DNA from: Bacillota bacterium
GTDB lineage: Bacteria; Bacillota; Clostridia; Tissierellales; Tissierellaceae
DNA: 52,683 bases
Assembly (NCBI GenBank): GCA_030602225.1
Contig: JAUWAD010000003.1
Span: 1 to 52,683 of the forward strand
Direction of reading: 5' to 3'
Made by a program: the position numbers and the translations under genes. The notes below the pieces were generated by a model, which ran no database searches, was not told the origin of the DNA, and was given only the letters and a program-made list of their open reading frames with translations. This document shows positions 1 to 52,683 of this stretch, one piece after another. Every line of letters starts with the position of its first letter. The first letter of the stretch is position 1.

Positions 1-90
1 GTAGCTTTAAAAAGCCCTAGCTATATTTTAAAGGAAATAGATCTATTTATGAAAATAATATGGGAGGTAGTTTATGATAAATTTGTGCAT

Positions 91-1641
91 TTACAGCATT
101 TCCATAACTCTTGGTCCCATATTATTTCTAGGGACATAGCCATCAGAACTTTGACCCTCGATGGCGTCCTTAATTTTTGTAAGTTCCTCTTGATTTAAGG
201 GTGCATTAAGAGTAAGTACTGCAACTCCCATTAGCTCCCCGTCAATTACTTCTACATCAAACAGATATTTTTGCACCTTTGCATTTACCGTATCAGGTTC
301 ATCATAATAATCCATCATGCCCCGCTTTTCACTATCCAAGCGATGGTTGATAACGGCAGTTCGGATTTCATCTTCGAATTCCACAAGTTCTTCAGGGTAC
401 ACATCTATTTCATAATCTACCTGATATAAATCCCCATAGTCATTTTCATCCTGGTAGGTAACAGCCTTAAGGGGCATGTACAGTTTAAGCTCCTGAGGTT
501 CTTGCAGCTCTTTGATTTTAAGCCCGATATTTTTACTCAAAATACTCTGCATTTCCATGTTATATCCGTGGTAAAGCAGATAACCTTTTGAAGTAAATGT
601 CCCGGTTTCTCTGCCGATTTTGTCTTGACCATATGCCTTGAAATTAATATAATCTCTGAGATTTTCATCATATTCAAAGCGGCCGCTTTCGCAAATCATA
701 TATCTGCCGTATTGTTCCGAAGTGTGAATGTCGGGAAAACTTTCAAATTCGTACATACAGCCTGCCAGTGTTTTAAGTTCCTCTGCGTTGGTGATTTTTG
801 CAAAAGCGGCAAGGTCAGATAAAGATAAAACCTCACGCTGCCCTATCTCCTTAAAAATTTCAGCAAATTGGTTGAGGGCATATAGATCTGGCTGATCCTT
901 AACTGCCATATCAGCAAGGTTATCAGGGATATTGTGTTCCTCTACTTGCCAGTGGATTTCCCCAAGATTCTTTGCACCTAATCGCTCTAAAGCCTTGTTC
1001 AGCTCACTTTGCTCTATAGGCAGATACAGATATTCGCTATGACTTTGAGCACTCAGCAGTAAGGTAATCGGAGTATCCTCATATTGGTAATAGGGAAAGT
1101 TTCTGCCGTCATAGGTCTGTACAATCTCATTGTTGTTTCTATATACCACTCCATATGGTGTTATCACAGGATTAGGGTTTTCTGCGATCATGCTTTCAAA
1201 GTATTTTCGTCCGTCAAGGCTTTCTAATTCCTCTGTACTGACTGCCATTTGCTCCGTTAGGTACATCTGCCTGCCTACGGCATTTAAGTCGCTAAAATCG
1301 GCTACAAGGCTGTAACAGTGGGTATTAAAGCTGAGGTTAATAAGTTCCGTCATTGTTTCAGCTTTTTCGGCATAGGTCGCTGCATAAAAGGTGGCAAGCT
1401 CCTTTTGATCGAAGCTATCCAATCGCTTCATCATGAAGTTTAGCTCATCAAGATTTACTGTTTTATCAGAGAGCAGAGTCGACAACTTTTCATCGTTATG
1501 GACATTACGGACTGTAATCACGGTTTTTGCGTTGTTGCCAATACCGAGACTGTCACATAAAACCTGCAGTTCTTTTTCCTTACTGGGAAAGGTAAAGTTT
1601 TGATAATTGTTTTCATGCATACATTGAATCATTGCTTGCAT
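91..1641 (-). CDS. ArdA-like antirestriction protein of a conjugative element
   Basis: This 516-residue acidic protein resembles the large ArdA-type antirestriction proteins of Firmicute conjugative elements; ArdA proteins mimic B-form DNA and block type I restriction enzymes. It appears to contain two ArdA-like modules. One has an EL..L..LGI segment near residues 24-34, LDELNFMMKRL at about 64-74, and LINLSFNTHCYSL at about 100-112. A second has LNKALERLGA at about 214-223, LNQFAEIFKEIG at 256-267, and a YDENLRDYINF segment near 324-334. The start is set by the ribosome site AAAGGAGG a few bases before the ATG. It overlaps the end of the small upstream gene by 13 bases, so the two are probably co-transcribed and coupled. 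Assignment to the family is by recognition, and activity is inferred. Confidence 0.65.
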   Translation of the reverse strand: MQAMIQCMHENNYQNFTFPSKEKELQVLCDSLGIGNNAKTVITVRNVHNDEKLSTLLSDKTVNLDELNFMMKRLDSFDQKELATFYAATYAEKAETMTELINLSFNTHCYSLVADFSDLNAVGRQMYLTEQMAVSTEELESLDGRKYFESMIAENPNPVITPYGVVYRNNNEIVQTYDGRNFPYYQYEDTPITLLLSAQSHSEYLYLPIEQSELNKALERLGAKNLGEIHWQVEEHNIPDNLADMAVKDQPDLYALNQFAEIFKEIGQREVLSLSDLAAFAKITNAEELKTLAGCMYEFESFPDIHTSEQYGRYMICESGRFEYDENLRDYINFKAYGQDKIGRETGTFTSKGYLLYHGYNMEMQSILSKNIGLKIKELQEPQELKLYMPLKAVTYQDENDYGDLYQVDYEIDVYPEELVEFEDEIRTAVINHRLDSEKRGMMDYYDEPDTVNAKVQKYLFDVEVIDGELMGVAVLTLNAPLNQEELTKIKDAIEGQSSDGYVPRNNMGPRVMEML

Positions 1642-1856
1642 ATCTTTTTCCTCCTTTGATTAATTTTTTGCATATCGGTTCTTAGACAATCTCCCTCACG
1701 GCTATAACATAAAAAGCCGTGGGATGCATAAGGGCATTCTCCACAGTTTTTAAAGGGACCAACAAGACGAGGGGGCGGATCAGGCTTGCCGGTACTTGTA
1801 AGGCTTTCAGAATCGTAACAGGCAAATTTTTTATTTCGTTTGTATTTTACAAGCAT
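1629..1856 (-). CDS. Small cysteine-rich protein of the element
   Basis: This predicts a 75-residue protein starting MLVKYKRNKK. An in-frame ATG exists at 1910, but it lies inside a hairpin loop, while the ATG at 1856 has AGAAAGGA at good spacing, so the shorter form is preferred. The middle carries cysteines spaced C-x2-C-x8-C-x6-C (from NCGECPYASHG to EGDC), which could bind a metal, and the tail is strongly basic (INQRRKKICKQ). No function is recognised. Its 3' end overlaps the antirestriction gene, which suggests translational coupling. Confidence 0.6.
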   Translation of the reverse strand: MLVKYKRNKKFACYDSESLTSTGKPDPPPRLVGPFKNCGECPYASHGFLCYSREGDCLRTDMQKINQRRKKICKQ

Positions 1857-1871
1857 ATCGTGTCCTTTCTG

Positions 1872-1925
1872 AAAACAAAAAAGCCGGAGAGTTAGAGTGC
1901 AATGATGCACTTTAACTCTTCGGCT
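1872..1925 (-). terminator. 20-bp hairpin terminator or attenuator before the element genes
   Basis: An inverted repeat pairs 1882-1901 with 1906-1925 over 20 positions, including two G-U pairs, around the loop ATGA. On the minus strand it is followed by TTTTTGTTTT. It lies directly upstream of the ribosome site of the small cysteine-rich gene, so it either ends an upstream transcript or acts as an attenuator for the two element genes. Confidence 0.8.
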
Positions 1926-2040
1926 ATATATGTTTTTCTATAGTTATTTTATTTTATAATTCCTTTTATCATAAAATGATTTCGCATCATTTTGAGAGCT
2001 ATATCTGAAAAATCACCTTCTGCATCAGTATTTTCCGCTG

Positions 2041-2086
2041 AAAAAGGGGTCTAAAATCGTGCATTTTTAACCCCTTTTTTTACTCG
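2041..2086 (+). terminator. Hairpin with T-tract at the element end
   Basis: AAAAAGGGGT (2041-2050) pairs with ACCCCTTTTT (2070-2079), and the stem extends inward past one bulge. On the plus strand it runs into TTTTTT. No plus-strand gene precedes it in the window. It could insulate rlmD from antisense transcription leaving the element. Confidence 0.55.
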
Positions 2087-2100
2087 TTTTTTACCCCAAA

Positions 2101-2118
2101 ACCACTACATGTAGTGGT
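2101..2118. repeat. Perfect 18-bp palindrome beside the rlmD stop codon
   Basis: ACCACTACATGTAGTGGT is its own reverse complement. ACCACTAC occurs again at 2142-2149 inside the last codons of rlmD. The cluster lies between the presumed attachment core and the element genes, so it is a candidate recombinase or excisionase binding site. The role is inferred. Confidence 0.55.
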
Positions 2119-2124
2119 CAAACT

Positions 2125-3486
2125 CTATATTTCGTCTTTTGAACCACTACGCTGCATCAGAATCACGCACTCAACGTGGGCAGAATGAGGAAACATATCT
2201 ACAGGTTGTACTTTTGTAACTTCATAATTTTCTTTTGTTAGTATTTTAAGGTCTCTAGCTAAAGTTGAAGGATTGCATGAAACATATACTATCCTTTCAG
2301 GTGCAAGATCAATAATTGCTTCAATAACTTCAATCTCACAACCCTTTCTTGGAGGATCTACTATAACTTTATTAGCTTTGTTAATCCCAATTAACTTAGG
2401 TAGTACTTCTTCTGCTTTTCCTAAATAAAACTCAGAATTAGTTACACCATTATTCCTAGCATTAATCCTTCCATTTTCAACTGCAGCCTTAACACTCTCT
2501 ACTCCAATAACTTTCTTTACATCTTTAGCTATAAACAATGATATGGTGCCAATTCCACTATATATGTCAAAAACTATATCCTCCATTCCACACTGAAGAT
2601 ACTCTTTTGCTGTCTCATATAAAATCTTGGTTTGTACTCTATTTACTTGGAAGAATGAGTTAGGTGAAATATCAAACTGAAAGTCTCCAATATAATCCCT
2701 AAGATGCTCTTGTCCAAAAAGATGAATATACTCTCTACCATAGGTGAACTTGCTTTTTTCTTGATTTATATTCTGATATATACTTACAACTCCTGGGCAT
2801 TCCTTGACCAATTTATGGATAAGTTCGAATTTGTTAGGTATCTGAGAAAAAGCAGTCACGATTATCAACATAGCCTCATTGTTTTCATTAGTCCGTATCC
2901 CAAGATGTTTTATGACACCTATTCCTTTTTCTTTATCAAATACCTTAATGTCGTACTCAGCAATCCAATCCTTCACTGTTCTAATTATCTGATCTGCAAT
3001 CTCTGGCTGAAGATAGTCCTCCTCCAATGGGATAATATCATTTGACTTGCTCTTATAGTACCCAATCACTGCTCTTCCATCAATGTCTCCCACAGGTATT
3101 TGAGAATGATTTCTGTATCTAAAAGGATGCTTCATTCCAATTATAGGTTCTATATCAGTATCTATCCCACCTATCCTCAATAAATCCTGCTTTACTTTAT
3201 TTTCCTTCCACTTCAATTGTTTCTCATACTTATAGTTAATTAAGGGAACGCCACCACCTAAAGTACCGGTATCAAAGCTAAACTCTTCTCTATCAATTGA
3301 GTATTCTATAATACTAACCAACTTTCCATTTCCGAAATTCTTCTTTTTCTCAACTAGTTCAAATTCTATTGTATCTCCAATAACTACACCCTCAACAAAT
3401 ACTGGAAATCCATCATGCTTTATAACTCCACTACCTTCATGGGTGAAATCTATAACTAAACCTTCATATATACTACCAATTTCCAT
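2125..3486 (-). CDS. rlmD: 23S rRNA (uracil-C5)-methyltransferase, RlmD/RumA family
   Basis: This 453-residue enzyme transfers a methyl group from SAM to C5 of uracil in 23S rRNA. An N-terminal TRAM domain covers roughly residues 1-60. The SAM site shows DIYSGIGTISL, followed by IVDPPRKG, and the catalytic cysteine lies in VSCNPSTLARD. The ATG at 3486 is chosen because AAAGGAG lies nine bases before it; an ATG seven codons upstream lies 5' of that site. Two oddities stand out. The usual C-x5-CGGC iron-sulfur motif after the TRAM domain is replaced by a GTLGGGVPLINY segment without cysteines. The last codons, after HVECV, probably come from the integrated element. Whether it acts on U1939, U747 or both is not decidable here. 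Confidence 0.87.
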   Translation of the reverse strand: MEIGSIYEGLVIDFTHEGSGVIKHDGFPVFVEGVVIGDTIEFELVEKKKNFGNGKLVSIIEYSIDREEFSFDTGTLGGGVPLINYKYEKQLKWKENKVKQDLLRIGGIDTDIEPIIGMKHPFRYRNHSQIPVGDIDGRAVIGYYKSKSNDIIPLEEDYLQPEIADQIIRTVKDWIAEYDIKVFDKEKGIGVIKHLGIRTNENNEAMLIIVTAFSQIPNKFELIHKLVKECPGVVSIYQNINQEKSKFTYGREYIHLFGQEHLRDYIGDFQFDISPNSFFQVNRVQTKILYETAKEYLQCGMEDIVFDIYSGIGTISLFIAKDVKKVIGVESVKAAVENGRINARNNGVTNSEFYLGKAEEVLPKLIGINKANKVIVDPPRKGCEIEVIEAIIDLAPERIVYVSCNPSTLARDLKILTKENYEVTKVQPVDMFPHSAHVECVILMQRSGSKDEI

Positions 3487-3566
3487 AAAAACTAGCTCCT
3501 TTAACAATGTATTACTTATATTCTATATTATGCTACTTTCAATATCTATAACTTTCTTCAATATAA

Positions 3567-3598
3567 TTAAAAGCACAGCTTTGAGAAAAGCCATGCTT
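3567..3598 (-). terminator. Terminator after the pirin gene
   Basis: The stem AAGCA/TGCTT, a two-base mismatch, then GCTTT/AAAGC encloses a short loop at 3571-3598. On the minus strand it is followed by TTTTAATT, just after the pirin stop codon. Confidence 0.65.
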
Positions 3599-3605
3599 AT
3601 ATCTA

Positions 3606-4445
3606 CTACTTCTTTATAAATGTGCCTTCGTTTAATTCTTTAAAGGCAAGATTCAGTTCGGCTTTTGTATTCATTACAATTGGACCTCCCCATGCAACAG
3701 ACTCATTTAGTTTCTTACCAGAAAGAAGTAAGAATCTGGCATTTTCATTTCCAGTCTTTACAACTATCCGATCCCCTTCACCAAGAAGTACTCCATTTGG
3801 ATAACTTATGTATTCTTCCTTGTCTACATTGAAGTTTGCTTTCCCACGAACTAGGAATGCATATGCATTGTAATCTCTTGGCAATTCATAAATAAATTCA
3901 GAATCAGCATCCAATTCCACATCAAAAAAACTTGGCTTTGTTTCAATAGCTTCCATAGGTCCTATCTTGTCTCCATAAGTTCCAGCTACAATGTGAACTT
4001 TGTGATTACCTCCATCATATACAGGAACCATATCTCTGGTTATATCCCTGTACTTGGGTTCAGTCATCTTATCCTTGGCTGCTAAATTCAGCCAAACTTG
4101 AACTCCCAACATCTGAGGGCTTGCCTTTGGCATTTCCTGATGAAGTATTCCAGATCCTGCTGTCATCCATTGACAGTCTCCATCCCTTATGACACCCTTA
4201 TTTCCTAAACTATCTCCATGTTCAATTTCACCATGAATTAAATATGTAACCGTCTCAATACCTCTATGAGGGTGCCACGGGAAACCCCTAGTATAATCGT
4301 CTGGGTTTGTTGAATCAAAGAAATCCATCATTAGGAAGGGATCAAAATCCGGTATTTCATCATGCCCAAAGGTTCTAAACAAATTAACTCCAGCCCCATC
4401 TCGAGCTCTTCTACCCATAAAATATCTTTTTATTTTTCTGTCCAT
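3606..4445 (-). CDS. Pirin family protein (bicupin)
   Basis: The 279-residue protein has the pirin metal-binding signature. WHPHRGIETVTYL supplies His58 and His60, and GSGILHQE supplies His102 and Glu104, the usual four iron ligands. Length matches the family, which includes quercetin 2,3-dioxygenase-like enzymes and redox-sensing regulators. A C-terminal cupin half follows from about residue 150. AAAGGAGG precedes the ATG. It appears monocistronic, between a terminator on each side. The real substrate or partner cannot be read from the sequence. Confidence 0.9.
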   Translation of the reverse strand: MDRKIKRYFMGRRARDGAGVNLFRTFGHDEIPDFDPFLMMDFFDSTNPDDYTRGFPWHPHRGIETVTYLIHGEIEHGDSLGNKGVIRDGDCQWMTAGSGILHQEMPKASPQMLGVQVWLNLAAKDKMTEPKYRDITRDMVPVYDGGNHKVHIVAGTYGDKIGPMEAIETKPSFFDVELDADSEFIYELPRDYNAYAFLVRGKANFNVDKEEYISYPNGVLLGEGDRIVVKTGNENARFLLLSGKKLNESVAWGGPIVMNTKAELNLAFKELNEGTFIKK

Positions 4446-4492
4446 GAAACTTACCTCCTTTTAAGGCTATTTACCCAAATAGATTAATTGAA

Positions 4493-4523
4493 ATCAAATG
4501 AAAAGTTGCTATTTCTAGCAACT
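4493..4523 (-). terminator. Terminator overlapping the MATE stop codon
   Basis: AGTTGCTA (4504-4511) pairs with TAGCAACT (4516-4523) around a TTTC loop. The minus strand then reads TTTTCATTTGATTT. The stem includes the stop codon of the MATE gene. Confidence 0.75.
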
Positions 4524-5871
4524 AAGTTAAATTCTTTATCCATTTTCTCGACTTTATAATTGGTATTCCAAGAATAGCTTTTATCACTTCTTCCAAGGTA
4601 ACTAAAAGGACTACAAGATGTATTGGCCACTTAAGTAACAATGCTCCTATAAAGGCCAAAGGTACTCCTATAACCCAAACAGTGCTTAAATCTATTTTCA
4701 TTGCAATTTTTGTATCTCCACCAGAACGCAATACCCCAACAATAGCTATTGTGTTATATACCCTTATGACAAAGGTCAGTCCCATTACTATAAGCAGACT
4801 TCTGGATGTGATATATAGACTTGAATCTAGATTTCTAAACAATTTTAATAATAGATCTGGACTTAAAGCCATTACAATCCCCAATACTAAACCTGAAATG
4901 GTTGAAAGCAGTATAAATCTAATTGCATAATCATAAGCTGTATTTTCATCCCCTGCTCCAACTTTAGCACCCACCATTACACCACACGCATTTGCTAATC
5001 CTCTGACTACTACGAAGAAAATATTCTGAATTGTATTTGTCAATTGGACAGCTGCAGTAGCTTCTTCACCTATTCTTGCATAGGCTGCAGCATAGAGTAC
5101 TTGCCCTAATGCCCAAAATCCTTCTGTCATTACTACTGGATAAATAGTACTCAGGTACTTAATCAAGAAATCCTTATGCCAACTCATAAGTTCCTTAATA
5201 TTAGCTGCCAGAATACTCCTTGTACCATATATTGAATAGAGAATAAGAAGTATTTCAATAATCCGGGCACTTAAGGTTGCTATTGCAGCTCCTTCCACTC
5301 CTAACTGAGGAAACCCAAGCTTTCCAAATATTAATAGATAATTTAAAACTGTATTTGTTCCAAAAGAAATTATTGATACTTTCAATGGGACATTAGGTCT
5401 ACCCGTAGTCCTTAATGCAATGCTAAAAGCAAAGGAAATGGCAGTGATGGTATAGGATAAGGATACTATTCTCAAGTACTTACTCCCTAGGAGTATTACT
5501 TCCTGCTCCTTTATAAATAAACTTAATATCTCACCAGGAAAGAAAAATGCTGCAATTGTAAATATGGTCCCCGCAATGAAACTTAAGGTTATTGCTAGAC
5601 CCATCACTTTCTTTATTCCTCCTATATCTTCTTTTCCCCAGAACTGTGCTATAAAAATGGATGAACCAGAATTTATACCAAATGTAATTAGGATGTAGAG
5701 AAAAAACACTTGATTTGCCAGTCCAACAGCAGCAATACTTGATTGACCTAGGCTACTGATCATTAAAGTATCCACCATGTTAAGTGATGATGATATCAAA
5801 TTCTGCAAAGCAACTGGTATGGCTATTGCCAGCATAGATTTCATAAATATTTTATCTTTGAATAATTTCAT
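4522..5871 (-). CDS. MATE family multidrug/cation antiporter
   Basis: This 449-residue membrane protein has about twelve hydrophobic segments in two similar halves, the length and layout of MATE exporters. Typical features are the N-terminal IAIPVALQNLISSSLNMVD segment with the family's conserved proline, and a later TEGFWALGQVLY segment. MATE proteins expel organic cations or drugs using sodium or proton gradients. A GAGGG ribosome site precedes the ATG. It has its own terminator. Substrate is unknown. A second MATE lies near 13.3-14.6 kb. Confidence 0.88.
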   Translation of the reverse strand: MKLFKDKIFMKSMLAIAIPVALQNLISSSLNMVDTLMISSLGQSSIAAVGLANQVFFLYILITFGINSGSSIFIAQFWGKEDIGGIKKVMGLAITLSFIAGTIFTIAAFFFPGEILSLFIKEQEVILLGSKYLRIVSLSYTITAISFAFSIALRTTGRPNVPLKVSIISFGTNTVLNYLLIFGKLGFPQLGVEGAAIATLSARIIEILLILYSIYGTRSILAANIKELMSWHKDFLIKYLSTIYPVVMTEGFWALGQVLYAAAYARIGEEATAAVQLTNTIQNIFFVVVRGLANACGVMVGAKVGAGDENTAYDYAIRFILLSTISGLVLGIVMALSPDLLLKLFRNLDSSLYITSRSLLIVMGLTFVIRVYNTIAIVGVLRSGGDTKIAMKIDLSTVWVIGVPLAFIGALLLKWPIHLVVLLVTLEEVIKAILGIPIIKSRKWIKNLT

Positions 5872-5883
5872 ATTTTGCCCTCA

Positions 5884-5942
5884 CAAAAAATAAATCTCCC
5901 AATATGCAAGATATTATATTAGCATATTGGGATGGTTTTGTA
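5884..5942 (-). terminator. Terminator after the cvfB operon
   Basis: CCCAATATGC (5898-5907) pairs with GCATATTGGG (5932-5941), plus one flanking pair. The minus strand continues GATTTATTTTTTG. Confidence 0.7.
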
Positions 5943-5972
5943 TAGTATCTACTACTTTAAATCTATTGAAAT

Positions 5973-6479
5973 TTAAATACTAAGAACCTTCTCTTCCACA
6001 TAGATGTTAAAGTCTTGTCCAGATATGGTCATTTTACCCGGTTCTTCAAAGCTGGCTATTATTCTAAAAAAGTTTATGTAAAGCTTGTTTTCATCTACTT
6101 TAAACTCTTCAATAGTTCCTGGAACAAATATTACCTCTATATCCTTATTTAACCTATCTTTAAGGTGATCTAGATTCATAGTCTTAATAGGTACAATCAT
6201 AGCCTTCATTGTACCTCTATCATCAATCATCCACATGTTTTGGCTCCAGAACTTCCTCTCTCTTTTAGAAGACGTATTTAAAAGCTCTCTATTTGTAATA
6301 GCTGAAAGTACAGTTAGAACCGATTTTGCATCAAATTTACTATCATATAAGGCTTTCATATCCTTATGTGATGCAATCTCGTTGATATACACATCAGATA
6401 TTTTTTCTCTTTGTGCTACGGAATCCCAAAAGAAGATCATCATCTCAATAGTGTCTAGTTTTACAGTAATATTTGCCAT
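5973..6479 (-). CDS. Conserved-looking protein of unknown function
   Basis: I do not recognise this 168-residue protein. It is soluble, with no signal peptide or membrane segment. It is rich in aliphatic and charged residues and carries the segments WSQNMWMIDDRGTMKAMIVP near the middle and INFFRIIASFEEPGK near the end. It starts two codons after cvfB stops, and its AGGAGGGG ribosome site overlaps the cvfB stop codon, so the two genes are one translationally linked operon closed by a terminator. This ties it loosely to RNA-related regulation, but no function can be assigned. Confidence 0.75.
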   Translation of the reverse strand: MANITVKLDTIEMMIFFWDSVAQREKISDVYINEIASHKDMKALYDSKFDAKSVLTVLSAITNRELLNTSSKRERKFWSQNMWMIDDRGTMKAMIVPIKTMNLDHLKDRLNKDIEVIFVPGTIEEFKVDENKLYINFFRIIASFEEPGKMTISGQDFNIYVEEKVLSI

Positions 6480-6489
6480 AGAACCCCTC

Positions 6490-7326
6490 CTATTTTTTTA
6501 AATTAATACCTTTTTCAGTTATGTCAATTATACCTTCCTTGTACAATTTTCCAACTGCTCTTTTAAATCCAGATTTACTCATCTGCAATTCCTTCTTTAT
6601 CTCATTGGGGTGACTTTTATCATTAAGTGGTAATGACCCACCCTTTTCCTTAAGTTTGGTCAGTATTAATCTTGAGTCATCTTCCATTTGAACATAACCC
6701 CTTTCTCGAAGGCTTAAGTCCAGTTTTCCATCATCGTGTACCTTATTAATTCTAACTTCTATCTCATCACCCATTTCATAGACACCGAACATATTCTTCT
6801 TCTGAATAAGTCCATCATATTTGTTGTCTACTGCCACAAAAACACCAATGTCCCTATTTATACTGTATATAGTACCAACTGCCTTATCATTTTCCTTGTA
6901 AGGCGAATCTGTACTAAGATATTCCTTAACCTTCATCGTTGCAGCAATTCTGTTGCTCTTATCCAGATAAAGGGCTACTAAATAGCTCTTAAATTTATCC
7001 ACTGCCCCAACAGTTTCACTAAATGGCAAGAACAGATCCTTCTCTAAGCCCCAATCCATAAAGTAACCTATCTTTGATGAGGATACTACCATAAGTTTCT
7101 TAATTTCTCCCACCTGAGCCAAAGGTTCTTTTACAGTTGCTATAATCCTATCCTTGGAATCTCTATAAATCATTACAGAAATACTATCTCCCACTTGGGC
7201 TCCTTCAGGAACCTGAGATTTAGGTAGTAATATATCGTCATCTTTTCCATTTTCCTCGTTTAGATATGCACCCACTGATGTAAATCTTTGTATTGTCAAA
7301 TCTTGAATTTTTCCCAATTTAATCAT
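6490..7326 (-). CDS. cvfB: CvfB/YitL family S1-domain RNA-binding regulator
   Basis: The 278-residue protein has the CvfB layout. Tandem S1-like OB folds start at MIKLGKIQDLTIQRFTSVGA. A canonical S1 unit has DIGVFVAVDNKYDGLI near 160-175. A C-terminal winged helix is marked by MSKSGFKRAVGKLYKEGII. The staphylococcal homologue affects virulence gene expression, and the B. subtilis one is YitL. It is expected to bind RNA or nucleic acid in the cytoplasm. It heads a two-gene operon with the unknown gene that follows. Confidence 0.85.
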   Translation of the reverse strand: MIKLGKIQDLTIQRFTSVGAYLNEENGKDDDILLPKSQVPEGAQVGDSISVMIYRDSKDRIIATVKEPLAQVGEIKKLMVVSSSKIGYFMDWGLEKDLFLPFSETVGAVDKFKSYLVALYLDKSNRIAATMKVKEYLSTDSPYKENDKAVGTIYSINRDIGVFVAVDNKYDGLIQKKNMFGVYEMGDEIEVRINKVHDDGKLDLSLRERGYVQMEDDSRLILTKLKEKGGSLPLNDKSHPNEIKKELQMSKSGFKRAVGKLYKEGIIDITEKGINLKK

Positions 7327-7385
7327 AATACACCTCTTCTTTTTAATATTAATATCATACCATAAAGTATTAAATTATTAAACAT

Positions 7386-7420
7386 TTGTTAAAAGAAAAA
7401 CAGTGGTTTTCCACTGTTTT
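7386..7420 (-). terminator. Terminator after pckA
   Basis: AAAACAGTGG (7397-7406) pairs with CCACTGTTTT (7411-7420) around a four-base loop. On the minus strand the hairpin runs into TTTTTCTTTT. It lies three bases past the pckA stop codon. Confidence 0.9.
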
Positions 7421-7423
7421 GTC

Positions 7424-9070
7424 TTATATCTGGTCTTCTAATCTAATCAATTGGTTTAGTGCTTCTTCCGGTAGTTTATCTCTTCCACCCTTAAAGGATT
7501 CCATGTGCTTTATAAACTCTTTTCTATAGGCAATTGAGTTTAACCACATTTCTTTGTACTTTTCGTCAAATTCTGGAGTAAACCCTTCAATATCAATTGT
7601 CTCTAAGTCTACGAAGTTGCCTAGTTTCTTAAATTTAGCCTCTCCTGTGGCAATGTCTTCAAGGATTTTCAATGTTACCTCTTTAGGTATCTTCCTGTCT
7701 ATGAAATGTCCTGTATTGAATATATAGCAATCCACATTTCTATCCTGGAAAAGAGCTTTGAATTTGTCATAATCATCCTTCAAAGGATACGTTCTGAAAG
7801 GATTTGCATAGGGTTCAATAACAAGGGCATTCATATCAACATTCTTAGCCAGTTTCTCTGCTGTGGACCTCTTTGTAGCAAGAGTTGCTCCCATTACTGA
7901 TGCAAGAATTGAATTATTTATCTTAATAACTGGAGGTAGTGTAGCATCCTTCATTAACCAGGCAATTGCATCCACCGGTTCATCTATCTTATTAACTCTA
8001 TTCTCTGCCCATAGCTTTGATTTTACTGCCCTTCCATTACCATTTCTAATATCCTCAGTGACTATGACCTTTCTTCCTTCATCATCCAAAGTAACTCCAC
8101 AGTTTTGTACAGTAAGCAAGTACTTATTAGATGGATGGGCTGTGGGATAATCTTGAGTCTTATCAAAATATGAAGGTTCCAGTGCTACAGAATACCCTTC
8201 TTTTGTTGAGATTATGTAAGCATCATCGTGTAATATTGTTATATCATATTTATCATCATGTTTTTCATGTGTAAGTGTTGACTTTCCAGATCCTGATAGT
8301 CCAAATACACCCATGGTGTATTTTCTTCCATCATTGAAATTGTATCTCTTCATCCCACCATGACAAGAAGCAAAACCATTTCTATTGGCTAGTCCCCATG
8401 CCAATGTCAAGGTGCCCTTCTTATGTTCTCCAAAATATCTCATTCCAAGTAACAATGCTGTATTATGTTCTGGATTAAATAGTGCTAACCCGTCTGGATG
8501 AGATGGAGGTAAATAATCTGGGTCTGAGAAAACATAAAGATCTCCCTCTGGATATTCTTTTGAATCCTTATACATTCTCATATACTCCTGAGTCAAGTAT
8601 TGGAAGTTCAGTAGCCATGAATACATTATGTTTTCATGTGTTTCTGGAATCAATAAATGAGCTCTCACCATAAAATCAGGATGTAAACCAATGACAACCT
8701 GTGCATGATAAAGTTTTTTATATCTAGATTGATAAACAGCTTCTCTGGCAATTGTTGCCATTTCAGATTCATTTACATTTTGCTCACCAATTATAACTCT
8801 AGCACCTGCAAATCTACCTGTTACAGCTCCATCGTTAAACAATAGTATCTTTGAGTCAGTTGATAATCCCAGTTCCTCTGGTCTATACACCGGCATATCA
8901 GTAACTATAGTCCCTGGTGAGTCCTTAGCCAGTTTATAAGCTTCGCTAATGGAGTTTACCCTTACAACATTGTTTCCATAAAATGCAGTTTCAATAGTGG
9001 TTCTCAAGCAATCAATTAAATGATTCGACTTGGTTAAATCCTCCGGTTTATAATTAGTTATTGTAGACAT
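7424..9070 (-). CDS. pckA: Phosphoenolpyruvate carboxykinase (ATP-type family), divergent
   Basis: This 548-residue enzyme should interconvert oxaloacetate plus ATP with PEP, CO2 and ADP. The kinase P-loop is GLSGSGKST at 257-265, followed by HDDAY at 281-285 in the position of the metal-binding aspartates. A C-terminal stretch CYIFNTGHFIDRKIPKE resembles the family's VNTGW region. Overall it is distant from the E. coli enzyme, whose P-loop reads GLSGTGKTT. A GGAGGGA ribosome site precedes the ATG. It stands alone with its own promoter and terminator. In an amino-acid fermenter it could run toward PEP or, as in some anaerobes, toward oxaloacetate. Confidence 0.78.
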   Translation of the reverse strand: MSTITNYKPEDLTKSNHLIDCLRTTIETAFYGNNVVRVNSISEAYKLAKDSPGTIVTDMPVYRPEELGLSTDSKILLFNDGAVTGRFAGARVIIGEQNVNESEMATIAREAVYQSRYKKLYHAQVVIGLHPDFMVRAHLLIPETHENIMYSWLLNFQYLTQEYMRMYKDSKEYPEGDLYVFSDPDYLPPSHPDGLALFNPEHNTALLLGMRYFGEHKKGTLTLAWGLANRNGFASCHGGMKRYNFNDGRKYTMGVFGLSGSGKSTLTHEKHDDKYDITILHDDAYIISTKEGYSVALEPSYFDKTQDYPTAHPSNKYLLTVQNCGVTLDDEGRKVIVTEDIRNGNGRAVKSKLWAENRVNKIDEPVDAIAWLMKDATLPPVIKINNSILASVMGATLATKRSTAEKLAKNVDMNALVIEPYANPFRTYPLKDDYDKFKALFQDRNVDCYIFNTGHFIDRKIPKEVTLKILEDIATGEAKFKKLGNFVDLETIDIEGFTPEFDEKYKEMWLNSIAYRKEFIKHMESFKGGRDKLPEEALNQLIRLEDQI

Positions 9071-9105
9071 GTCTTCCCTCCAATATTTTCCTTATAACAC
9101 TGACT

Positions 9106-9133
9106 ATTATAACATAACTGGAAATTAGTTCAA
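9106..9133 (-). promoter_or_regulatory. Promoter of pckA
   Basis: The -35 box TTGAAC (9128-9133) and -10 box TATAAT (9106-9111) are 16 bases apart, and TGT directly before TATAAT gives an extended -10. It lies 36 bases before the pckA start. Confidence 0.65.
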
Positions 9134-9180
9134 GGCAATATAATGGCAAATTTCATAAATGTTACATACTATTAAGCAAA

Positions 9181-9209
9181 TAATCCATCCCACATCATAG
9201 GATGGATTA
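9181..9209 (-). terminator. Terminator after topB
   Basis: TAATCCATCC (9181-9190) pairs with GGATGGATTA (9200-9209). The T-tract that follows on the minus strand is weak (TTTGCTTAAT), but the hairpin lies directly after the topB stop codon. Confidence 0.6.
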
Positions 9210-9212
9210 CTC

Positions 9213-11372
9213 TTAAAATTTTAGTTTAGACAATTGATCAGCTAGAGTGTTGTTTATACTATCATCAATCTTTTCCTGCTTCTTAAGATAACTTTGAACT
9301 TCCTTTTTCCCAAGCTTGTTTTTCTCTTCCTTCTTTCTGTTTTCAAAGGTGGATAGCTTTTCTCTATAGCCACAGCTACAGGAGAATATCCTTCCTTCTC
9401 CTTCACCTGTAAGTTCCATCTTCTTTTTACAGTTTGGACATCGTGCGTTTGTTAATGTGGAAATACTCTTTCTATATCCGCATTCTCTATCCTGGCATAC
9501 ATATGATTTTCCCCTTTTGGTCTTTGCTTCAAGTAGAAACTTGTCACAATCAGGGCATTTTATCCTTGTTATATTGTCATGTTTAAAAGTTGCATCACTC
9601 TTCTTTATTTCCTCAACAACCAATTTGGTATATGATTTAATATCCTTGATAAAATCTTCCTTCTTAACTTTCCCAGCTTCAATCTCCTTCAACTTTTTTT
9701 CCCAAGTTGCAGTTAATTCTGGTGATTTCAAATCTTCTGGAGCTAACTCAAGTAGTTGTTTTCCTTTACCAGTTATGATTACTTCCTTTCCTCTTTGTTC
9801 AATAAGAAAACTCTTATATAGCTTATCAATAATATCAGCTCTTGTAGCTACAGTTCCAATACCACCAGTTTCCGAGATTATTTCTTTTAGTTCTTTCGAT
9901 GCATCACCCATGAACTTAACAGGATTTTCCATTGCTTGTAATAGAGTTCCTTCATTAAACCTACTAGGTGGGCTAGTTTTACCTTCAGTTTCACTTATTG
10001 ATTTTACTCTAAGCTTATCATTTACCTTTAGTTCTGGTAATAAGTTATGTTTTTCTTCATCACTTGTATTCAAAGTCTTCTTAAATCCAACTTCTTTAAC
10101 TATCTTGCCTTTAGTAATAAATATTTGATCATTAATTCTTACCTTAATTGTTGTCTCCTCATACTCATAGGGAGGATAAAATACACTAATGAAGCTTCTT
10201 GCCACAAGATCAAATACTTTTCTTTCCTTGTCACTTAATTCATTTAGTCTAAGGGGCTCTTCTGTGGGGATAATGGCATGATGATCACTTACCTTTTTAT
10301 TATCTACAAAGTGTTTAATTTCAGTTATATTAACCTTTAGTAATGGCTGGATCAAATCTTTATAGCTTCCAGTATTTATAGCTCTAAGTCTATCTTTAAG
10401 GGTATCTATCATATCAGATGTTAAATATTTTGAATCAGTCCTTGGATATGTTAAGACTTTGTGTTGTTCATATAGTTTTTGCATTATTGAAAGGGTCTCT
10501 TTAGGAGAATAACCAAATCTTTGATTTGCATCTCTTTGAAGTGTGGTTAAATCATATAATTCTTTTGGATATTCCTTTTTATTTTTCTTATCTACTGATA
10601 TCACTTTGCCTTCTAAACCTTTAATGCTGTTTTTAACAGAATCTCTTAGTTCTTTATTAAACGTTTTTGTATCATTAGATTTAGGATCTATCCAAAGGCC
10701 TGAAAAACCTTCAAAATCAACCTTAATTCCAAAGTATGACTTTGGAATAAAACGTCTAATCTCCTCTTCCCTTTGCTGAATAATAGCCAATGTGGGAGTT
10801 TGTACCCTTCCCAAGGACAAAGGTGTATTATGTTTAATAGTAAGGGCTCTTGTGGCATTTATACCCACAAGCCAATCAGCCTCTGCTCTTGCCTGTGCTG
10901 AATTGTAAAGATTCAAGTATTTATTGCCATCTTGCAGTTTAGAAAAGCCATCTTTTATTGCCTTCTCAGTCACTGAGGAAATCCATAGTCTCTTTATGGG
11001 TTTCTTTGCCTTTGCTAATTCAATTATCCATCTAGCTACCAGCTCACCTTCTCTTCCAGCATCTGTAGCTATTATTATCTCAGTTATATCCTTTCTTTCT
11101 ATCAGTTCCTTTACAGTGAAGAACTGCTTCTTACTATTCTTGATTATGTAAAGTCTCACCCTTTCTGGAATCATGGGTAGATCGTCCATATTCCAGGTTG
11201 CATAGCTTTTACTGTATTCTTCAGGATCTGCCAATGTAACCAGATGTCCTAAAGCCCAAGTTACAATATAGTTATTTCCTTCAATATAACCATTTCTGTT
11301 TTGAGAAGCACCAATGGCTTTGCTAATGTCTTTTGCTACAGAAGGCTTTTCAGCCAAAACTAATCTTTTCAT
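9213..11372 (-). CDS. topB: DNA topoisomerase III
   Basis: This 719-residue type IA topoisomerase relaxes or decatenates DNA through a tyrosine-DNA link. The N-terminal Toprim domain begins MKRLVLAEKPSVAKDI and has ATDAGREGE around 102-110. The catalytic tyrosine is in YPRTDS near residue 309. Two CxxC zinc-ribbon-like units follow after about residue 610. An upstream in-frame start would add 28 residues reading into the preceding gene; the ATG at 11372 has AAAGGAAA and matches the family N-terminus. It is the last gene of the MATE, ABC-F, topB run, starting 13 bases after ABC-F ends. Confidence 0.95.
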   Translation of the reverse strand: MKRLVLAEKPSVAKDISKAIGASQNRNGYIEGNNYIVTWALGHLVTLADPEEYSKSYATWNMDDLPMIPERVRLYIIKNSKKQFFTVKELIERKDITEIIIATDAGREGELVARWIIELAKAKKPIKRLWISSVTEKAIKDGFSKLQDGNKYLNLYNSAQARAEADWLVGINATRALTIKHNTPLSLGRVQTPTLAIIQQREEEIRRFIPKSYFGIKVDFEGFSGLWIDPKSNDTKTFNKELRDSVKNSIKGLEGKVISVDKKNKKEYPKELYDLTTLQRDANQRFGYSPKETLSIMQKLYEQHKVLTYPRTDSKYLTSDMIDTLKDRLRAINTGSYKDLIQPLLKVNITEIKHFVDNKKVSDHHAIIPTEEPLRLNELSDKERKVFDLVARSFISVFYPPYEYEETTIKVRINDQIFITKGKIVKEVGFKKTLNTSDEEKHNLLPELKVNDKLRVKSISETEGKTSPPSRFNEGTLLQAMENPVKFMGDASKELKEIISETGGIGTVATRADIIDKLYKSFLIEQRGKEVIITGKGKQLLELAPEDLKSPELTATWEKKLKEIEAGKVKKEDFIKDIKSYTKLVVEEIKKSDATFKHDNITRIKCPDCDKFLLEAKTKRGKSYVCQDRECGYRKSISTLTNARCPNCKKKMELTGEGEGRIFSCSCGYREKLSTFENRKKEEKNKLGKKEVQSYLKKQEKIDDSINNTLADQLSKLKF

Positions 11373-11385
11373 ATGATTTCCTTTC

Positions 11386-13254
11386 TTATTGGGTGCTTTT
11401 CTCAATCTCTTCTGATTTTTGAGAGAGAAATACCCATCTTTCCATCTTCTCTTCAAGGGCTATCTCAAGTTCCTTTTTATCATCCATAAGTTTTTCCAAT
11501 TTTGAATACTCAGTGGAGTGAAGTATCATTTTTTCTTCTATTTCTTCTATTCTTTTCTCCAAAAATGAAATATCCCCTTCTATGCTCTCCCATTCCCTTT
11601 TTTCATTAAAAGTAAACTTTATCTTACTAGACTTCTCTCTATCCTTTTTAAAGGTTTCTTTCTTTTCTTCTTTTTCTTCCTCCTGATGATTATCCCTAAA
11701 GTACTGATAATTACCAGTAAATTCCTTTACTTGTCCATTACCCAGAACATAAACCTTATTAACCAGTTTATCCAAAAGATACCTATCATGGGAAACAATA
11801 ATAACAGGACCTGGAAATTCATCAATGTAATCTTCTAACACCTGAAGAGTTTCTATGTCCAAATCATTGGTAGGTTCATCTAGAAACAATACATTTGGAG
11901 ATTCCATAAGTATTCTCAACAAATACAATCTACGTTTCTCTCCCCCTGATAGCTTATTAAGAGGTGTATATTGTTCAGATCGGGGAAACATAAATCTTTC
12001 CATCATTGTAGAAGCGGAAATCCTATCTCCTAAATCTGTCAGGATAAACTCTCCACCTTCTTTTATATAATCAATAGCTCTTTGATCCTTATCCAAAAAA
12101 GGCGTTTCTTGTCTGAAAAATCCAATCTTAACAGTTTCGCCTATACTTAAACTCCCATCAGTAGGTTGTATTTCTCCACTAAGGAGTTTTAGAAAAGTTG
12201 TCTTCCCACTTCCGTTTTCTCCTAATATTCCTATTCTATCCTCCCTGGTTATTGCATACGAAAAATTATTAATCAGTATTTTGTCTTCATATTTAAATGA
12301 TGCACCATCTGCCTCAATTATTTTCTTACCCAGTCTAGAACTTCCTACAGTGATATCCAACTCTTCACTCCTTGATTCCACAGTTGCTTCTTCAAGTTTT
12401 TCAAACCTTTGAATTCTAGCCTTTTGCTTAGTACTCCTTGCCTTTGCACCTTGTCGCATCCATTCAAGTTCTTTCTTATATAGTGCTTTTAACTTATTTT
12501 CCTCAGCCATCAGGAGCTCTTCTCTCTCCAACTTCTTTTCCATAAAGTAGCTATAATTGCCCTTATAGGTGTAAAGGTTTCCTCCATCAAGTTGAAATAT
12601 TACATTAGTGACCCTATCAAGAAAGTATCTATCGTGGGTAACCATTATCAATGCACCTTTTCTATTTGCCAATACTTCCTCCAACCATTCTATGGTATTG
12701 TTATCCAAATGGTTGGTAGGTTCGTCAAGAATCAATAGATCAGTAGGTTGAATTAATGCTGAAGCTAAAGCAATCCTCTTCTTCTGCCCACCTGATAAAT
12801 TCTTTATCTTCTGGTTATAATCAAATATCTTTAGTTTCGTAAGAATTGATTTTGCATCAGCCTCCAGTGCCCAACCATCTATATCATCCATCTTTGTGGA
12901 GATCCTGATTATTTCCTTTTCATCTATATTTAGTGAATTAATTAAATATTCATACTCCCTTAGAACTTCAAGTTTTTTCCCATGTCCCCTAAACACTTGA
13001 TCTAACACTGTGGATTCTGGATCAAACTCAGGATTTTGAGGAAGATAACCTATTGTTAGATCGTTGGATTTTATTATTCTTCCTGAGTCTATCTCATCAA
13101 CTCCAGCTAGTACTTTCAATAATGTAGTTTTTCCTGTGCCATTTACTCCAATTAATCCAATCTTATCGCCTTCATTAATTCCAAAGGTTATATTTTGGAC
13201 TAAAGGTTTCTCCACATAGGATTTTGATATATTTTCTGCTGTAAGTAATACCAT
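11386..13254 (-). CDS. ABC-F family ATPase, Uup-like
   Basis: This 622-residue soluble protein has two ABC ATPase domains. The first has GVNGTGKTT near 37-45 and LSGGQKKR near 154. The second has GENGSGKTT near 343 and LSGGEKRR near 438. A charged linker joins them, and a glutamate/lysine-rich coiled coil follows from about residue 545. No membrane segments are present. That architecture marks ABC-F proteins acting on ribosomes or, for Uup, in DNA-related processes. AAAGGAG lies before the ATG, just after the MATE stop codon. Whether it is a housekeeping Uup or an antibiotic-protection type is not certain; the C-terminal coiled coil favours Uup. Confidence 0.87.
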   Translation of the reverse strand: MVLLTAENISKSYVEKPLVQNITFGINEGDKIGLIGVNGTGKTTLLKVLAGVDEIDSGRIIKSNDLTIGYLPQNPEFDPESTVLDQVFRGHGKKLEVLREYEYLINSLNIDEKEIIRISTKMDDIDGWALEADAKSILTKLKIFDYNQKIKNLSGGQKKRIALASALIQPTDLLILDEPTNHLDNNTIEWLEEVLANRKGALIMVTHDRYFLDRVTNVIFQLDGGNLYTYKGNYSYFMEKKLEREELLMAEENKLKALYKKELEWMRQGAKARSTKQKARIQRFEKLEEATVESRSEELDITVGSSRLGKKIIEADGASFKYEDKILINNFSYAITREDRIGILGENGSGKTTFLKLLSGEIQPTDGSLSIGETVKIGFFRQETPFLDKDQRAIDYIKEGGEFILTDLGDRISASTMMERFMFPRSEQYTPLNKLSGGEKRRLYLLRILMESPNVLFLDEPTNDLDIETLQVLEDYIDEFPGPVIIVSHDRYLLDKLVNKVYVLGNGQVKEFTGNYQYFRDNHQEEEKEEKKETFKKDREKSSKIKFTFNEKREWESIEGDISFLEKRIEEIEEKMILHSTEYSKLEKLMDDKKELEIALEEKMERWVFLSQKSEEIEKSTQ

Positions 13255-13268
13255 AACAATTGCTCCTT

Positions 13269-14633
13269 TTATCTTGTGGAATGGATGATTTTTTCACTCC
13301 ATCCACCCTTTTTAAATATAAATAAACCGTATAGCACTACGATTAAATTACTAAAACTCATTGAAAACCAAATTCCAGATGGTCCAATATTAGTTAAATA
13401 CTTGAATAATAATATCATTGGAATTCTAACAAGCCATAATCTTCCAATCTCCATGGCCATGGAGTACTTGGTATGTCCAGAGCCTTGGAATACCCCCTGG
13501 AATACACTAAACATACCCATTAACGGCATGGAAAACGCTATGAAAGCCATATAATTTATACCCTGAGCTATTACTTCTGGATCATCCTTGGATTGTATAA
13601 AGAAATTAACAACTGGTTCATTAAAAATTAGCATTAGGGAACATCCAATAATACCCATAGATAAGGTTAATGTACTTGCCTTTCTAAAGGATTCCTTAAC
13701 CCTGTCATATTGATTAGCACCAATATTTTGTCCAACCACAGCTGTAAGAGCAGCTCCTATCCCCATTGCTGGTTGCATAATTAGGGAAGTGACTCTGTTT
13801 ACCATTCCAAAAGCTGCCATTGTTGCAGTGCCATAAGAAACTATGAATCCATTTAGAATAATAAACCCAAAAGCAGCTCCAGATTGTCCAATTGTTGCAG
13901 GAAGTCCTATTTTTACAATCTTACCTATTATCTCCTTATCAAACTTGAAGTCTTTAAAGTCAGGTCTTATTATGTTATCCTTGCTTAAGATAAGTTTTAA
14001 TCCATATACTGCAAGTAAAGCTCTTGATACAAATGTAGCCCATGCTGCACCTGCTATTCCCCAGTTAAAGGTAAATATGAAAATGGGATCAAGAACTATA
14101 TTTATCAAAGCTGATACTCCACTAAGTACTGTTGGTGTTACTGTATCCCCCAATGCATTTTTCATGGAGTTAATATTGAAGAACAGGAATATAAAAGGAA
14201 GTTCCAAAAAAGTAATTCTCAAGTATATATTTCCATAATTAAGAATATCTCCAGTTCCTCCCATAGCTCTAATAATCACAGGGCTCAGAATAAAACCCAC
14301 TATTGAAAAAACCACAGATAATATAAGGGATATTACAATCAATTGTGCAGAATACCTCTTTGCTTCCTCCTCGTCTTCTCCTCCAATAAGCTGAGACAGT
14401 ATTGAGGTTCCAGCTACGCTCATTCCTATTCCTAGAGCAATAAAAAGAAAGTTCACTGGAAATACAAAGGATGTGGCTGCAAAGTGAACAGACGATAACT
14501 TACTAACCCAAATACCATCTACAAGATTGTACATGGTTTGAATAATACTATTTATCATTATAGGTACGGACAATGTCAATAGTACCTTATACATGTTTCC
14601 ATTTAGAATTAATTCCTTCTTACTACCCTTCAA
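13269..14633 (-). CDS. MATE family efflux transporter (second copy)
   Basis: This 454-residue protein has about twelve membrane segments with MATE features: LTLSVPIMINSIIQTMYNLVD at the N-terminus, NSMKNALGDTVTP near residue 160, and VVGQNIGANQYDRVKESF in the C-terminal half. It starts with TTG, supported by AGGAGG seven bases upstream. It is the first gene of an apparent operon with ABC-F and topB. It is clearly different in sequence from the MATE at 4.5-5.9 kb, so this is not a recent duplication. Substrate is unknown. Confidence 0.88.
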   Translation of the reverse strand: MKGSKKELILNGNMYKVLLTLSVPIMINSIIQTMYNLVDGIWVSKLSSVHFAATSFVFPVNFLFIALGIGMSVAGTSILSQLIGGEDEEEAKRYSAQLIVISLILSVVFSIVGFILSPVIIRAMGGTGDILNYGNIYLRITFLELPFIFLFFNINSMKNALGDTVTPTVLSGVSALINIVLDPIFIFTFNWGIAGAAWATFVSRALLAVYGLKLILSKDNIIRPDFKDFKFDKEIIGKIVKIGLPATIGQSGAAFGFIILNGFIVSYGTATMAAFGMVNRVTSLIMQPAMGIGAALTAVVGQNIGANQYDRVKESFRKASTLTLSMGIIGCSLMLIFNEPVVNFFIQSKDDPEVIAQGINYMAFIAFSMPLMGMFSVFQGVFQGSGHTKYSMAMEIGRLWLVRIPMILLFKYLTNIGPSGIWFSMSFSNLIVVLYGLFIFKKGGWSEKIIHSTR

Positions 14634-14701
14634 GGTATTTCCTCCTAATGTATATTTCGGGTTCCTAAGCTATTATACCAATAAGTCATACAAATTAGAA
14701 G

Positions 14702-14734
14702 AAAAAAAACAGCCTGATATTGATCAAGCTGTTT
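14702..14734 (-). terminator. Terminator of the grd/ykvI operon
   Basis: AAACAGC (14707-14713) pairs with GCTGTTT (14728-14734), with further pairing inside. The minus strand continues into an eight-base T run. It lies four bases past the ykvI stop codon. Confidence 0.9.
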
Positions 14735-14738
14735 AAGG

Positions 14739-15818
14739 CTACTTATTTAGTACTGAGACTCTAACTCGTTTTACTATCATAAAACCAAGTAATAAGATTC
14801 CCACATAACCATTTATTACATAAATTATATTTACCAAAGTATCAAAAGGAACTCTAAGTCCAATAAATACGCCTATTACCGCAAGAACTACTGTTAGTAA
14901 TCTAAATCTATTGGTCTTCTCTTCTGCAAATCTTGCAACAACTTGCCACAGTAATGGTACTGATGTTGTATAAATTCCTGCAACAACTATAAATGAAAAT
15001 ACTATTGCAAGCATTGGTGATATATTTTCAGCAAGTATCAAAGAAGGAACCATAGTTCCTGCCAATTGACCTATGTTTGCCATAATACCTAGGGTAATTA
15101 TTACAAGACCAACGCTAAACCCTAAAGCTCCAAAGCTTGAACCCATCAGTGCTTCTCTTTTACTTATGGAGGTTTTACCCATTGCTGCCATAAATGCTGC
15201 TAACCAGAGCATGCAAAATCCAACATATGAGCCAGCTGCATAAAACCAATTTGTTGATGCCCTTTTCATGGTTAACTCTGGAATAATATCGTTTGCGGCA
15301 GCTATTCCAGATGGATTTTTTAGAATTGCTGATATACCTAAAAAAATTGTAAGTACTACTATTGCAGGACCAATCTTACCAATTATATCAACTATTCTTC
15401 CCAATCCAAATATTACAGTGGACACAGCCAATATCCCAATCATTATCCCACCAAATGAAACTGGAAGTCCATATTGTTGATTTATTGTTGCTCCTGCTCC
15501 ACCTATCATTACGATAAATGACATATAAATAAATGCGATTGAGAAATAGTCATAGAATGTTCCAATGACATTACCACAGTAATACCTGTATATGTCATTC
15601 CCCTTCTCAAATCTCATCTGCTGACCTGTAAGAATGAAATCAGCACCTACATACAGGAATAATAAGAAAACAACAAGCACACCTAATATTCCACTTAAAC
15701 CATAACCACTAAAGTATTGAAGTACCTCCTGGCCTGTAGCAAAACCAGAGCCAATTAAAAATGCTATGAATGCTCCAGCATAAGATATTACTTTGCTCCA
15801 TCTAACATCTTTTCCCAT
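14739..15818 (-). CDS. YkvI family membrane protein, probable transporter
   Basis: The 359-residue protein has about ten hydrophobic segments and begins with VISYAGAFIAFLIGSGFATG, a GSGFATG turn typical of YkvI proteins, which are distant relatives of amino-acid/sodium symporters. Two ATGs are available. AGGAG ends one base before the first (15824) but seven bases before the second (15818), so MGKDVRW is taken as the start. It is the last gene after grdX, grdE and grdB, which suggests uptake of the reductase substrate (glycine, sarcosine or betaine) or export of a product. That link is inferred from position only. Confidence 0.8.
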   Translation of the reverse strand: MGKDVRWSKVISYAGAFIAFLIGSGFATGQEVLQYFSGYGLSGILGVLVVFLLFLYVGADFILTGQQMRFEKGNDIYRYYCGNVIGTFYDYFSIAFIYMSFIVMIGGAGATINQQYGLPVSFGGIMIGILAVSTVIFGLGRIVDIIGKIGPAIVVLTIFLGISAILKNPSGIAAANDIIPELTMKRASTNWFYAAGSYVGFCMLWLAAFMAAMGKTSISKREALMGSSFGALGFSVGLVIITLGIMANIGQLAGTMVPSLILAENISPMLAIVFSFIVVAGIYTTSVPLLWQVVARFAEEKTNRFRLLTVVLAVIGVFIGLRVPFDTLVNIIYVINGYVGILLLGFMIVKRVRVSVLNK

Positions 15819-15843
15819 ATCCATGCTCCTATCTTTTTAATTT

Positions 15844-15865
15844 TCCGGGAGATTTCTCTCCCGGA
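15844..15865 (-). other. GC-rich hairpin between grdB and ykvI
   Basis: TCCGGGAGA (15844-15852) pairs with TCTCCCGGA (15857-15865) around a four-base loop. No good T-tract follows on the minus strand, so it looks more like an mRNA stability or processing element separating reductase from transporter message than a strong terminator. Confidence 0.55.
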
Positions 15866-15870
15866 TTTAG

Positions 15871-17169
15871 TTAGAAGTACTCTACCCCTGAAACTTCAGT
15901 AGTCAATGCAGTCAGTGCTCTCTTAACAAGTTTCTCTCTTAAGTCTAGTTCAACATTTTCAGACAATGTTGGATTCCCTACTGGGTATGGAATAGCAATT
16001 GTTGGAACAATTCTGTTTGCTCCTACTGACTCAGAAATAGTTGTAATAGTTGACATGTGTACTATAGGAATGCCATATCTTTCAATTTCCTTTACCATCG
16101 TTGCACCGCAACGAGTACAGGTGCCTCAGGTGGATGTTAGTATAGCTCCATCTACTCCAGCTTCTTTAAGTTCTTTTCCTATTTCAACACCAAAGGTAAT
16201 GGAATTTCCAACTGATGTCCCAGTACCAGTCGTTGTATAGAAGTACTGGTATATTTCTCCTATTTCCCCATCCTTCTCGTATTTTTTCAATACATCAAGG
16301 GGAGCAACTCTATCTGGAAACTCATTAGCATACACTGGGTCATAACCACCATGGATAGTGTAGTATCCACCCTTTAAGCTATCAATATCTTTAATATTGT
16401 ACTTACCCCATTTTTGTGCACTTGCTGATTGAATTCTATCTGGATTTCCTTTTGGAACTATTCCACCACTGGTAATCAAAGCAATCTTAGCCTTCTTAAT
16501 GTCCTTAATTGCAGCAGCTGGTTCAACCTTGTCAAAAACAGGCATTGGTAATTCGGTTTCAAAAGCTTCACCTTTTAGTCTCGCGACCAACATCTTAACC
16601 GCTCTTTCAGAACCTCTTTCATCTGCAAACACAGTAAGTCTCTTTCCTTGAGGGAAGTAACCTTCATCCTGTGGTAAACCCAATTCTTCTTTATTAAGTA
16701 ATTTCTTGGTGATTTTTGCCATAACTGGTAGAGCATTTCTCATTCCTGCTGCAGAATCACTTACTTCAACTACGATAGCTTTTGCTTTACAGTGATCAAC
16801 AGCTGGATTCTCCTTATACATACCTGTAACAACTGGTATGCCAAGTTCGTCAACTACGTAATTTGCAACACCAGCACAAGCCATACCGTATCTTCCTGCA
16901 TTAAACGCAGGGCCAGCTACTACTATATCTGGATTTACTTCGCTTACTGCATCTATTATAAACTTAAGTGCTTCTTCTTCATGTTCATTAAAGTAGTTAT
17001 CACCACAGATTAGGGTTGCTACAACTTCTGCTTCTCCACCTAATAGCTGCTCAAATCCCAATGCTGGTCCTACTTTTTCCATTTTCAATATAGGTTTTAT
17101 ATCCGCTTTTTCTTCTCCACCTATTTGACCAAAGAATTGATTAACATAATACAATACTTTATAAGTCAT
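15871..17169 (-). CDS. grdB: Glycine/sarcosine/betaine reductase component B, selenoprotein subunit (GrdB family)
   Basis: The gene is read as 432 residues through an in-frame TGA at 16126-16128 that encodes selenocysteine 348. The context is ILTST-U-GTCTRCGATMVKE, the conserved GrdB active site, with a cysteine three residues later (U-x2-C). Component B binds the amino acid and passes the carboxymethyl group to selenoprotein A. The N-terminus YKVLYYVNQFFGQIGGEE and the length match GrdB and its paralogues GrdF and GrdH. An ordinary gene caller splits it into a 347-residue front and a 75-residue tail. GAGGAGG precedes the ATG, and grdE ends 14 bases upstream. Which of the three substrates it uses cannot be decided from this window. 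Confidence 0.93.
16099..16128 (-). promoter_or_regulatory. Selenocysteine UGA and candidate bacterial SECIS
   Basis: Directly after the UGA the minus strand can form GCACC (16120-16124) with GGTGC (16103-16107) around a 12-base loop, or alternatively CGTTGC (16108-16113) with GCAACG (16099-16104) around GGT. Bacterial SECIS hairpins lie just 3' of the UGA and recruit SelB. The two stems overlap, so only one can form at a time. Confidence 0.7.
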
Positions 17170-17183
17170 CTTATTCCCTCCTC

Positions 17184-18470
17184 TTAATAAAGTTTAACTG
17201 TTAGGTTATGATAACCTATTTCAGATGTTGAACCTATAACGGCATTAAGCTCACACTTCATACTACCATCATCATTTATACATCCTTCCCATCCACCAGC
17301 AAGTGTAGCAATTGCCTCTGGATTACCTAGTACCTTCTCAGCTGGAGGTAAATTGACAACATGACTTACATTACCTGCTGAAACAACAGCAACAGCTTCC
17401 TTAGTAGTATCAGCAAGCGGCTGGCTCATTCCATCCCATCCTGAACATTCGTCAGTTATTAGTACTGTCTTAATTCCTGAGTCCTCCAATCTCTTACAGA
17501 TCATAAGTAAATCTGAATCTGGATTTCCATAACCTTCCTCAGAAATTATAACTCCATCTGCTCCAAGGCTCTTACAAAGCTTTGCAGTATAGTCACAAGT
17601 TCTAAACTTACCTTCTAATGTTGTTAATTCAGGAGTTAAGATTACTCCCATGAAGTTTATATCCTTACCATGTCTGTTGTATAGGTCAATTATTGAAGAG
17701 TTATTCTGATGTTGATAAGTTGTTATCTTGTCACAAGCAGCAACACAGTTTCCACTTATTACTGCACCATCAAGTTCTTCATTTGGATGAATTAGTGTTG
17801 GTAAGATCTTCTGACTGTTCACTCCATATATATAACCATCGTGTAATAATCCTTGTGAAATTAACATTTCTACATAAAGAACCTTTGGAAGGTCAGGATA
17901 CTTATTAGTTTCCTCGAATATACTTCCCATTTCATATACTTCTACTTCATCACTAGTTATGTTTCTAGCCACTTCTCCAACTATCTCAGCAGCTCTTAGT
18001 CCAGCGATTCTCACCGTTGTTTCATGGTCATGTGGTTGAAGTCCATCAACAACGCTAATATCAACAACTATATTGTATGTAGTTGAAAATGGAGTCCACT
18101 TTGCTCCTTCTCCCCACATATCAACAACACCTTCCTGGAATCCCACTATATCTCCAATTGTTACTATTGCAGCCCCACTAAGAACATTCACAACACCTGA
18201 TCCCAACTGCTCCATCTTTGTAGTAACTCCTGGGAATCCATTTCCTGAACCTTCAACTTTAACTCTCGGTTCTATTACATCTTTTACTGGAATAATTCTA
18301 GTCTTATCTCCAGGTTTCGCAATGTCAACCTTCACGCTCTTAACATTTACATCCTCCATCAAACCATCGATGATAACTTGTGGGTCTATTGTTAGAAGAC
18401 CATTTTCAAACTTCATTTCATTTCCTAATGCCAAATCAGTTACTTTGATTTTTCTTAATTCTAATTTCAA
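17184..18470 (-). CDS. grdE: Glycine/sarcosine/betaine reductase component B, proprotein subunits (GrdE family)
   Basis: This 428-residue proprotein of component B matches GrdE in length. The motif VISGNCVAACDK places Asn241-Cys242 at the known self-cleavage site, which yields two subunits and a carbonyl group at the new N-terminus for binding the substrate amino group as a Schiff base. It works with GrdB in the cytoplasm. The start codon is TTG, supported by AGGAGGTG seven or eight bases upstream. It sits between grdX (17 bases) and grdB (14 bases) in one operon. Paralogues GrdG (sarcosine) and GrdI (betaine) share this motif, so the symbol is a family label. Confidence 0.93.
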   Translation of the reverse strand: MKLELRKIKVTDLALGNEMKFENGLLTIDPQVIIDGLMEDVNVKSVKVDIAKPGDKTRIIPVKDVIEPRVKVEGSGNGFPGVTTKMEQLGSGVVNVLSGAAIVTIGDIVGFQEGVVDMWGEGAKWTPFSTTYNIVVDISVVDGLQPHDHETTVRIAGLRAAEIVGEVARNITSDEVEVYEMGSIFEETNKYPDLPKVLYVEMLISQGLLHDGYIYGVNSQKILPTLIHPNEELDGAVISGNCVAACDKITTYQHQNNSSIIDLYNRHGKDINFMGVILTPELTTLEGKFRTCDYTAKLCKSLGADGVIISEEGYGNPDSDLLMICKRLEDSGIKTVLITDECSGWDGMSQPLADTTKEAVAVVSAGNVSHVVNLPPAEKVLGNPEAIATLAGGWEGCINDDGSMKCELNAVIGSTSEIGYHNLTVKLY

Positions 18471-18487
18471 AATCTACACCTCCTGGA

Positions 18488-18871
18488 TTAATTTATAGAC
18501 TTTAGTCTTTCATGTTCATTTATTGCTTCGTTTAAAAGTTGTATATCTATCATTGCATAATCATCCTTATGCTGATAATCTGTTTTTCGGTTGAAAGTAT
18601 TCTTTCTGTAATCTTCGATACTGTTTTCTGCAATACTTACATGGAATTCATTAAATTCTTTTTGGTAACTACTCAATAAAACTGACCTGTATGGTGAAAA
18701 CATCATTCTTATGCTAGCTCCTAAAGGGTGTGTAATCAATTCATGTCCTTGATGCACCATATCCCTTACCTTTACTAATAACTCCTCAAGAGTTAACTCT
18801 AAGTAAACGCTGTTGGTGAAACTTTCCCTTACTATGGGATTATTGGTGATAATTAAGTAGTCCTTGTTCAT
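18488..18871 (-). CDS. grdX: GrdX family protein, first copy
   Basis: The 127-residue protein has the GrdX hallmarks YLIITNNPIV near the N-terminus and VHQGHELITHPLGASI near residue 60. GrdX commonly leads glycine reductase operons; its function is not established. The ATG at 18871 is preferred because GAGGAG lies eight bases upstream and overlaps a further upstream ATG. This copy departs from the usual HPLSGSxKPNETPY block, reading HPLGASIRMMFSPY, whereas the copy at 26.1-26.4 kb keeps it. It is the first gene of the grdX-grdE-grdB-ykvI operon. Confidence 0.87.
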   Translation of the reverse strand: MNKDYLIITNNPIVRESFTNSVYLELTLEELLVKVRDMVHQGHELITHPLGASIRMMFSPYRSVLLSSYQKEFNEFHVSIAENSIEDYRKNTFNRKTDYQHKDDYAMIDIQLLNEAINEHERLKSIN

Positions 18872-18954
18872 GGCAACACTCCTCATACTATTTTATTAAT
18901 TTCAGATTTCACCCTTTCTTTTGTCTATTTTTTATCAAGTTGTATTTATTTATT

Positions 18955-18994
18955 ATTCTACATGTTTTTTAATTGTATTTCAATAGTATTTCAA
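18955..18994 (-). promoter_or_regulatory. Promoter and candidate GntR operator of the grd operon
   Basis: The -35 box TTGAAA (18978-18983) and -10 box TAGAAT (18955-18960) are exactly 17 bases apart. Two adjacent 11-bp repeats on the minus strand, TTGAAATACTA (18984-18994) and TTGAAATACAA (18973-18983), overlap the -35. GAAATACAA also lies in the gntR promoter, so this is a candidate binding site for the neighbouring regulator. Confidence 0.68.
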
Positions 18995-19002
18995 AAATAA
19001 TT

Positions 19003-19043
19003 AATAAAAAAATACCACTTAAGATTTTTCCATCTTAAGTGGT
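19003..19043 (-). terminator. Terminator after gntR
   Basis: ACCACTTAAGAT (19014-19025) pairs perfectly with ATCTTAAGTGGT (19032-19043). On the minus strand the hairpin runs into ATTTTTTTATT. Confidence 0.92.
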
Positions 19044-19048
19044 GTATT

Positions 19049-19690
19049 TTACAACATTTCGTTTTTTATTTTTGAAACAAACTCATCAATATGCTCTCTA
19101 GTATACTTTTCTGCCTTTTCAACATCCTTTTCCTTTATTGCCTGGAGTACTTTCCCAAGGGAATCTGTGAAAAGGGTGATATCATCAAAATACCTTTCAC
19201 AATAATGCCACAGTCTTTCTGTATGATAGTGAAGGTTTGTAAGTATATCCTCTAGCCATGGATTGTCACAACTTGAAAATATGATTTCGTGAAACTCTTC
19301 ATCATCATTAATGGCCTCTTGATAATCTGTTTCTATATCGTAATGCTCCAATCTTTCTACAATTTCTTCCAATCTAGCCAAGTTCTCTGGTGTTATTCTC
19401 TCCACTGCCAATCTAGTTGCAAATGGATCCAATTCCCTTGTGACTTCAAACACAGCCTTCATCTTCCTAAAATCCATAGGGGCAACTTGTGCTCCAAATC
19501 TTGGGATTATGTTAAGAAGCTTATCACTACTAAGCATTTGAAATACCTTTCTAATTGGCGTCCTGCTTATATTAAATTCCTCGGCAAGATCCACTTCATT
19601 TAGTATTTCCCCAGGCTCATATTCAAGGTGAATAATTCTAGATTTTAGTATCTCATATATCTGTTCAGTTTGTATTTTGTTTTCTTCCAT
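19049..19690 (-). CDS. GntR family regulator, FCD (FadR-like) subfamily
   Basis: This 213-residue protein has an N-terminal winged helix (about 8-68, with LAEEFNISRTPIRKVFQML as the recognition region) and an all-helical FCD ligand domain (about 75-210). Metal ligands Asp130 and His134 (DEEFHEII) and the last histidine, His200 (REHIDEF), are present. The middle histidine seems replaced, the usual EH position reading DS near residue 177. It lies between pyk and the grd operon, with its own promoter carrying the same GAAATACAA motif as the grd promoter. It probably controls itself and the grd genes in response to a small carboxylate or amino acid; this is inferred. Confidence 0.85.
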   Translation of the reverse strand: MEENKIQTEQIYEILKSRIIHLEYEPGEILNEVDLAEEFNISRTPIRKVFQMLSSDKLLNIIPRFGAQVAPMDFRKMKAVFEVTRELDPFATRLAVERITPENLARLEEIVERLEHYDIETDYQEAINDDEEFHEIIFSSCDNPWLEDILTNLHYHTERLWHYCERYFDDITLFTDSLGKVLQAIKEKDVEKAEKYTREHIDEFVSKIKNEML

Positions 19691-19724
19691 AATCCTATAC
19701 TCCTATATTTTGTCTTCAAGTAGT

Positions 19725-19753
19725 ATTATAGTTGTATTTCTTAAAATGTGCAA
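19725..19753 (-). promoter_or_regulatory. Promoter of gntR with shared motif
   Basis: The -10 box TATAAT (19725-19730) lies 17 bases from TTGCAC (19748-19753). GAAATACAA (19732-19740) fills the spacer next to the -10, where a bound regulator would block transcription. The -35 is poor. Confidence 0.6.
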
Positions 19754-19758
19754 ATAAA

Positions 19759-21516
19759 TTATAGTACTTTTGCATTACCCTTATATATCTGCCCTGTACT
19801 TGAATCCACTGTTACAATATCTCCATCCTTAAATAATGTGGTTGCATCTTCAACTCCAACCACTGTGGCCTTGTTTAAGTTAAGCCCCACAATTGCCGCA
19901 TGGGATGTTAGCCCACCTTCTTCTGCAATTATAGCAGATGCTCTTTCCATAAACTTAACCATATCCTTATGGGATGCTTTGCATACAAGAATGTCTCCAT
20001 CTTCAAATGTTGATAATAGTTCATCCTCTGAGTTTCCGATTACAATTCTTCCTGTTCCCACTTTATTGCCAATGCCCATACCTGTGGTTATTATTTTCCC
20101 TATGGTATGGACTTTAATCATATTAGTTGTTCCAGCTAAGCCAACTGGAATACCTGCTGTTATTACAACTAGATCTCCCTCTTCAACATATCCTGCCTCC
20201 ATTGTTGCAGAGATTGATAATTCAATTACTTCATCCGTTGAATTACTCTCTGGAGCTAGTACTGGGTATACTCCCCATTCTAGAGCCATCTTTCTCATTA
20301 CGCTCTCTTTGGTTGTTGCAGCTATTATTGGTGCCTTTGGTCTAAATTTTGAAATGGCCTTTGATGTATACCCTGATGAGGTGGCAGTTATTATAGCCTT
20401 TGCTCCCAAATCCGCTGCAGTGTTTACAGTAGCCTTTGATATGGCATTTGTAGTGCTTATTTCATTGCCAACTGATTTACTTTTAAGCATTTCCTTGTAA
20501 TCCAATGAGTTCTCAATATTTATTGCTATATTATACATGGTTCTTACTGCCTCCAGGGGATACTTTCCAGCTGCCGTTTCTCCTGATAGCATTACTGCAC
20601 TACTACCATCAATAATTGCATTGGCCACATCGGTTACTTCTGCTCTGGTTGGTCTTGGGTTTCTAATCATGGAATCCAACATCTGGGTTGCAGTTATAAC
20701 TGGTTTCCCTGCAACGTTACATTTTCTAATCAATTCTTTCTGAATTAAAGGTATCTCTTCAGTTGGTACTTCAACGCCAAGATCTCCCCTTGCAACCATT
20801 ATTCCATCACTAACATGGATAATCTCATCAATATTATCCAATCCCTGCTGATTTTCAATCTTTGAAATAATGTCTATATTTAAGCCACCATTATCCTCTA
20901 AAACCCTTCTGATATCATTTACATCAGCAGCTTTTCTAACAAAGGAAGCTGCAATGAAGTCCACATCGTTTTTAACCCCGAATTTAATATCTGATATATC
21001 CTTCTCTGTCAAAGCAGGTAAATTGATGTTTACATTTGGCACATTAACTCCCTTGTGATTTTTTAATATACCTTCATTCAGTGCTTCCATCTTTATATCA
21101 GTATCAGTTATTTCTTTGACCCTAAATTCTATAAGCCCATCATCTATAAGAATTATCCCTCCTACAGATACATCATTTGGCATTTCCTTATATGAAACAC
21201 CTATTATGGTTTCATCACCTAATATGTCCCTGGTTGTAAGAGTAAAATCCTGTCCTTGCTTGATTTCAACAATACCATCCTTGAAATTACCAAGTCTGAT
21301 TTCTGGTCCCTTAGTATCCAGCATTATTGCTACTGGAATACCCAACTCTTCCCTAACCTTTTTTATATTGTCAATTCTCCTTTGATGTTCTTCATGATCA
21401 CCATGGGAAAAGTTTAATCGACATACATTTACACCTTGTTTGATTAATTTCTTAAGCATTTCCTCGGACTCTGATGCAGGTCCGATAGTTGCCACTATCT
21501 TGGTTTTCTTTAACAT
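19759..21516 (-). CDS. pyk: Pyruvate kinase with C-terminal PEP-utilising domain
   Basis: This 585-residue enzyme converts PEP and ADP to pyruvate and ATP. The catalytic barrel begins KIVATIGPASES and contains the catalytic lysine in SKIENQQG and the metal-binding MVARGDLGVE. The extra C-terminal domain, with GGLTSHAAIVG near residue 540, is the mobile phosphohistidine-like domain found in Firmicute pyruvate kinases and explains the length. GGAGG precedes the ATG. It follows pfkA by 11 bases in the dnaE-pfkA-pyk run. No terminator is visible before gntR, so some read-through into gntR is possible. Confidence 0.96.
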   Translation of the reverse strand: MLKKTKIVATIGPASESEEMLKKLIKQGVNVCRLNFSHGDHEEHQRRIDNIKKVREELGIPVAIMLDTKGPEIRLGNFKDGIVEIKQGQDFTLTTRDILGDETIIGVSYKEMPNDVSVGGIILIDDGLIEFRVKEITDTDIKMEALNEGILKNHKGVNVPNVNINLPALTEKDISDIKFGVKNDVDFIAASFVRKAADVNDIRRVLEDNGGLNIDIISKIENQQGLDNIDEIIHVSDGIMVARGDLGVEVPTEEIPLIQKELIRKCNVAGKPVITATQMLDSMIRNPRPTRAEVTDVANAIIDGSSAVMLSGETAAGKYPLEAVRTMYNIAINIENSLDYKEMLKSKSVGNEISTTNAISKATVNTAADLGAKAIITATSSGYTSKAISKFRPKAPIIAATTKESVMRKMALEWGVYPVLAPESNSTDEVIELSISATMEAGYVEEGDLVVITAGIPVGLAGTTNMIKVHTIGKIITTGMGIGNKVGTGRIVIGNSEDELLSTFEDGDILVCKASHKDMVKFMERASAIIAEEGGLTSHAAIVGLNLNKATVVGVEDATTLFKDGDIVTVDSSTGQIYKGNAKVL

Positions 21517-21527
21517 ATATAATCCTC

Positions 21528-22487
21528 CTAAATTGATAAAACTTCTGTTATATCGAATAATTCCTTTTGAAAAACCTTCTTCTGTTTTAAAGCTTCATTA
21601 ATATCTAAGTCTATTATTTCATTACACTTAAAACCTAATACTCTATTTGACTTATTCTCCAACAATAACTCCACAGCCTTTTTACCCATTCTGCTGGCCA
21701 TGATTCTATCAAATGAAGTCGGTGTTCCCCCTCTTTGAATATGGCCAAGTACTGTTACTCTAGTTTCAATTCCAGAAACATTTTCTATCTTCTCAGCCAA
21801 CTCAAATGAATTTCCAACTCCTTCAGCTAAGATAATTACATGGTGAAGCTTACCTCTATTTCTACCATTTATTACCTTTTGCATAATTATTTCAGGGTCA
21901 TACTCAACTTCAGGAATAATCACACTTTCTGCGCCTCCAGCAAGACCTGCAAATAAGGCTATATCCCCACAGTGCCTTCCCATTACCTCTATTATATTAG
22001 CTCTACCATGGGAAGATGAAGTATCTCTAATCTTACCTATTGCATCCACAACTGTCTCCACAGCTGTCATAAAGCCAATAGTATAATCCGTATAGGCTAA
22101 ATCATTATCAATGGTACAGGGAATACCAATTGTTGGAATACCCGCCTTGCTAAGAGCTTGCGCACCTTTAAATGTACCGTCTCCCCCTAGAACAACAATC
22201 CCATCCATATTATACACATCAATAACATTCAAAGCCTTCTTGAATCCTTCCTCTGTCATGAAATCCTCTGATCTTGCTGATTGGAGCACAGTTCCCCCTC
22301 TATGGATTATATCAGCTACTGAAGACACCTCCATATCATCAAGATTCCCATGAATCAATCCTTCATACCCTAATCTTATTCCAAGGATCCTTACCTTATT
22401 ATATATCCCAGTTCTTACAACTGCTCTAATTGCAGCATTCATACCTGGTGCATCTCCACCACTGGTTAAAACTCCTATTGTCTTCAT
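21528..22487 (-). CDS. pfkA: ATP-dependent 6-phosphofructokinase
   Basis: The 319-residue protein has the bacterial PfkA layout. [20 protein letters not shown] is at the N-terminus, GGDGTFKGA in the ATP site, [15 protein letters not shown] carries the catalytic aspartate, and [14 protein letters not shown] lies in the substrate/effector region. It phosphorylates fructose 6-phosphate using ATP, the committed step of glycolysis. Length and motifs are those of allosteric ATP-type enzymes rather than the pyrophosphate type. AGAGGAG precedes the ATG. It lies between dnaE and pyk, a gene order common in Firmicutes. Confidence 0.96.
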
Positions 22488-22507
22488 TTAATCATCTCCT
22501 CTAAGGG

Positions 22508-25500
22508 CTAATTTGATATCTTAACACAGTCTTTACCAATTAACTCCTGTAATTCTTCAATAACCTTAATACTGTCTTGTTCTATCCAAAGGCTTCTATC
22601 TGCAGCAACAGTCTTTTTACTATCCTCAAAATAAACATAAACTGGAGTTTCTCCAGGATACTTACTGAGAATGTTTTTTATCTCTGGTAAAAACCTTGAT
22701 GAGTTGTCCTTTGACAACTTTAAATATACCCTATTAAAGTTGAATTTATTTATAGGTTTAATACTTTCAGTTATTATTTTTGGATCTTCAACTTCAGATA
22801 TTGTCAATCGTCCTTCAACAACCACTATACTATCTTCTTCTATTATCTTGTGATTCTTCTCATATGTTGCTGGAAAGACAATGCACTCAATTGCACCATA
22901 TAGGTCTTCAAGGGTTATAAATGCCATCATGGAGTTGTTTCTTGTAACTTTGTTCTTCTTCTCCGTTATAATCCCAGCTATGGTAACCCTTTGACCATCC
23001 TTTACTCCAGTATCCTGAATAGTCTCATCCACACCTTCAGCTATTAGATCTGCAGTGGAAAAATTTGATAAGAAGTTTACTTCCTTTTCATAGGGCATTA
23101 AAGGATGCCCTGAAACATATATACCCAATATCTCTTTTTCCATTTGAAGCAAAGTATTTTGGGGAAACTCCTTTAAATCAGGTAATCTATCTTCGTACTT
23201 TACTTCCGTACTTTCAAACAAGGAGAATTGTCCTTCAATATTTCTTTTTCTATCTGAATGGATCCCATCTATTGTCTTTTCAAACACCGATAATAATTGA
23301 GCTCTATTTCCCTGTATGGAGTCCATGGCTCCAGCTTTGATTAAGCTTTCAACAGCTCGTTTATTCATAACAGAACTATCAACTTTTTCAATTCTCTCGA
23401 TAAAGTCAGTCAAACTTACAAAAGGTCCACTTTCTCTAGCCTTTACAACTGTACTTATAAAGTTGTGTCCCACATTCTTAACTGCCGAAAGTCCAAATCT
23501 AATCTTACCCTCATCAACAGTAAACTTCCCAATGGAGGAGTTTACATCTGGTGGCAATACTGTTATTCCAAGCCTTTTACACTCTTGTATATACAATGAA
23601 ACTTGGGATGTGCTTCCCATTATGGAAGAGATTAAAGCAGCCATAAATTCCACAGGATAATATACCTTCAACCATGCAGTTCTATATGCAATAACTGCAT
23701 AGGCAGCAGAGTGACTTTTATTAAAAGCATAATTTGCAAAATCAATCATAAGATCGAAAATCTTGGATGCTGTCTTTTCATCAACACCATTTCGTATGGC
23801 ACCAGTTAAGATCACTTCTCCACCATCATCAGTTTGACCATAGATAAAGTTCTTCCTTTCCTTTTCCATTACATCCATCTTTTTCTTTCCCATTGCCCTT
23901 CTAACCAGATCTGCCCTACCAAAGGAGTAGCCTCCCAACTTTCTAACTATCTCCATTACCTGCTCCTGATATACGATACATCCATAGGTTACATCTAGGA
24001 TTGGCTCTAAGGTTGGATGCAGATAAGATATCTGGGATTGGTCATGCTTGCAAGTAACAAATGTTGGAATCTGGTTCATTGGTCCAGGTCTAAACAATGA
24101 ATTTGCAGCTATTAGATCTTCAAATACATTGGATTTTAGTTCCTTAAGAAATGCTCTCATTCCAGGGCTTTCAAACTGGAATATTCCCAGGGTCTCTGCC
24201 TTGGCAAAAAGATCCAGCACCCTAACATCATCAAAACTTATCTTTGAAAAATCTATATCTAACTTATGGTTTTTCTTAATAAGGTCCACAGCATCTCTTA
24301 TAACTGTAAGAGTTCTTAAACCTAAAAAGTCCATCTTCAATAGTCCTAATTCCTCAAGTTCAAGCATTGTGAACTGGGTTGTTATGGCATCCCCATTTCT
24401 TAGTAAAGGTGCATATTTTGTCACAGGTTCCTTTGAAATAACGACACCAGCTGCATGTGTTGAAGTATGCCTTGGTAGACCCTCCACTGCCTTTGCCAAG
24501 TCGATAAGCCTTCTAACATCCTCATTAGCTTCATACTCATCTCTTAAGGTTTTGTTTATATCCAGCGCTCTATCAATTGTAATGCCTATTTCATTTGGTA
24601 TTTGCTTGGCAATATAATCAACCTCTCCATAAGGCATATTAATTGCCCTTCCCACATCCCTTATTGCCCCCCTTGCGGCCATGGTACCGAAGGTTGCTAT
24701 CTGGGCAACTCTATCTGAACCGTATTTGTTAATGACATATTGTATTACTTCTTCTCTTCTTTCATAGCAGAAGTCAATATCAATATCAGGCATGGTAATT
24801 CTCTCAGGATTGAGAAATCTTTCAAACAATAATCCATACTCTAATGGATCAATATCAATAATATTTAAAGCATAGGAAACTACACTTCCTGCAGCAGAGC
24901 CTCTACCAGGACCTACCATTATATTATTATCCCTTGCAAATTTTATAAAGTCCCAAACGATTAGGAAATAATCAGTATACCCCATCTGGATTATTACCTG
25001 GAGTTCATATTGGTACCGTTTCATTATTTCATCTGTTATGACTGGATATCTGTTTTTCAAACCTTCCATACATAACTCTTTTAGATAATCTTCCTTAGTG
25101 TAGCCCTCTGGGACTTGATAACTGGGAAGATGTAAAGTATTGAAATCCAACTCCACATTGCACATTAGAGCTATTTTATTTGTATTCTTTAGGGCTTCAT
25201 TATCCATGGGAAATAACGCTGACATTTCTTCAGGTGACTTTAGGTAGAACTCTTCTGATGGAAACCTCATTCTATCTTCATCCACTACAGTTTTACCTGT
25301 CTGAACACATAACAACACATCGTGTACCTTGGCATCTTCCTTTCTTAGATAATGAACATCGTTTGTTGCTATAAGTGGTATATTCATTTCTTTTGAAAGT
25401 TCTCTCAATATGTCATTTACTTTAACTTGCTCTGGTATACCATGATCTTGGAGTTCAAGGTAAAAATGATCCTGTCCAAATATATCATTATATATCCTAG

Positions 25501-25978
25501 CAACTTCCCTTGCCTTATCTATATTATTATCTAGAATGTGCTGTTGTACTTCTCCACCAAGACATGCAGACAAACAGATTATACCCTGTGAATGCCTTCT
25601 CAATATATCATGATCCACCCTTGGCTTATAGTAGAATCCATTTACATAACCTTCTGATACAATCTTCATTAGGTTTTCGTATCCTATATTATCCTTAGCT
25701 AATAAAACCAAATGATATTGGTTCTTATCCTTAGGTTCCTTTTCGTCATATTTATTCATTGCAACATAAACCTCAGAACCTAAAATTGGTTTTATCCCTT
25801 GTTTTTTAGCTTCTTTATAAAACTGGACTATTCCAAACATAGCCCCATGATCTGTTATGGCAATGGAATTCATTCCAAGGTTTTTAGTCTGAGTTATTAA
25901 ATCCTTTATACGGATTGAACCATCCAGAAGACTAAACTCAGTATGAACATGTAGATGAATAAATTCTGTGTTTCTCAT
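22508..25978 (-). CDS. dnaE: DNA polymerase III alpha subunit, DnaE type
   Basis: This 1156-residue replicative polymerase begins with a PHP domain (FIHLHVHTEFSLLDGSIR). The palm domain carries the catalytic aspartates in PDIDIDF near residue 400. A helix-hairpin-helix region follows in the C-terminal third, and an OB-fold near residues 995-1080 begins RVTIAGIITEKK. No exonuclease domain is inserted, so it is DnaE and not PolC. GAGGAG precedes the ATG. It follows the grdX copy 2 terminator and leads the dnaE-pfkA-pyk run; pfkA starts 20 bases after it. Confidence 0.97.
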   Translation of the reverse strand: MRNTEFIHLHVHTEFSLLDGSIRIKDLITQTKNLGMNSIAITDHGAMFGIVQFYKEAKKQGIKPILGSEVYVAMNKYDEKEPKDKNQYHLVLLAKDNIGYENLMKIVSEGYVNGFYYKPRVDHDILRRHSQGIICLSACLGGEVQQHILDNNIDKAREVARIYNDIFGQDHFYLELQDHGIPEQVKVNDILRELSKEMNIPLIATNDVHYLRKEDAKVHDVLLCVQTGKTVVDEDRMRFPSEEFYLKSPEEMSALFPMDNEALKNTNKIALMCNVELDFNTLHLPSYQVPEGYTKEDYLKELCMEGLKNRYPVITDEIMKRYQYELQVIIQMGYTDYFLIVWDFIKFARDNNIMVGPGRGSAAGSVVSYALNIIDIDPLEYGLLFERFLNPERITMPDIDIDFCYERREEVIQYVINKYGSDRVAQIATFGTMAARGAIRDVGRAINMPYGEVDYIAKQIPNEIGITIDRALDINKTLRDEYEANEDVRRLIDLAKAVEGLPRHTSTHAAGVVISKEPVTKYAPLLRNGDAITTQFTMLELEELGLLKMDFLGLRTLTVIRDAVDLIKKNHKLDIDFSKISFDDVRVLDLFAKAETLGIFQFESPGMRAFLKELKSNVFEDLIAANSLFRPGPMNQIPTFVTCKHDQSQISYLHPTLEPILDVTYGCIVYQEQVMEIVRKLGGYSFGRADLVRRAMGKKKMDVMEKERKNFIYGQTDDGGEVILTGAIRNGVDEKTASKIFDLMIDFANYAFNKSHSAAYAVIAYRTAWLKVYYPVEFMAALISSIMGSTSQVSLYIQECKRLGITVLPPDVNSSIGKFTVDEGKIRFGLSAVKNVGHNFISTVVKARESGPFVSLTDFIERIEKVDSSVMNKRAVESLIKAGAMDSIQGNRAQLLSVFEKTIDGIHSDRKRNIEGQFSLFESTEVKYEDRLPDLKEFPQNTLLQMEKEILGIYVSGHPLMPYEKEVNFLSNFSTADLIAEGVDETIQDTGVKDGQRVTIAGIITEKKNKVTRNNSMMAFITLEDLYGAIECIVFPATYEKNHKIIEEDSIVVVEGRLTISEVEDPKIITESIKPINKFNFNRVYLKLSKDNSSRFLPEIKNILSKYPGETPVYVYFEDSKKTVAADRSLWIEQDSIKVIEELQELIGKDCVKISN

Positions 25979-26021
25979 ATATTCACTCCTCAGTAACTAT
26001 AAGGATATTCTATCATTATAT

Positions 26022-26056
26022 TAAAAAAACAAAAAGCCTCCAAATCTAGAAGGCTT
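26022..26056 (-). terminator. Terminator after the whiA-HPr-grdX operon
   Basis: AAGCCT (26034-26039) pairs with AGGCTT (26051-26056) around an 11-base loop. The minus strand then reads TTTTTGTTTTTTT. It overlaps the stop codon of grdX copy 2 and separates that operon from dnaE. Confidence 0.88.
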
Positions 26057-26441
26057 AATAATGTCCCAGTTTTTCTATAACATTTTCCATCAAGGATAAA
26101 TCTATTACTCTGAAGTCATCCAATACCCCTTCTGGCCAATCTGGTGTCTTTCTGTTGGAAATAAACTTATTAGCAGTCTGAATGCTCTCTTCTATTATAA
26201 TAAGGCCTTGAGTATCCAACTCTGAAATATTCCCTGATATTATTATGCTCTTATATGGGGTTTCATTGGGTTTTATACTGCCTGATAGTGGATGTGTAAG
26301 TAACTGATGTCCACTGTGTATCTTTTTCCTTACATAATCCAATATGGAAAGATAGTCACTATCTTCTAAAAAATGTATATCAAACTTATTCTTAAATTTC
26401 TTACTAACAAGAATGTTGTTAGTAACCAGGATGTTTTTCAT
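26055..26441 (-). CDS. grdX: GrdX family protein, second copy
   Basis: This 128-residue protein keeps the canonical GrdX block HSGHQLLTHPLSGSIKPNET, and its N-terminus ILVTNNILV matches the family. It is not beside any reductase gene. It is the last gene of the nudix-whiA-HPr run, starting seven bases after the HPr stop codon, with its ribosome site AAGGAAG in the end of the HPr gene. A terminator follows directly. The function of GrdX is unknown. Its sequence is closer to the usual form than the copy beside grdE, which suggests that the two have diverged in role. Confidence 0.87.
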   Translation of the reverse strand: MKNILVTNNILVSKKFKNKFDIHFLEDSDYLSILDYVRKKIHSGHQLLTHPLSGSIKPNETPYKSIIISGNISELDTQGLIIIEESIQTANKFISNRKTPDWPEGVLDDFRVIDLSLMENVIEKLGHY

Positions 26442-26448
26442 ATCTCAC

Positions 26449-26715
26449 TTACACTTCCTTAAATCCATTTTCTATTAAACCACTTAGTGTATCAGCCATT
26501 TCCAACTCATCCAAACCTTTACATACTAACTGAATTGTTTCCCCATGGAAAGCTCCTAGGGACATTATACCAATAATGCTTTTTCCATTAACTTTTCTTT
26601 GGGCTGTTGATATTTCCAATTCAGAGTTAAATCTATTGGCAACTTTCACAAAAATAGCTGCTGGTCTTGCATGTAATCCTTCTGTATTTGTCAGCGTAAC
26701 AACTCTCTTTTCCAT
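26449..26715 (-). CDS. ptsH: HPr family phosphocarrier
   Basis: This 88-residue protein has both regulatory residues of a true HPr: His15 in TEGLHARPAA, phosphorylated by enzyme I, and Ser46 in NGKSIIGIMSLG, the target of HPr kinase. In B. subtilis the gene after whiA is crh, which lacks His15, so this is an HPr in the Crh position. It could serve sugar uptake as well as catabolite control. An HPr kinase gene lies at 36.6-37.6 kb. Its ATG follows the whiA stop codon with no gap, and the ribosome site lies within the end of whiA. Confidence 0.93.
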   Translation of the reverse strand: MEKRVVTLTNTEGLHARPAAIFVKVANRFNSELEISTAQRKVNGKSIIGIMSLGAFHGETIQLVCKGLDELEMADTLSGLIENGFKEV

Positions 26716-27669
26716 CTATTCCCCTCCTCCAAGGTCATTTGCGATTTCTTCTATTTTTCTAAACCTATGATTAACTCCTGATTTACCTATAGGTGGACTT
26801 AACATCTCACCTATTTCCTTTAAGCTAGAATCTGGGTAAGCCAATCTAAGCTCTGCAATCTCCCTTAGATTGTCTGGCAACTTATTAAGTCCCATTTTCA
26901 TTTCAATCAATTTGATTCCTTCTATCTGTCTCATGGATGCTTCAATGGTTTTCTCTAAATTAGCTGTTTCGCAATTTACCAATCTATTTATATTATTTCT
27001 TACATCCTTCAATACCCTTATGTCTTCCAATTTCAGCAAGGCTTGATGGGCTCCGATGATATTGAGCAAATCAACAATCTGCTCACCTTCTTTAATATAT
27101 ACCACGAAGTTGTCCTTTCTTTGAATAATCTTTGAAGAAAGTTCAAATGAATTTATTATATCTCTTAAATCCTTTGCATGTTCCTCATTATTAGTCACGA
27201 ACTCCAGATGATATGTCTTCTCTGGATTACTCATTGAGCCTCCACCCAAGAATGAACCCCTTATATAACTTCTCTTACAGCATCTTTTTTCAATCAACTT
27301 CTCAGGCATGGTGTAACTGGGATCAAATAGATTGCTTCTATCTTCTTTAATGAATCCCACATCAAATAATACCTTTTGTGAAATATTTTTATCATGAATT
27401 ACTATAAGATAATTATTATTCTTTTTAAGCTGTTTGTTTCTTCTTACCATAACTTCAATATCAGTCTTATAAATCATCTTCAATATGGAAAATATTCTTC
27501 TTGCAATTGCTGCATTCTCAGTAGTGAATTTTATGTTCAGATTCTGCATTCCAGTAATTTGAATTGCTCCATTCATTCTTACAAGAGCAGCCAATTCAGC
27601 CAATGCACAGCAATTATCCTCTATATTAATTCTCGATAATTCATTTTTTGTAACTGATGAAAATGACAT
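26716..27669 (-). CDS. whiA: DNA-binding protein WhiA
   Basis: The 317-residue protein has an N-terminal LAGLIDADG-like fold, including the YIRGSFLGGGSMSNPEKTYH region, and a C-terminal helix-turn-helix with LKEIGEMLSPPIGKSGVNHR. WhiA controls sporulation in Streptomyces and affects division and chromosome segregation in B. subtilis. The ATG at 27669 is chosen because GAGGTGA lies just upstream, overlapping the stop of the NUDIX gene; an alternative ATG three codons earlier lacks a site. Neighbours nudix and HPr are the conserved Firmicute partners. Confidence 0.95.
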   Translation of the reverse strand: MSFSSVTKNELSRINIEDNCCALAELAALVRMNGAIQITGMQNLNIKFTTENAAIARRIFSILKMIYKTDIEVMVRRNKQLKKNNNYLIVIHDKNISQKVLFDVGFIKEDRSNLFDPSYTMPEKLIEKRCCKRSYIRGSFLGGGSMSNPEKTYHLEFVTNNEEHAKDLRDIINSFELSSKIIQRKDNFVVYIKEGEQIVDLLNIIGAHQALLKLEDIRVLKDVRNNINRLVNCETANLEKTIEASMRQIEGIKLIEMKMGLNKLPDNLREIAELRLAYPDSSLKEIGEMLSPPIGKSGVNHRFRKIEEIANDLGGGE

Positions 27670-27674
27670 AAAAA

Positions 27675-28085
27675 TCACCTCATTTGATTAAGCAGATCGA
27701 TACCTTTTAGTATGACCTTTCTTTCGTCTGAATACCTAACCAAATCCTTTGCTTTGTCCATATGAACAAATCTAGCATCCACAAAGCCTTCCTTCCTCTG
27801 GGGTATGCAATCCATAGAACTGGTTCTCATAAGGTACCAATGAACGGTCTTATAAACTACCTCATCTTCCCTTAAATTCTTATATTTATAATTTACTTCA
27901 CCTATATACTCAACGACTTCACCTTTAACGCCTGATTCTTCAAGCACTTCCCTAAGGGCTGCAGATTTTATAGTTTCACCTTTTTCAATTCTTCCTTTGG
28001 GTAAAACCCAATCACCGTTATACTTTCTCAGCAATAAAATAGCATTTCCAAAAACTACTACACCCCCGGAGCTCACTTCGATCAT
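27675..28085 (-). CDS. NUDIX hydrolase
   Basis: The 136-residue protein contains a complete Nudix box, starting GRIEKGETIKSAALREV near residue 36 and continuing LEESGV. It is expected to hydrolyse a nucleoside diphosphate linked to another group; the substrate is unknown. It corresponds in position to yvcI at the head of the B. subtilis rapZ-yvcK-whiA-crh cluster. It is the first gene of the whiA run here and is divergent from the M42 peptidase. Confidence 0.9.
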   Translation of the reverse strand: MIEVSSGGVVVFGNAILLLRKYNGDWVLPKGRIEKGETIKSAALREVLEESGVKGEVVEYIGEVNYKYKNLREDEVVYKTVHWYLMRTSSMDCIPQRKEGFVDARFVHMDKAKDLVRYSDERKVILKGIDLLNQMR

Positions 28086-28113
28086 ATAACCACTCCCATT
28101 GTCTCCTATTTAC

Positions 28114-28158
28114 AATACATCATTCTTATTATACACTATTTTACTTATTTTTTGTAAA
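28114..28158 (-). promoter_or_regulatory. Possible promoter of the nudix-whiA operon
   Basis: The minus strand of the divergent gap has TATAAT within GTGTATAATAAG and TTTACA about 19 bases upstream. The spacing is long, so this is a weak call. Confidence 0.35.
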
Positions 28159-28172
28159 CATTTTCACAAATA

Positions 28173-28201
28173 TTGGGATATGCACTAATATGGTGTATAA
28201 T
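28173..28201 (+). promoter_or_regulatory. Promoter of the M42 peptidase gene
   Basis: TTGGGA (28173-28178) and TATAAT (28196-28201) are 17 bases apart on the plus strand, 28 bases before the start codon. Confidence 0.65.
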
Positions 28202-28229
28202 TGACTTATCAACATTTAAGGAGGATGCC

Positions 28230-29270
28230 ATGTATATTCCAATTGAAGACTTAACAAAGAATTTAGTAGATCTTTTAAATATTCCCAGTCCCACCGGGAA
28301 TTCAAAAACTGCAGTTGAATATGTTGAAAAGTTATTTAGGGATTTAGACATTAGAACAAGAATCACCACAAAAGGAGCACTAATAGCAACTATTCCAGGT
28401 AAAGACGATTCCAAATCAATAACCCTATCTGCCCATGTGGACACTTTAGGTGCTATGGTAAAGGAAATAAAAGGTAATGGTCGCTTAAAAATAACACAGC
28501 TTGGTGGCTATGTTATGAATACTGTGGAAGGAGAACATGTTGTAATTGAAACCAATGATGGAACTAAATACACTGGAACCATGATGATAACAAAAGCCTC
28601 ATCCCATGTCCACGGCGAAGAGACTAAATCCACAGAGAGAAATACCAATAATATGGAAATTAGAATCGATGAGAATGTGAACTCAACAGAAGGTGTTGAA
28701 AAGCTTGGAATTCAAGTTGGTGACTTCATAAGTTTTGATCCAAGGGTCAAGGTCACAGACTCAGGATATATAAAGAGTAGACATTTGGATGACAAGGCAG
28801 GGGTTATATCTGTAATTGGCATTGCAAGATACTTAGTGGAAAACAAAATAACGCCAGCGTATACTACAAACTTCTTTATAAGCACATATGAAGAAGTTGG
28901 TCATGGAGCATCAGCATCCATTCCACAAAACACCTTCGAATTTATTGCTGTGGATATGGCTGCACCGGGAGAAGGACAGACATCAGATGAATTTTCAGTC
29001 ACCATATGTGCTAAGGATAGCTCTGGTCCCTATGATCTAGATGTTAAGAGAAGGTTAGTGAATCTATGTAAGGAAAATAATATCAACTATAAAATAGACA
29101 TTTATCCTTACTATGGTTCAGATGGTTCTGCAGCCTTAAGATCAGGATATGACTTTAAGGTTGGTCTAATTGGACCAGGTGTTGATGCCTCCCATTCTTT
29201 TGAAAGAACCCATAAGGATGCAATAGTTGAAACAATAAAATTAGGTATCACATATATTAACAGTTTCTAA
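28230..29270 (+). CDS. M42 family metallopeptidase (aminopeptidase/endoglucanase-like)
   Basis: This 346-residue plus-strand gene encodes a dinuclear-metal peptidase of family M42. Metal-ligand motifs are SAHVDTLG near residue 72, SRHLDDKAGV near 183, the catalytic glutamates in STYEEVGHG near 217, VDMAAPG near 241, and DASHSFERTH near 322. The start with AAGGAGG is favoured over an in-frame ATG 19 codons upstream, which lies over the promoter. It likely trims peptides in the cytoplasm, fitting an amino-acid fermenter. It interrupts the conserved yvcK-whiA neighbourhood in the opposite orientation. Confidence 0.9.
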   Translation: MYIPIEDLTKNLVDLLNIPSPTGNSKTAVEYVEKLFRDLDIRTRITTKGALIATIPGKDDSKSITLSAHVDTLGAMVKEIKGNGRLKITQLGGYVMNTVEGEHVVIETNDGTKYTGTMMITKASSHVHGEETKSTERNTNNMEIRIDENVNSTEGVEKLGIQVGDFISFDPRVKVTDSGYIKSRHLDDKAGVISVIGIARYLVENKITPAYTTNFFISTYEEVGHGASASIPQNTFEFIAVDMAAPGEGQTSDEFSVTICAKDSSGPYDLDVKRRLVNLCKENNINYKIDIYPYYGSDGSAALRSGYDFKVGLIGPGVDASHSFERTHKDAIVETIKLGITYINSF

Positions 29271-29273
29271 TAG

Positions 29274-29303
29274 TAATCCTCCCAGGTTAAGCTGGGAGGA
29301 TTA
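29274..29303. terminator. Bidirectional hairpin between the M42 peptidase and yvcK
   Basis: TAATCCTCCCAG (29274-29285) pairs perfectly with CTGGGAGGATTA (29292-29303). It lies between two convergent genes. T-tracts are weak on both sides. Confidence 0.7.
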
Positions 29304-29310
29304 ATTATGA

Positions 29311-30303
29311 CTATCCATTTATTAAATCCATTATTATCTGACTTAGAAGAGTAAAGTCATGTCTAATATAATCATTTCTTACTTCCACTAAGCTGTCTTC
29401 TACTAATTGAATACCCATTTTATAAAGTATCTTCTCATCATCTCTTGTTGCATATACAGGTGTGGCCCCATCAGTGGAATACTTAAGCTTTACATTACCT
29501 GGTACAATTTCAGTATTTGATATTACATAGTCAATAAAGTCCTCCCTGCTATGGTCAAGAATCGCCCTTACATGATCAACTACCCCATACCCATCTGTTT
29601 CTCCTGGTTGTGTCATTACATTACAAATATAAACAACCTTTGCCCTTGCATTTGATATATGTTCTACCATATCTTTTACAAGTAAGTTGGGAATAACGGA
29701 TGTATATAAGCTTCCAGGTCCTAGAACTATTAGATCAGCTTCTTCTATGGACTTAACACCTTCTTCAAGGGGGTAAGATATTTCTGGATTCATATAGATT
29801 TTCTTAATCTTACTCTTTCTTCTTTTAACTTCTTCAGGTATCTTCGATTCCCCTTCTACGGAACTACCATCCTCAAGATATGCTATTAATTTCACATTGT
29901 CCAATGTTACTGGCAGCACCTTTCCAGTAATGGACAATACATTACTAGTTTCCTTAATGGCAGTCTCAAAATTTCCATATATTTCATTCATTGCTGCAAT
30001 TAAAAGATTTCCAAAGCTCTGACCATTTAATTCCCCTTCAGTAAATCTATATTGCAGTAATTTCTCCATAGTAGGCTCTGTATTTGCCAGTGCTATTAAG
30101 CAGGCTCGTATATCTCCAGGTGGCAACATACCAAGATCTTCCCTTAGTCTTCCACTACTGCCCCCATCATCTGCCACGGTTACAATGGCTGTGATATTTT
30201 CAGTCTGTTCCTTCAATCCTCTAAGAAGGACTGATAACCCAGTCCCACCACCTATAACTACAATTCTGGGATTTCTTATTCTCTTATTGATCAACTTTTC
30301 CAT
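29311..30303 (-). CDS. yvcK: Gluconeogenesis factor YvcK (CofD-like)
   Basis: The 330-residue protein shows VVIGGGTGLSVLLRGLK, VADDGGSSGRLR, and LPPGDIRACLIAL, the signature of YvcK/CofD-type proteins that bind UDP-sugars. In B. subtilis YvcK is needed for growth on gluconeogenic carbon sources and for cell shape. It follows rapZ by 11 bases with a GGGGAG ribosome site. Close linkage to murB, rapZ and whiA is typical of Firmicutes and fits a role at the carbon metabolism/cell wall boundary. Confidence 0.94.
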   Translation of the reverse strand: MEKLINKRIRNPRIVVIGGGTGLSVLLRGLKEQTENITAIVTVADDGGSSGRLREDLGMLPPGDIRACLIALANTEPTMEKLLQYRFTEGELNGQSFGNLLIAAMNEIYGNFETAIKETSNVLSITGKVLPVTLDNVKLIAYLEDGSSVEGESKIPEEVKRRKSKIKKIYMNPEISYPLEEGVKSIEEADLIVLGPGSLYTSVIPNLLVKDMVEHISNARAKVVYICNVMTQPGETDGYGVVDHVRAILDHSREDFIDYVISNTEIVPGNVKLKYSTDGATPVYATRDDEKILYKMGIQLVEDSLVEVRNDYIRHDFTLLSQIIMDLING

Positions 30304-30314
30304 TTTATTCTCCC

Positions 30315-31163
30315 CTACAAATCTCTATGTGAAACCATTACTCTATGATCGTTTTGTTTTAGAAGCTCGCCAATTTCTTCCGCTATGGCAACAGATCTAT
30401 GTTTACCACCTGTACATCCTATTCCAATAACCAATTGGGTTTTACCCTCTGTTATATAATGGGGAATGAGAAATTCCACAAGTTCCATTGTCTTTGATAT
30501 AAATATCTGTGTTTGAGGCCAGCTAAACACGTAATCTTTGACCTTTTTTTCAAGACCAGAGAATTCCTTTAGCTCTGGTATGTAGTAAGGGTTATTTATG
30601 AATCTTACATCAAATATCAAGTCTCCATCCAACAATACTCCATGCTTAAATCCAAACGATGTTACAGATATGGATAATTTAGAACTTTGCTCTCCTTGAA
30701 GGAATATCTTCATCATCTCTTCCTTTAGCATTCCAAGGTTAAATTTAGTGGTATCAAGTATAAAGTCTGATCTGCCTTTTACCTTCTGTAACATCTGTCG
30801 TTCTTCTTTTATACCTTCAACCAGATTCCCATCGGGTTTTAGTGGATGGGGCCTTCTTAATTCCTTATATCTTTTTATAAGAGTATCATCTGATGAGTCC
30901 AAGAATAAAATCTTATAGCTTATTCCCATAGCCTTCAATTCTTCAAGACTGGCAAATAGACTTTCAAAGAATTGTCCACCTCTAATATCAACAACTATAG
31001 CCACCTTTTTAATCTCATTGTTGGATTTATAAGTTAACTCGGCAAATTTAGATAATAATGCAGGGGGTAAATTATCCATGCAGTAATATCCCATATCCTC
31101 CATAACCTTCATAGCCTGTGATTTGCCAGCTCCCGACATTCCTGTAATTACTACAAACTCCAT
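30315..31163 (-). CDS. rapZ: RNase adapter / nucleotide-binding protein RapZ (YvcJ)
   Basis: This 282-residue protein has the P-loop GMSGAGKS at residues 8-15 and the C-terminal GCTGGKHRSVAIAE motif of the RapZ family. In E. coli RapZ guides RNase E to the GlmZ small RNA, sensing glucosamine 6-phosphate; the Bacillus homologue YvcJ binds and hydrolyses GTP. The start is placed at MEFVVITG with GGGAGGTG upstream; an earlier ATG is the site of overlap with the PHP gene. It lies between the PHP gene and yvcK. Confidence 0.94.
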   Translation of the reverse strand: MEFVVITGMSGAGKSQAMKVMEDMGYYCMDNLPPALLSKFAELTYKSNNEIKKVAIVVDIRGGQFFESLFASLEELKAMGISYKILFLDSSDDTLIKRYKELRRPHPLKPDGNLVEGIKEERQMLQKVKGRSDFILDTTKFNLGMLKEEMMKIFLQGEQSSKLSISVTSFGFKHGVLLDGDLIFDVRFINNPYYIPELKEFSGLEKKVKDYVFSWPQTQIFISKTMELVEFLIPHYITEGKTQLVIGIGCTGGKHRSVAIAEEIGELLKQNDHRVMVSHRDL

Positions 31164-31165
31164 AA

Positions 31166-31939
31166 TTAATCCACCTCCCATTTGATGTTGACTATTCTAT
31201 TCATTTCGATTCCAGAAGAAATTGCCTTATCTATTCCCTTTTGAACATCACCAACCCTTGATGGTTGATGAGCATCGCTATTAACATATAGTTCGACAGG
31301 TATATCCTTAATCTTTAATAAGCTTTCAACAGATAACTCATCATGTTTTGAACTTATTTCAAGTGCAGTGCCTACCTTAAATGCTTTTTTTGCCACCTCA
31401 TCTATATGAACCTTAGCCTTGGATCCTGGATGAGTTATTATATCAATCTTATACTTATCCATGCTCTTAAGGTATACTTCTGTCATAATATCAATTGCAT
31501 GTTCTGCCTTACTATCAAATAACTTTGAAATTTGAGTAGTCCAATACAGTCTATAAGCATCTCTTAGTCCTATGGGTGTGGCCCCATAATGATACCCCAT
31601 CAACAGTATGTCCAATTGCTCTACAAAATCCTCGGATACATCCAAAGTACCATCTAGCCCTATTATATTGGCTTCAATCCCTAGTAGAATTTTAAGTCCT
31701 TTAGGTTGATAAATCTCATTTAGTCTTTTTATCTCATCCTTGATCCAAGGAAGATTCTCCTCCCTTAATCCATAAAGATAATGACCTGGACCATGCTCAC
31801 TGATTACCACAGTATCTAGTCCCAATCTAAAAGCAGCTTCCACATTATCCTCAATTGTGCCTGTGGCATGGGTTCCCTTCTTCTTAAATCCACTACTATA
31901 AATTGTGTGGGTATGATAGTCTCCCAAAAGCTTGTACAT
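31166..31939 (-). CDS. PHP domain phosphoesterase (YcdX-like)
   Basis: The 257-residue protein begins LLGDYHTHTIYSSG, the metal-binding HxH of PHP hydrolases. ISEHGPGH, GIEAN near residue 95, ITHPGSKAK and NSDAHQPS near 225 complete the metal site. It is a cytoplasmic phosphoesterase of unknown substrate. Its ATG overlaps the murB stop codon by one base (TAATG), so translation is coupled. It is regularly found between murB and rapZ in Clostridia. Confidence 0.9.
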   Translation of the reverse strand: MYKLLGDYHTHTIYSSGFKKKGTHATGTIEDNVEAAFRLGLDTVVISEHGPGHYLYGLREENLPWIKDEIKRLNEIYQPKGLKILLGIEANIIGLDGTLDVSEDFVEQLDILLMGYHYGATPIGLRDAYRLYWTTQISKLFDSKAEHAIDIMTEVYLKSMDKYKIDIITHPGSKAKVHIDEVAKKAFKVGTALEISSKHDELSVESLLKIKDIPVELYVNSDAHQPSRVGDVQKGIDKAISSGIEMNRIVNIKWEVD

Positions 31940-32841
31940 TATTTTTCACCTACTTGCTTTATCTCCATTTCCAGTTGAACTCCAAAATTATCAAATACGG
32001 TTTTTTGAATTATTTCTACTAACTCCATAACTTGCTTATAATTGGCATCTCCTCTATTCACAACGAATCCACAATGCTTATCAGAAACTTGTGCATCCCC
32101 ATGTCTTAATCCTCTTAATCCTGAGTCCTCAATTAATTTGCCAGCAAAATAACCCTCTGGTCTTTTGAAGGTGCTTCCTCCGCTGGGTAGTTCCAATGGC
32201 TGTTTTGAAGTTCGCTGATAGGTTAAATCATTAATTATACTTTCTATTTCTTCATATTTTCCAGAGGTAAGATGCAATTGTACAGATAGTACTATCCAAT
32301 CATTATCCTTCACCTTGCTATTTCTATATCTAAAATCCATTTCCTCATTGGTCAATTCCATTATTTGCCCATCATTACTTAATATCCTAACACTTTTTAC
32401 AATATCCTTCATCTCTCCACCATAGGCTCCAGCATTCATAGTAATAGCACCTCCTATGGTTCCTGGTATCCCACTGGCAAATTCCATCCCTGCCAGGGAA
32501 CTTCTCAGAGCAACTTTACTCACAGCAGTTAATAATGCCCCTGCCTCAGCCTGGATTATATTCTCACATACTATAACTTTGTCATATCCTTCATTTATCT
32601 TAATTACAACACCTCTGATACCCTTATCAGTAACAAGTAGATTAGAACCATTTCCCATTACAAAGTAAGGGAGATTATTTTCCTTACAGATTCTCATTGC
32701 ATTGATAATCTCATCATCCCTCTTTGCAATAATTAATACATCCGCTGGTCCACCAATTTTGAAGGATGTGTGTTTTTTCATCATCTCATCATATCTAATA
32801 TCTTCAAAAATCTCATTCTTAAAAAAGTCTTTGTAATTCAT
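31939..32841 (-). CDS. murB: UDP-N-acetylenolpyruvoylglucosamine reductase
   Basis: This 300-residue flavoenzyme reduces enolpyruvyl-UDP-GlcNAc to UDP-MurNAc in peptidoglycan synthesis. FAD-binding segments are MGNGSNLLVTDKGIRG and SGIPGTIGGAITMNAGAYGG. The catalytic serine lies in GGSTFKRPEG. The ATG at 32841 has AGGAG seven bases before the adjoining TTG, so MNYKDFF is taken as the start. It heads the murB-PHP-rapZ-yvcK operon, linking wall precursor supply with RapZ and YvcK. Confidence 0.95.
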   Translation of the reverse strand: MNYKDFFKNEIFEDIRYDEMMKKHTSFKIGGPADVLIIAKRDDEIINAMRICKENNLPYFVMGNGSNLLVTDKGIRGVVIKINEGYDKVIVCENIIQAEAGALLTAVSKVALRSSLAGMEFASGIPGTIGGAITMNAGAYGGEMKDIVKSVRILSNDGQIMELTNEEMDFRYRNSKVKDNDWIVLSVQLHLTSGKYEEIESIINDLTYQRTSKQPLELPSGGSTFKRPEGYFAGKLIEDSGLRGLRHGDAQVSDKHCGFVVNRGDANYKQVMELVEIIQKTVFDNFGVQLEMEIKQVGEK

Positions 32842-32866
32842 CAATATGCTCCTATCATAAATATTG

Positions 32867-32907
32867 TTATACCAGATAATTATACCAGATAAATACCCTT
32901 AAGTAAA
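32867..32907 (-). promoter_or_regulatory. murB promoter with tandem 13-bp repeat
   Basis: TATAAT (32879-32884) and TTTACT (32902-32907) are 17 bases apart. Two perfect, adjacent copies of TTATACCAGATAA (32867-32879 and 32880-32892, plus strand) cover the -10 region, each carrying a TATAA core. The repeat may give two start sites or a regulator site. Confidence 0.6.
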
Positions 32908-32939
32908 AGAAGCTACCATCCTATTGGATGATAGCTTCT
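32902..32939 (-). terminator. Terminator of pyruvate:ferredoxin oxidoreductase gene
   Basis: A 14-position stem with one mismatch pairs 32908-32921 with 32926-32939. The minus strand then reads TTTTACTT. The T-tract overlaps the -35 box of murB. Confidence 0.85.
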
Positions 32940-32946
32940 AAAATTA

Positions 32947-35900
32947 TTAATCTCTTGCCATTCTCTTATAAACTTCGTATCTTGCCTTAGCAGAAACTTC
33001 AGCTGCTTTATAAAGCAATTCAGCTTCCTCTGGGAAGGAAAGTTTAAGTGATGTGTATCTAACTTCTGTATCTAGGAAGTCAGTAACTGGTCTTGTAGGA
33101 TCTTTTGAATCAAGTACAAATGGATTCTTACCTTCATCTGATAGTCTTGGGTCAAATCTGTATAGGTGCCAGTAGCCTGTTTCAACTGCAAGTTTTTCTT
33201 GCTTGATAGTTGTTCCCATTCCTGATTTAATTCCATGGTTTATACATGGAGCATAAGCGATTACCAATGATGGTCCATCATAACTTTCTGCTTCCTTTAT
33301 AGCTTTAAGAGTTTGGTTCATATTTGCACCCATAGCTATTTGAGCAACATATACATAGCCATAAGTTGCAGCAATCATACCAAGATCTTTCTTTCTGATT
33401 TTCTTTCCTGATGCAGCAAACTTAGCTACTGCAGCAGTTGGAGTTGCCTTTGAGGACTGACCTCCAGTATTTGAGTAAACTTCAGTATCAAATACTAGAA
33501 CGTTAATATCTTCTCCTGATGCAAGTACATGGTCTAATCCACCAAATCCGATGTCATATGCCCATCCGTCTCCACCGAATATCCAAACTGATCTCTTGTA
33601 AAGGTGATCTTTTAATTCACCTATTAGTTTAACCAGACTGTTAGCTTTTTCATTTCCAAGATCTTTTCCAAGTTTAGGAATGATCATTCCAGCTGCATTC
33701 TTAGATTCTCTAGCATCGTTCATTCCTTCTAACCATGCTTTAAATCCTTCATTAAGGTCTGTTTCCAATCCAAGCTCTAGGAACTCTTCCATTGCAAGCT
33801 TTATCTTCTCTCTTACCTTTCTAGATGCTACTGCCATACCATATCCATATTCCGCATTATCTTCAAATAATGAGTTTGCCCATGAAGGTCCATGTCCTTC
33901 TTGGTTTGTACAGTAAGGAGTTGCTGGAGCACTTGCTCCCCAGATTGATGAACATCCAGTTGCATTGGCAATCATCATTCTGTCCCCAAACAATTGAGTA
34001 ACTAACTTAGCATATGGAGTCTCACCACAACCAGCACATGCTCCTGAGAACTGAAGTAGTGGCTCTTGGAATTGAGTATTCTTCAATGTATTTGTGTCAA
34101 ATAGTTCTCCTCTATTCTTAAGAGTAACTGCAAAGTCCCAATTCTTGGAATGAATTTCGTACTCTTCTTCATATGGAGTCATTACCAATGCTTTTTCCTT
34201 AGCTGGACAAACATCAGCACAGTTACCACAGCCTGTACAATCAGCTGGAGAAACCTGAATTCTATATTCTAATCCTTCGAAGCCTTTTCCAATTGGCTTA
34301 AGTGTCTCAAAGGTATCTGGTGCATTTTCCTTCTCATCATCAGATATTAGGAATGGTCTAATTACAGCATGTGGACATACATATGAACACTGATTACATT
34401 GAATACAGTTCTCCTTAATCCAATGTGGTACATCAACTGCAATAGATCTCTTCTCATACTCTGAAGTTCCCATTGGGAATGTTCCGTCTTCTCTGCCTAC
34501 AAATGTTGATACAGGAAGGTCATCTCCTTCTTGTCTGTTCATTGGAACTACAACATCCTTAATAAAGCTTGGAACATTCTTTTCTTCAACTTTTTCTTCC
34601 ACTGCATCCTTCCAGGAAGCAGGTACATCTATCTTAACTAAGGCACCGATACCGCTATCGATTGCATCATAGTTCATCTTTACAATCTTCTCACCTTTTT
34701 TACCATAATCATGAACTACTGATTTCTTAAGGTGTTCAACAGCCTCTTCTATTGGTAGAACCTCAGAAAGCTTGAAGAATGCTGATTGCATTATCATATT
34801 GATTCTTCCACCAAGACCAATATCAACTGCTATCTTAGTTGCATTGATAGTGTAGAATTTAATGTCATTTTCTGCGATGTACTTCTTCATTGTTGCTGGT
34901 AGATTGGCATCTAGTTCCTTCTCATCCCAAATACAGTTAAGTAGGAATGTTCCACCTTTCTTTAGTCCCCTTAATAGATCATAGCTATAAACGTATGACT
35001 GTTTTGAACAGGATATAAAGTCAGCATCTGATATAAGGTAAGTTGACTTTATTGGAGAATGACCAAATCTCAAGTGAGAAATAGTAACTCCACCGGATTT
35101 TTTACTGTCATAAGCAAAGTATCCTTGAGCATACATGTCAGTATCATCACCGATGATCTTAATGGCACTCTTATTTGCCCCAACAGTTCCATCTGATCCA
35201 AATCCCCAGAACTTGCATTTAATGGTTCCCTTTGGCTCAGTCTGAATTATTTCTTTAAGTTCCAATGATTTATTAGTAACATCATCAACAATACCTATAG
35301 TGAAGTCATCCTTAGGTTGATCAGCTTTAAGGTTATTATATACTGCTAGGATCTGTGAAGGTGTAGTATCCTTTGATCCAAGGCCATATCTTCCTCCTAC
35401 GATTAATGGTTGACTGTCTTTTCCATAGAATAGACTTCTAACATCAAGATATAGTGGCTCTCCAAGAGCACCTTTTTCTTTAGTTCTATCAAGAACTGCA
35501 ATTTTCTTTACAGTCTTTGGTAGAATATCAAAGAAGTATTTTTCTGAGAAAGGTCTGTATAGATGAACTTTAACTATACCTACTTTTTCCCCTTTATCCA
35601 TTAAGTAATCTATTGTTTCTTCTGCCGTTTCAGTTACAGAACCCATTGCTATAATAATATTTTCAGCTTCTGGATGTCCATAGTAGTTAAATGGCTTATA
35701 GTCTCTTCCTGTAATTTTGTTGATTTCCATCATGTAGTCATTAACTAAATCAGGAATCGCTGTGTAAAATGGATTTGATGCTTCCACTGCCTGGAAGTAA
35801 ATGTCTGGGTTTTGAGCAGTTCCCCTAGTAACTGGCTTCATTGGGTTTAGAGCTCTTTGTCTAAACTCATTTAAAGAATCATAATCAAGTAGTTTTTCAA

Positions 35901-36471
35901 GGTCAGAATATTCCATAACCTCAATCTTTTGTACTTCATGACTTGTTCTAAATCCATCGAAGAAGTGAAGGAAAGGTACTCTCCCCTTAATAGCAGCTAA
36001 ATGAGCCACTCCTGCCAAGTCCATAACTTCCTGAACAGAACCTGATGCAAGTAATGCAAATCCAGTTTGTCTAGCTGCCATAACATCCTGATGATCTCCA
36101 AAGATACTTAGTGCGTGAGATGCCAATGCTCTAGCTGATACGTGGAATACTGCAGGCAATAATTCTCCTGCCATTTTGTACATATTTGGAACCATTAGTA
36201 ATAGACCTTGAGAAGCTGTATATGTAGTAGTTAATGCACCTGCCTGAAGTGATCCGTGAACTGCTCCAGCAGCACCAGCTTCAGATTGCAACTCTGTTAC
36301 TAGAACCTTCTGTCCAAATATATTTTTCTTACCATGTGCAGACCATTCGTCTACAGACTCTGCCATGTTTGATGATGGTGTTATTGGATATATCGCAGCT
36401 ACGTCAGTGAATGCATAAGAAATATACGCTGCGGCTGTATTACCATCCATGGTCTTCATAACTTTACCCAT
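32947..36471 (-). CDS. nifJ: Pyruvate:ferredoxin (flavodoxin) oxidoreductase
   Basis: This 1174-residue single-chain enzyme oxidises pyruvate with CoA to acetyl-CoA, CO2 and reduced ferredoxin. Domains in order: the pyruvate-binding N-terminal domain with YPITPSSNMAE; a CoA/hinge region; a ferredoxin-like insert with CIQCNQCSYVCPHA and CTGCGNCADVCP for two 4Fe-4S clusters; and a thiamine diphosphate domain with SGACAGCGETPY and GDGWAYDIGFGGLDH. The start MGKVMKTMDG is supported by AAGGAGGT; an ATG 14 codons upstream lies in the leader. It has its own promoter and terminator and supplies reduced ferredoxin in fermentation. Confidence 0.97.
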   Translation of the reverse strand: MGKVMKTMDGNTAAAYISYAFTDVAAIYPITPSSNMAESVDEWSAHGKKNIFGQKVLVTELQSEAGAAGAVHGSLQAGALTTTYTASQGLLLMVPNMYKMAGELLPAVFHVSARALASHALSIFGDHQDVMAARQTGFALLASGSVQEVMDLAGVAHLAAIKGRVPFLHFFDGFRTSHEVQKIEVMEYSDLEKLLDYDSLNEFRQRALNPMKPVTRGTAQNPDIYFQAVEASNPFYTAIPDLVNDYMMEINKITGRDYKPFNYYGHPEAENIIIAMGSVTETAEETIDYLMDKGEKVGIVKVHLYRPFSEKYFFDILPKTVKKIAVLDRTKEKGALGEPLYLDVRSLFYGKDSQPLIVGGRYGLGSKDTTPSQILAVYNNLKADQPKDDFTIGIVDDVTNKSLELKEIIQTEPKGTIKCKFWGFGSDGTVGANKSAIKIIGDDTDMYAQGYFAYDSKKSGGVTISHLRFGHSPIKSTYLISDADFISCSKQSYVYSYDLLRGLKKGGTFLLNCIWDEKELDANLPATMKKYIAENDIKFYTINATKIAVDIGLGGRINMIMQSAFFKLSEVLPIEEAVEHLKKSVVHDYGKKGEKIVKMNYDAIDSGIGALVKIDVPASWKDAVEEKVEEKNVPSFIKDVVVPMNRQEGDDLPVSTFVGREDGTFPMGTSEYEKRSIAVDVPHWIKENCIQCNQCSYVCPHAVIRPFLISDDEKENAPDTFETLKPIGKGFEGLEYRIQVSPADCTGCGNCADVCPAKEKALVMTPYEEEYEIHSKNWDFAVTLKNRGELFDTNTLKNTQFQEPLLQFSGACAGCGETPYAKLVTQLFGDRMMIANATGCSSIWGASAPATPYCTNQEGHGPSWANSLFEDNAEYGYGMAVASRKVREKIKLAMEEFLELGLETDLNEGFKAWLEGMNDARESKNAAGMIIPKLGKDLGNEKANSLVKLIGELKDHLYKRSVWIFGGDGWAYDIGFGGLDHVLASGEDINVLVFDTEVYSNTGGQSSKATPTAAVAKFAASGKKIRKKDLGMIAATYGYVYVAQIAMGANMNQTLKAIKEAESYDGPSLVIAYAPCINHGIKSGMGTTIKQEKLAVETGYWHLYRFDPRLSDEGKNPFVLDSKDPTRPVTDFLDTEVRYTSLKLSFPEEAELLYKAAEVSAKARYEVYKRMARD

Positions 36472-36514
36472 GTATAGTACCTCCTTGATTAAATTATTGT
36501 AGTAAAGAAACATA

Positions 36515-36531
36515 AGAGGCTAATTGCCTCT
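36515..36531 (-). other. Hairpin in the nifJ leader
   Basis: AGAGGC (36515-36520) pairs with GCCTCT (36526-36531) around a five-base loop inside the 5' untranslated leader, roughly 30 bases downstream of the predicted transcription start. No T run follows, so it is more likely a stabilising stem than a terminator. Confidence 0.5.
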
Positions 36532-36566
36532 CAGTGTGATTTGTTAAAAATTTCTTTATCATATCC

Positions 36567-36595
36567 AGTATATTAAACAATATAGTGAATGTCAA
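36567..36595 (-). promoter_or_regulatory. Strong promoter of nifJ
   Basis: A consensus -35 TTGACA (36590-36595) lies 17 bases from the -10 TATACT (36567-36572). This near-consensus promoter fits the high expression expected for this enzyme. Confidence 0.8.
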
Positions 36596-36622
36596 CTTAA
36601 TATTCCTTCATATTTGTTGAAA

Positions 36623-37564
36623 TTAACCTAGTGTTTTACTAGCTTTTCTCTCTTCTATGGACTTTAAAACCCTTTTGTTTAACTCTTCCGCTGCATTGTA
36701 ACCAAGACGCTTCTGTCTCATGTTCTTTGCGGCAACTTCCACTATCATGGCTATGTTTCTACCTGGCTTTACAGGTATGGTAACCTTTGGAAACTTAATC
36801 CCTAATATTTCTATGGTCTCCTCATCAAGTCCAATTCTGTCATACTCCTTATTTGGGTCCCAAGTCTCAAGTTCTACAACCATATCCAGATAATCAAACT
36901 GCTTTACTGCTCCAATCCCGTATATTCTTTCTATATCAAGTATTCCCACACCTCTGATTTCCAGGAAATGTCGTATTAATTCCGGGCATTGAGCTCGAAT
37001 GGTATTTTCTACTCTCTTCACTTCAACCACATCATCTGCCACCAGTCTACATCCCCTTGTAATCAAGTCAAGAGCAGTCTCTGACTTTCCAACTCCACTC
37101 TTTCCTGTTATCATAACTCCCATTCCAAATACCTCCAGCATTACACCATGAAGATTTGTACCTGGGGCTAGGGAATAAGATATATAGTCGACAAGATCAT
37201 TTATAACCTTAGAAGTTGTTTTATTGCTTCTAACCAGGGTTCTATTGTACTTTTTCGCAGCATCCATTAGCTCAGGTAATAACTGAAGGCTTCTTGATAT
37301 TATAACCAATGGTATGGGGTAGCTAAAAAACTTATCCAAAGCCTTAACTCTGTCTTCATCACTTAAATCACTTAGGTAATGCCATTCAGCACTTCCAATG
37401 ATCTGAACCCTTTCTGGAACAAACTTCTCGTAATATCCTGTCATTTGAAGTCCTGGTCGGCTTATTTCTGTTGTATAAATTCTGATATTTTCAATATCAG
37501 TTGAAATAAAAAGCTCTTCAAACTCTAACTTTTTTATTAGGTCTCTTAACATTAAATACTCCAT
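36623..37564 (-). CDS. hprK: HPr kinase/phosphorylase
   Basis: The 313-residue protein phosphorylates and dephosphorylates HPr at Ser46, the central switch of Firmicute catabolite control. The P-loop GKSGVGKS is at 154-161 and the family signature LEIRGVGILD at about 201-210. AGGAG precedes the ATG and overlaps the stop of the pspC gene. It is the last gene of uvrC-pspC-hprK. Its substrate is encoded at 26.4-26.7 kb. Confidence 0.96.
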   Translation of the reverse strand: MEYLMLRDLIKKLEFEELFISTDIENIRIYTTEISRPGLQMTGYYEKFVPERVQIIGSAEWHYLSDLSDEDRVKALDKFFSYPIPLVIISRSLQLLPELMDAAKKYNRTLVRSNKTTSKVINDLVDYISYSLAPGTNLHGVMLEVFGMGVMITGKSGVGKSETALDLITRGCRLVADDVVEVKRVENTIRAQCPELIRHFLEIRGVGILDIERIYGIGAVKQFDYLDMVVELETWDPNKEYDRIGLDEETIEILGIKFPKVTIPVKPGRNIAMIVEVAAKNMRQKRLGYNAAEELNKRVLKSIEERKASKTLG

Positions 37565-37573
37565 GGCTAACTC

Positions 37574-37777
37574 CTAATACTCTGCTGGTGGTCTATGGGG
37601 TATAATTGCAGCAGCTATAAAGTAAGCTACAATTCCACCTATGAATGCAGTTGGGATTAAAAGAAAAACCCATGCCAACCTTACTAATGTGGAATCTATA
37701 CCAAAGTACTCACCAATACCTCCACATACTCCTGCAATTTTCTTATCCTCATCGGATAGGTACAACTTCTTCTCCAT
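37574..37777 (-). CDS. Small PspC-domain membrane protein
   Basis: This 67-residue protein is almost entirely a PspC domain. The motif KKIAGVCGGIGEYFGID is followed by LVRLAWVFLLI and one or two membrane segments. PspC proteins take part in envelope stress sensing, but short stand-alone versions in Firmicutes have no settled function. It starts two bases after uvrC ends and stops just before hprK. Confidence 0.88.
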   Translation of the reverse strand: MEKKLYLSDEDKKIAGVCGGIGEYFGIDSTLVRLAWVFLLIPTAFIGGIVAYFIAAAIIPHRPPAEY

Positions 37778-37779
37778 AT

Positions 37780-39624
37780 CTATTCCTCCTCCTTTTTCCT
37801 GAAATGGTTGAAAATACTATTTGCTGATTTAATATTCATGCCTTCAACAGCCTTTAACTCCTCTATTGAAGCCCTTTTAATATTGGATATTGTCCTAAAA
37901 TGATCCAAAAGGGCAACCTTTCTCTTTTCTCCTATTAAAGGTATATCATCCAGCTCTGATTTGAACATATCCTTGCTTCTTAAACTTCTATGATAGCTTA
38001 TGGCAAATCTATGGGCTTCTTCCTGGATTTTATACATAAGCTTATGGGAAAAACTATCCCTGCTTGGTGTTATCTCTTCATTATTATATATTAATCCTCT
38101 TGTCTTGTGGCTCTCATCCTTAACAAGACCGCACACAGGGATGTCCACACCTATGTTGTCCAATAGTTTTACAATTCTATTTACTTGGCCTTTACCCCCA
38201 TCAATCATTATTAAATCAGGGAATAAGGAGAAACCAGCGTTACCATTCTCATCCATTCCTCTAGTAAACCTTCTTCTTAAAACTTCCTCCATGCTCTTAT
38301 AATCATCTGAAGTTCTAGTTGATCTTATTCTAAACCTTCTGTAATCTGATTTCTTTGCTTCTCCCTTTTCAAACACTACCATGGATCCCACTGCACCTGC
38401 ACCACTTATATTTGAAATGTCAAATGCTTCAATTCTATCTGGTCTATCCTCTAGCTGAAGGAGGAATTGTAACTCTTCTAAGCCTTTAAGATTCTCTCTA
38501 TGCTTTCTAAGGAACTTATCTCCATATTTGTTAAGCATCTCAATAGCATTTTCCTTAACCATATTAATTAATTCAGCTTTCTCTCCTCTTTTTGGAGATA
38601 ATACTGAAACCTTGCTACCCTTTAATTCTCCCAACCACAGTTCCATTGTCTTTCTATCTTCTATATCCTCTTCCAGTAGGATCTCTTTGGGAATATATGT
38701 GCTTCCAATATAGAATTGCTTTAAGAATGAGCTTAATATCTCCCCTCTATCCTCCACATAGGAATCTTCCATAATATAATGTTCTCGTCCCAGAATCTTT
38801 CCTTCCCTGATGAAGAAAACCTGAACTATTACTTCTTCTACCCCCCTTGCCATAGCTATGACATCCTGCTCCAATGAATTAATGGAATCAACTCTTTGTT
38901 TTTCATGAAGAGTTCTTAAGGCTAATACTTGATCCCTAAATTGAGCTGCTTCCTCGAATTTATAATTGTTTGCTGATATAATCATTTTCTCTTCAAGATT
39001 AGTTATTAATGAATCATCTTTTTGATTTAGAAATTTAAGGATTTCATCTATCATCTTATTGTAGATTTCCTCATCCACATTTCCAAGGCACGGACCTAGG
39101 CATCTACCTATATGATAATTCAGACATGGTCTAAATTTTGTTTCCTTATTCTCTAGATTCAACTTACAATTTCTAATTGGATAAATACTATGAAATATTT
39201 CAATGGCTTCATTTACTGCATTAGCACTGGGAAAAGGTCCGTAATACTTAGCTCCATCCTTTATGACAAGTCGCGTCTTCAAAACCCTTGGGTATCTTTC
39301 ATTAACAGTAACCTTAATATATGGATATTGTTTGTCATCTCTTAATAAAATATTGTATTTTGGTCTATTGTTCTTAATCAGGTTTGCCTCAAGTACCAGA
39401 GCTTCCACTTCATTTTCAACTAAAATATATTCGAAATCATGGATTTGCTTCACCATAGAAGAAACTTTCAATCCCTGGTTCTTATTGGATTGAAAATACT
39501 GTCTAACTCTTTTCTTCAAGGAAATTGCCTTTCCCACATAAATAATCTCATCAGACTTATCTTTCATTATATATACACCAGGGGAATCTGGTAGACTTCT
39601 TAAAATATCTTCAAAGTTTTTCAT
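37780..39624 (-). CDS. uvrC: Excinuclease ABC subunit C
   Basis: The 614-residue protein makes the dual incisions of nucleotide excision repair. A GIY-YIG nuclease at the N-terminus shows PGVYIMKDKSDEIIYVGKA. A UVR motif for UvrB contact lies near residues 205-235. The second, RNase H-like nuclease begins near RIEAFDISNISG. A C-terminal helix-hairpin-helix pair ends the protein. AAAGGTGAT precedes the ATG. No SOS box was seen here, unlike uvrBA. Confidence 0.96.
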   Translation of the reverse strand: MKNFEDILRSLPDSPGVYIMKDKSDEIIYVGKAISLKKRVRQYFQSNKNQGLKVSSMVKQIHDFEYILVENEVEALVLEANLIKNNRPKYNILLRDDKQYPYIKVTVNERYPRVLKTRLVIKDGAKYYGPFPSANAVNEAIEIFHSIYPIRNCKLNLENKETKFRPCLNYHIGRCLGPCLGNVDEEIYNKMIDEILKFLNQKDDSLITNLEEKMIISANNYKFEEAAQFRDQVLALRTLHEKQRVDSINSLEQDVIAMARGVEEVIVQVFFIREGKILGREHYIMEDSYVEDRGEILSSFLKQFYIGSTYIPKEILLEEDIEDRKTMELWLGELKGSKVSVLSPKRGEKAELINMVKENAIEMLNKYGDKFLRKHRENLKGLEELQFLLQLEDRPDRIEAFDISNISGAGAVGSMVVFEKGEAKKSDYRRFRIRSTRTSDDYKSMEEVLRRRFTRGMDENGNAGFSLFPDLIMIDGGKGQVNRIVKLLDNIGVDIPVCGLVKDESHKTRGLIYNNEEITPSRDSFSHKLMYKIQEEAHRFAISYHRSLRSKDMFKSELDDIPLIGEKRKVALLDHFRTISNIKRASIEELKAVEGMNIKSANSIFNHFRKKEEE

Positions 39625-39658
39625 ATGATCACCTTTTACTCTTAATAGCTAAATTATA

Positions 39659-39689
39659 ACACAAAAGGAGAGTAGCTTAAACTCCCCTT
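39659..39689 (-). terminator. Terminator after the aminopeptidase
   Basis: AAGGAGAGT (39665-39673) pairs with ACTCCCCTT (39681-39689) with one mismatch. On the minus strand it runs into CTTTTGTGTT. Confidence 0.7.
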
Positions 39690-39697
39690 CTATTTCT

Positions 39698-41476
39698 TTA
39701 GATCTCTTTAGTTTTTTCCTTTAACCATTCCTTTTCTTCTTCAGTTAAGAATGGTGAAATCTTATTGTAAACTTCCCTATGATAATCATTTAGCCAATCC
39801 TTCTCATGCTGATTTAGCATGGATGGGTCTATGCAATTTAAGTCAATATGACAAAGAGTAAGATTTTCAAATGAAAGGAATTCTCCAGAATCAGTTTTGA
39901 TATCCTCCTGAACCACAACAACATTTTCAATCCTAATTCCATGCTTGTTTTCCTTATATACACCAGGTTCAATGGATACTATCATCCCTTCTTCTAAGGC
40001 TACACTGTTTACTGCCGTGGCTATTCTATGGGGGCCTTCATGAACATTTAATAAATACCCAATTCCATGCCCAGTACCTGACTTATAATCCACTCCTTTC
40101 ATCCAAAGAGGATATCTTGCAAGTACATCCAGGGCGTGTCCTGATGTTCCCATTAGAAATCTGGCTGAAATAAGATTTATATGACCTTTCAATACAAGTG
40201 TGAAATCTTCCTTTTCCTCATCTGTTATCTCACCTAGAGCCACTGTCCTAGTGGTATCTGTTGTTCCATTATAGTATTGTCCCCCTGAGTCAATAAGATA
40301 AAGTCCTTTATCTTCCAGTTTAGAAAACTTATCCAAAGATGCAGAATAGTGCATCATCGCCCCATTAGATCCATAAGCAGAGATGGTGCCAAAGCTTGGT
40401 TCAATGAAACCCTCTTGTTCCTTCCTAAATTTCAGCAACTTTTCTCCTGCAGAAATTTCATCAATCTCCAACTTACCAATATTTTTGTCCAACCAATAAA
40501 AGAACTTCGTCAGTGCTACTCCATCCTTTAAATAGGCTATTCTTTGGTTTTGGATCTCCACCGTATTTTTAATTCCTTTAAGCTTTGTAGTAATGTTATC
40601 CTGAGAAATTATACTAACTGTTTCAGGGATTGAGCTATACACTAATCTATTTACTCTATCCTTTTGAAGGATTACACTTACCCCTTCTTCCAAATCTCCC
40701 AATACTTTGAAAACATCTTCATAGGGTAGGCATTCCACTCCTTGAGTGGATAATACAGCCTTTACTTCAACACTTAATTTATCCAAATCAACAAATAATT
40801 TTGCATCTTTCTTACCTATTAGAGTATATGAAATTACCACCGGATTATTAGTTACATCTCCACCTCTAATATTAAATGTCCATGCTATATCATCGAGACT
40901 ACCAATAAGTAAATAGTCTCCTTCTTCCTTATTAAGATATTCTCTTATCTCTTCCAGTTTTTCTGTGGTGGACTTTCCTGAGTATTTTTCATCCAGTATA
41001 AATGCAGGATTCTTAGATAATGCTGGCCTATTCTCCCAGATAATATCCACTAGATCCTCATGGTAATGGAATACTGGTGATTTCTTTTTTAACTTTTCAT
41101 TAAGAATTTCATAATTACCTTGGGAGAATATCAATCCATTAATACCTATCCTTGCCCCTTTGGTTATATTATCCATTAACCACTGATCATAGGCTGGATA
41201 ACCTTTGGTATTCATCTTGTAAAGTTGGATTTCTGAACCAGAAAGTTCATTTTCTGCTTGAATAAAGTATCTTCCATCAGTCCATAATATCGCTTCATTC
41301 ATTGTAACTACTGCAATACCAGCAGAGCCAGTAAAACCAGTTAGATAAGCTCTTCCTTTGTAATAATCTGCAACATACTCAGATTGATGTGGATCAGATG
41401 TAGGCTCGATGTAGACATCAATACTTCTTTCCATCATAAGTTCTCTTAAAGCCTTAATTCTTTCATTAACCTTCAA
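39698..41476 (-). CDS. Xaa-Pro aminopeptidase (M24B family)
   Basis: The 592-residue enzyme removes N-terminal residues before proline. It has the long three-domain aminopeptidase P form: two creatinase-like N-terminal domains, then the pita-bread domain from about residue 310. Dinuclear metal ligands are seen in YLIDSGGQY, GTTDTTRTV, GTGHGIGYLLNVHEGPH, SIEPGVY and GIRIENVVVV. It starts at TTG with AAAGGAG 12 bases upstream, inside the end of the eutH-like gene, which it overlaps by 11 bases. Translation is therefore probably coupled to that transporter. Confidence 0.93.
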   Translation of the reverse strand: MKVNERIKALRELMMERSIDVYIEPTSDPHQSEYVADYYKGRAYLTGFTGSAGIAVVTMNEAILWTDGRYFIQAENELSGSEIQLYKMNTKGYPAYDQWLMDNITKGARIGINGLIFSQGNYEILNEKLKKKSPVFHYHEDLVDIIWENRPALSKNPAFILDEKYSGKSTTEKLEEIREYLNKEEGDYLLIGSLDDIAWTFNIRGGDVTNNPVVISYTLIGKKDAKLFVDLDKLSVEVKAVLSTQGVECLPYEDVFKVLGDLEEGVSVILQKDRVNRLVYSSIPETVSIISQDNITTKLKGIKNTVEIQNQRIAYLKDGVALTKFFYWLDKNIGKLEIDEISAGEKLLKFRKEQEGFIEPSFGTISAYGSNGAMMHYSASLDKFSKLEDKGLYLIDSGGQYYNGTTDTTRTVALGEITDEEKEDFTLVLKGHINLISARFLMGTSGHALDVLARYPLWMKGVDYKSGTGHGIGYLLNVHEGPHRIATAVNSVALEEGMIVSIEPGVYKENKHGIRIENVVVVQEDIKTDSGEFLSFENLTLCHIDLNCIDPSMLNQHEKDWLNDYHREVYNKISPFLTEEEKEWLKEKTKEI

Positions 41477-42551
41477 CTCTTATGCCATCTCCTTTCATAT
41501 CCATCCTTATTAAAATATATCCTACTCCCAGTGCAGCGATTCCAGCTATCAACTTGCCAATAATAAATGCATTTGTGGTTTCAGGTGCCACTGAAGAAAC
41601 ATATCCTAATTGACCTCCAAAAACAAAAGCACCACTAACTGCAAATGCAGCATTTAGTATTTTTCCCTTCCAGTTCATCTCGTGATATACTCCCATCATA
41701 GGAAGACAACTGGCTAGAGATGAAAACAATCCCAGTATTGAATACTCATCTATATCATACCTATCTGTTATCTTTCTAAGTACTTTGTTTAGTCGTCTTG
41801 ATACAAAATATAGCATTGGATATGCTCCTGATAATACTATACTTATGCTTAATACCAGCATAGCACTTTCTTCTACGGGAAGCATGCCTGGAATCAATAC
41901 TATCCCAAGGGAATAGTCTAATATATTTAATAGCAATCCAAAGGTGCTAATCCCCAATATAATTCTACCTAAGTGCTTAAATATGGTTATTATCCTTTCC
42001 TGAGTCTTAATCAGTCCATAAGCTATTAATGCAGAGAATATAAGCACAGGAAACAAATTAAGTAATATGTCAGTTATTGAAACTTTTAGTATTAAACCGC
42101 TAATTATCATCCCTATAGGTACAGTAACTATACCTGCCAATATCCCCTTCGCAAAATATTGGAAATCCTTTATTGATATAAGGTTAATTGCAACTGGTAC
42201 TGTAAATGATATTGTTGCACCTAGGGTTGAGGCTAAAATTACCCCATTAAATACTCCCACAGAAGGATCCTTAGCTATCTCAATACTTGTATTATAAGCT
42301 CCTAAATCAGTGGCTAGTATACTGGCGATAAATACTGATGGATCTGTAAAGAGAAGTCTTGATAATGGTATTAAGACTGGAGTAACAGCCTTTGCGATTA
42401 TTGGAGAAAGGCTATATATTCCCATTATGGTTATTGCCAAACCTCCCATAGCCTTAAAGCCTTCATCAAATTTATTCCCCAATCCATACTTGTTATTCAA
42501 TAATTTGTCTATGCCTGCTAATATAGAAAAACCAAGCATTATATATAGCAT
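41466..42551 (-). CDS. eutH: EutH-like transporter
   Basis: This 361-residue membrane protein has about ten hydrophobic segments and the EutH pattern, including FDEGFKAMGGLAITIMGIYSL near residue 30 and PVLIPLSRLLFTDPS near 75. EutH is the ethanolamine permease or facilitator of eut operons. No ethanolamine lyase, cobalamin or microcompartment gene is nearby, and the gene instead overlaps a Xaa-Pro aminopeptidase. It may carry a different amine or small peptide-derived solute. GGAGG precedes the ATG. The family is clear but the substrate is not. Confidence 0.82.
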   Translation of the reverse strand: MLYIMLGFSILAGIDKLLNNKYGLGNKFDEGFKAMGGLAITIMGIYSLSPIIAKAVTPVLIPLSRLLFTDPSVFIASILATDLGAYNTSIEIAKDPSVGVFNGVILASTLGATISFTVPVAINLISIKDFQYFAKGILAGIVTVPIGMIISGLILKVSITDILLNLFPVLIFSALIAYGLIKTQERIITIFKHLGRIILGISTFGLLLNILDYSLGIVLIPGMLPVEESAMLVLSISIVLSGAYPMLYFVSRRLNKVLRKITDRYDIDEYSILGLFSSLASCLPMMGVYHEMNWKGKILNAAFAVSGAFVFGGQLGYVSSVAPETTNAFIIGKLIAGIAALGVGYILIRMDMKGDGIRVEG

Positions 42552-42620
42552 TATATTCCTCCGTCAATTTTGAAATATCAGACTAATTATACTATATTAC
42601 CATGCCTAATTCTACATAAT

Positions 42621-42650
42621 TAAAGCGACAACTAACAAGTTGCCGCTTTA
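42621..42650 (-). terminator. Terminator of the amino acid ABC operon
   Basis: A 13-position stem with one mismatch pairs 42621-42633 with 42638-42650 around AACA. It lies three bases past the ATPase stop codon. T content after it is modest. Confidence 0.75.
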
Positions 42651-42652
42651 AC

Positions 42653-43378
42653 TTAAACAAGTATCTTTCTTAAGAAATCTTGTGTTCTTGGATTTTTGGG
42701 ATTATTGAAAAGCTCTTTAGGTTCTCCTTGTTCAACCATCTTACCTTCATCCATAAATATTACTCTGGAACCAACTTCCTTAGCAAATCCCATCTCATGG
42801 GTTACAACCACCATTGTCATTCCTTCCAGTGCAAGTTCTTTCATAAGCTCCAGAACCTCACCTACCATTTCAGGATCAAGAGCAGATGTAGGTTCATCAA
42901 ATAGCATTACATCTGGTGACATTGCCAGAGCTCTTATAATTGCAACCCTTTGCTTCTGTCCACCTGAAAGCTGATTTGGATAACCATTTGCCTTATCTTC
43001 AAGACCTATTCTCTTTAGTAGTTTTAAGGCAATTTCCTCTGCTTCATCCTTCTTAAGTCCCTTAACCTGAATGGGAGCAAGGGTTATGTTTTCAAGAACA
43101 GTCATATGGGGAAAAAGATTGAACTGCTGAAATACCATTCCCATTTTTTCTCTTTGTTTATTAATATTATTACTCTTATCAGTTATGGATACCCCTTCAA
43201 ATATTATCTCACCACTTGTAGGTTCTTCCAATAGATTTAAACATCTTAAGAATGTACTTTTACCAGATCCACTTGGTCCTATTATTACAAGTACTTCTCC
43301 TTGTTCTATTTCTTCGTTTATGTCCTTTAACACATGGAGATTGCCGAATTTCTTATTTAAATTAACTGTTTTGATCAC
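42653..43378 (-). CDS. Polar amino acid ABC transporter, ATP-binding protein
   Basis: The 241-residue ATPase belongs to the GlnQ/ArtP type. It has Walker [10 protein letters not shown] near 34-42, signature LSGGQKQR near 136, Walker [13 protein letters not shown], and the switch histidine in VVTHEMG. It starts with GTG, with AAAGGAGG ten bases upstream, and overlaps the permease gene by 17 bases. It energises uptake of an amino acid through the preceding permease. Confidence 0.95.
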
Positions 43379-44033
43379 CTAATCGCAACCTCCTTTCAAA
43401 AATACCCAATAACTTGGATAGAGTAAAGGTTATAATAAAATATATTATCGCTGCATATACCAATGGAATAAATGGTCTGTATGTTATTCCTCTCAATGTA
43501 TCAGCATTATACATAATATCGTGTATTCCTATTACTGAGATTATTGCAGACTCCTTAACAAGAACTATAAATTCATTTCCCAATGCAGGTAGTATATTTT
43601 TAAAGGCTTGAGGGATAATTATGAATTTCATAGCCATTGCATGGGTCATACCTAAAGATCTTGCTGCCTCCATTTGACCCTTATCAATGGATTGTATCCC
43701 TGCTCTTATTATCTCAGCGACATATGCAGCTGAGTTTAATATAACTGCTATTGTACCAAGTGTAATTCTACTTAGTGAGAAAGGTAAAAACATGGGGAAA
43801 CCATAGTATACTATATATATTTGAACTAACAGGGGTGTACCTCTTACCAGTTCGATATATGAAGTAGCTATTCCCTTTAATAATTTATTGTTGGATAATT
43901 TCAGCAAACTTAAGAACACTCCAACTATAGTCCCAAAGACTACCCCAAATAAACTGACACTTAGAGTTACACCTGTCCCTCTTAAAAAATACCTATAATA
44001 TTGCATAAAAAAATCTAAATCTAAAAAATCCAA
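43362..44033 (-). CDS. Polar amino acid ABC transporter, permease
   Basis: The 223-residue HisM-type membrane protein has about five membrane segments and the ATPase-contact loop [20 protein letters not shown] near residue 140. [14 protein letters not shown] is characteristic of the family. It starts at TTG with AAGGGAGG seven bases upstream. It follows the binding protein after a strong hairpin, and its 3' end overlaps the ATPase gene. A single permease gene suggests a homodimeric channel. Confidence 0.94.
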
Positions 44034-44051
44034 ACCATAGCCTCCCTTTTA

Positions 44052-44086
44052 CATTAAAAAGGCAAAAGAGAAATCTCTCTTTTGCC
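44052..44086 (-). terminator. Intra-operon terminator between binding protein and permease
   Basis: GGCAAAAGAGA (44061-44071) pairs perfectly with TCTCTTTTGCC (44076-44086). The minus strand then reads TTTTTAATG. It lies after the binding-protein stop codon and would let only part of the transcripts reach the permease and ATPase, giving an excess of binding protein. Confidence 0.85.
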
Positions 44087-44096
44087 GGGGAATATC

Positions 44097-44894
44097 TTAT
44101 TCTTCTGCTAGTGCTGTTGCATCAGCAATAAACTGCTCTATCTTGCCTTCGCTAATTAGTTTCTCTAATACTTGATTGATAACTTGGACTAATTCCTCAT
44201 TGCCTTTGTTCACTGCTACAGCAACTCCATCCTCTTGTCCAAGAATTTCATCTACTAAAAACAGATCGTTGTTTTGTTGCACATACGCCTTTGCCACTGG
44301 TTCAACAAGAATAACTCCCTGTACCTTATTGCTCTTAAGTTCCAAAACTAAATCTGTTATCTTGCTTAGACCAACATACTCAGCTGTTGAAAACTTTTCT
44401 AAAGCAATATCCTCTTGGATTGTTGATTTTTGAGCTCCAATTTTTAAGCCCGCAAAATCATCAGGTACCTTCAAAGTATCTGCATCACTTAGCTTAACGA
44501 TCATTCTTTGTTGTGCTTGGTAATAAGGGATTGAAAAATCAACTGATTTTTTTCTTTCTTCCTTTGCAACCATTCCTGCAATAACAAAATCTATATCATT
44601 TGTTACCAATGCAGGAAGCAATCCTTCAAACTTCATGTCAACTATTTCAAGTTCAACACCAAGCTCTTTTGCGATTTCTTTAGCAATTTCAATATCAAAA
44701 CCTACAATTTCGTCTTTTCCATTGATTTCTTTGTGGAACTCATAAGGTGGATAATCCGCTGCCGTTCCTAAGACTATCTTTCCCTTTGACTTGATACTAT
44801 CAACCTTTGATGTTGTATCTGCACCACTTGTACAACCTGCTAAAGCTACCACCATCATTACCATTGCCATCATTAATGCTATTTTCTTTTTCAT
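44097..44894 (-). CDS. Polar amino acid ABC transporter, substrate-binding lipoprotein
   Basis: This 265-residue family-3 binding protein has a lipoprotein signal peptide ending VALAGC, so Cys21 would be lipidated and the protein anchored outside the membrane. Ligand-site segments include TAADYPPYEF, GFDIEIAKEIAKELG and FVIAGMVAKEERKKSVDFS. A LVEPVAKAY stretch stands where an aspartate often lies. Substrate is a polar amino acid, but which one is not clear. AGGAGG precedes the ATG. It leads the ABC operon after a structured leader. Confidence 0.93.
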   Translation of the reverse strand: MKKKIALMMAMVMMVVALAGCTSGADTTSKVDSIKSKGKIVLGTAADYPPYEFHKEINGKDEIVGFDIEIAKEIAKELGVELEIVDMKFEGLLPALVTNDIDFVIAGMVAKEERKKSVDFSIPYYQAQQRMIVKLSDADTLKVPDDFAGLKIGAQKSTIQEDIALEKFSTAEYVGLSKITDLVLELKSNKVQGVILVEPVAKAYVQQNNDLFLVDEILGQEDGVAVAVNKGNEELVQVINQVLEKLISEGKIEQFIADATALAEE

Positions 44895-44925
44895 TTTTAT
44901 TCCTCCTATTATTTAAGTTTCTTGG

Positions 44926-45021
44926 CTATAATAGTGAGGAACTCCTTAGACCTTTGGAAGTCTTGTTTTCATCGCTGGAAACTAACTCCCATGGGCTCTT
45001 GATCAATTGATAAACTATCAA
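44926..45021 (-). CDS. Candidate 31-residue leader peptide of the ABC operon
   Basis: A short reading frame starts at TTG (45021) with a perfect AAAGGAGGT seven bases upstream and stops at TAG (44926-44928), 31 bases before the binding-protein start. The product begins MIVYQLIKSPWELVSS, then DENKTSKGLRSSSLL. It begins about 28 bases after the predicted transcription start. The strong ribosome site is the main evidence; no family is recognised, and no run of a single amino acid marks it as a classical attenuator peptide. Confidence 0.45.
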   Translation of the reverse strand: MIVYQLIKSPWELVSSDENKTSKGLRSSSLL

Positions 45022-45034
45022 GATTAAGACCTCC
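44948..45034 (-). promoter_or_regulatory. Competing RNA structures in the ABC operon leader
   Basis: GGAGGTCTT (45026-45034), part of the short frame's ribosome site, can pair over nine positions with AAGACTTCC (44956-44964). The same downstream segment can instead form AGACTT (44958-44963) with AGGTCT (44948-44953) around CCAA. A third stem TTGATA/TATCAA (45007-45021) covers the TTG start. The exclusive pairing suggests a switch; no known riboswitch class was recognised. Confidence 0.4.
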
Positions 45035-45055
45035 TTTGAAATTAATATGTTATTG

Positions 45056-45084
45056 ATTATATTCTCATCTTAATCATTTTGCAA
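45056..45084 (-). promoter_or_regulatory. Promoter of the amino acid ABC operon
   Basis: TATAAT (45056-45061) lies 17 bases from TTGCAA (45079-45084). The predicted leader before the binding-protein gene is about 155 bases. The -35 box begins 17 bases past the yedK stop codon. Confidence 0.75.
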
Positions 45085-45100
45085 GTATTTTTTTTACTTT

Positions 45101-45685
45101 TTATAAAATTTCTAAAGTTTCTTCTGTAGGATGAAGCAGTCCCAATAATATTGATATGCTCTTCTCATCCATATTAAGCCATATATCCTCCTGCTCCTTT
45201 GCTAGAATCACAGGCATTCTATCATGGATCTTTTTCATATCATTATTTGCTGTGGTGGTAATAATTGTATAAGTTGTTATTACATTACCTTCTTCATCCT
45301 GATAATCATTCAATAAACCAGCCATGGAGAATATTTCATTATTCTTTAGCCTTATACTTCTTTTCACCTTCTTATTATCCACCACTTCCCATTCAAAGAA
45401 TGAAGTTGCCGGAACAATACACCGGTTTGTAAGAAAAGGTTTTTTAAAAGTAATCTTTTCATAAACACTTTCACCTCTAGCATTTATCAGAGGTTTCTTT
45501 GCAAAAGCAGGTGTAAATCCCCACTTCGCCTGAGTTATTACTCTTTTTTCCCCACCTTTTATCACGGGCATAATCTGAGTTGGATAAATTTCTTTTTTTC
45601 TACTAAACTGAGTCTCCATTACTATGGCCTTATATCTTTCTATTAGCTGATCTATATCAGCATCAAGGGCATATCTTCCACACAT
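45101..45685 (-). CDS. yedK: SOS response-associated peptidase, YedK/HMCES family
   Basis: The 194-residue protein begins MCGRYAL, so Cys2 becomes the N-terminal catalytic cysteine that forms a stable link with abasic sites in single-stranded DNA. NARGE (near residue 69), the RCIVPATSFFEW segment and HDRMPVIL complete the family active site. AGGAGG precedes the ATG. It follows uvrA by 15 bases and shares the SOS-box promoter ahead of uvrB, which fits its role in DNA damage tolerance. Confidence 0.95.
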   Translation of the reverse strand: MCGRYALDADIDQLIERYKAIVMETQFSRKKEIYPTQIMPVIKGGEKRVITQAKWGFTPAFAKKPLINARGESVYEKITFKKPFLTNRCIVPATSFFEWEVVDNKKVKRSIRLKNNEIFSMAGLLNDYQDEEGNVITTYTIITTTANNDMKKIHDRMPVILAKEQEDIWLNMDEKSISILLGLLHPTEETLEIL

Positions 45686-45700
45686 ACGAATCCTCCTAAC

Positions 45701-48526
45701 CTAGGACAATATTTCCTTTAAGAACTGTCCAGTATATGATTTTTCACACTTGGCTACTTCCTCTGGAGTTCCTGTGATAACTACAGTACCACCACCATCT
45801 CCACCTTCAGGCCCAAGATCTATTATATAGTCTGCAGTCTTTATCACATCCAAATTATGTTCTATGATTATTACTGTGTTATCCCCTTCAACCAACTGAT
45901 TCAATACGTTTATCAACTTATGAATATCCGCTGAATGTAGGCCTGTGGTTGGTTCATCCAATATATATATGGTTCTTCCAGTTGCTCTTTTTGACAATTC
46001 TGTTGCTAACTTAACCCTCTGAGCTTCACCACCAGATAATTCAGTGGATGGCTGTCCAATTTTGATATAACCAAGACCTACATCGTATAATGTTTGGAGT
46101 TTCCTCTTGAGTTTTGGAAGGTTTTGAAAAAATTCCAACCCTTCCTCAACTGTCATCTCCAAAACATCGGATATGGTCTTTCCTTTGTACTTAACCTGTA
46201 AGGTTTCTCTGTTGTACCTTTTTCCCTTACATACCTCACATGGCACATAAACATCAGGTAGAAAATGCATCTCAACCTTTAGAATTCCATCTCCCTTACA
46301 GGCTTCACATCTTCCGCCTTTTACATTAAAGCTGAATCTACCCTTTTTGTAGCCTCTTATTTTAGATTCATTTGTCATGGCAAATACATCTCTTATGTGA
46401 TCAAATAAACCAGTATATGTTGCTGGATTTGATCTTGGAGTTCTTCCTATTGGATTCTGGTCAATCTCTATTACTTTGTCTAAGTGTTCCAATCCCTTTA
46501 TTCCTCTATTAAGTCCAGGTCTTATTCTTGCACCATTTAATTCATGGGCTAGGGTTTTGTACAGTACATGATTAACCAGGGAACTTTTCCCAGAACCAGA
46601 TACCCCAGTAACACAAGTCATAAGTCCAAGGGGTATTTTTACATCAATGTTTTTTAGGTTATTCTCAGAAGCCCCAATAATTTCAATCCATTTTGAATTC
46701 ACTGGTTTTCTCTTTTCTGGAATCTGTATTTTTAATTCTCCTGAAAGATACTTACCTGTAAGAGATTCCTCACATTCCAGTATATCCTCAACTGTTCCCT
46801 GTGCAACCACATACCCACCATGAATTCCAGCACCAGGTCCAATATCCACAATATGATCTGCCATCTTCATTGTATCTTCATCGTGCTCCACTACAATTAG
46901 AGTATTGCCTAAATCTGTAAGATTTCTTAGTGTTTTTAATAATTTTGAATTATCCCTTTGATGCAATCCAATACTTGGTTCATCCAATACGTATATAACA
47001 CCCACTAGACTCGAACCTATTTGTGTTGCAAGTCTTATCCTCTGGGACTCTCCTCCAGATAGGGTTCCTGCAGCTCTGGATAAGGTTAAGTATTCCAATC
47101 CTACATCCACTAAGAAGTTTAATCTTTCTTTTATCTCTTTAAGAACCTGTTCCCCTATAATTTGGTTTTTCTTACTAAGCTCTATATTTTGGAAAAATTC
47201 CAGAGAATTTGAAACTGGCATATCTGTAATCTCGGTTATATTCAACCCTTGAATCTTTACAGACAATGCTTCCTTCTTAAGTCTTTTCCCTCCACAATCA
47301 GGGCATGGAGTCTCAGACATATATTCATTTATCTTATTTCTCATATAATCTGAGTATGTTTCCTTATACCTTCTCTCCAGATTAGGTATCACTCCTTCAA
47401 ATTTCCCCTCATATTCCCTTTTTCCTGTATCATCAAAATGACTAAGAAAACTGAATTTAATACTCCTTGTTGTTCCATATAGCAGTTCCTTTAGAAACTT
47501 ATCAGGGGCATCTCTTAAAGGAGCATCCATTGAAAAATCGTTATCCTTAGCCAGTGTCTTGAAAATCTGATAATAATATGTTTCTTCAGCGGAATTGCTA
47601 AATGGTGCTATGCCCCCATCATTTACACTTAAATTCCTATTGGGTATAACCAAGTCCTCATCAATTTCTGTATGATATCCCAATCCATTACATGTGGGGC
47701 ACATTCCAAAGGGGCTATTAAAGGAAAATAGTCTTGGAGAAATCTCTTCAATAGCAATGTTGCAATGGATACATGCAAGTTTCTGGCTAAAGATCATTTT
47801 CTCCCCATCAATAACTTCAACTTCTACCAATCCATCCCCCATCTTTAATGCTGTTTCAATTGATTCAGAAAGCCTCCCCTGAATACCATCCCTAACAATC
47901 AATCTATCCACTACCACATAGATAGAATGCTTCTTATTCTTCTCTAGCTTTATCTCATCAGTTAATTCCAGCATTTCTCCATCAATATTAACCCTTATGA
48001 AGCCTTCCTTTCTTATTTGCTCAAGGAGTTTTGTATGCTCTCCCTTTTTCCCCCTTATAATTGGGGATAATATCTGAATTCGAGTTCTCTCATCCAACTC
48101 CATCACCTTATCAACCATCTGGTCAATGGTCTGTGATGTTATCTCCTTCCCACAACTGGGGCAATAAGGAATTCCTATTCTTGCGTATAGTAATCTTAGG
48201 AAGTCATAAACTTCTGTTACAGTACCCACAGTTGATCTAGGGTTTTTGGAGGTTGTCTTCTGGTCAATGGCAATTGAAGGAGAAAGCCCCTCAATATGTT
48301 CCACATCTGGTTTATCCATTTGTCCAAGGAACATTCTGGCATAGCTGGATAAGGACTCAACATATCTTCTTTGACCTTCTGCATATATTGTATCAAAAGC
48401 TAGGGAGGATTTACCTGACCCACTTAAACCAGTGAAAACTATAAATTTATTTCTTGGAAGCTCCAGGCTGATATTCTTAAGATTATGAACTTTTGCTCCT
48501 CTTATGATTATCTTATCTTTTGTCAA
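45701..48526 (-). CDS. uvrA: Excinuclease ABC subunit A
   Basis: This 941-residue protein is the damage-sensing ATPase of nucleotide excision repair. It has two ABC ATPase modules with GLSGSGKSS near 33 and GVSGSGKSS near residue 635, signature LSGGE motifs, and CxxC zinc modules (CIHC/CPTC and CEAC/CEVC). A GTG at 48535 is in frame, but the GAGGTG there serves better as a ribosome site for TTG at 48526, giving [18 protein letters not shown], the usual N-terminus. The gene then overlaps uvrB by 14 bases. Confidence 0.96.
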
Positions 48527-50504
48527 TTCTTTCACCTCTTGTTTTTACCATCTTTCGTAGCTGAATTATTCTATCCCTTAATTCAGCAGCTTTTTCAAAT
48601 TCTAGAGCTTCAGCCCTTTCTAACATTGCACTTTCTAGGTCTTCGATTATGGCTAATATTTCTGCCTCGTTAAACTTCTCTTCATACTTACCTTCGCCCT
48701 CAGCTGCAACTGTAGCCTCAATTATATTACGTATACCCTTAATTATGGATCTTGGGGTTATACTATTGTCCAGATTGTATTGGTTTTGTATCTTTCTTCT
48801 TCTGTTAGTCTCACTTATTGCCTTCTCCATGGATTTTGTAATATTATCAGCATACATAATTACCTTTCCTTCGATATTTCTAGCTGCCCTTCCTGTGGTC
48901 TGAATCAGTGATGTTTCACTTCTTAGAAAACCTTCCTTATCTGCATCCAAAATAGCAACTAAGGAAACTTCAGGTAAATCCAACCCTTCTCTTAGTAGAT
49001 TTATACCTACCAAAACATCGTATTTACCCATTCTAAGATCCCTTATGATTTCCATCCGCTCAATGGTTTCCACATCAGAATGAAGATATGTGACCTTGAT
49101 CCCTATCTTCTTAAAATATGCAGTTAAATCTTCTGCCATCTTCTTAGTCAGAGTAGTTACTAAAACTCTTTCTTCTCTTTGGGTAACCTTGTTTATCTCC
49201 TCTACCAGATCATCAATCTGATTTTTAGTTGGTCTAACCTGAACCACAGGATCCAATAATCCAGTGGGTCTAATTATCTGCTCAACAGTGTTCTGACTTC
49301 TACTGGTCTCATAAGGTCCCGGAGTTGCCGATACATATATGGCCTGTTTAACAAGGCTCTCAAATTCCTGAAACCTTAGAGGTCTATTATCAAGAGCAGA
49401 TGGCAATCTAAATCCATATTCCACCAGGGTTGTTTTTCTTGATTTATCCCCTTCAAACATTCCCCTTATCTGGGGTATTGTCACGTGGGATTCATCTATT
49501 ATAACAAGAAAGTCCTCTGGGAAATAATCTATCAAGGTATATGGTCTACTTCCAGCCTCCCTCTGACTAAGGTGCTTAGAATAGTTTTCAATACCAGAGC
49601 AAAATCCCATTTCCCTGAGCATCTCGAGATCATACCTTGTTCTTTGCTCCAGTCTCTGGGCTTCCACTAACTTATCCTTATCCCTGAGCTCTTTCAATCT
49701 TTCATCCAACTCCTGTTCAATGGTTACAAGTGCCCTTTGAACCTTTTCTTCAGTAGTGGCAAAGTGGGAAGCTGGAAAAATTGATACATGATTTCTGTAT
49801 CCTATAATTTCACCTGTAAGATAGTTAACCTCTGTTATTCTATCAATTTCATCCCCGAAAAATTCTACTCTTATGGAATGCTCCGTGGATGCAGCTGGAA
49901 ATATTTCCAATACATCTCCTCTGGCTCTAAAAGTACCCCTTACGAAGTTCATGTCATTTCTAATGTATTGGATATCAACTAATTTCCTCATAATCTGGTC
50001 TCTGTCCTTTATCATTCCAGGTCTTAGAGATACAACCAAATTTTCATAATCAATGGGATCACCCAATCCATAAATGCAGGATACAGAAGCAACTATAATG
50101 ACATCTCTTCTTTCAAATAATGCCATGGTAGCCGAGTGTCTAAGCTTATCTATCTCTTCATTTATGGAAGAATCCTTTTCAATATATGTGTCCGTCTGAG
50201 GTACATAGGCTTCAGGTTGATAATAATCATAATAACTTACAAAGTATTCAACAGCAGAACTTGGAAAGTACTCCTTGAACTCACTTGCCAGCTGATATGC
50301 CAAGGTCTTATTATGTGCTATGACCAAAGTGGGTTTTTGAACTCTTTCGATTATATTTGCCATGGTGAAGGTCTTTCCAGATCCAGTGACTCCCAGCAAA
50401 ACTTGGTCTCTAAGTCCTTTTTGTATTCCATCCACCAATTTATCTATTGCCTGTGGCTGATCCCCCGTCGGTTTGTATCCTGATTCTATCTTAAATTGAT
50501 TCAT
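48513..50504 (-). CDS. uvrB: Excinuclease ABC subunit B
   Basis: The 663-residue helicase-like protein has Walker A GVTGSGKT at 39-46, the DNA-gripping hairpin [15 protein letters not shown] near 92-106, DESH near 338, and a C-terminal UVR motif that contacts UvrC. It receives damaged DNA from UvrA and recruits UvrC. AGAGGTG precedes the ATG. It is the first gene of uvrB-uvrA-yedK, downstream of a LexA-type box. Confidence 0.97.
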
Positions 50505-50520
50505 TTTATCACCTCTTCTA

Positions 50521-50535
50521 TCAAACGCTTGTTCT
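50521..50535 (-). promoter_or_regulatory. LexA (SOS) box before uvrBA-yedK
   Basis: The minus strand reads AGAACAAGCGTTTG, matching the Firmicute LexA half-sites GAAC-N4-GTTY (here GTTT). It lies between the -10 boxes and the uvrB start, where LexA would block transcription. Confidence 0.75.
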
Positions 50536-50546
50536 ATTATATTATA
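50536..50546 (-). promoter_or_regulatory. -10 region of the uvrBA promoter
   Basis: Two overlapping TATAAT boxes occur on the minus strand (50541-50546 and 50536-50541). No clear -35 is found at standard spacing, so the exact start is uncertain. Confidence 0.5.
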
Positions 50547-50582
50547 CCTTATTGTTGCAAAAATCCATAGAAATTATTAATC

Positions 50583-50611
50583 TTGTGAAAAGATCTTTAA
50601 TAATGTAAAAT
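50583..50611 (+). promoter_or_regulatory. Promoter of the lipoprotein gene
   Basis: TTGTGA (50583-50588) and TAAAAT (50606-50611) are 17 bases apart on the plus strand, 23 bases before the start codon, followed by a GAGGAGGG ribosome site. Confidence 0.6.
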
Positions 50612-50634
50612 TATCTAGAGGAGGGATAACATAA

Positions 50635-52203
50635 ATGCTAAAAATAAAATACATATCACTACTGTTGTGCTTGGCTATGATTCTATCCGCTTGCTCTAAA
50701 TTTGATCTGTTAAATAAAGATGTCCCTCCTAAAACAGAGGTTAGTGAAGGTTTCAAATTCTCCATTGATAAAATCGCCCTTTCTAGAAGTTATCAAAATA
50801 CAATCCCAAGGGTTGAAGTAATCAAACGAAATAATAGGACTTCACTTCTTGTCTCAGCAGGATTAGTCAAAAGTTCAGGTGTTGAAGTGTTAGATGTCTC
50901 AAAAGTAGATAACACTATAAATATTCAAATAAGAAATAAAGAAGATAAATCTGCACAATTAGTTATACCCCAAATTTGGATAGATATTTCAGGTATTTCT
51001 CAAAGCACATTAGAGACCATGAGATTTAATATAATCAATGAAAACTATAATCCCATTGAAATAACTTATGGAATCGTAGATGTCTTGAATAAGATAAGTT
51101 CTGATCTTAGAATATCATCATCCAGCTCCCCATCAACAGAGCTTATTCAAGATGGAGACAAATTCATATGGGAGATATATTACCAGAATATTTTTGATAG
51201 ATATAGTAAGGAAATACCCCTTATAAACTTAAAGGTTCAAGTGGATACAAAATCTGGTAGTATCATTAGTTCAAGTAAAAGTCTTATCTCATCGTTGGTA
51301 GATGAAGGGAAAATTGTAGATTTCATACAGGATAAAGGTATGCTTTACATTATTGAAAATCCAGAATCCACTTACAAAAATAGTCTTTGGTTTTATGACT
51401 TCAAGGAAAAGAGCAAGGATTTATACTTTGAAACAAATGATCAGATATTAAATGTCAAAATGAGCCCTGATGAGAAAAATATAAGCCTAATTACTTCCAA
51501 AGAAACTAAGAATTTCCTTTATATAATCCAGACTAAGGATAGAAGAGTTCTTTATGTAAATGTACTGGGGGATTTGTCACCAAGGGTATCACTATGGAAG
51601 GATAAGGATGAGTTGTATGTACTAGGAGAGCCAACTGAGTTGTCTTCTACCCTTTTATTGTACAATTTAGATGACAATATTATAAGCCAATCAAGAACCT
51701 ATAATACTCCATTGGCAAACTTCAGGTATAAGAAGGATCTGTTTTTAATTGCAGAGATAGTACAAGATAATACAAACAGGAATATAAAAATAAGTAATGA
51801 TGACAGTTACTTTAGGCATATTGGAAGCGGATTTATGGTGAATTTAATAGATAGGGATTTTGTAATATTCTTAAGTAAATCCCTAGAATCAGATGTTAAT
51901 ATTCTTAATGTTTATAACCTTAATGACCCAGAAGAAGGATACATTATTGAAAGAAATATACTAAATTATCAAATCTTAAATAAGGATAAGATTCTGTTGG
52001 TAGAAAAGCTAAATGGTGGGAATGACTTCATGACATATATTCTCCATGTTGATTCTAAAGAATTAGAGGAAATTGGAAAGGTTAACAGTAATCTTGTTTA
52101 TCTAGATTACAACAGAGAGATCTTATATGTGGATTTAATAATACCCTTTGAATCTGATCTGTCTGAGATAATATATACAATTGATGCAAAACACATAAAA
52201 TAA
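50635..52203 (+). CDS. Lipoprotein of unknown function, possible beta-propeller
   Basis: The 522-residue protein has a lipoprotein signal peptide ending MILSAC, with Cys20 as the lipid site, so it should be anchored on the outer face of the membrane. No catalytic motif is seen. The second half has short repeating beta-like units, with segments such as SLWFYDFKEKSKDLYFE, ILNVKMSPDEKNISLI and NFLYIIQTKDRRVLYV, which resemble blades of a WD40/TolB-like propeller. It is divergent from uvrB and convergent with the S41 protease. I do not recognise a family; the fold is an inference. Confidence 0.85.
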   Translation: MLKIKYISLLLCLAMILSACSKFDLLNKDVPPKTEVSEGFKFSIDKIALSRSYQNTIPRVEVIKRNNRTSLLVSAGLVKSSGVEVLDVSKVDNTINIQIRNKEDKSAQLVIPQIWIDISGISQSTLETMRFNIINENYNPIEITYGIVDVLNKISSDLRISSSSSPSTELIQDGDKFIWEIYYQNIFDRYSKEIPLINLKVQVDTKSGSIISSSKSLISSLVDEGKIVDFIQDKGMLYIIENPESTYKNSLWFYDFKEKSKDLYFETNDQILNVKMSPDEKNISLITSKETKNFLYIIQTKDRRVLYVNVLGDLSPRVSLWKDKDELYVLGEPTELSSTLLLYNLDDNIISQSRTYNTPLANFRYKKDLFLIAEIVQDNTNRNIKISNDDSYFRHIGSGFMVNLIDRDFVIFLSKSLESDVNILNVYNLNDPEEGYIIERNILNYQILNKDKILLVEKLNGGNDFMTYILHVDSKELEEIGKVNSNLVYLDYNREILYVDLIIPFESDLSEIIYTIDAKHIK

Positions 52204-52230
52204 GAGCCCAAAATAAATTGGGCTCTTATT
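52199..52230. terminator. Bidirectional terminator between lipoprotein and S41 protease
   Basis: A perfect 13-bp stem pairs 52199-52211 with 52218-52230 around AATAAA. It overlaps both stop-codon regions and serves the two convergent genes. Confidence 0.9.
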
Positions 52231-52683
52231 TATAGCTTTTCTCTCAAAACTTCAATTGCCTTTTGCAGTTGATTATCCACATTAAGATAATCAATCCCTA
52301 TACCTTCGACATCTTCATCAAGTTCTACTTCCACATCAGGAACAATCCCTATACCGTGTATATTTGTTCCATTTGGAGTGAAATACTCTGAGATTGTAAC
52401 CTTTAACCCTGTACCATCTGGTAAATCCCTAAGGGTTTGAACAACACCCTTACCAAATGTTGTGGTTCCTATTAAAGTACCTCTTTCATTGTCCTTAATA
52501 GCTCCTGCAAGAATCTCAGAAGCACTTGCACTTCCACCATTAATCAATACTACCAGAGGTAGGTCAACATAGTTCTTATCTGAATAAGCATAATTTCTTC
52601 TACCATTCTTATCCTGGGTATAGACTATTGTTCCTTCACCAAGAAGCTCATCTGCAATTTCTGTACTTACATTTAGTAATCCA
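52230..52683 (-). CDS. C-terminal processing peptidase, S41 family (partial)
   Basis: The open frame runs off the right edge, so only the last 150 or so residues are seen. The visible part begins GLLNVSTEIADELLGEGTI. The catalytic serine is in INGGSASASE and the catalytic lysine in TTTFGKGVVQ, the S41/CtpA dyad, followed by EYFTPNGTNIHGIGIVPD. CtpA proteases are exported and cleave C-termini of envelope or sporulation proteins. An internal TTG at 52547 could be mistaken for a start, but conserved sequence continues upstream of it. Confidence 0.93.
   Translation of the reverse strand, partial: GLLNVSTEIADELLGEGTIVYTQDKNGRRNYAYSDKNYVDLPLVVLINGGSASASEILAGAIKDNERGTLIGTTTFGKGVVQTLRDLPDGTGLKVTISEYFTPNGTNIHGIGIVPDVEVELDEDVEGIGIDYLNVDNQLQKAIEVLREKL

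Follow-up and report, generated by a model that had tools for sequence, protein, structure and literature searches.

Gene layout and signals of the operon

The window, the 52,683-nucleotide stretch of DNA that was analysed, is one entire contig (C82) of a draft genome that comprises 138 contigs and 2.08 Mb. Its open reading frames place the genes grdX, grdE, grdB and ykvI, in that order, on the minus strand at 14739-18871, with gaps of 17, 14 and 46 bases between them. The features of the locus are as follows.

14707..14734, minus strand: terminator-like hairpin downstream of ykvI
14739..15824, minus strand: ykvI-like membrane protein of 361 aa, a predicted sarcosine importer (from linkage; the P. 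acidaminophilum counterpart has 66% identity)
15844..15865, no strand: perfect 9-bp inverted repeat between grdB and ykvI (from sequence)
15871..17169, minus strand: grdB-type (grdF-like) selenoprotein subunit of component B, 432 aa (PF07355, GRDB, 531.2 bits; TIGR01918, 628.2 bits)
16088..16125, minus strand: SECIS element directly after the TGA (Rfam RF01990, SECIS_4; 63.5 bits, E 1.2e-13)
16126..16128, minus strand: in-frame TGA, selenocysteine 348, which opens the UxxCxxC motif
17184..18470, minus strand: grdE-type (grdG-like) subunit of component B, 428 aa, TTG start (PF09338, Gly_reductase, 636.5 bits)
17745..17750, minus strand: Asn241-Cys242 of grdE (alignment motif)
18488..18871, minus strand: grdX, small protein, from the second ATG; the longest frame starts at 18886 (NF038093, 111 bits)
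18955..18983, minus strand: weak candidate for a sigma-70-like promoter upstream of grdX (22 such sites against 22.3 expected in shuffles)
19014..19043, minus strand: terminator-like hairpin behind the GntR gene and ahead of grdX
19049..19690, minus strand: GntR/FCD regulator gene upstream of grdX, a possible local regulator (PF07729 and PF00392)

Both component B subunits match their Pfam families over the whole models. The grdB gene forms a single 432-residue frame only when selenocysteine is assigned to the TGA at 16126-16128, and the adjoining SECIS_4 element together with this in-frame TGA marks it as a selenoprotein gene; the in-frame UGA, the SECIS and the UxxCxxC motif by which a component B GrdB is recognised are all present. 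In GrdE, Asn241-Cys242 is presumably the cleavage site that yields the pyruvoyl group in glycine-type GrdE. For grdX, the internal ATG at 18871 looks better placed than the start of the longest frame. Most of 80 loci collected from relatives show the same grdX-grdE-grdB order, which is therefore not due to chance. The inverted repeat at 15844-15865 could set different levels of grdB and ykvI. Elsewhere in the window, 7424-9070 encodes a distant phosphoenolpyruvate carboxykinase-like protein, far under the curated cut-offs (143.3 of 369 bits).

Other grd loci of the genome

The first-pass annotation had described an operon without grdA, grdC or grdD, and this was confirmed on the contig and by whole-genome searches. 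GrdA was found on C76 only, and PF02504 matched on C59 (grdD) and C42 only, the C42 match being presumably plsX; the operon is thus truly without components A and C. The whole genome contains three GrdE-type genes (one each on C76, C72 and the window contig) and two GrdB-type genes, plus the end of a third on C59. At its end C76 carries trxB-trxA-grdE-grdA, while C59 opens with the C-terminal 76 residues of another GrdB, followed by an open reading frame that we read as grdC and then by grdD. From this arrangement we infer one glycine operon broken across the two contigs. The glycine grdB appears to fall in the gap between the end of C76 (L007) and the start of C59 (L008), and because the operon is split at contig ends, the draft annotation may miss this gene.

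On C72, grdI-grdH is followed by a BCCT transporter gene. A BCCT gene adjoins 8 of the 11 betaine loci and is the usual mark of betaine; this pair is the genome's betaine component B. With the glycine and betaine B components at other loci, the window operon encodes a third, extra component B. Being the sole component B of the genome would have spoken against the first-pass proposal, and this is not the situation found. The absence of A and C here suggests that this component B relies on those of the glycine operon on the other contigs.

A separate clade and its gene neighbours

Trees were made of GrdE (65 rows), GrdB (65 rows) and both joined (40 rows), rooted on betaine, with supports given as SH-aLRT of quick trees; the groups do not include the outlying GrdE-like row L205. 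The window proteins fell in one clade, with support 93 (GrdE), 97 (GrdB) and 99 (joined), which contains the proteins of Tissierella creatinophila and Sporomusa ovata in both subunits and is separate from the glycine, P. acidaminophilum-type GrdG/F and betaine GrdI/H groups. Glycine and P. acidaminophilum-type GrdG rows formed the group beside it (support 98, 93 and 99 in the same order), and in the GrdB tree GrdF sat inside the glycine rows. A position within the glycine group, which the first-pass annotation had named as evidence against its proposal, was seen in none of the trees made. Forcing the clade and GrdG together was not rejected for GrdE (p 0.52) or GrdB (p 0.376) and bordered on rejection in the joined tree (p 0.053).

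NF040793 and NF040794, the P. acidaminophilum-type sarcosine models, scored under cut-off (535.9 of 780 and 615.7 of 800 bits), the betaine reductase B model NF040795 likewise (543.1 of 775 bits), and the window GrdB just missed the glycine reductase B model TIGR01917 (594.7 of 602.2 bits). The 780-bit GrdG cut-off of NF040793 was reached in 0 of the 34 clade-holding genomes tested (34 of the 80 loci). Across the 198 genomes of one order, the clade, taken as at least 62% identity to the window GrdE, is present in at least 35. Among the matches listed, the GrdG type is present in 11 of these genomes, 10 over the NCBIfam cut-off and one with a cut copy at 778.5 bits, and no genome has both the clade and the GrdG type. 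The sarcosine models thus take in just one of the two lineages. As a side observation, many glycine-type GrdE matches of one genus (g240, family code f103) hold one TAG or TAA inside the match, which may be a stop near the end.

The Asn-Cys motif of GrdE was present in 81/81 clade, 37/37 glycine-type and 11/11 GrdG rows and in 0/10 betaine rows. All 10 betaine rows, including the GrdI at L003:6247-7572, have GSFMPxSS instead of this pyruvoyl site, a sequence that suggests a different way to hold the quaternary amine. Residue 244 of GrdE is Ala in the 81 clade and 11 GrdG rows, Ser in the 37 glycine-type rows and Pro in the 10 betaine rows, and we treat it as only a lead to a specificity determinant. 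Together with residues 314, 364 and 412 it distinguishes the window protein from all 37 glycine-type rows. Shared specificity residues uniting the clade with GrdG were considered and rejected, being outnumbered by columns of other groupings: conserved GrdE columns numbered 5 for clade and GrdG against glycine, 10 for clade and glycine against GrdG, and 14 for GrdG and glycine against the clade, and the corresponding GrdB counts were 3, 5 and 13. These counts indicate no excess of convergence between the clade and GrdG/GrdF. The selenocysteine site has no letters in 31 of the 37 glycine GrdB rows and 1 of the 10 betaine rows, we think because short loci end before the site. By sequence, no credible solved structure related to GrdE or GrdB was found, a limit of 1 giving only chance-level rows (E 0.46 or worse). 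The AlphaFold model of GrdE has a mean pLDDT of 83 and is unresolved at 243-248, 342-368 and 414-428, which includes 244 and 364, two of the five residues of interest; a Foldseek search with it gave no match at E 0.001.

Gene neighbourhoods were compared between 79 clade loci and control sets of 11 GrdG, 21 glycine and 11 betaine loci, all counts being from related genomes and without kinship correction. Of the 80 collected loci, L122 has a glycine-type gene order and was placed among the glycine controls. An N-carbamoylsarcosine amidase gene was found near 13/79 clade, 1/11 GrdG, 0/21 glycine and 0/11 betaine loci; the best solved match of this neighbour is 1nba (E 1.4e-58). Either a hydantoinase or this amidase was nearby at 14/79 clade loci, and hydantoinase at 0/21 glycine and 0/11 betaine loci. 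Hydantoinase and N-carbamoylsarcosine amidase form a route from N-methylhydantoin to sarcosine (PMC4417704). Among the matches listed, the amidase occurs in 16 of the 198 genomes; the clade is present in 13 of these and a GrdG-type gene in 2, while the remaining one, G536, has neither B type. Gene neighbourhood ties the clade to the creatinine route. Neither this amidase nor MttB, each a possible internal source of sarcosine, was found in the window's own genome.

A GntR/FCD gene was nearby at 38/79 clade loci against 0/43 control loci. BCCT transporters, as at betaine loci, occur at 8/79 clade loci. In Desulfosporosinus, Syntrophomonas and other organisms, clade loci run trxB-trxA-grdA-grdC-grdD-grdX-grdE-grdB, and some of them also include MttB-type methyltransferases. 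At 16/79 clade loci none of YkvI, NSS, amidase, hydantoinase or MttB was nearby; in some of these the contig ends.

The protein at 14739-15824, which we take to be YkvI, has many hydrophobic stretches and matched no Pfam or NCBIfam model. YkvI was nearby at 28/79 clade, 8/11 GrdG, 0/21 glycine and 0/11 betaine loci. Directly after grdB there is a YkvI gene in 22/79 clade loci (window included) and an NSS gene in 18. NSS symporters were nearby at 21/79 clade loci, with one locus having both NSS and YkvI, and at 0 of 21 glycine operons. In a YkvI tree of 63 rows, several of which are the same gene fetched twice and whose distant outgroup rows are not on one branch side, the linked proteins formed one group of 46 rows with support 100, in which clade- and GrdG-linked proteins were mixed; one YkvI subfamily therefore serves both kinds of locus. 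Among 40 relatives, YkvI of at least 55% identity was found in 9 genomes, each time with a clade or GrdG gene no more than about 3 kb away, and distant YkvI relatives in other genomes have 21-38% identity.

Some further YkvI observations were made. The hypothetical protein after P. acidaminophilum grdF (L183:10754-11869) is a YkvI homologue 66% identical to that of the window. In a genome of the same genus (G489:C1:883753-883908) there is a 52-residue YkvI-like stretch with 65% identity and one TGA, and no clade match among the matches listed, as if the operon had been lost. Another same-genus genome (G527) and a Gudongella sp. contig (L049) carry identical YkvI proteins, so Gudongella, in the Tissierellaceae, is probably the source of the window.

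Sarcosine as the probable substrate

The window grdE and grdB very probably encode component B of sarcosine reductase, judging from the sequence comparisons. The clade is best explained as a Tissierella/Sporomusa-type sarcosine B, distinct from the P. acidaminophilum GrdG/GrdF type. Of the sarcosine, betaine or novel substrate originally proposed, sarcosine is the best supported, betaine now being assigned to another locus with a BCCT transporter. The suggestion that the operon has its own uptake protein gains weight from a YkvI of the same kind beside the named grdGF sarcosine operon of P. acidaminophilum. On the strength of linkage, we think that the YkvI of the window is probably a sarcosine importer, which is a new prediction: the titles and abstract openings listed for YkvI and for sarcosine transport, mostly of openly available papers, made no mention of it.

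The pyruvoyl and selenium chemistry proposed here is that of glycine reductase. By analogy with that enzyme, sarcosine imported by YkvI would be bound by GrdE/GrdB through the pyruvoyl group and the selenocysteine. The carboxymethyl group would then pass to the GrdA selenocysteine with release of methylamine, after which GrdCD would make acetyl phosphate and thioredoxin would restore GrdA.

The substrate of the clade might instead be a different N-substituted glycine (N,N-dimethylglycine, creatine or a compound not yet known), with sarcosine at best a side substrate. The clade stands as a separate lineage in the trees and lies below the sarcosine-model cut-offs, and the presence of NSS at 21/79 and YkvI at 28/79 loci means that substrates may vary inside it. 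We nevertheless regard this as improbable, since the amidase and hydantoinase neighbours lead to sarcosine, and the gene content of T. creatinophila, the DCMF induction (both below) and the YkvI of the named grdGF operon also argue for sarcosine.

That the operon supplies a second component B for glycine, as a spare or for other conditions, is very unlikely. The Asn-Cys site and UxxCxxC are kept, GrdE shares 51% identity with the glycine GrdE of the genome and GrdB comes near the glycine cut-off, but the window lies outside the glycine group in every tree, GrdE residues 244, 314, 364 and 412 depart from all glycine-type rows, and YkvI, NSS, amidase and hydantoinase are absent from all 21 glycine operons. 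A second betaine component B is harder still to credit: membership of the same superfamily and the BCCT genes at 8/79 clade loci fit it, yet the window has the Asn-Cys site that betaine-type GrdI lacks, and the genome's own betaine pair, with 39% identity to that of the window, sits beside BCCT on C72.

If sarcosine is the substrate, a common selenoenzyme clade missed by the current sarcosine models gains a proposed substrate, and so does a transporter that no Pfam or NCBIfam model matched here. The kind of enzyme is already known; the role of YkvI is the new part. A wider view, which we advance tentatively, is that a dedicated YkvI subfamily is the anaerobes' sarcosine importer, common to both sarcosine lineages with NSS as the alternative, and that sarcosine use arose twice or predates glycine use.

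Among known systems, T. creatinophila degrades creatinine via sarcosine (PMC5364220), and its sarcosine reductase has been purified according to a reference given in that paper. Of the two GrdE-type proteins of T. creatinophila, one is glycine-type (677.8 bits) and the other belongs to this clade (558.1 bits). Its locus shares with the window the order grdX-grdE-grdB-ykvI, with 79% (GrdE), 73% (GrdB) and 67% (YkvI) identity, and differs in that grdA precedes grdX. S. ovata DSM 2662 also has two GrdE-type proteins, one of this clade (GrdE 70% identical, GrdB in the same clade) and one betaine-like, but there the B genes lie beside methyltransferase genes, with no YkvI in that stretch. The GrdG/F of DCMF cluster with the S. 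ovata sarcosine reductase genes in the authors' own comparison (PMC6778437). In PMC9768040, the DCMF trxB-trxA-grdA-grdC-grdD-(hypothetical)-grdG-grdF proteins are strongly up on glycine betaine, which in the model given there is demethylated to sarcosine and cleaved to methylamine. This gene order is matched by the Desulfosporosinus and Syntrophomonas clade loci; unlike the window, the Desulfosporosinus loci have A and C within the same cluster.

The P. acidaminophilum GrdG/GrdF operon has the order grdX-grdG-grdF-ykvI, its YkvI (66% identical) being annotated as hypothetical, but its B subunits have only 52% and 54% identity to those of the window and lie closer to glycine GrdE/GrdB when both subunits are joined in one tree. 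Glycine reductase GrdE/GrdB share the families, the Asn-Cys site and the selenocysteine motif, whereas their operon includes A and C, they belong to another clade and their 21 loci are without YkvI, NSS or amidase. Betaine reductase GrdI/GrdH resembles the window in being a B-only operon with its own transporter, and differs in that this transporter is BCCT and that GrdI is without the Asn-Cys site.
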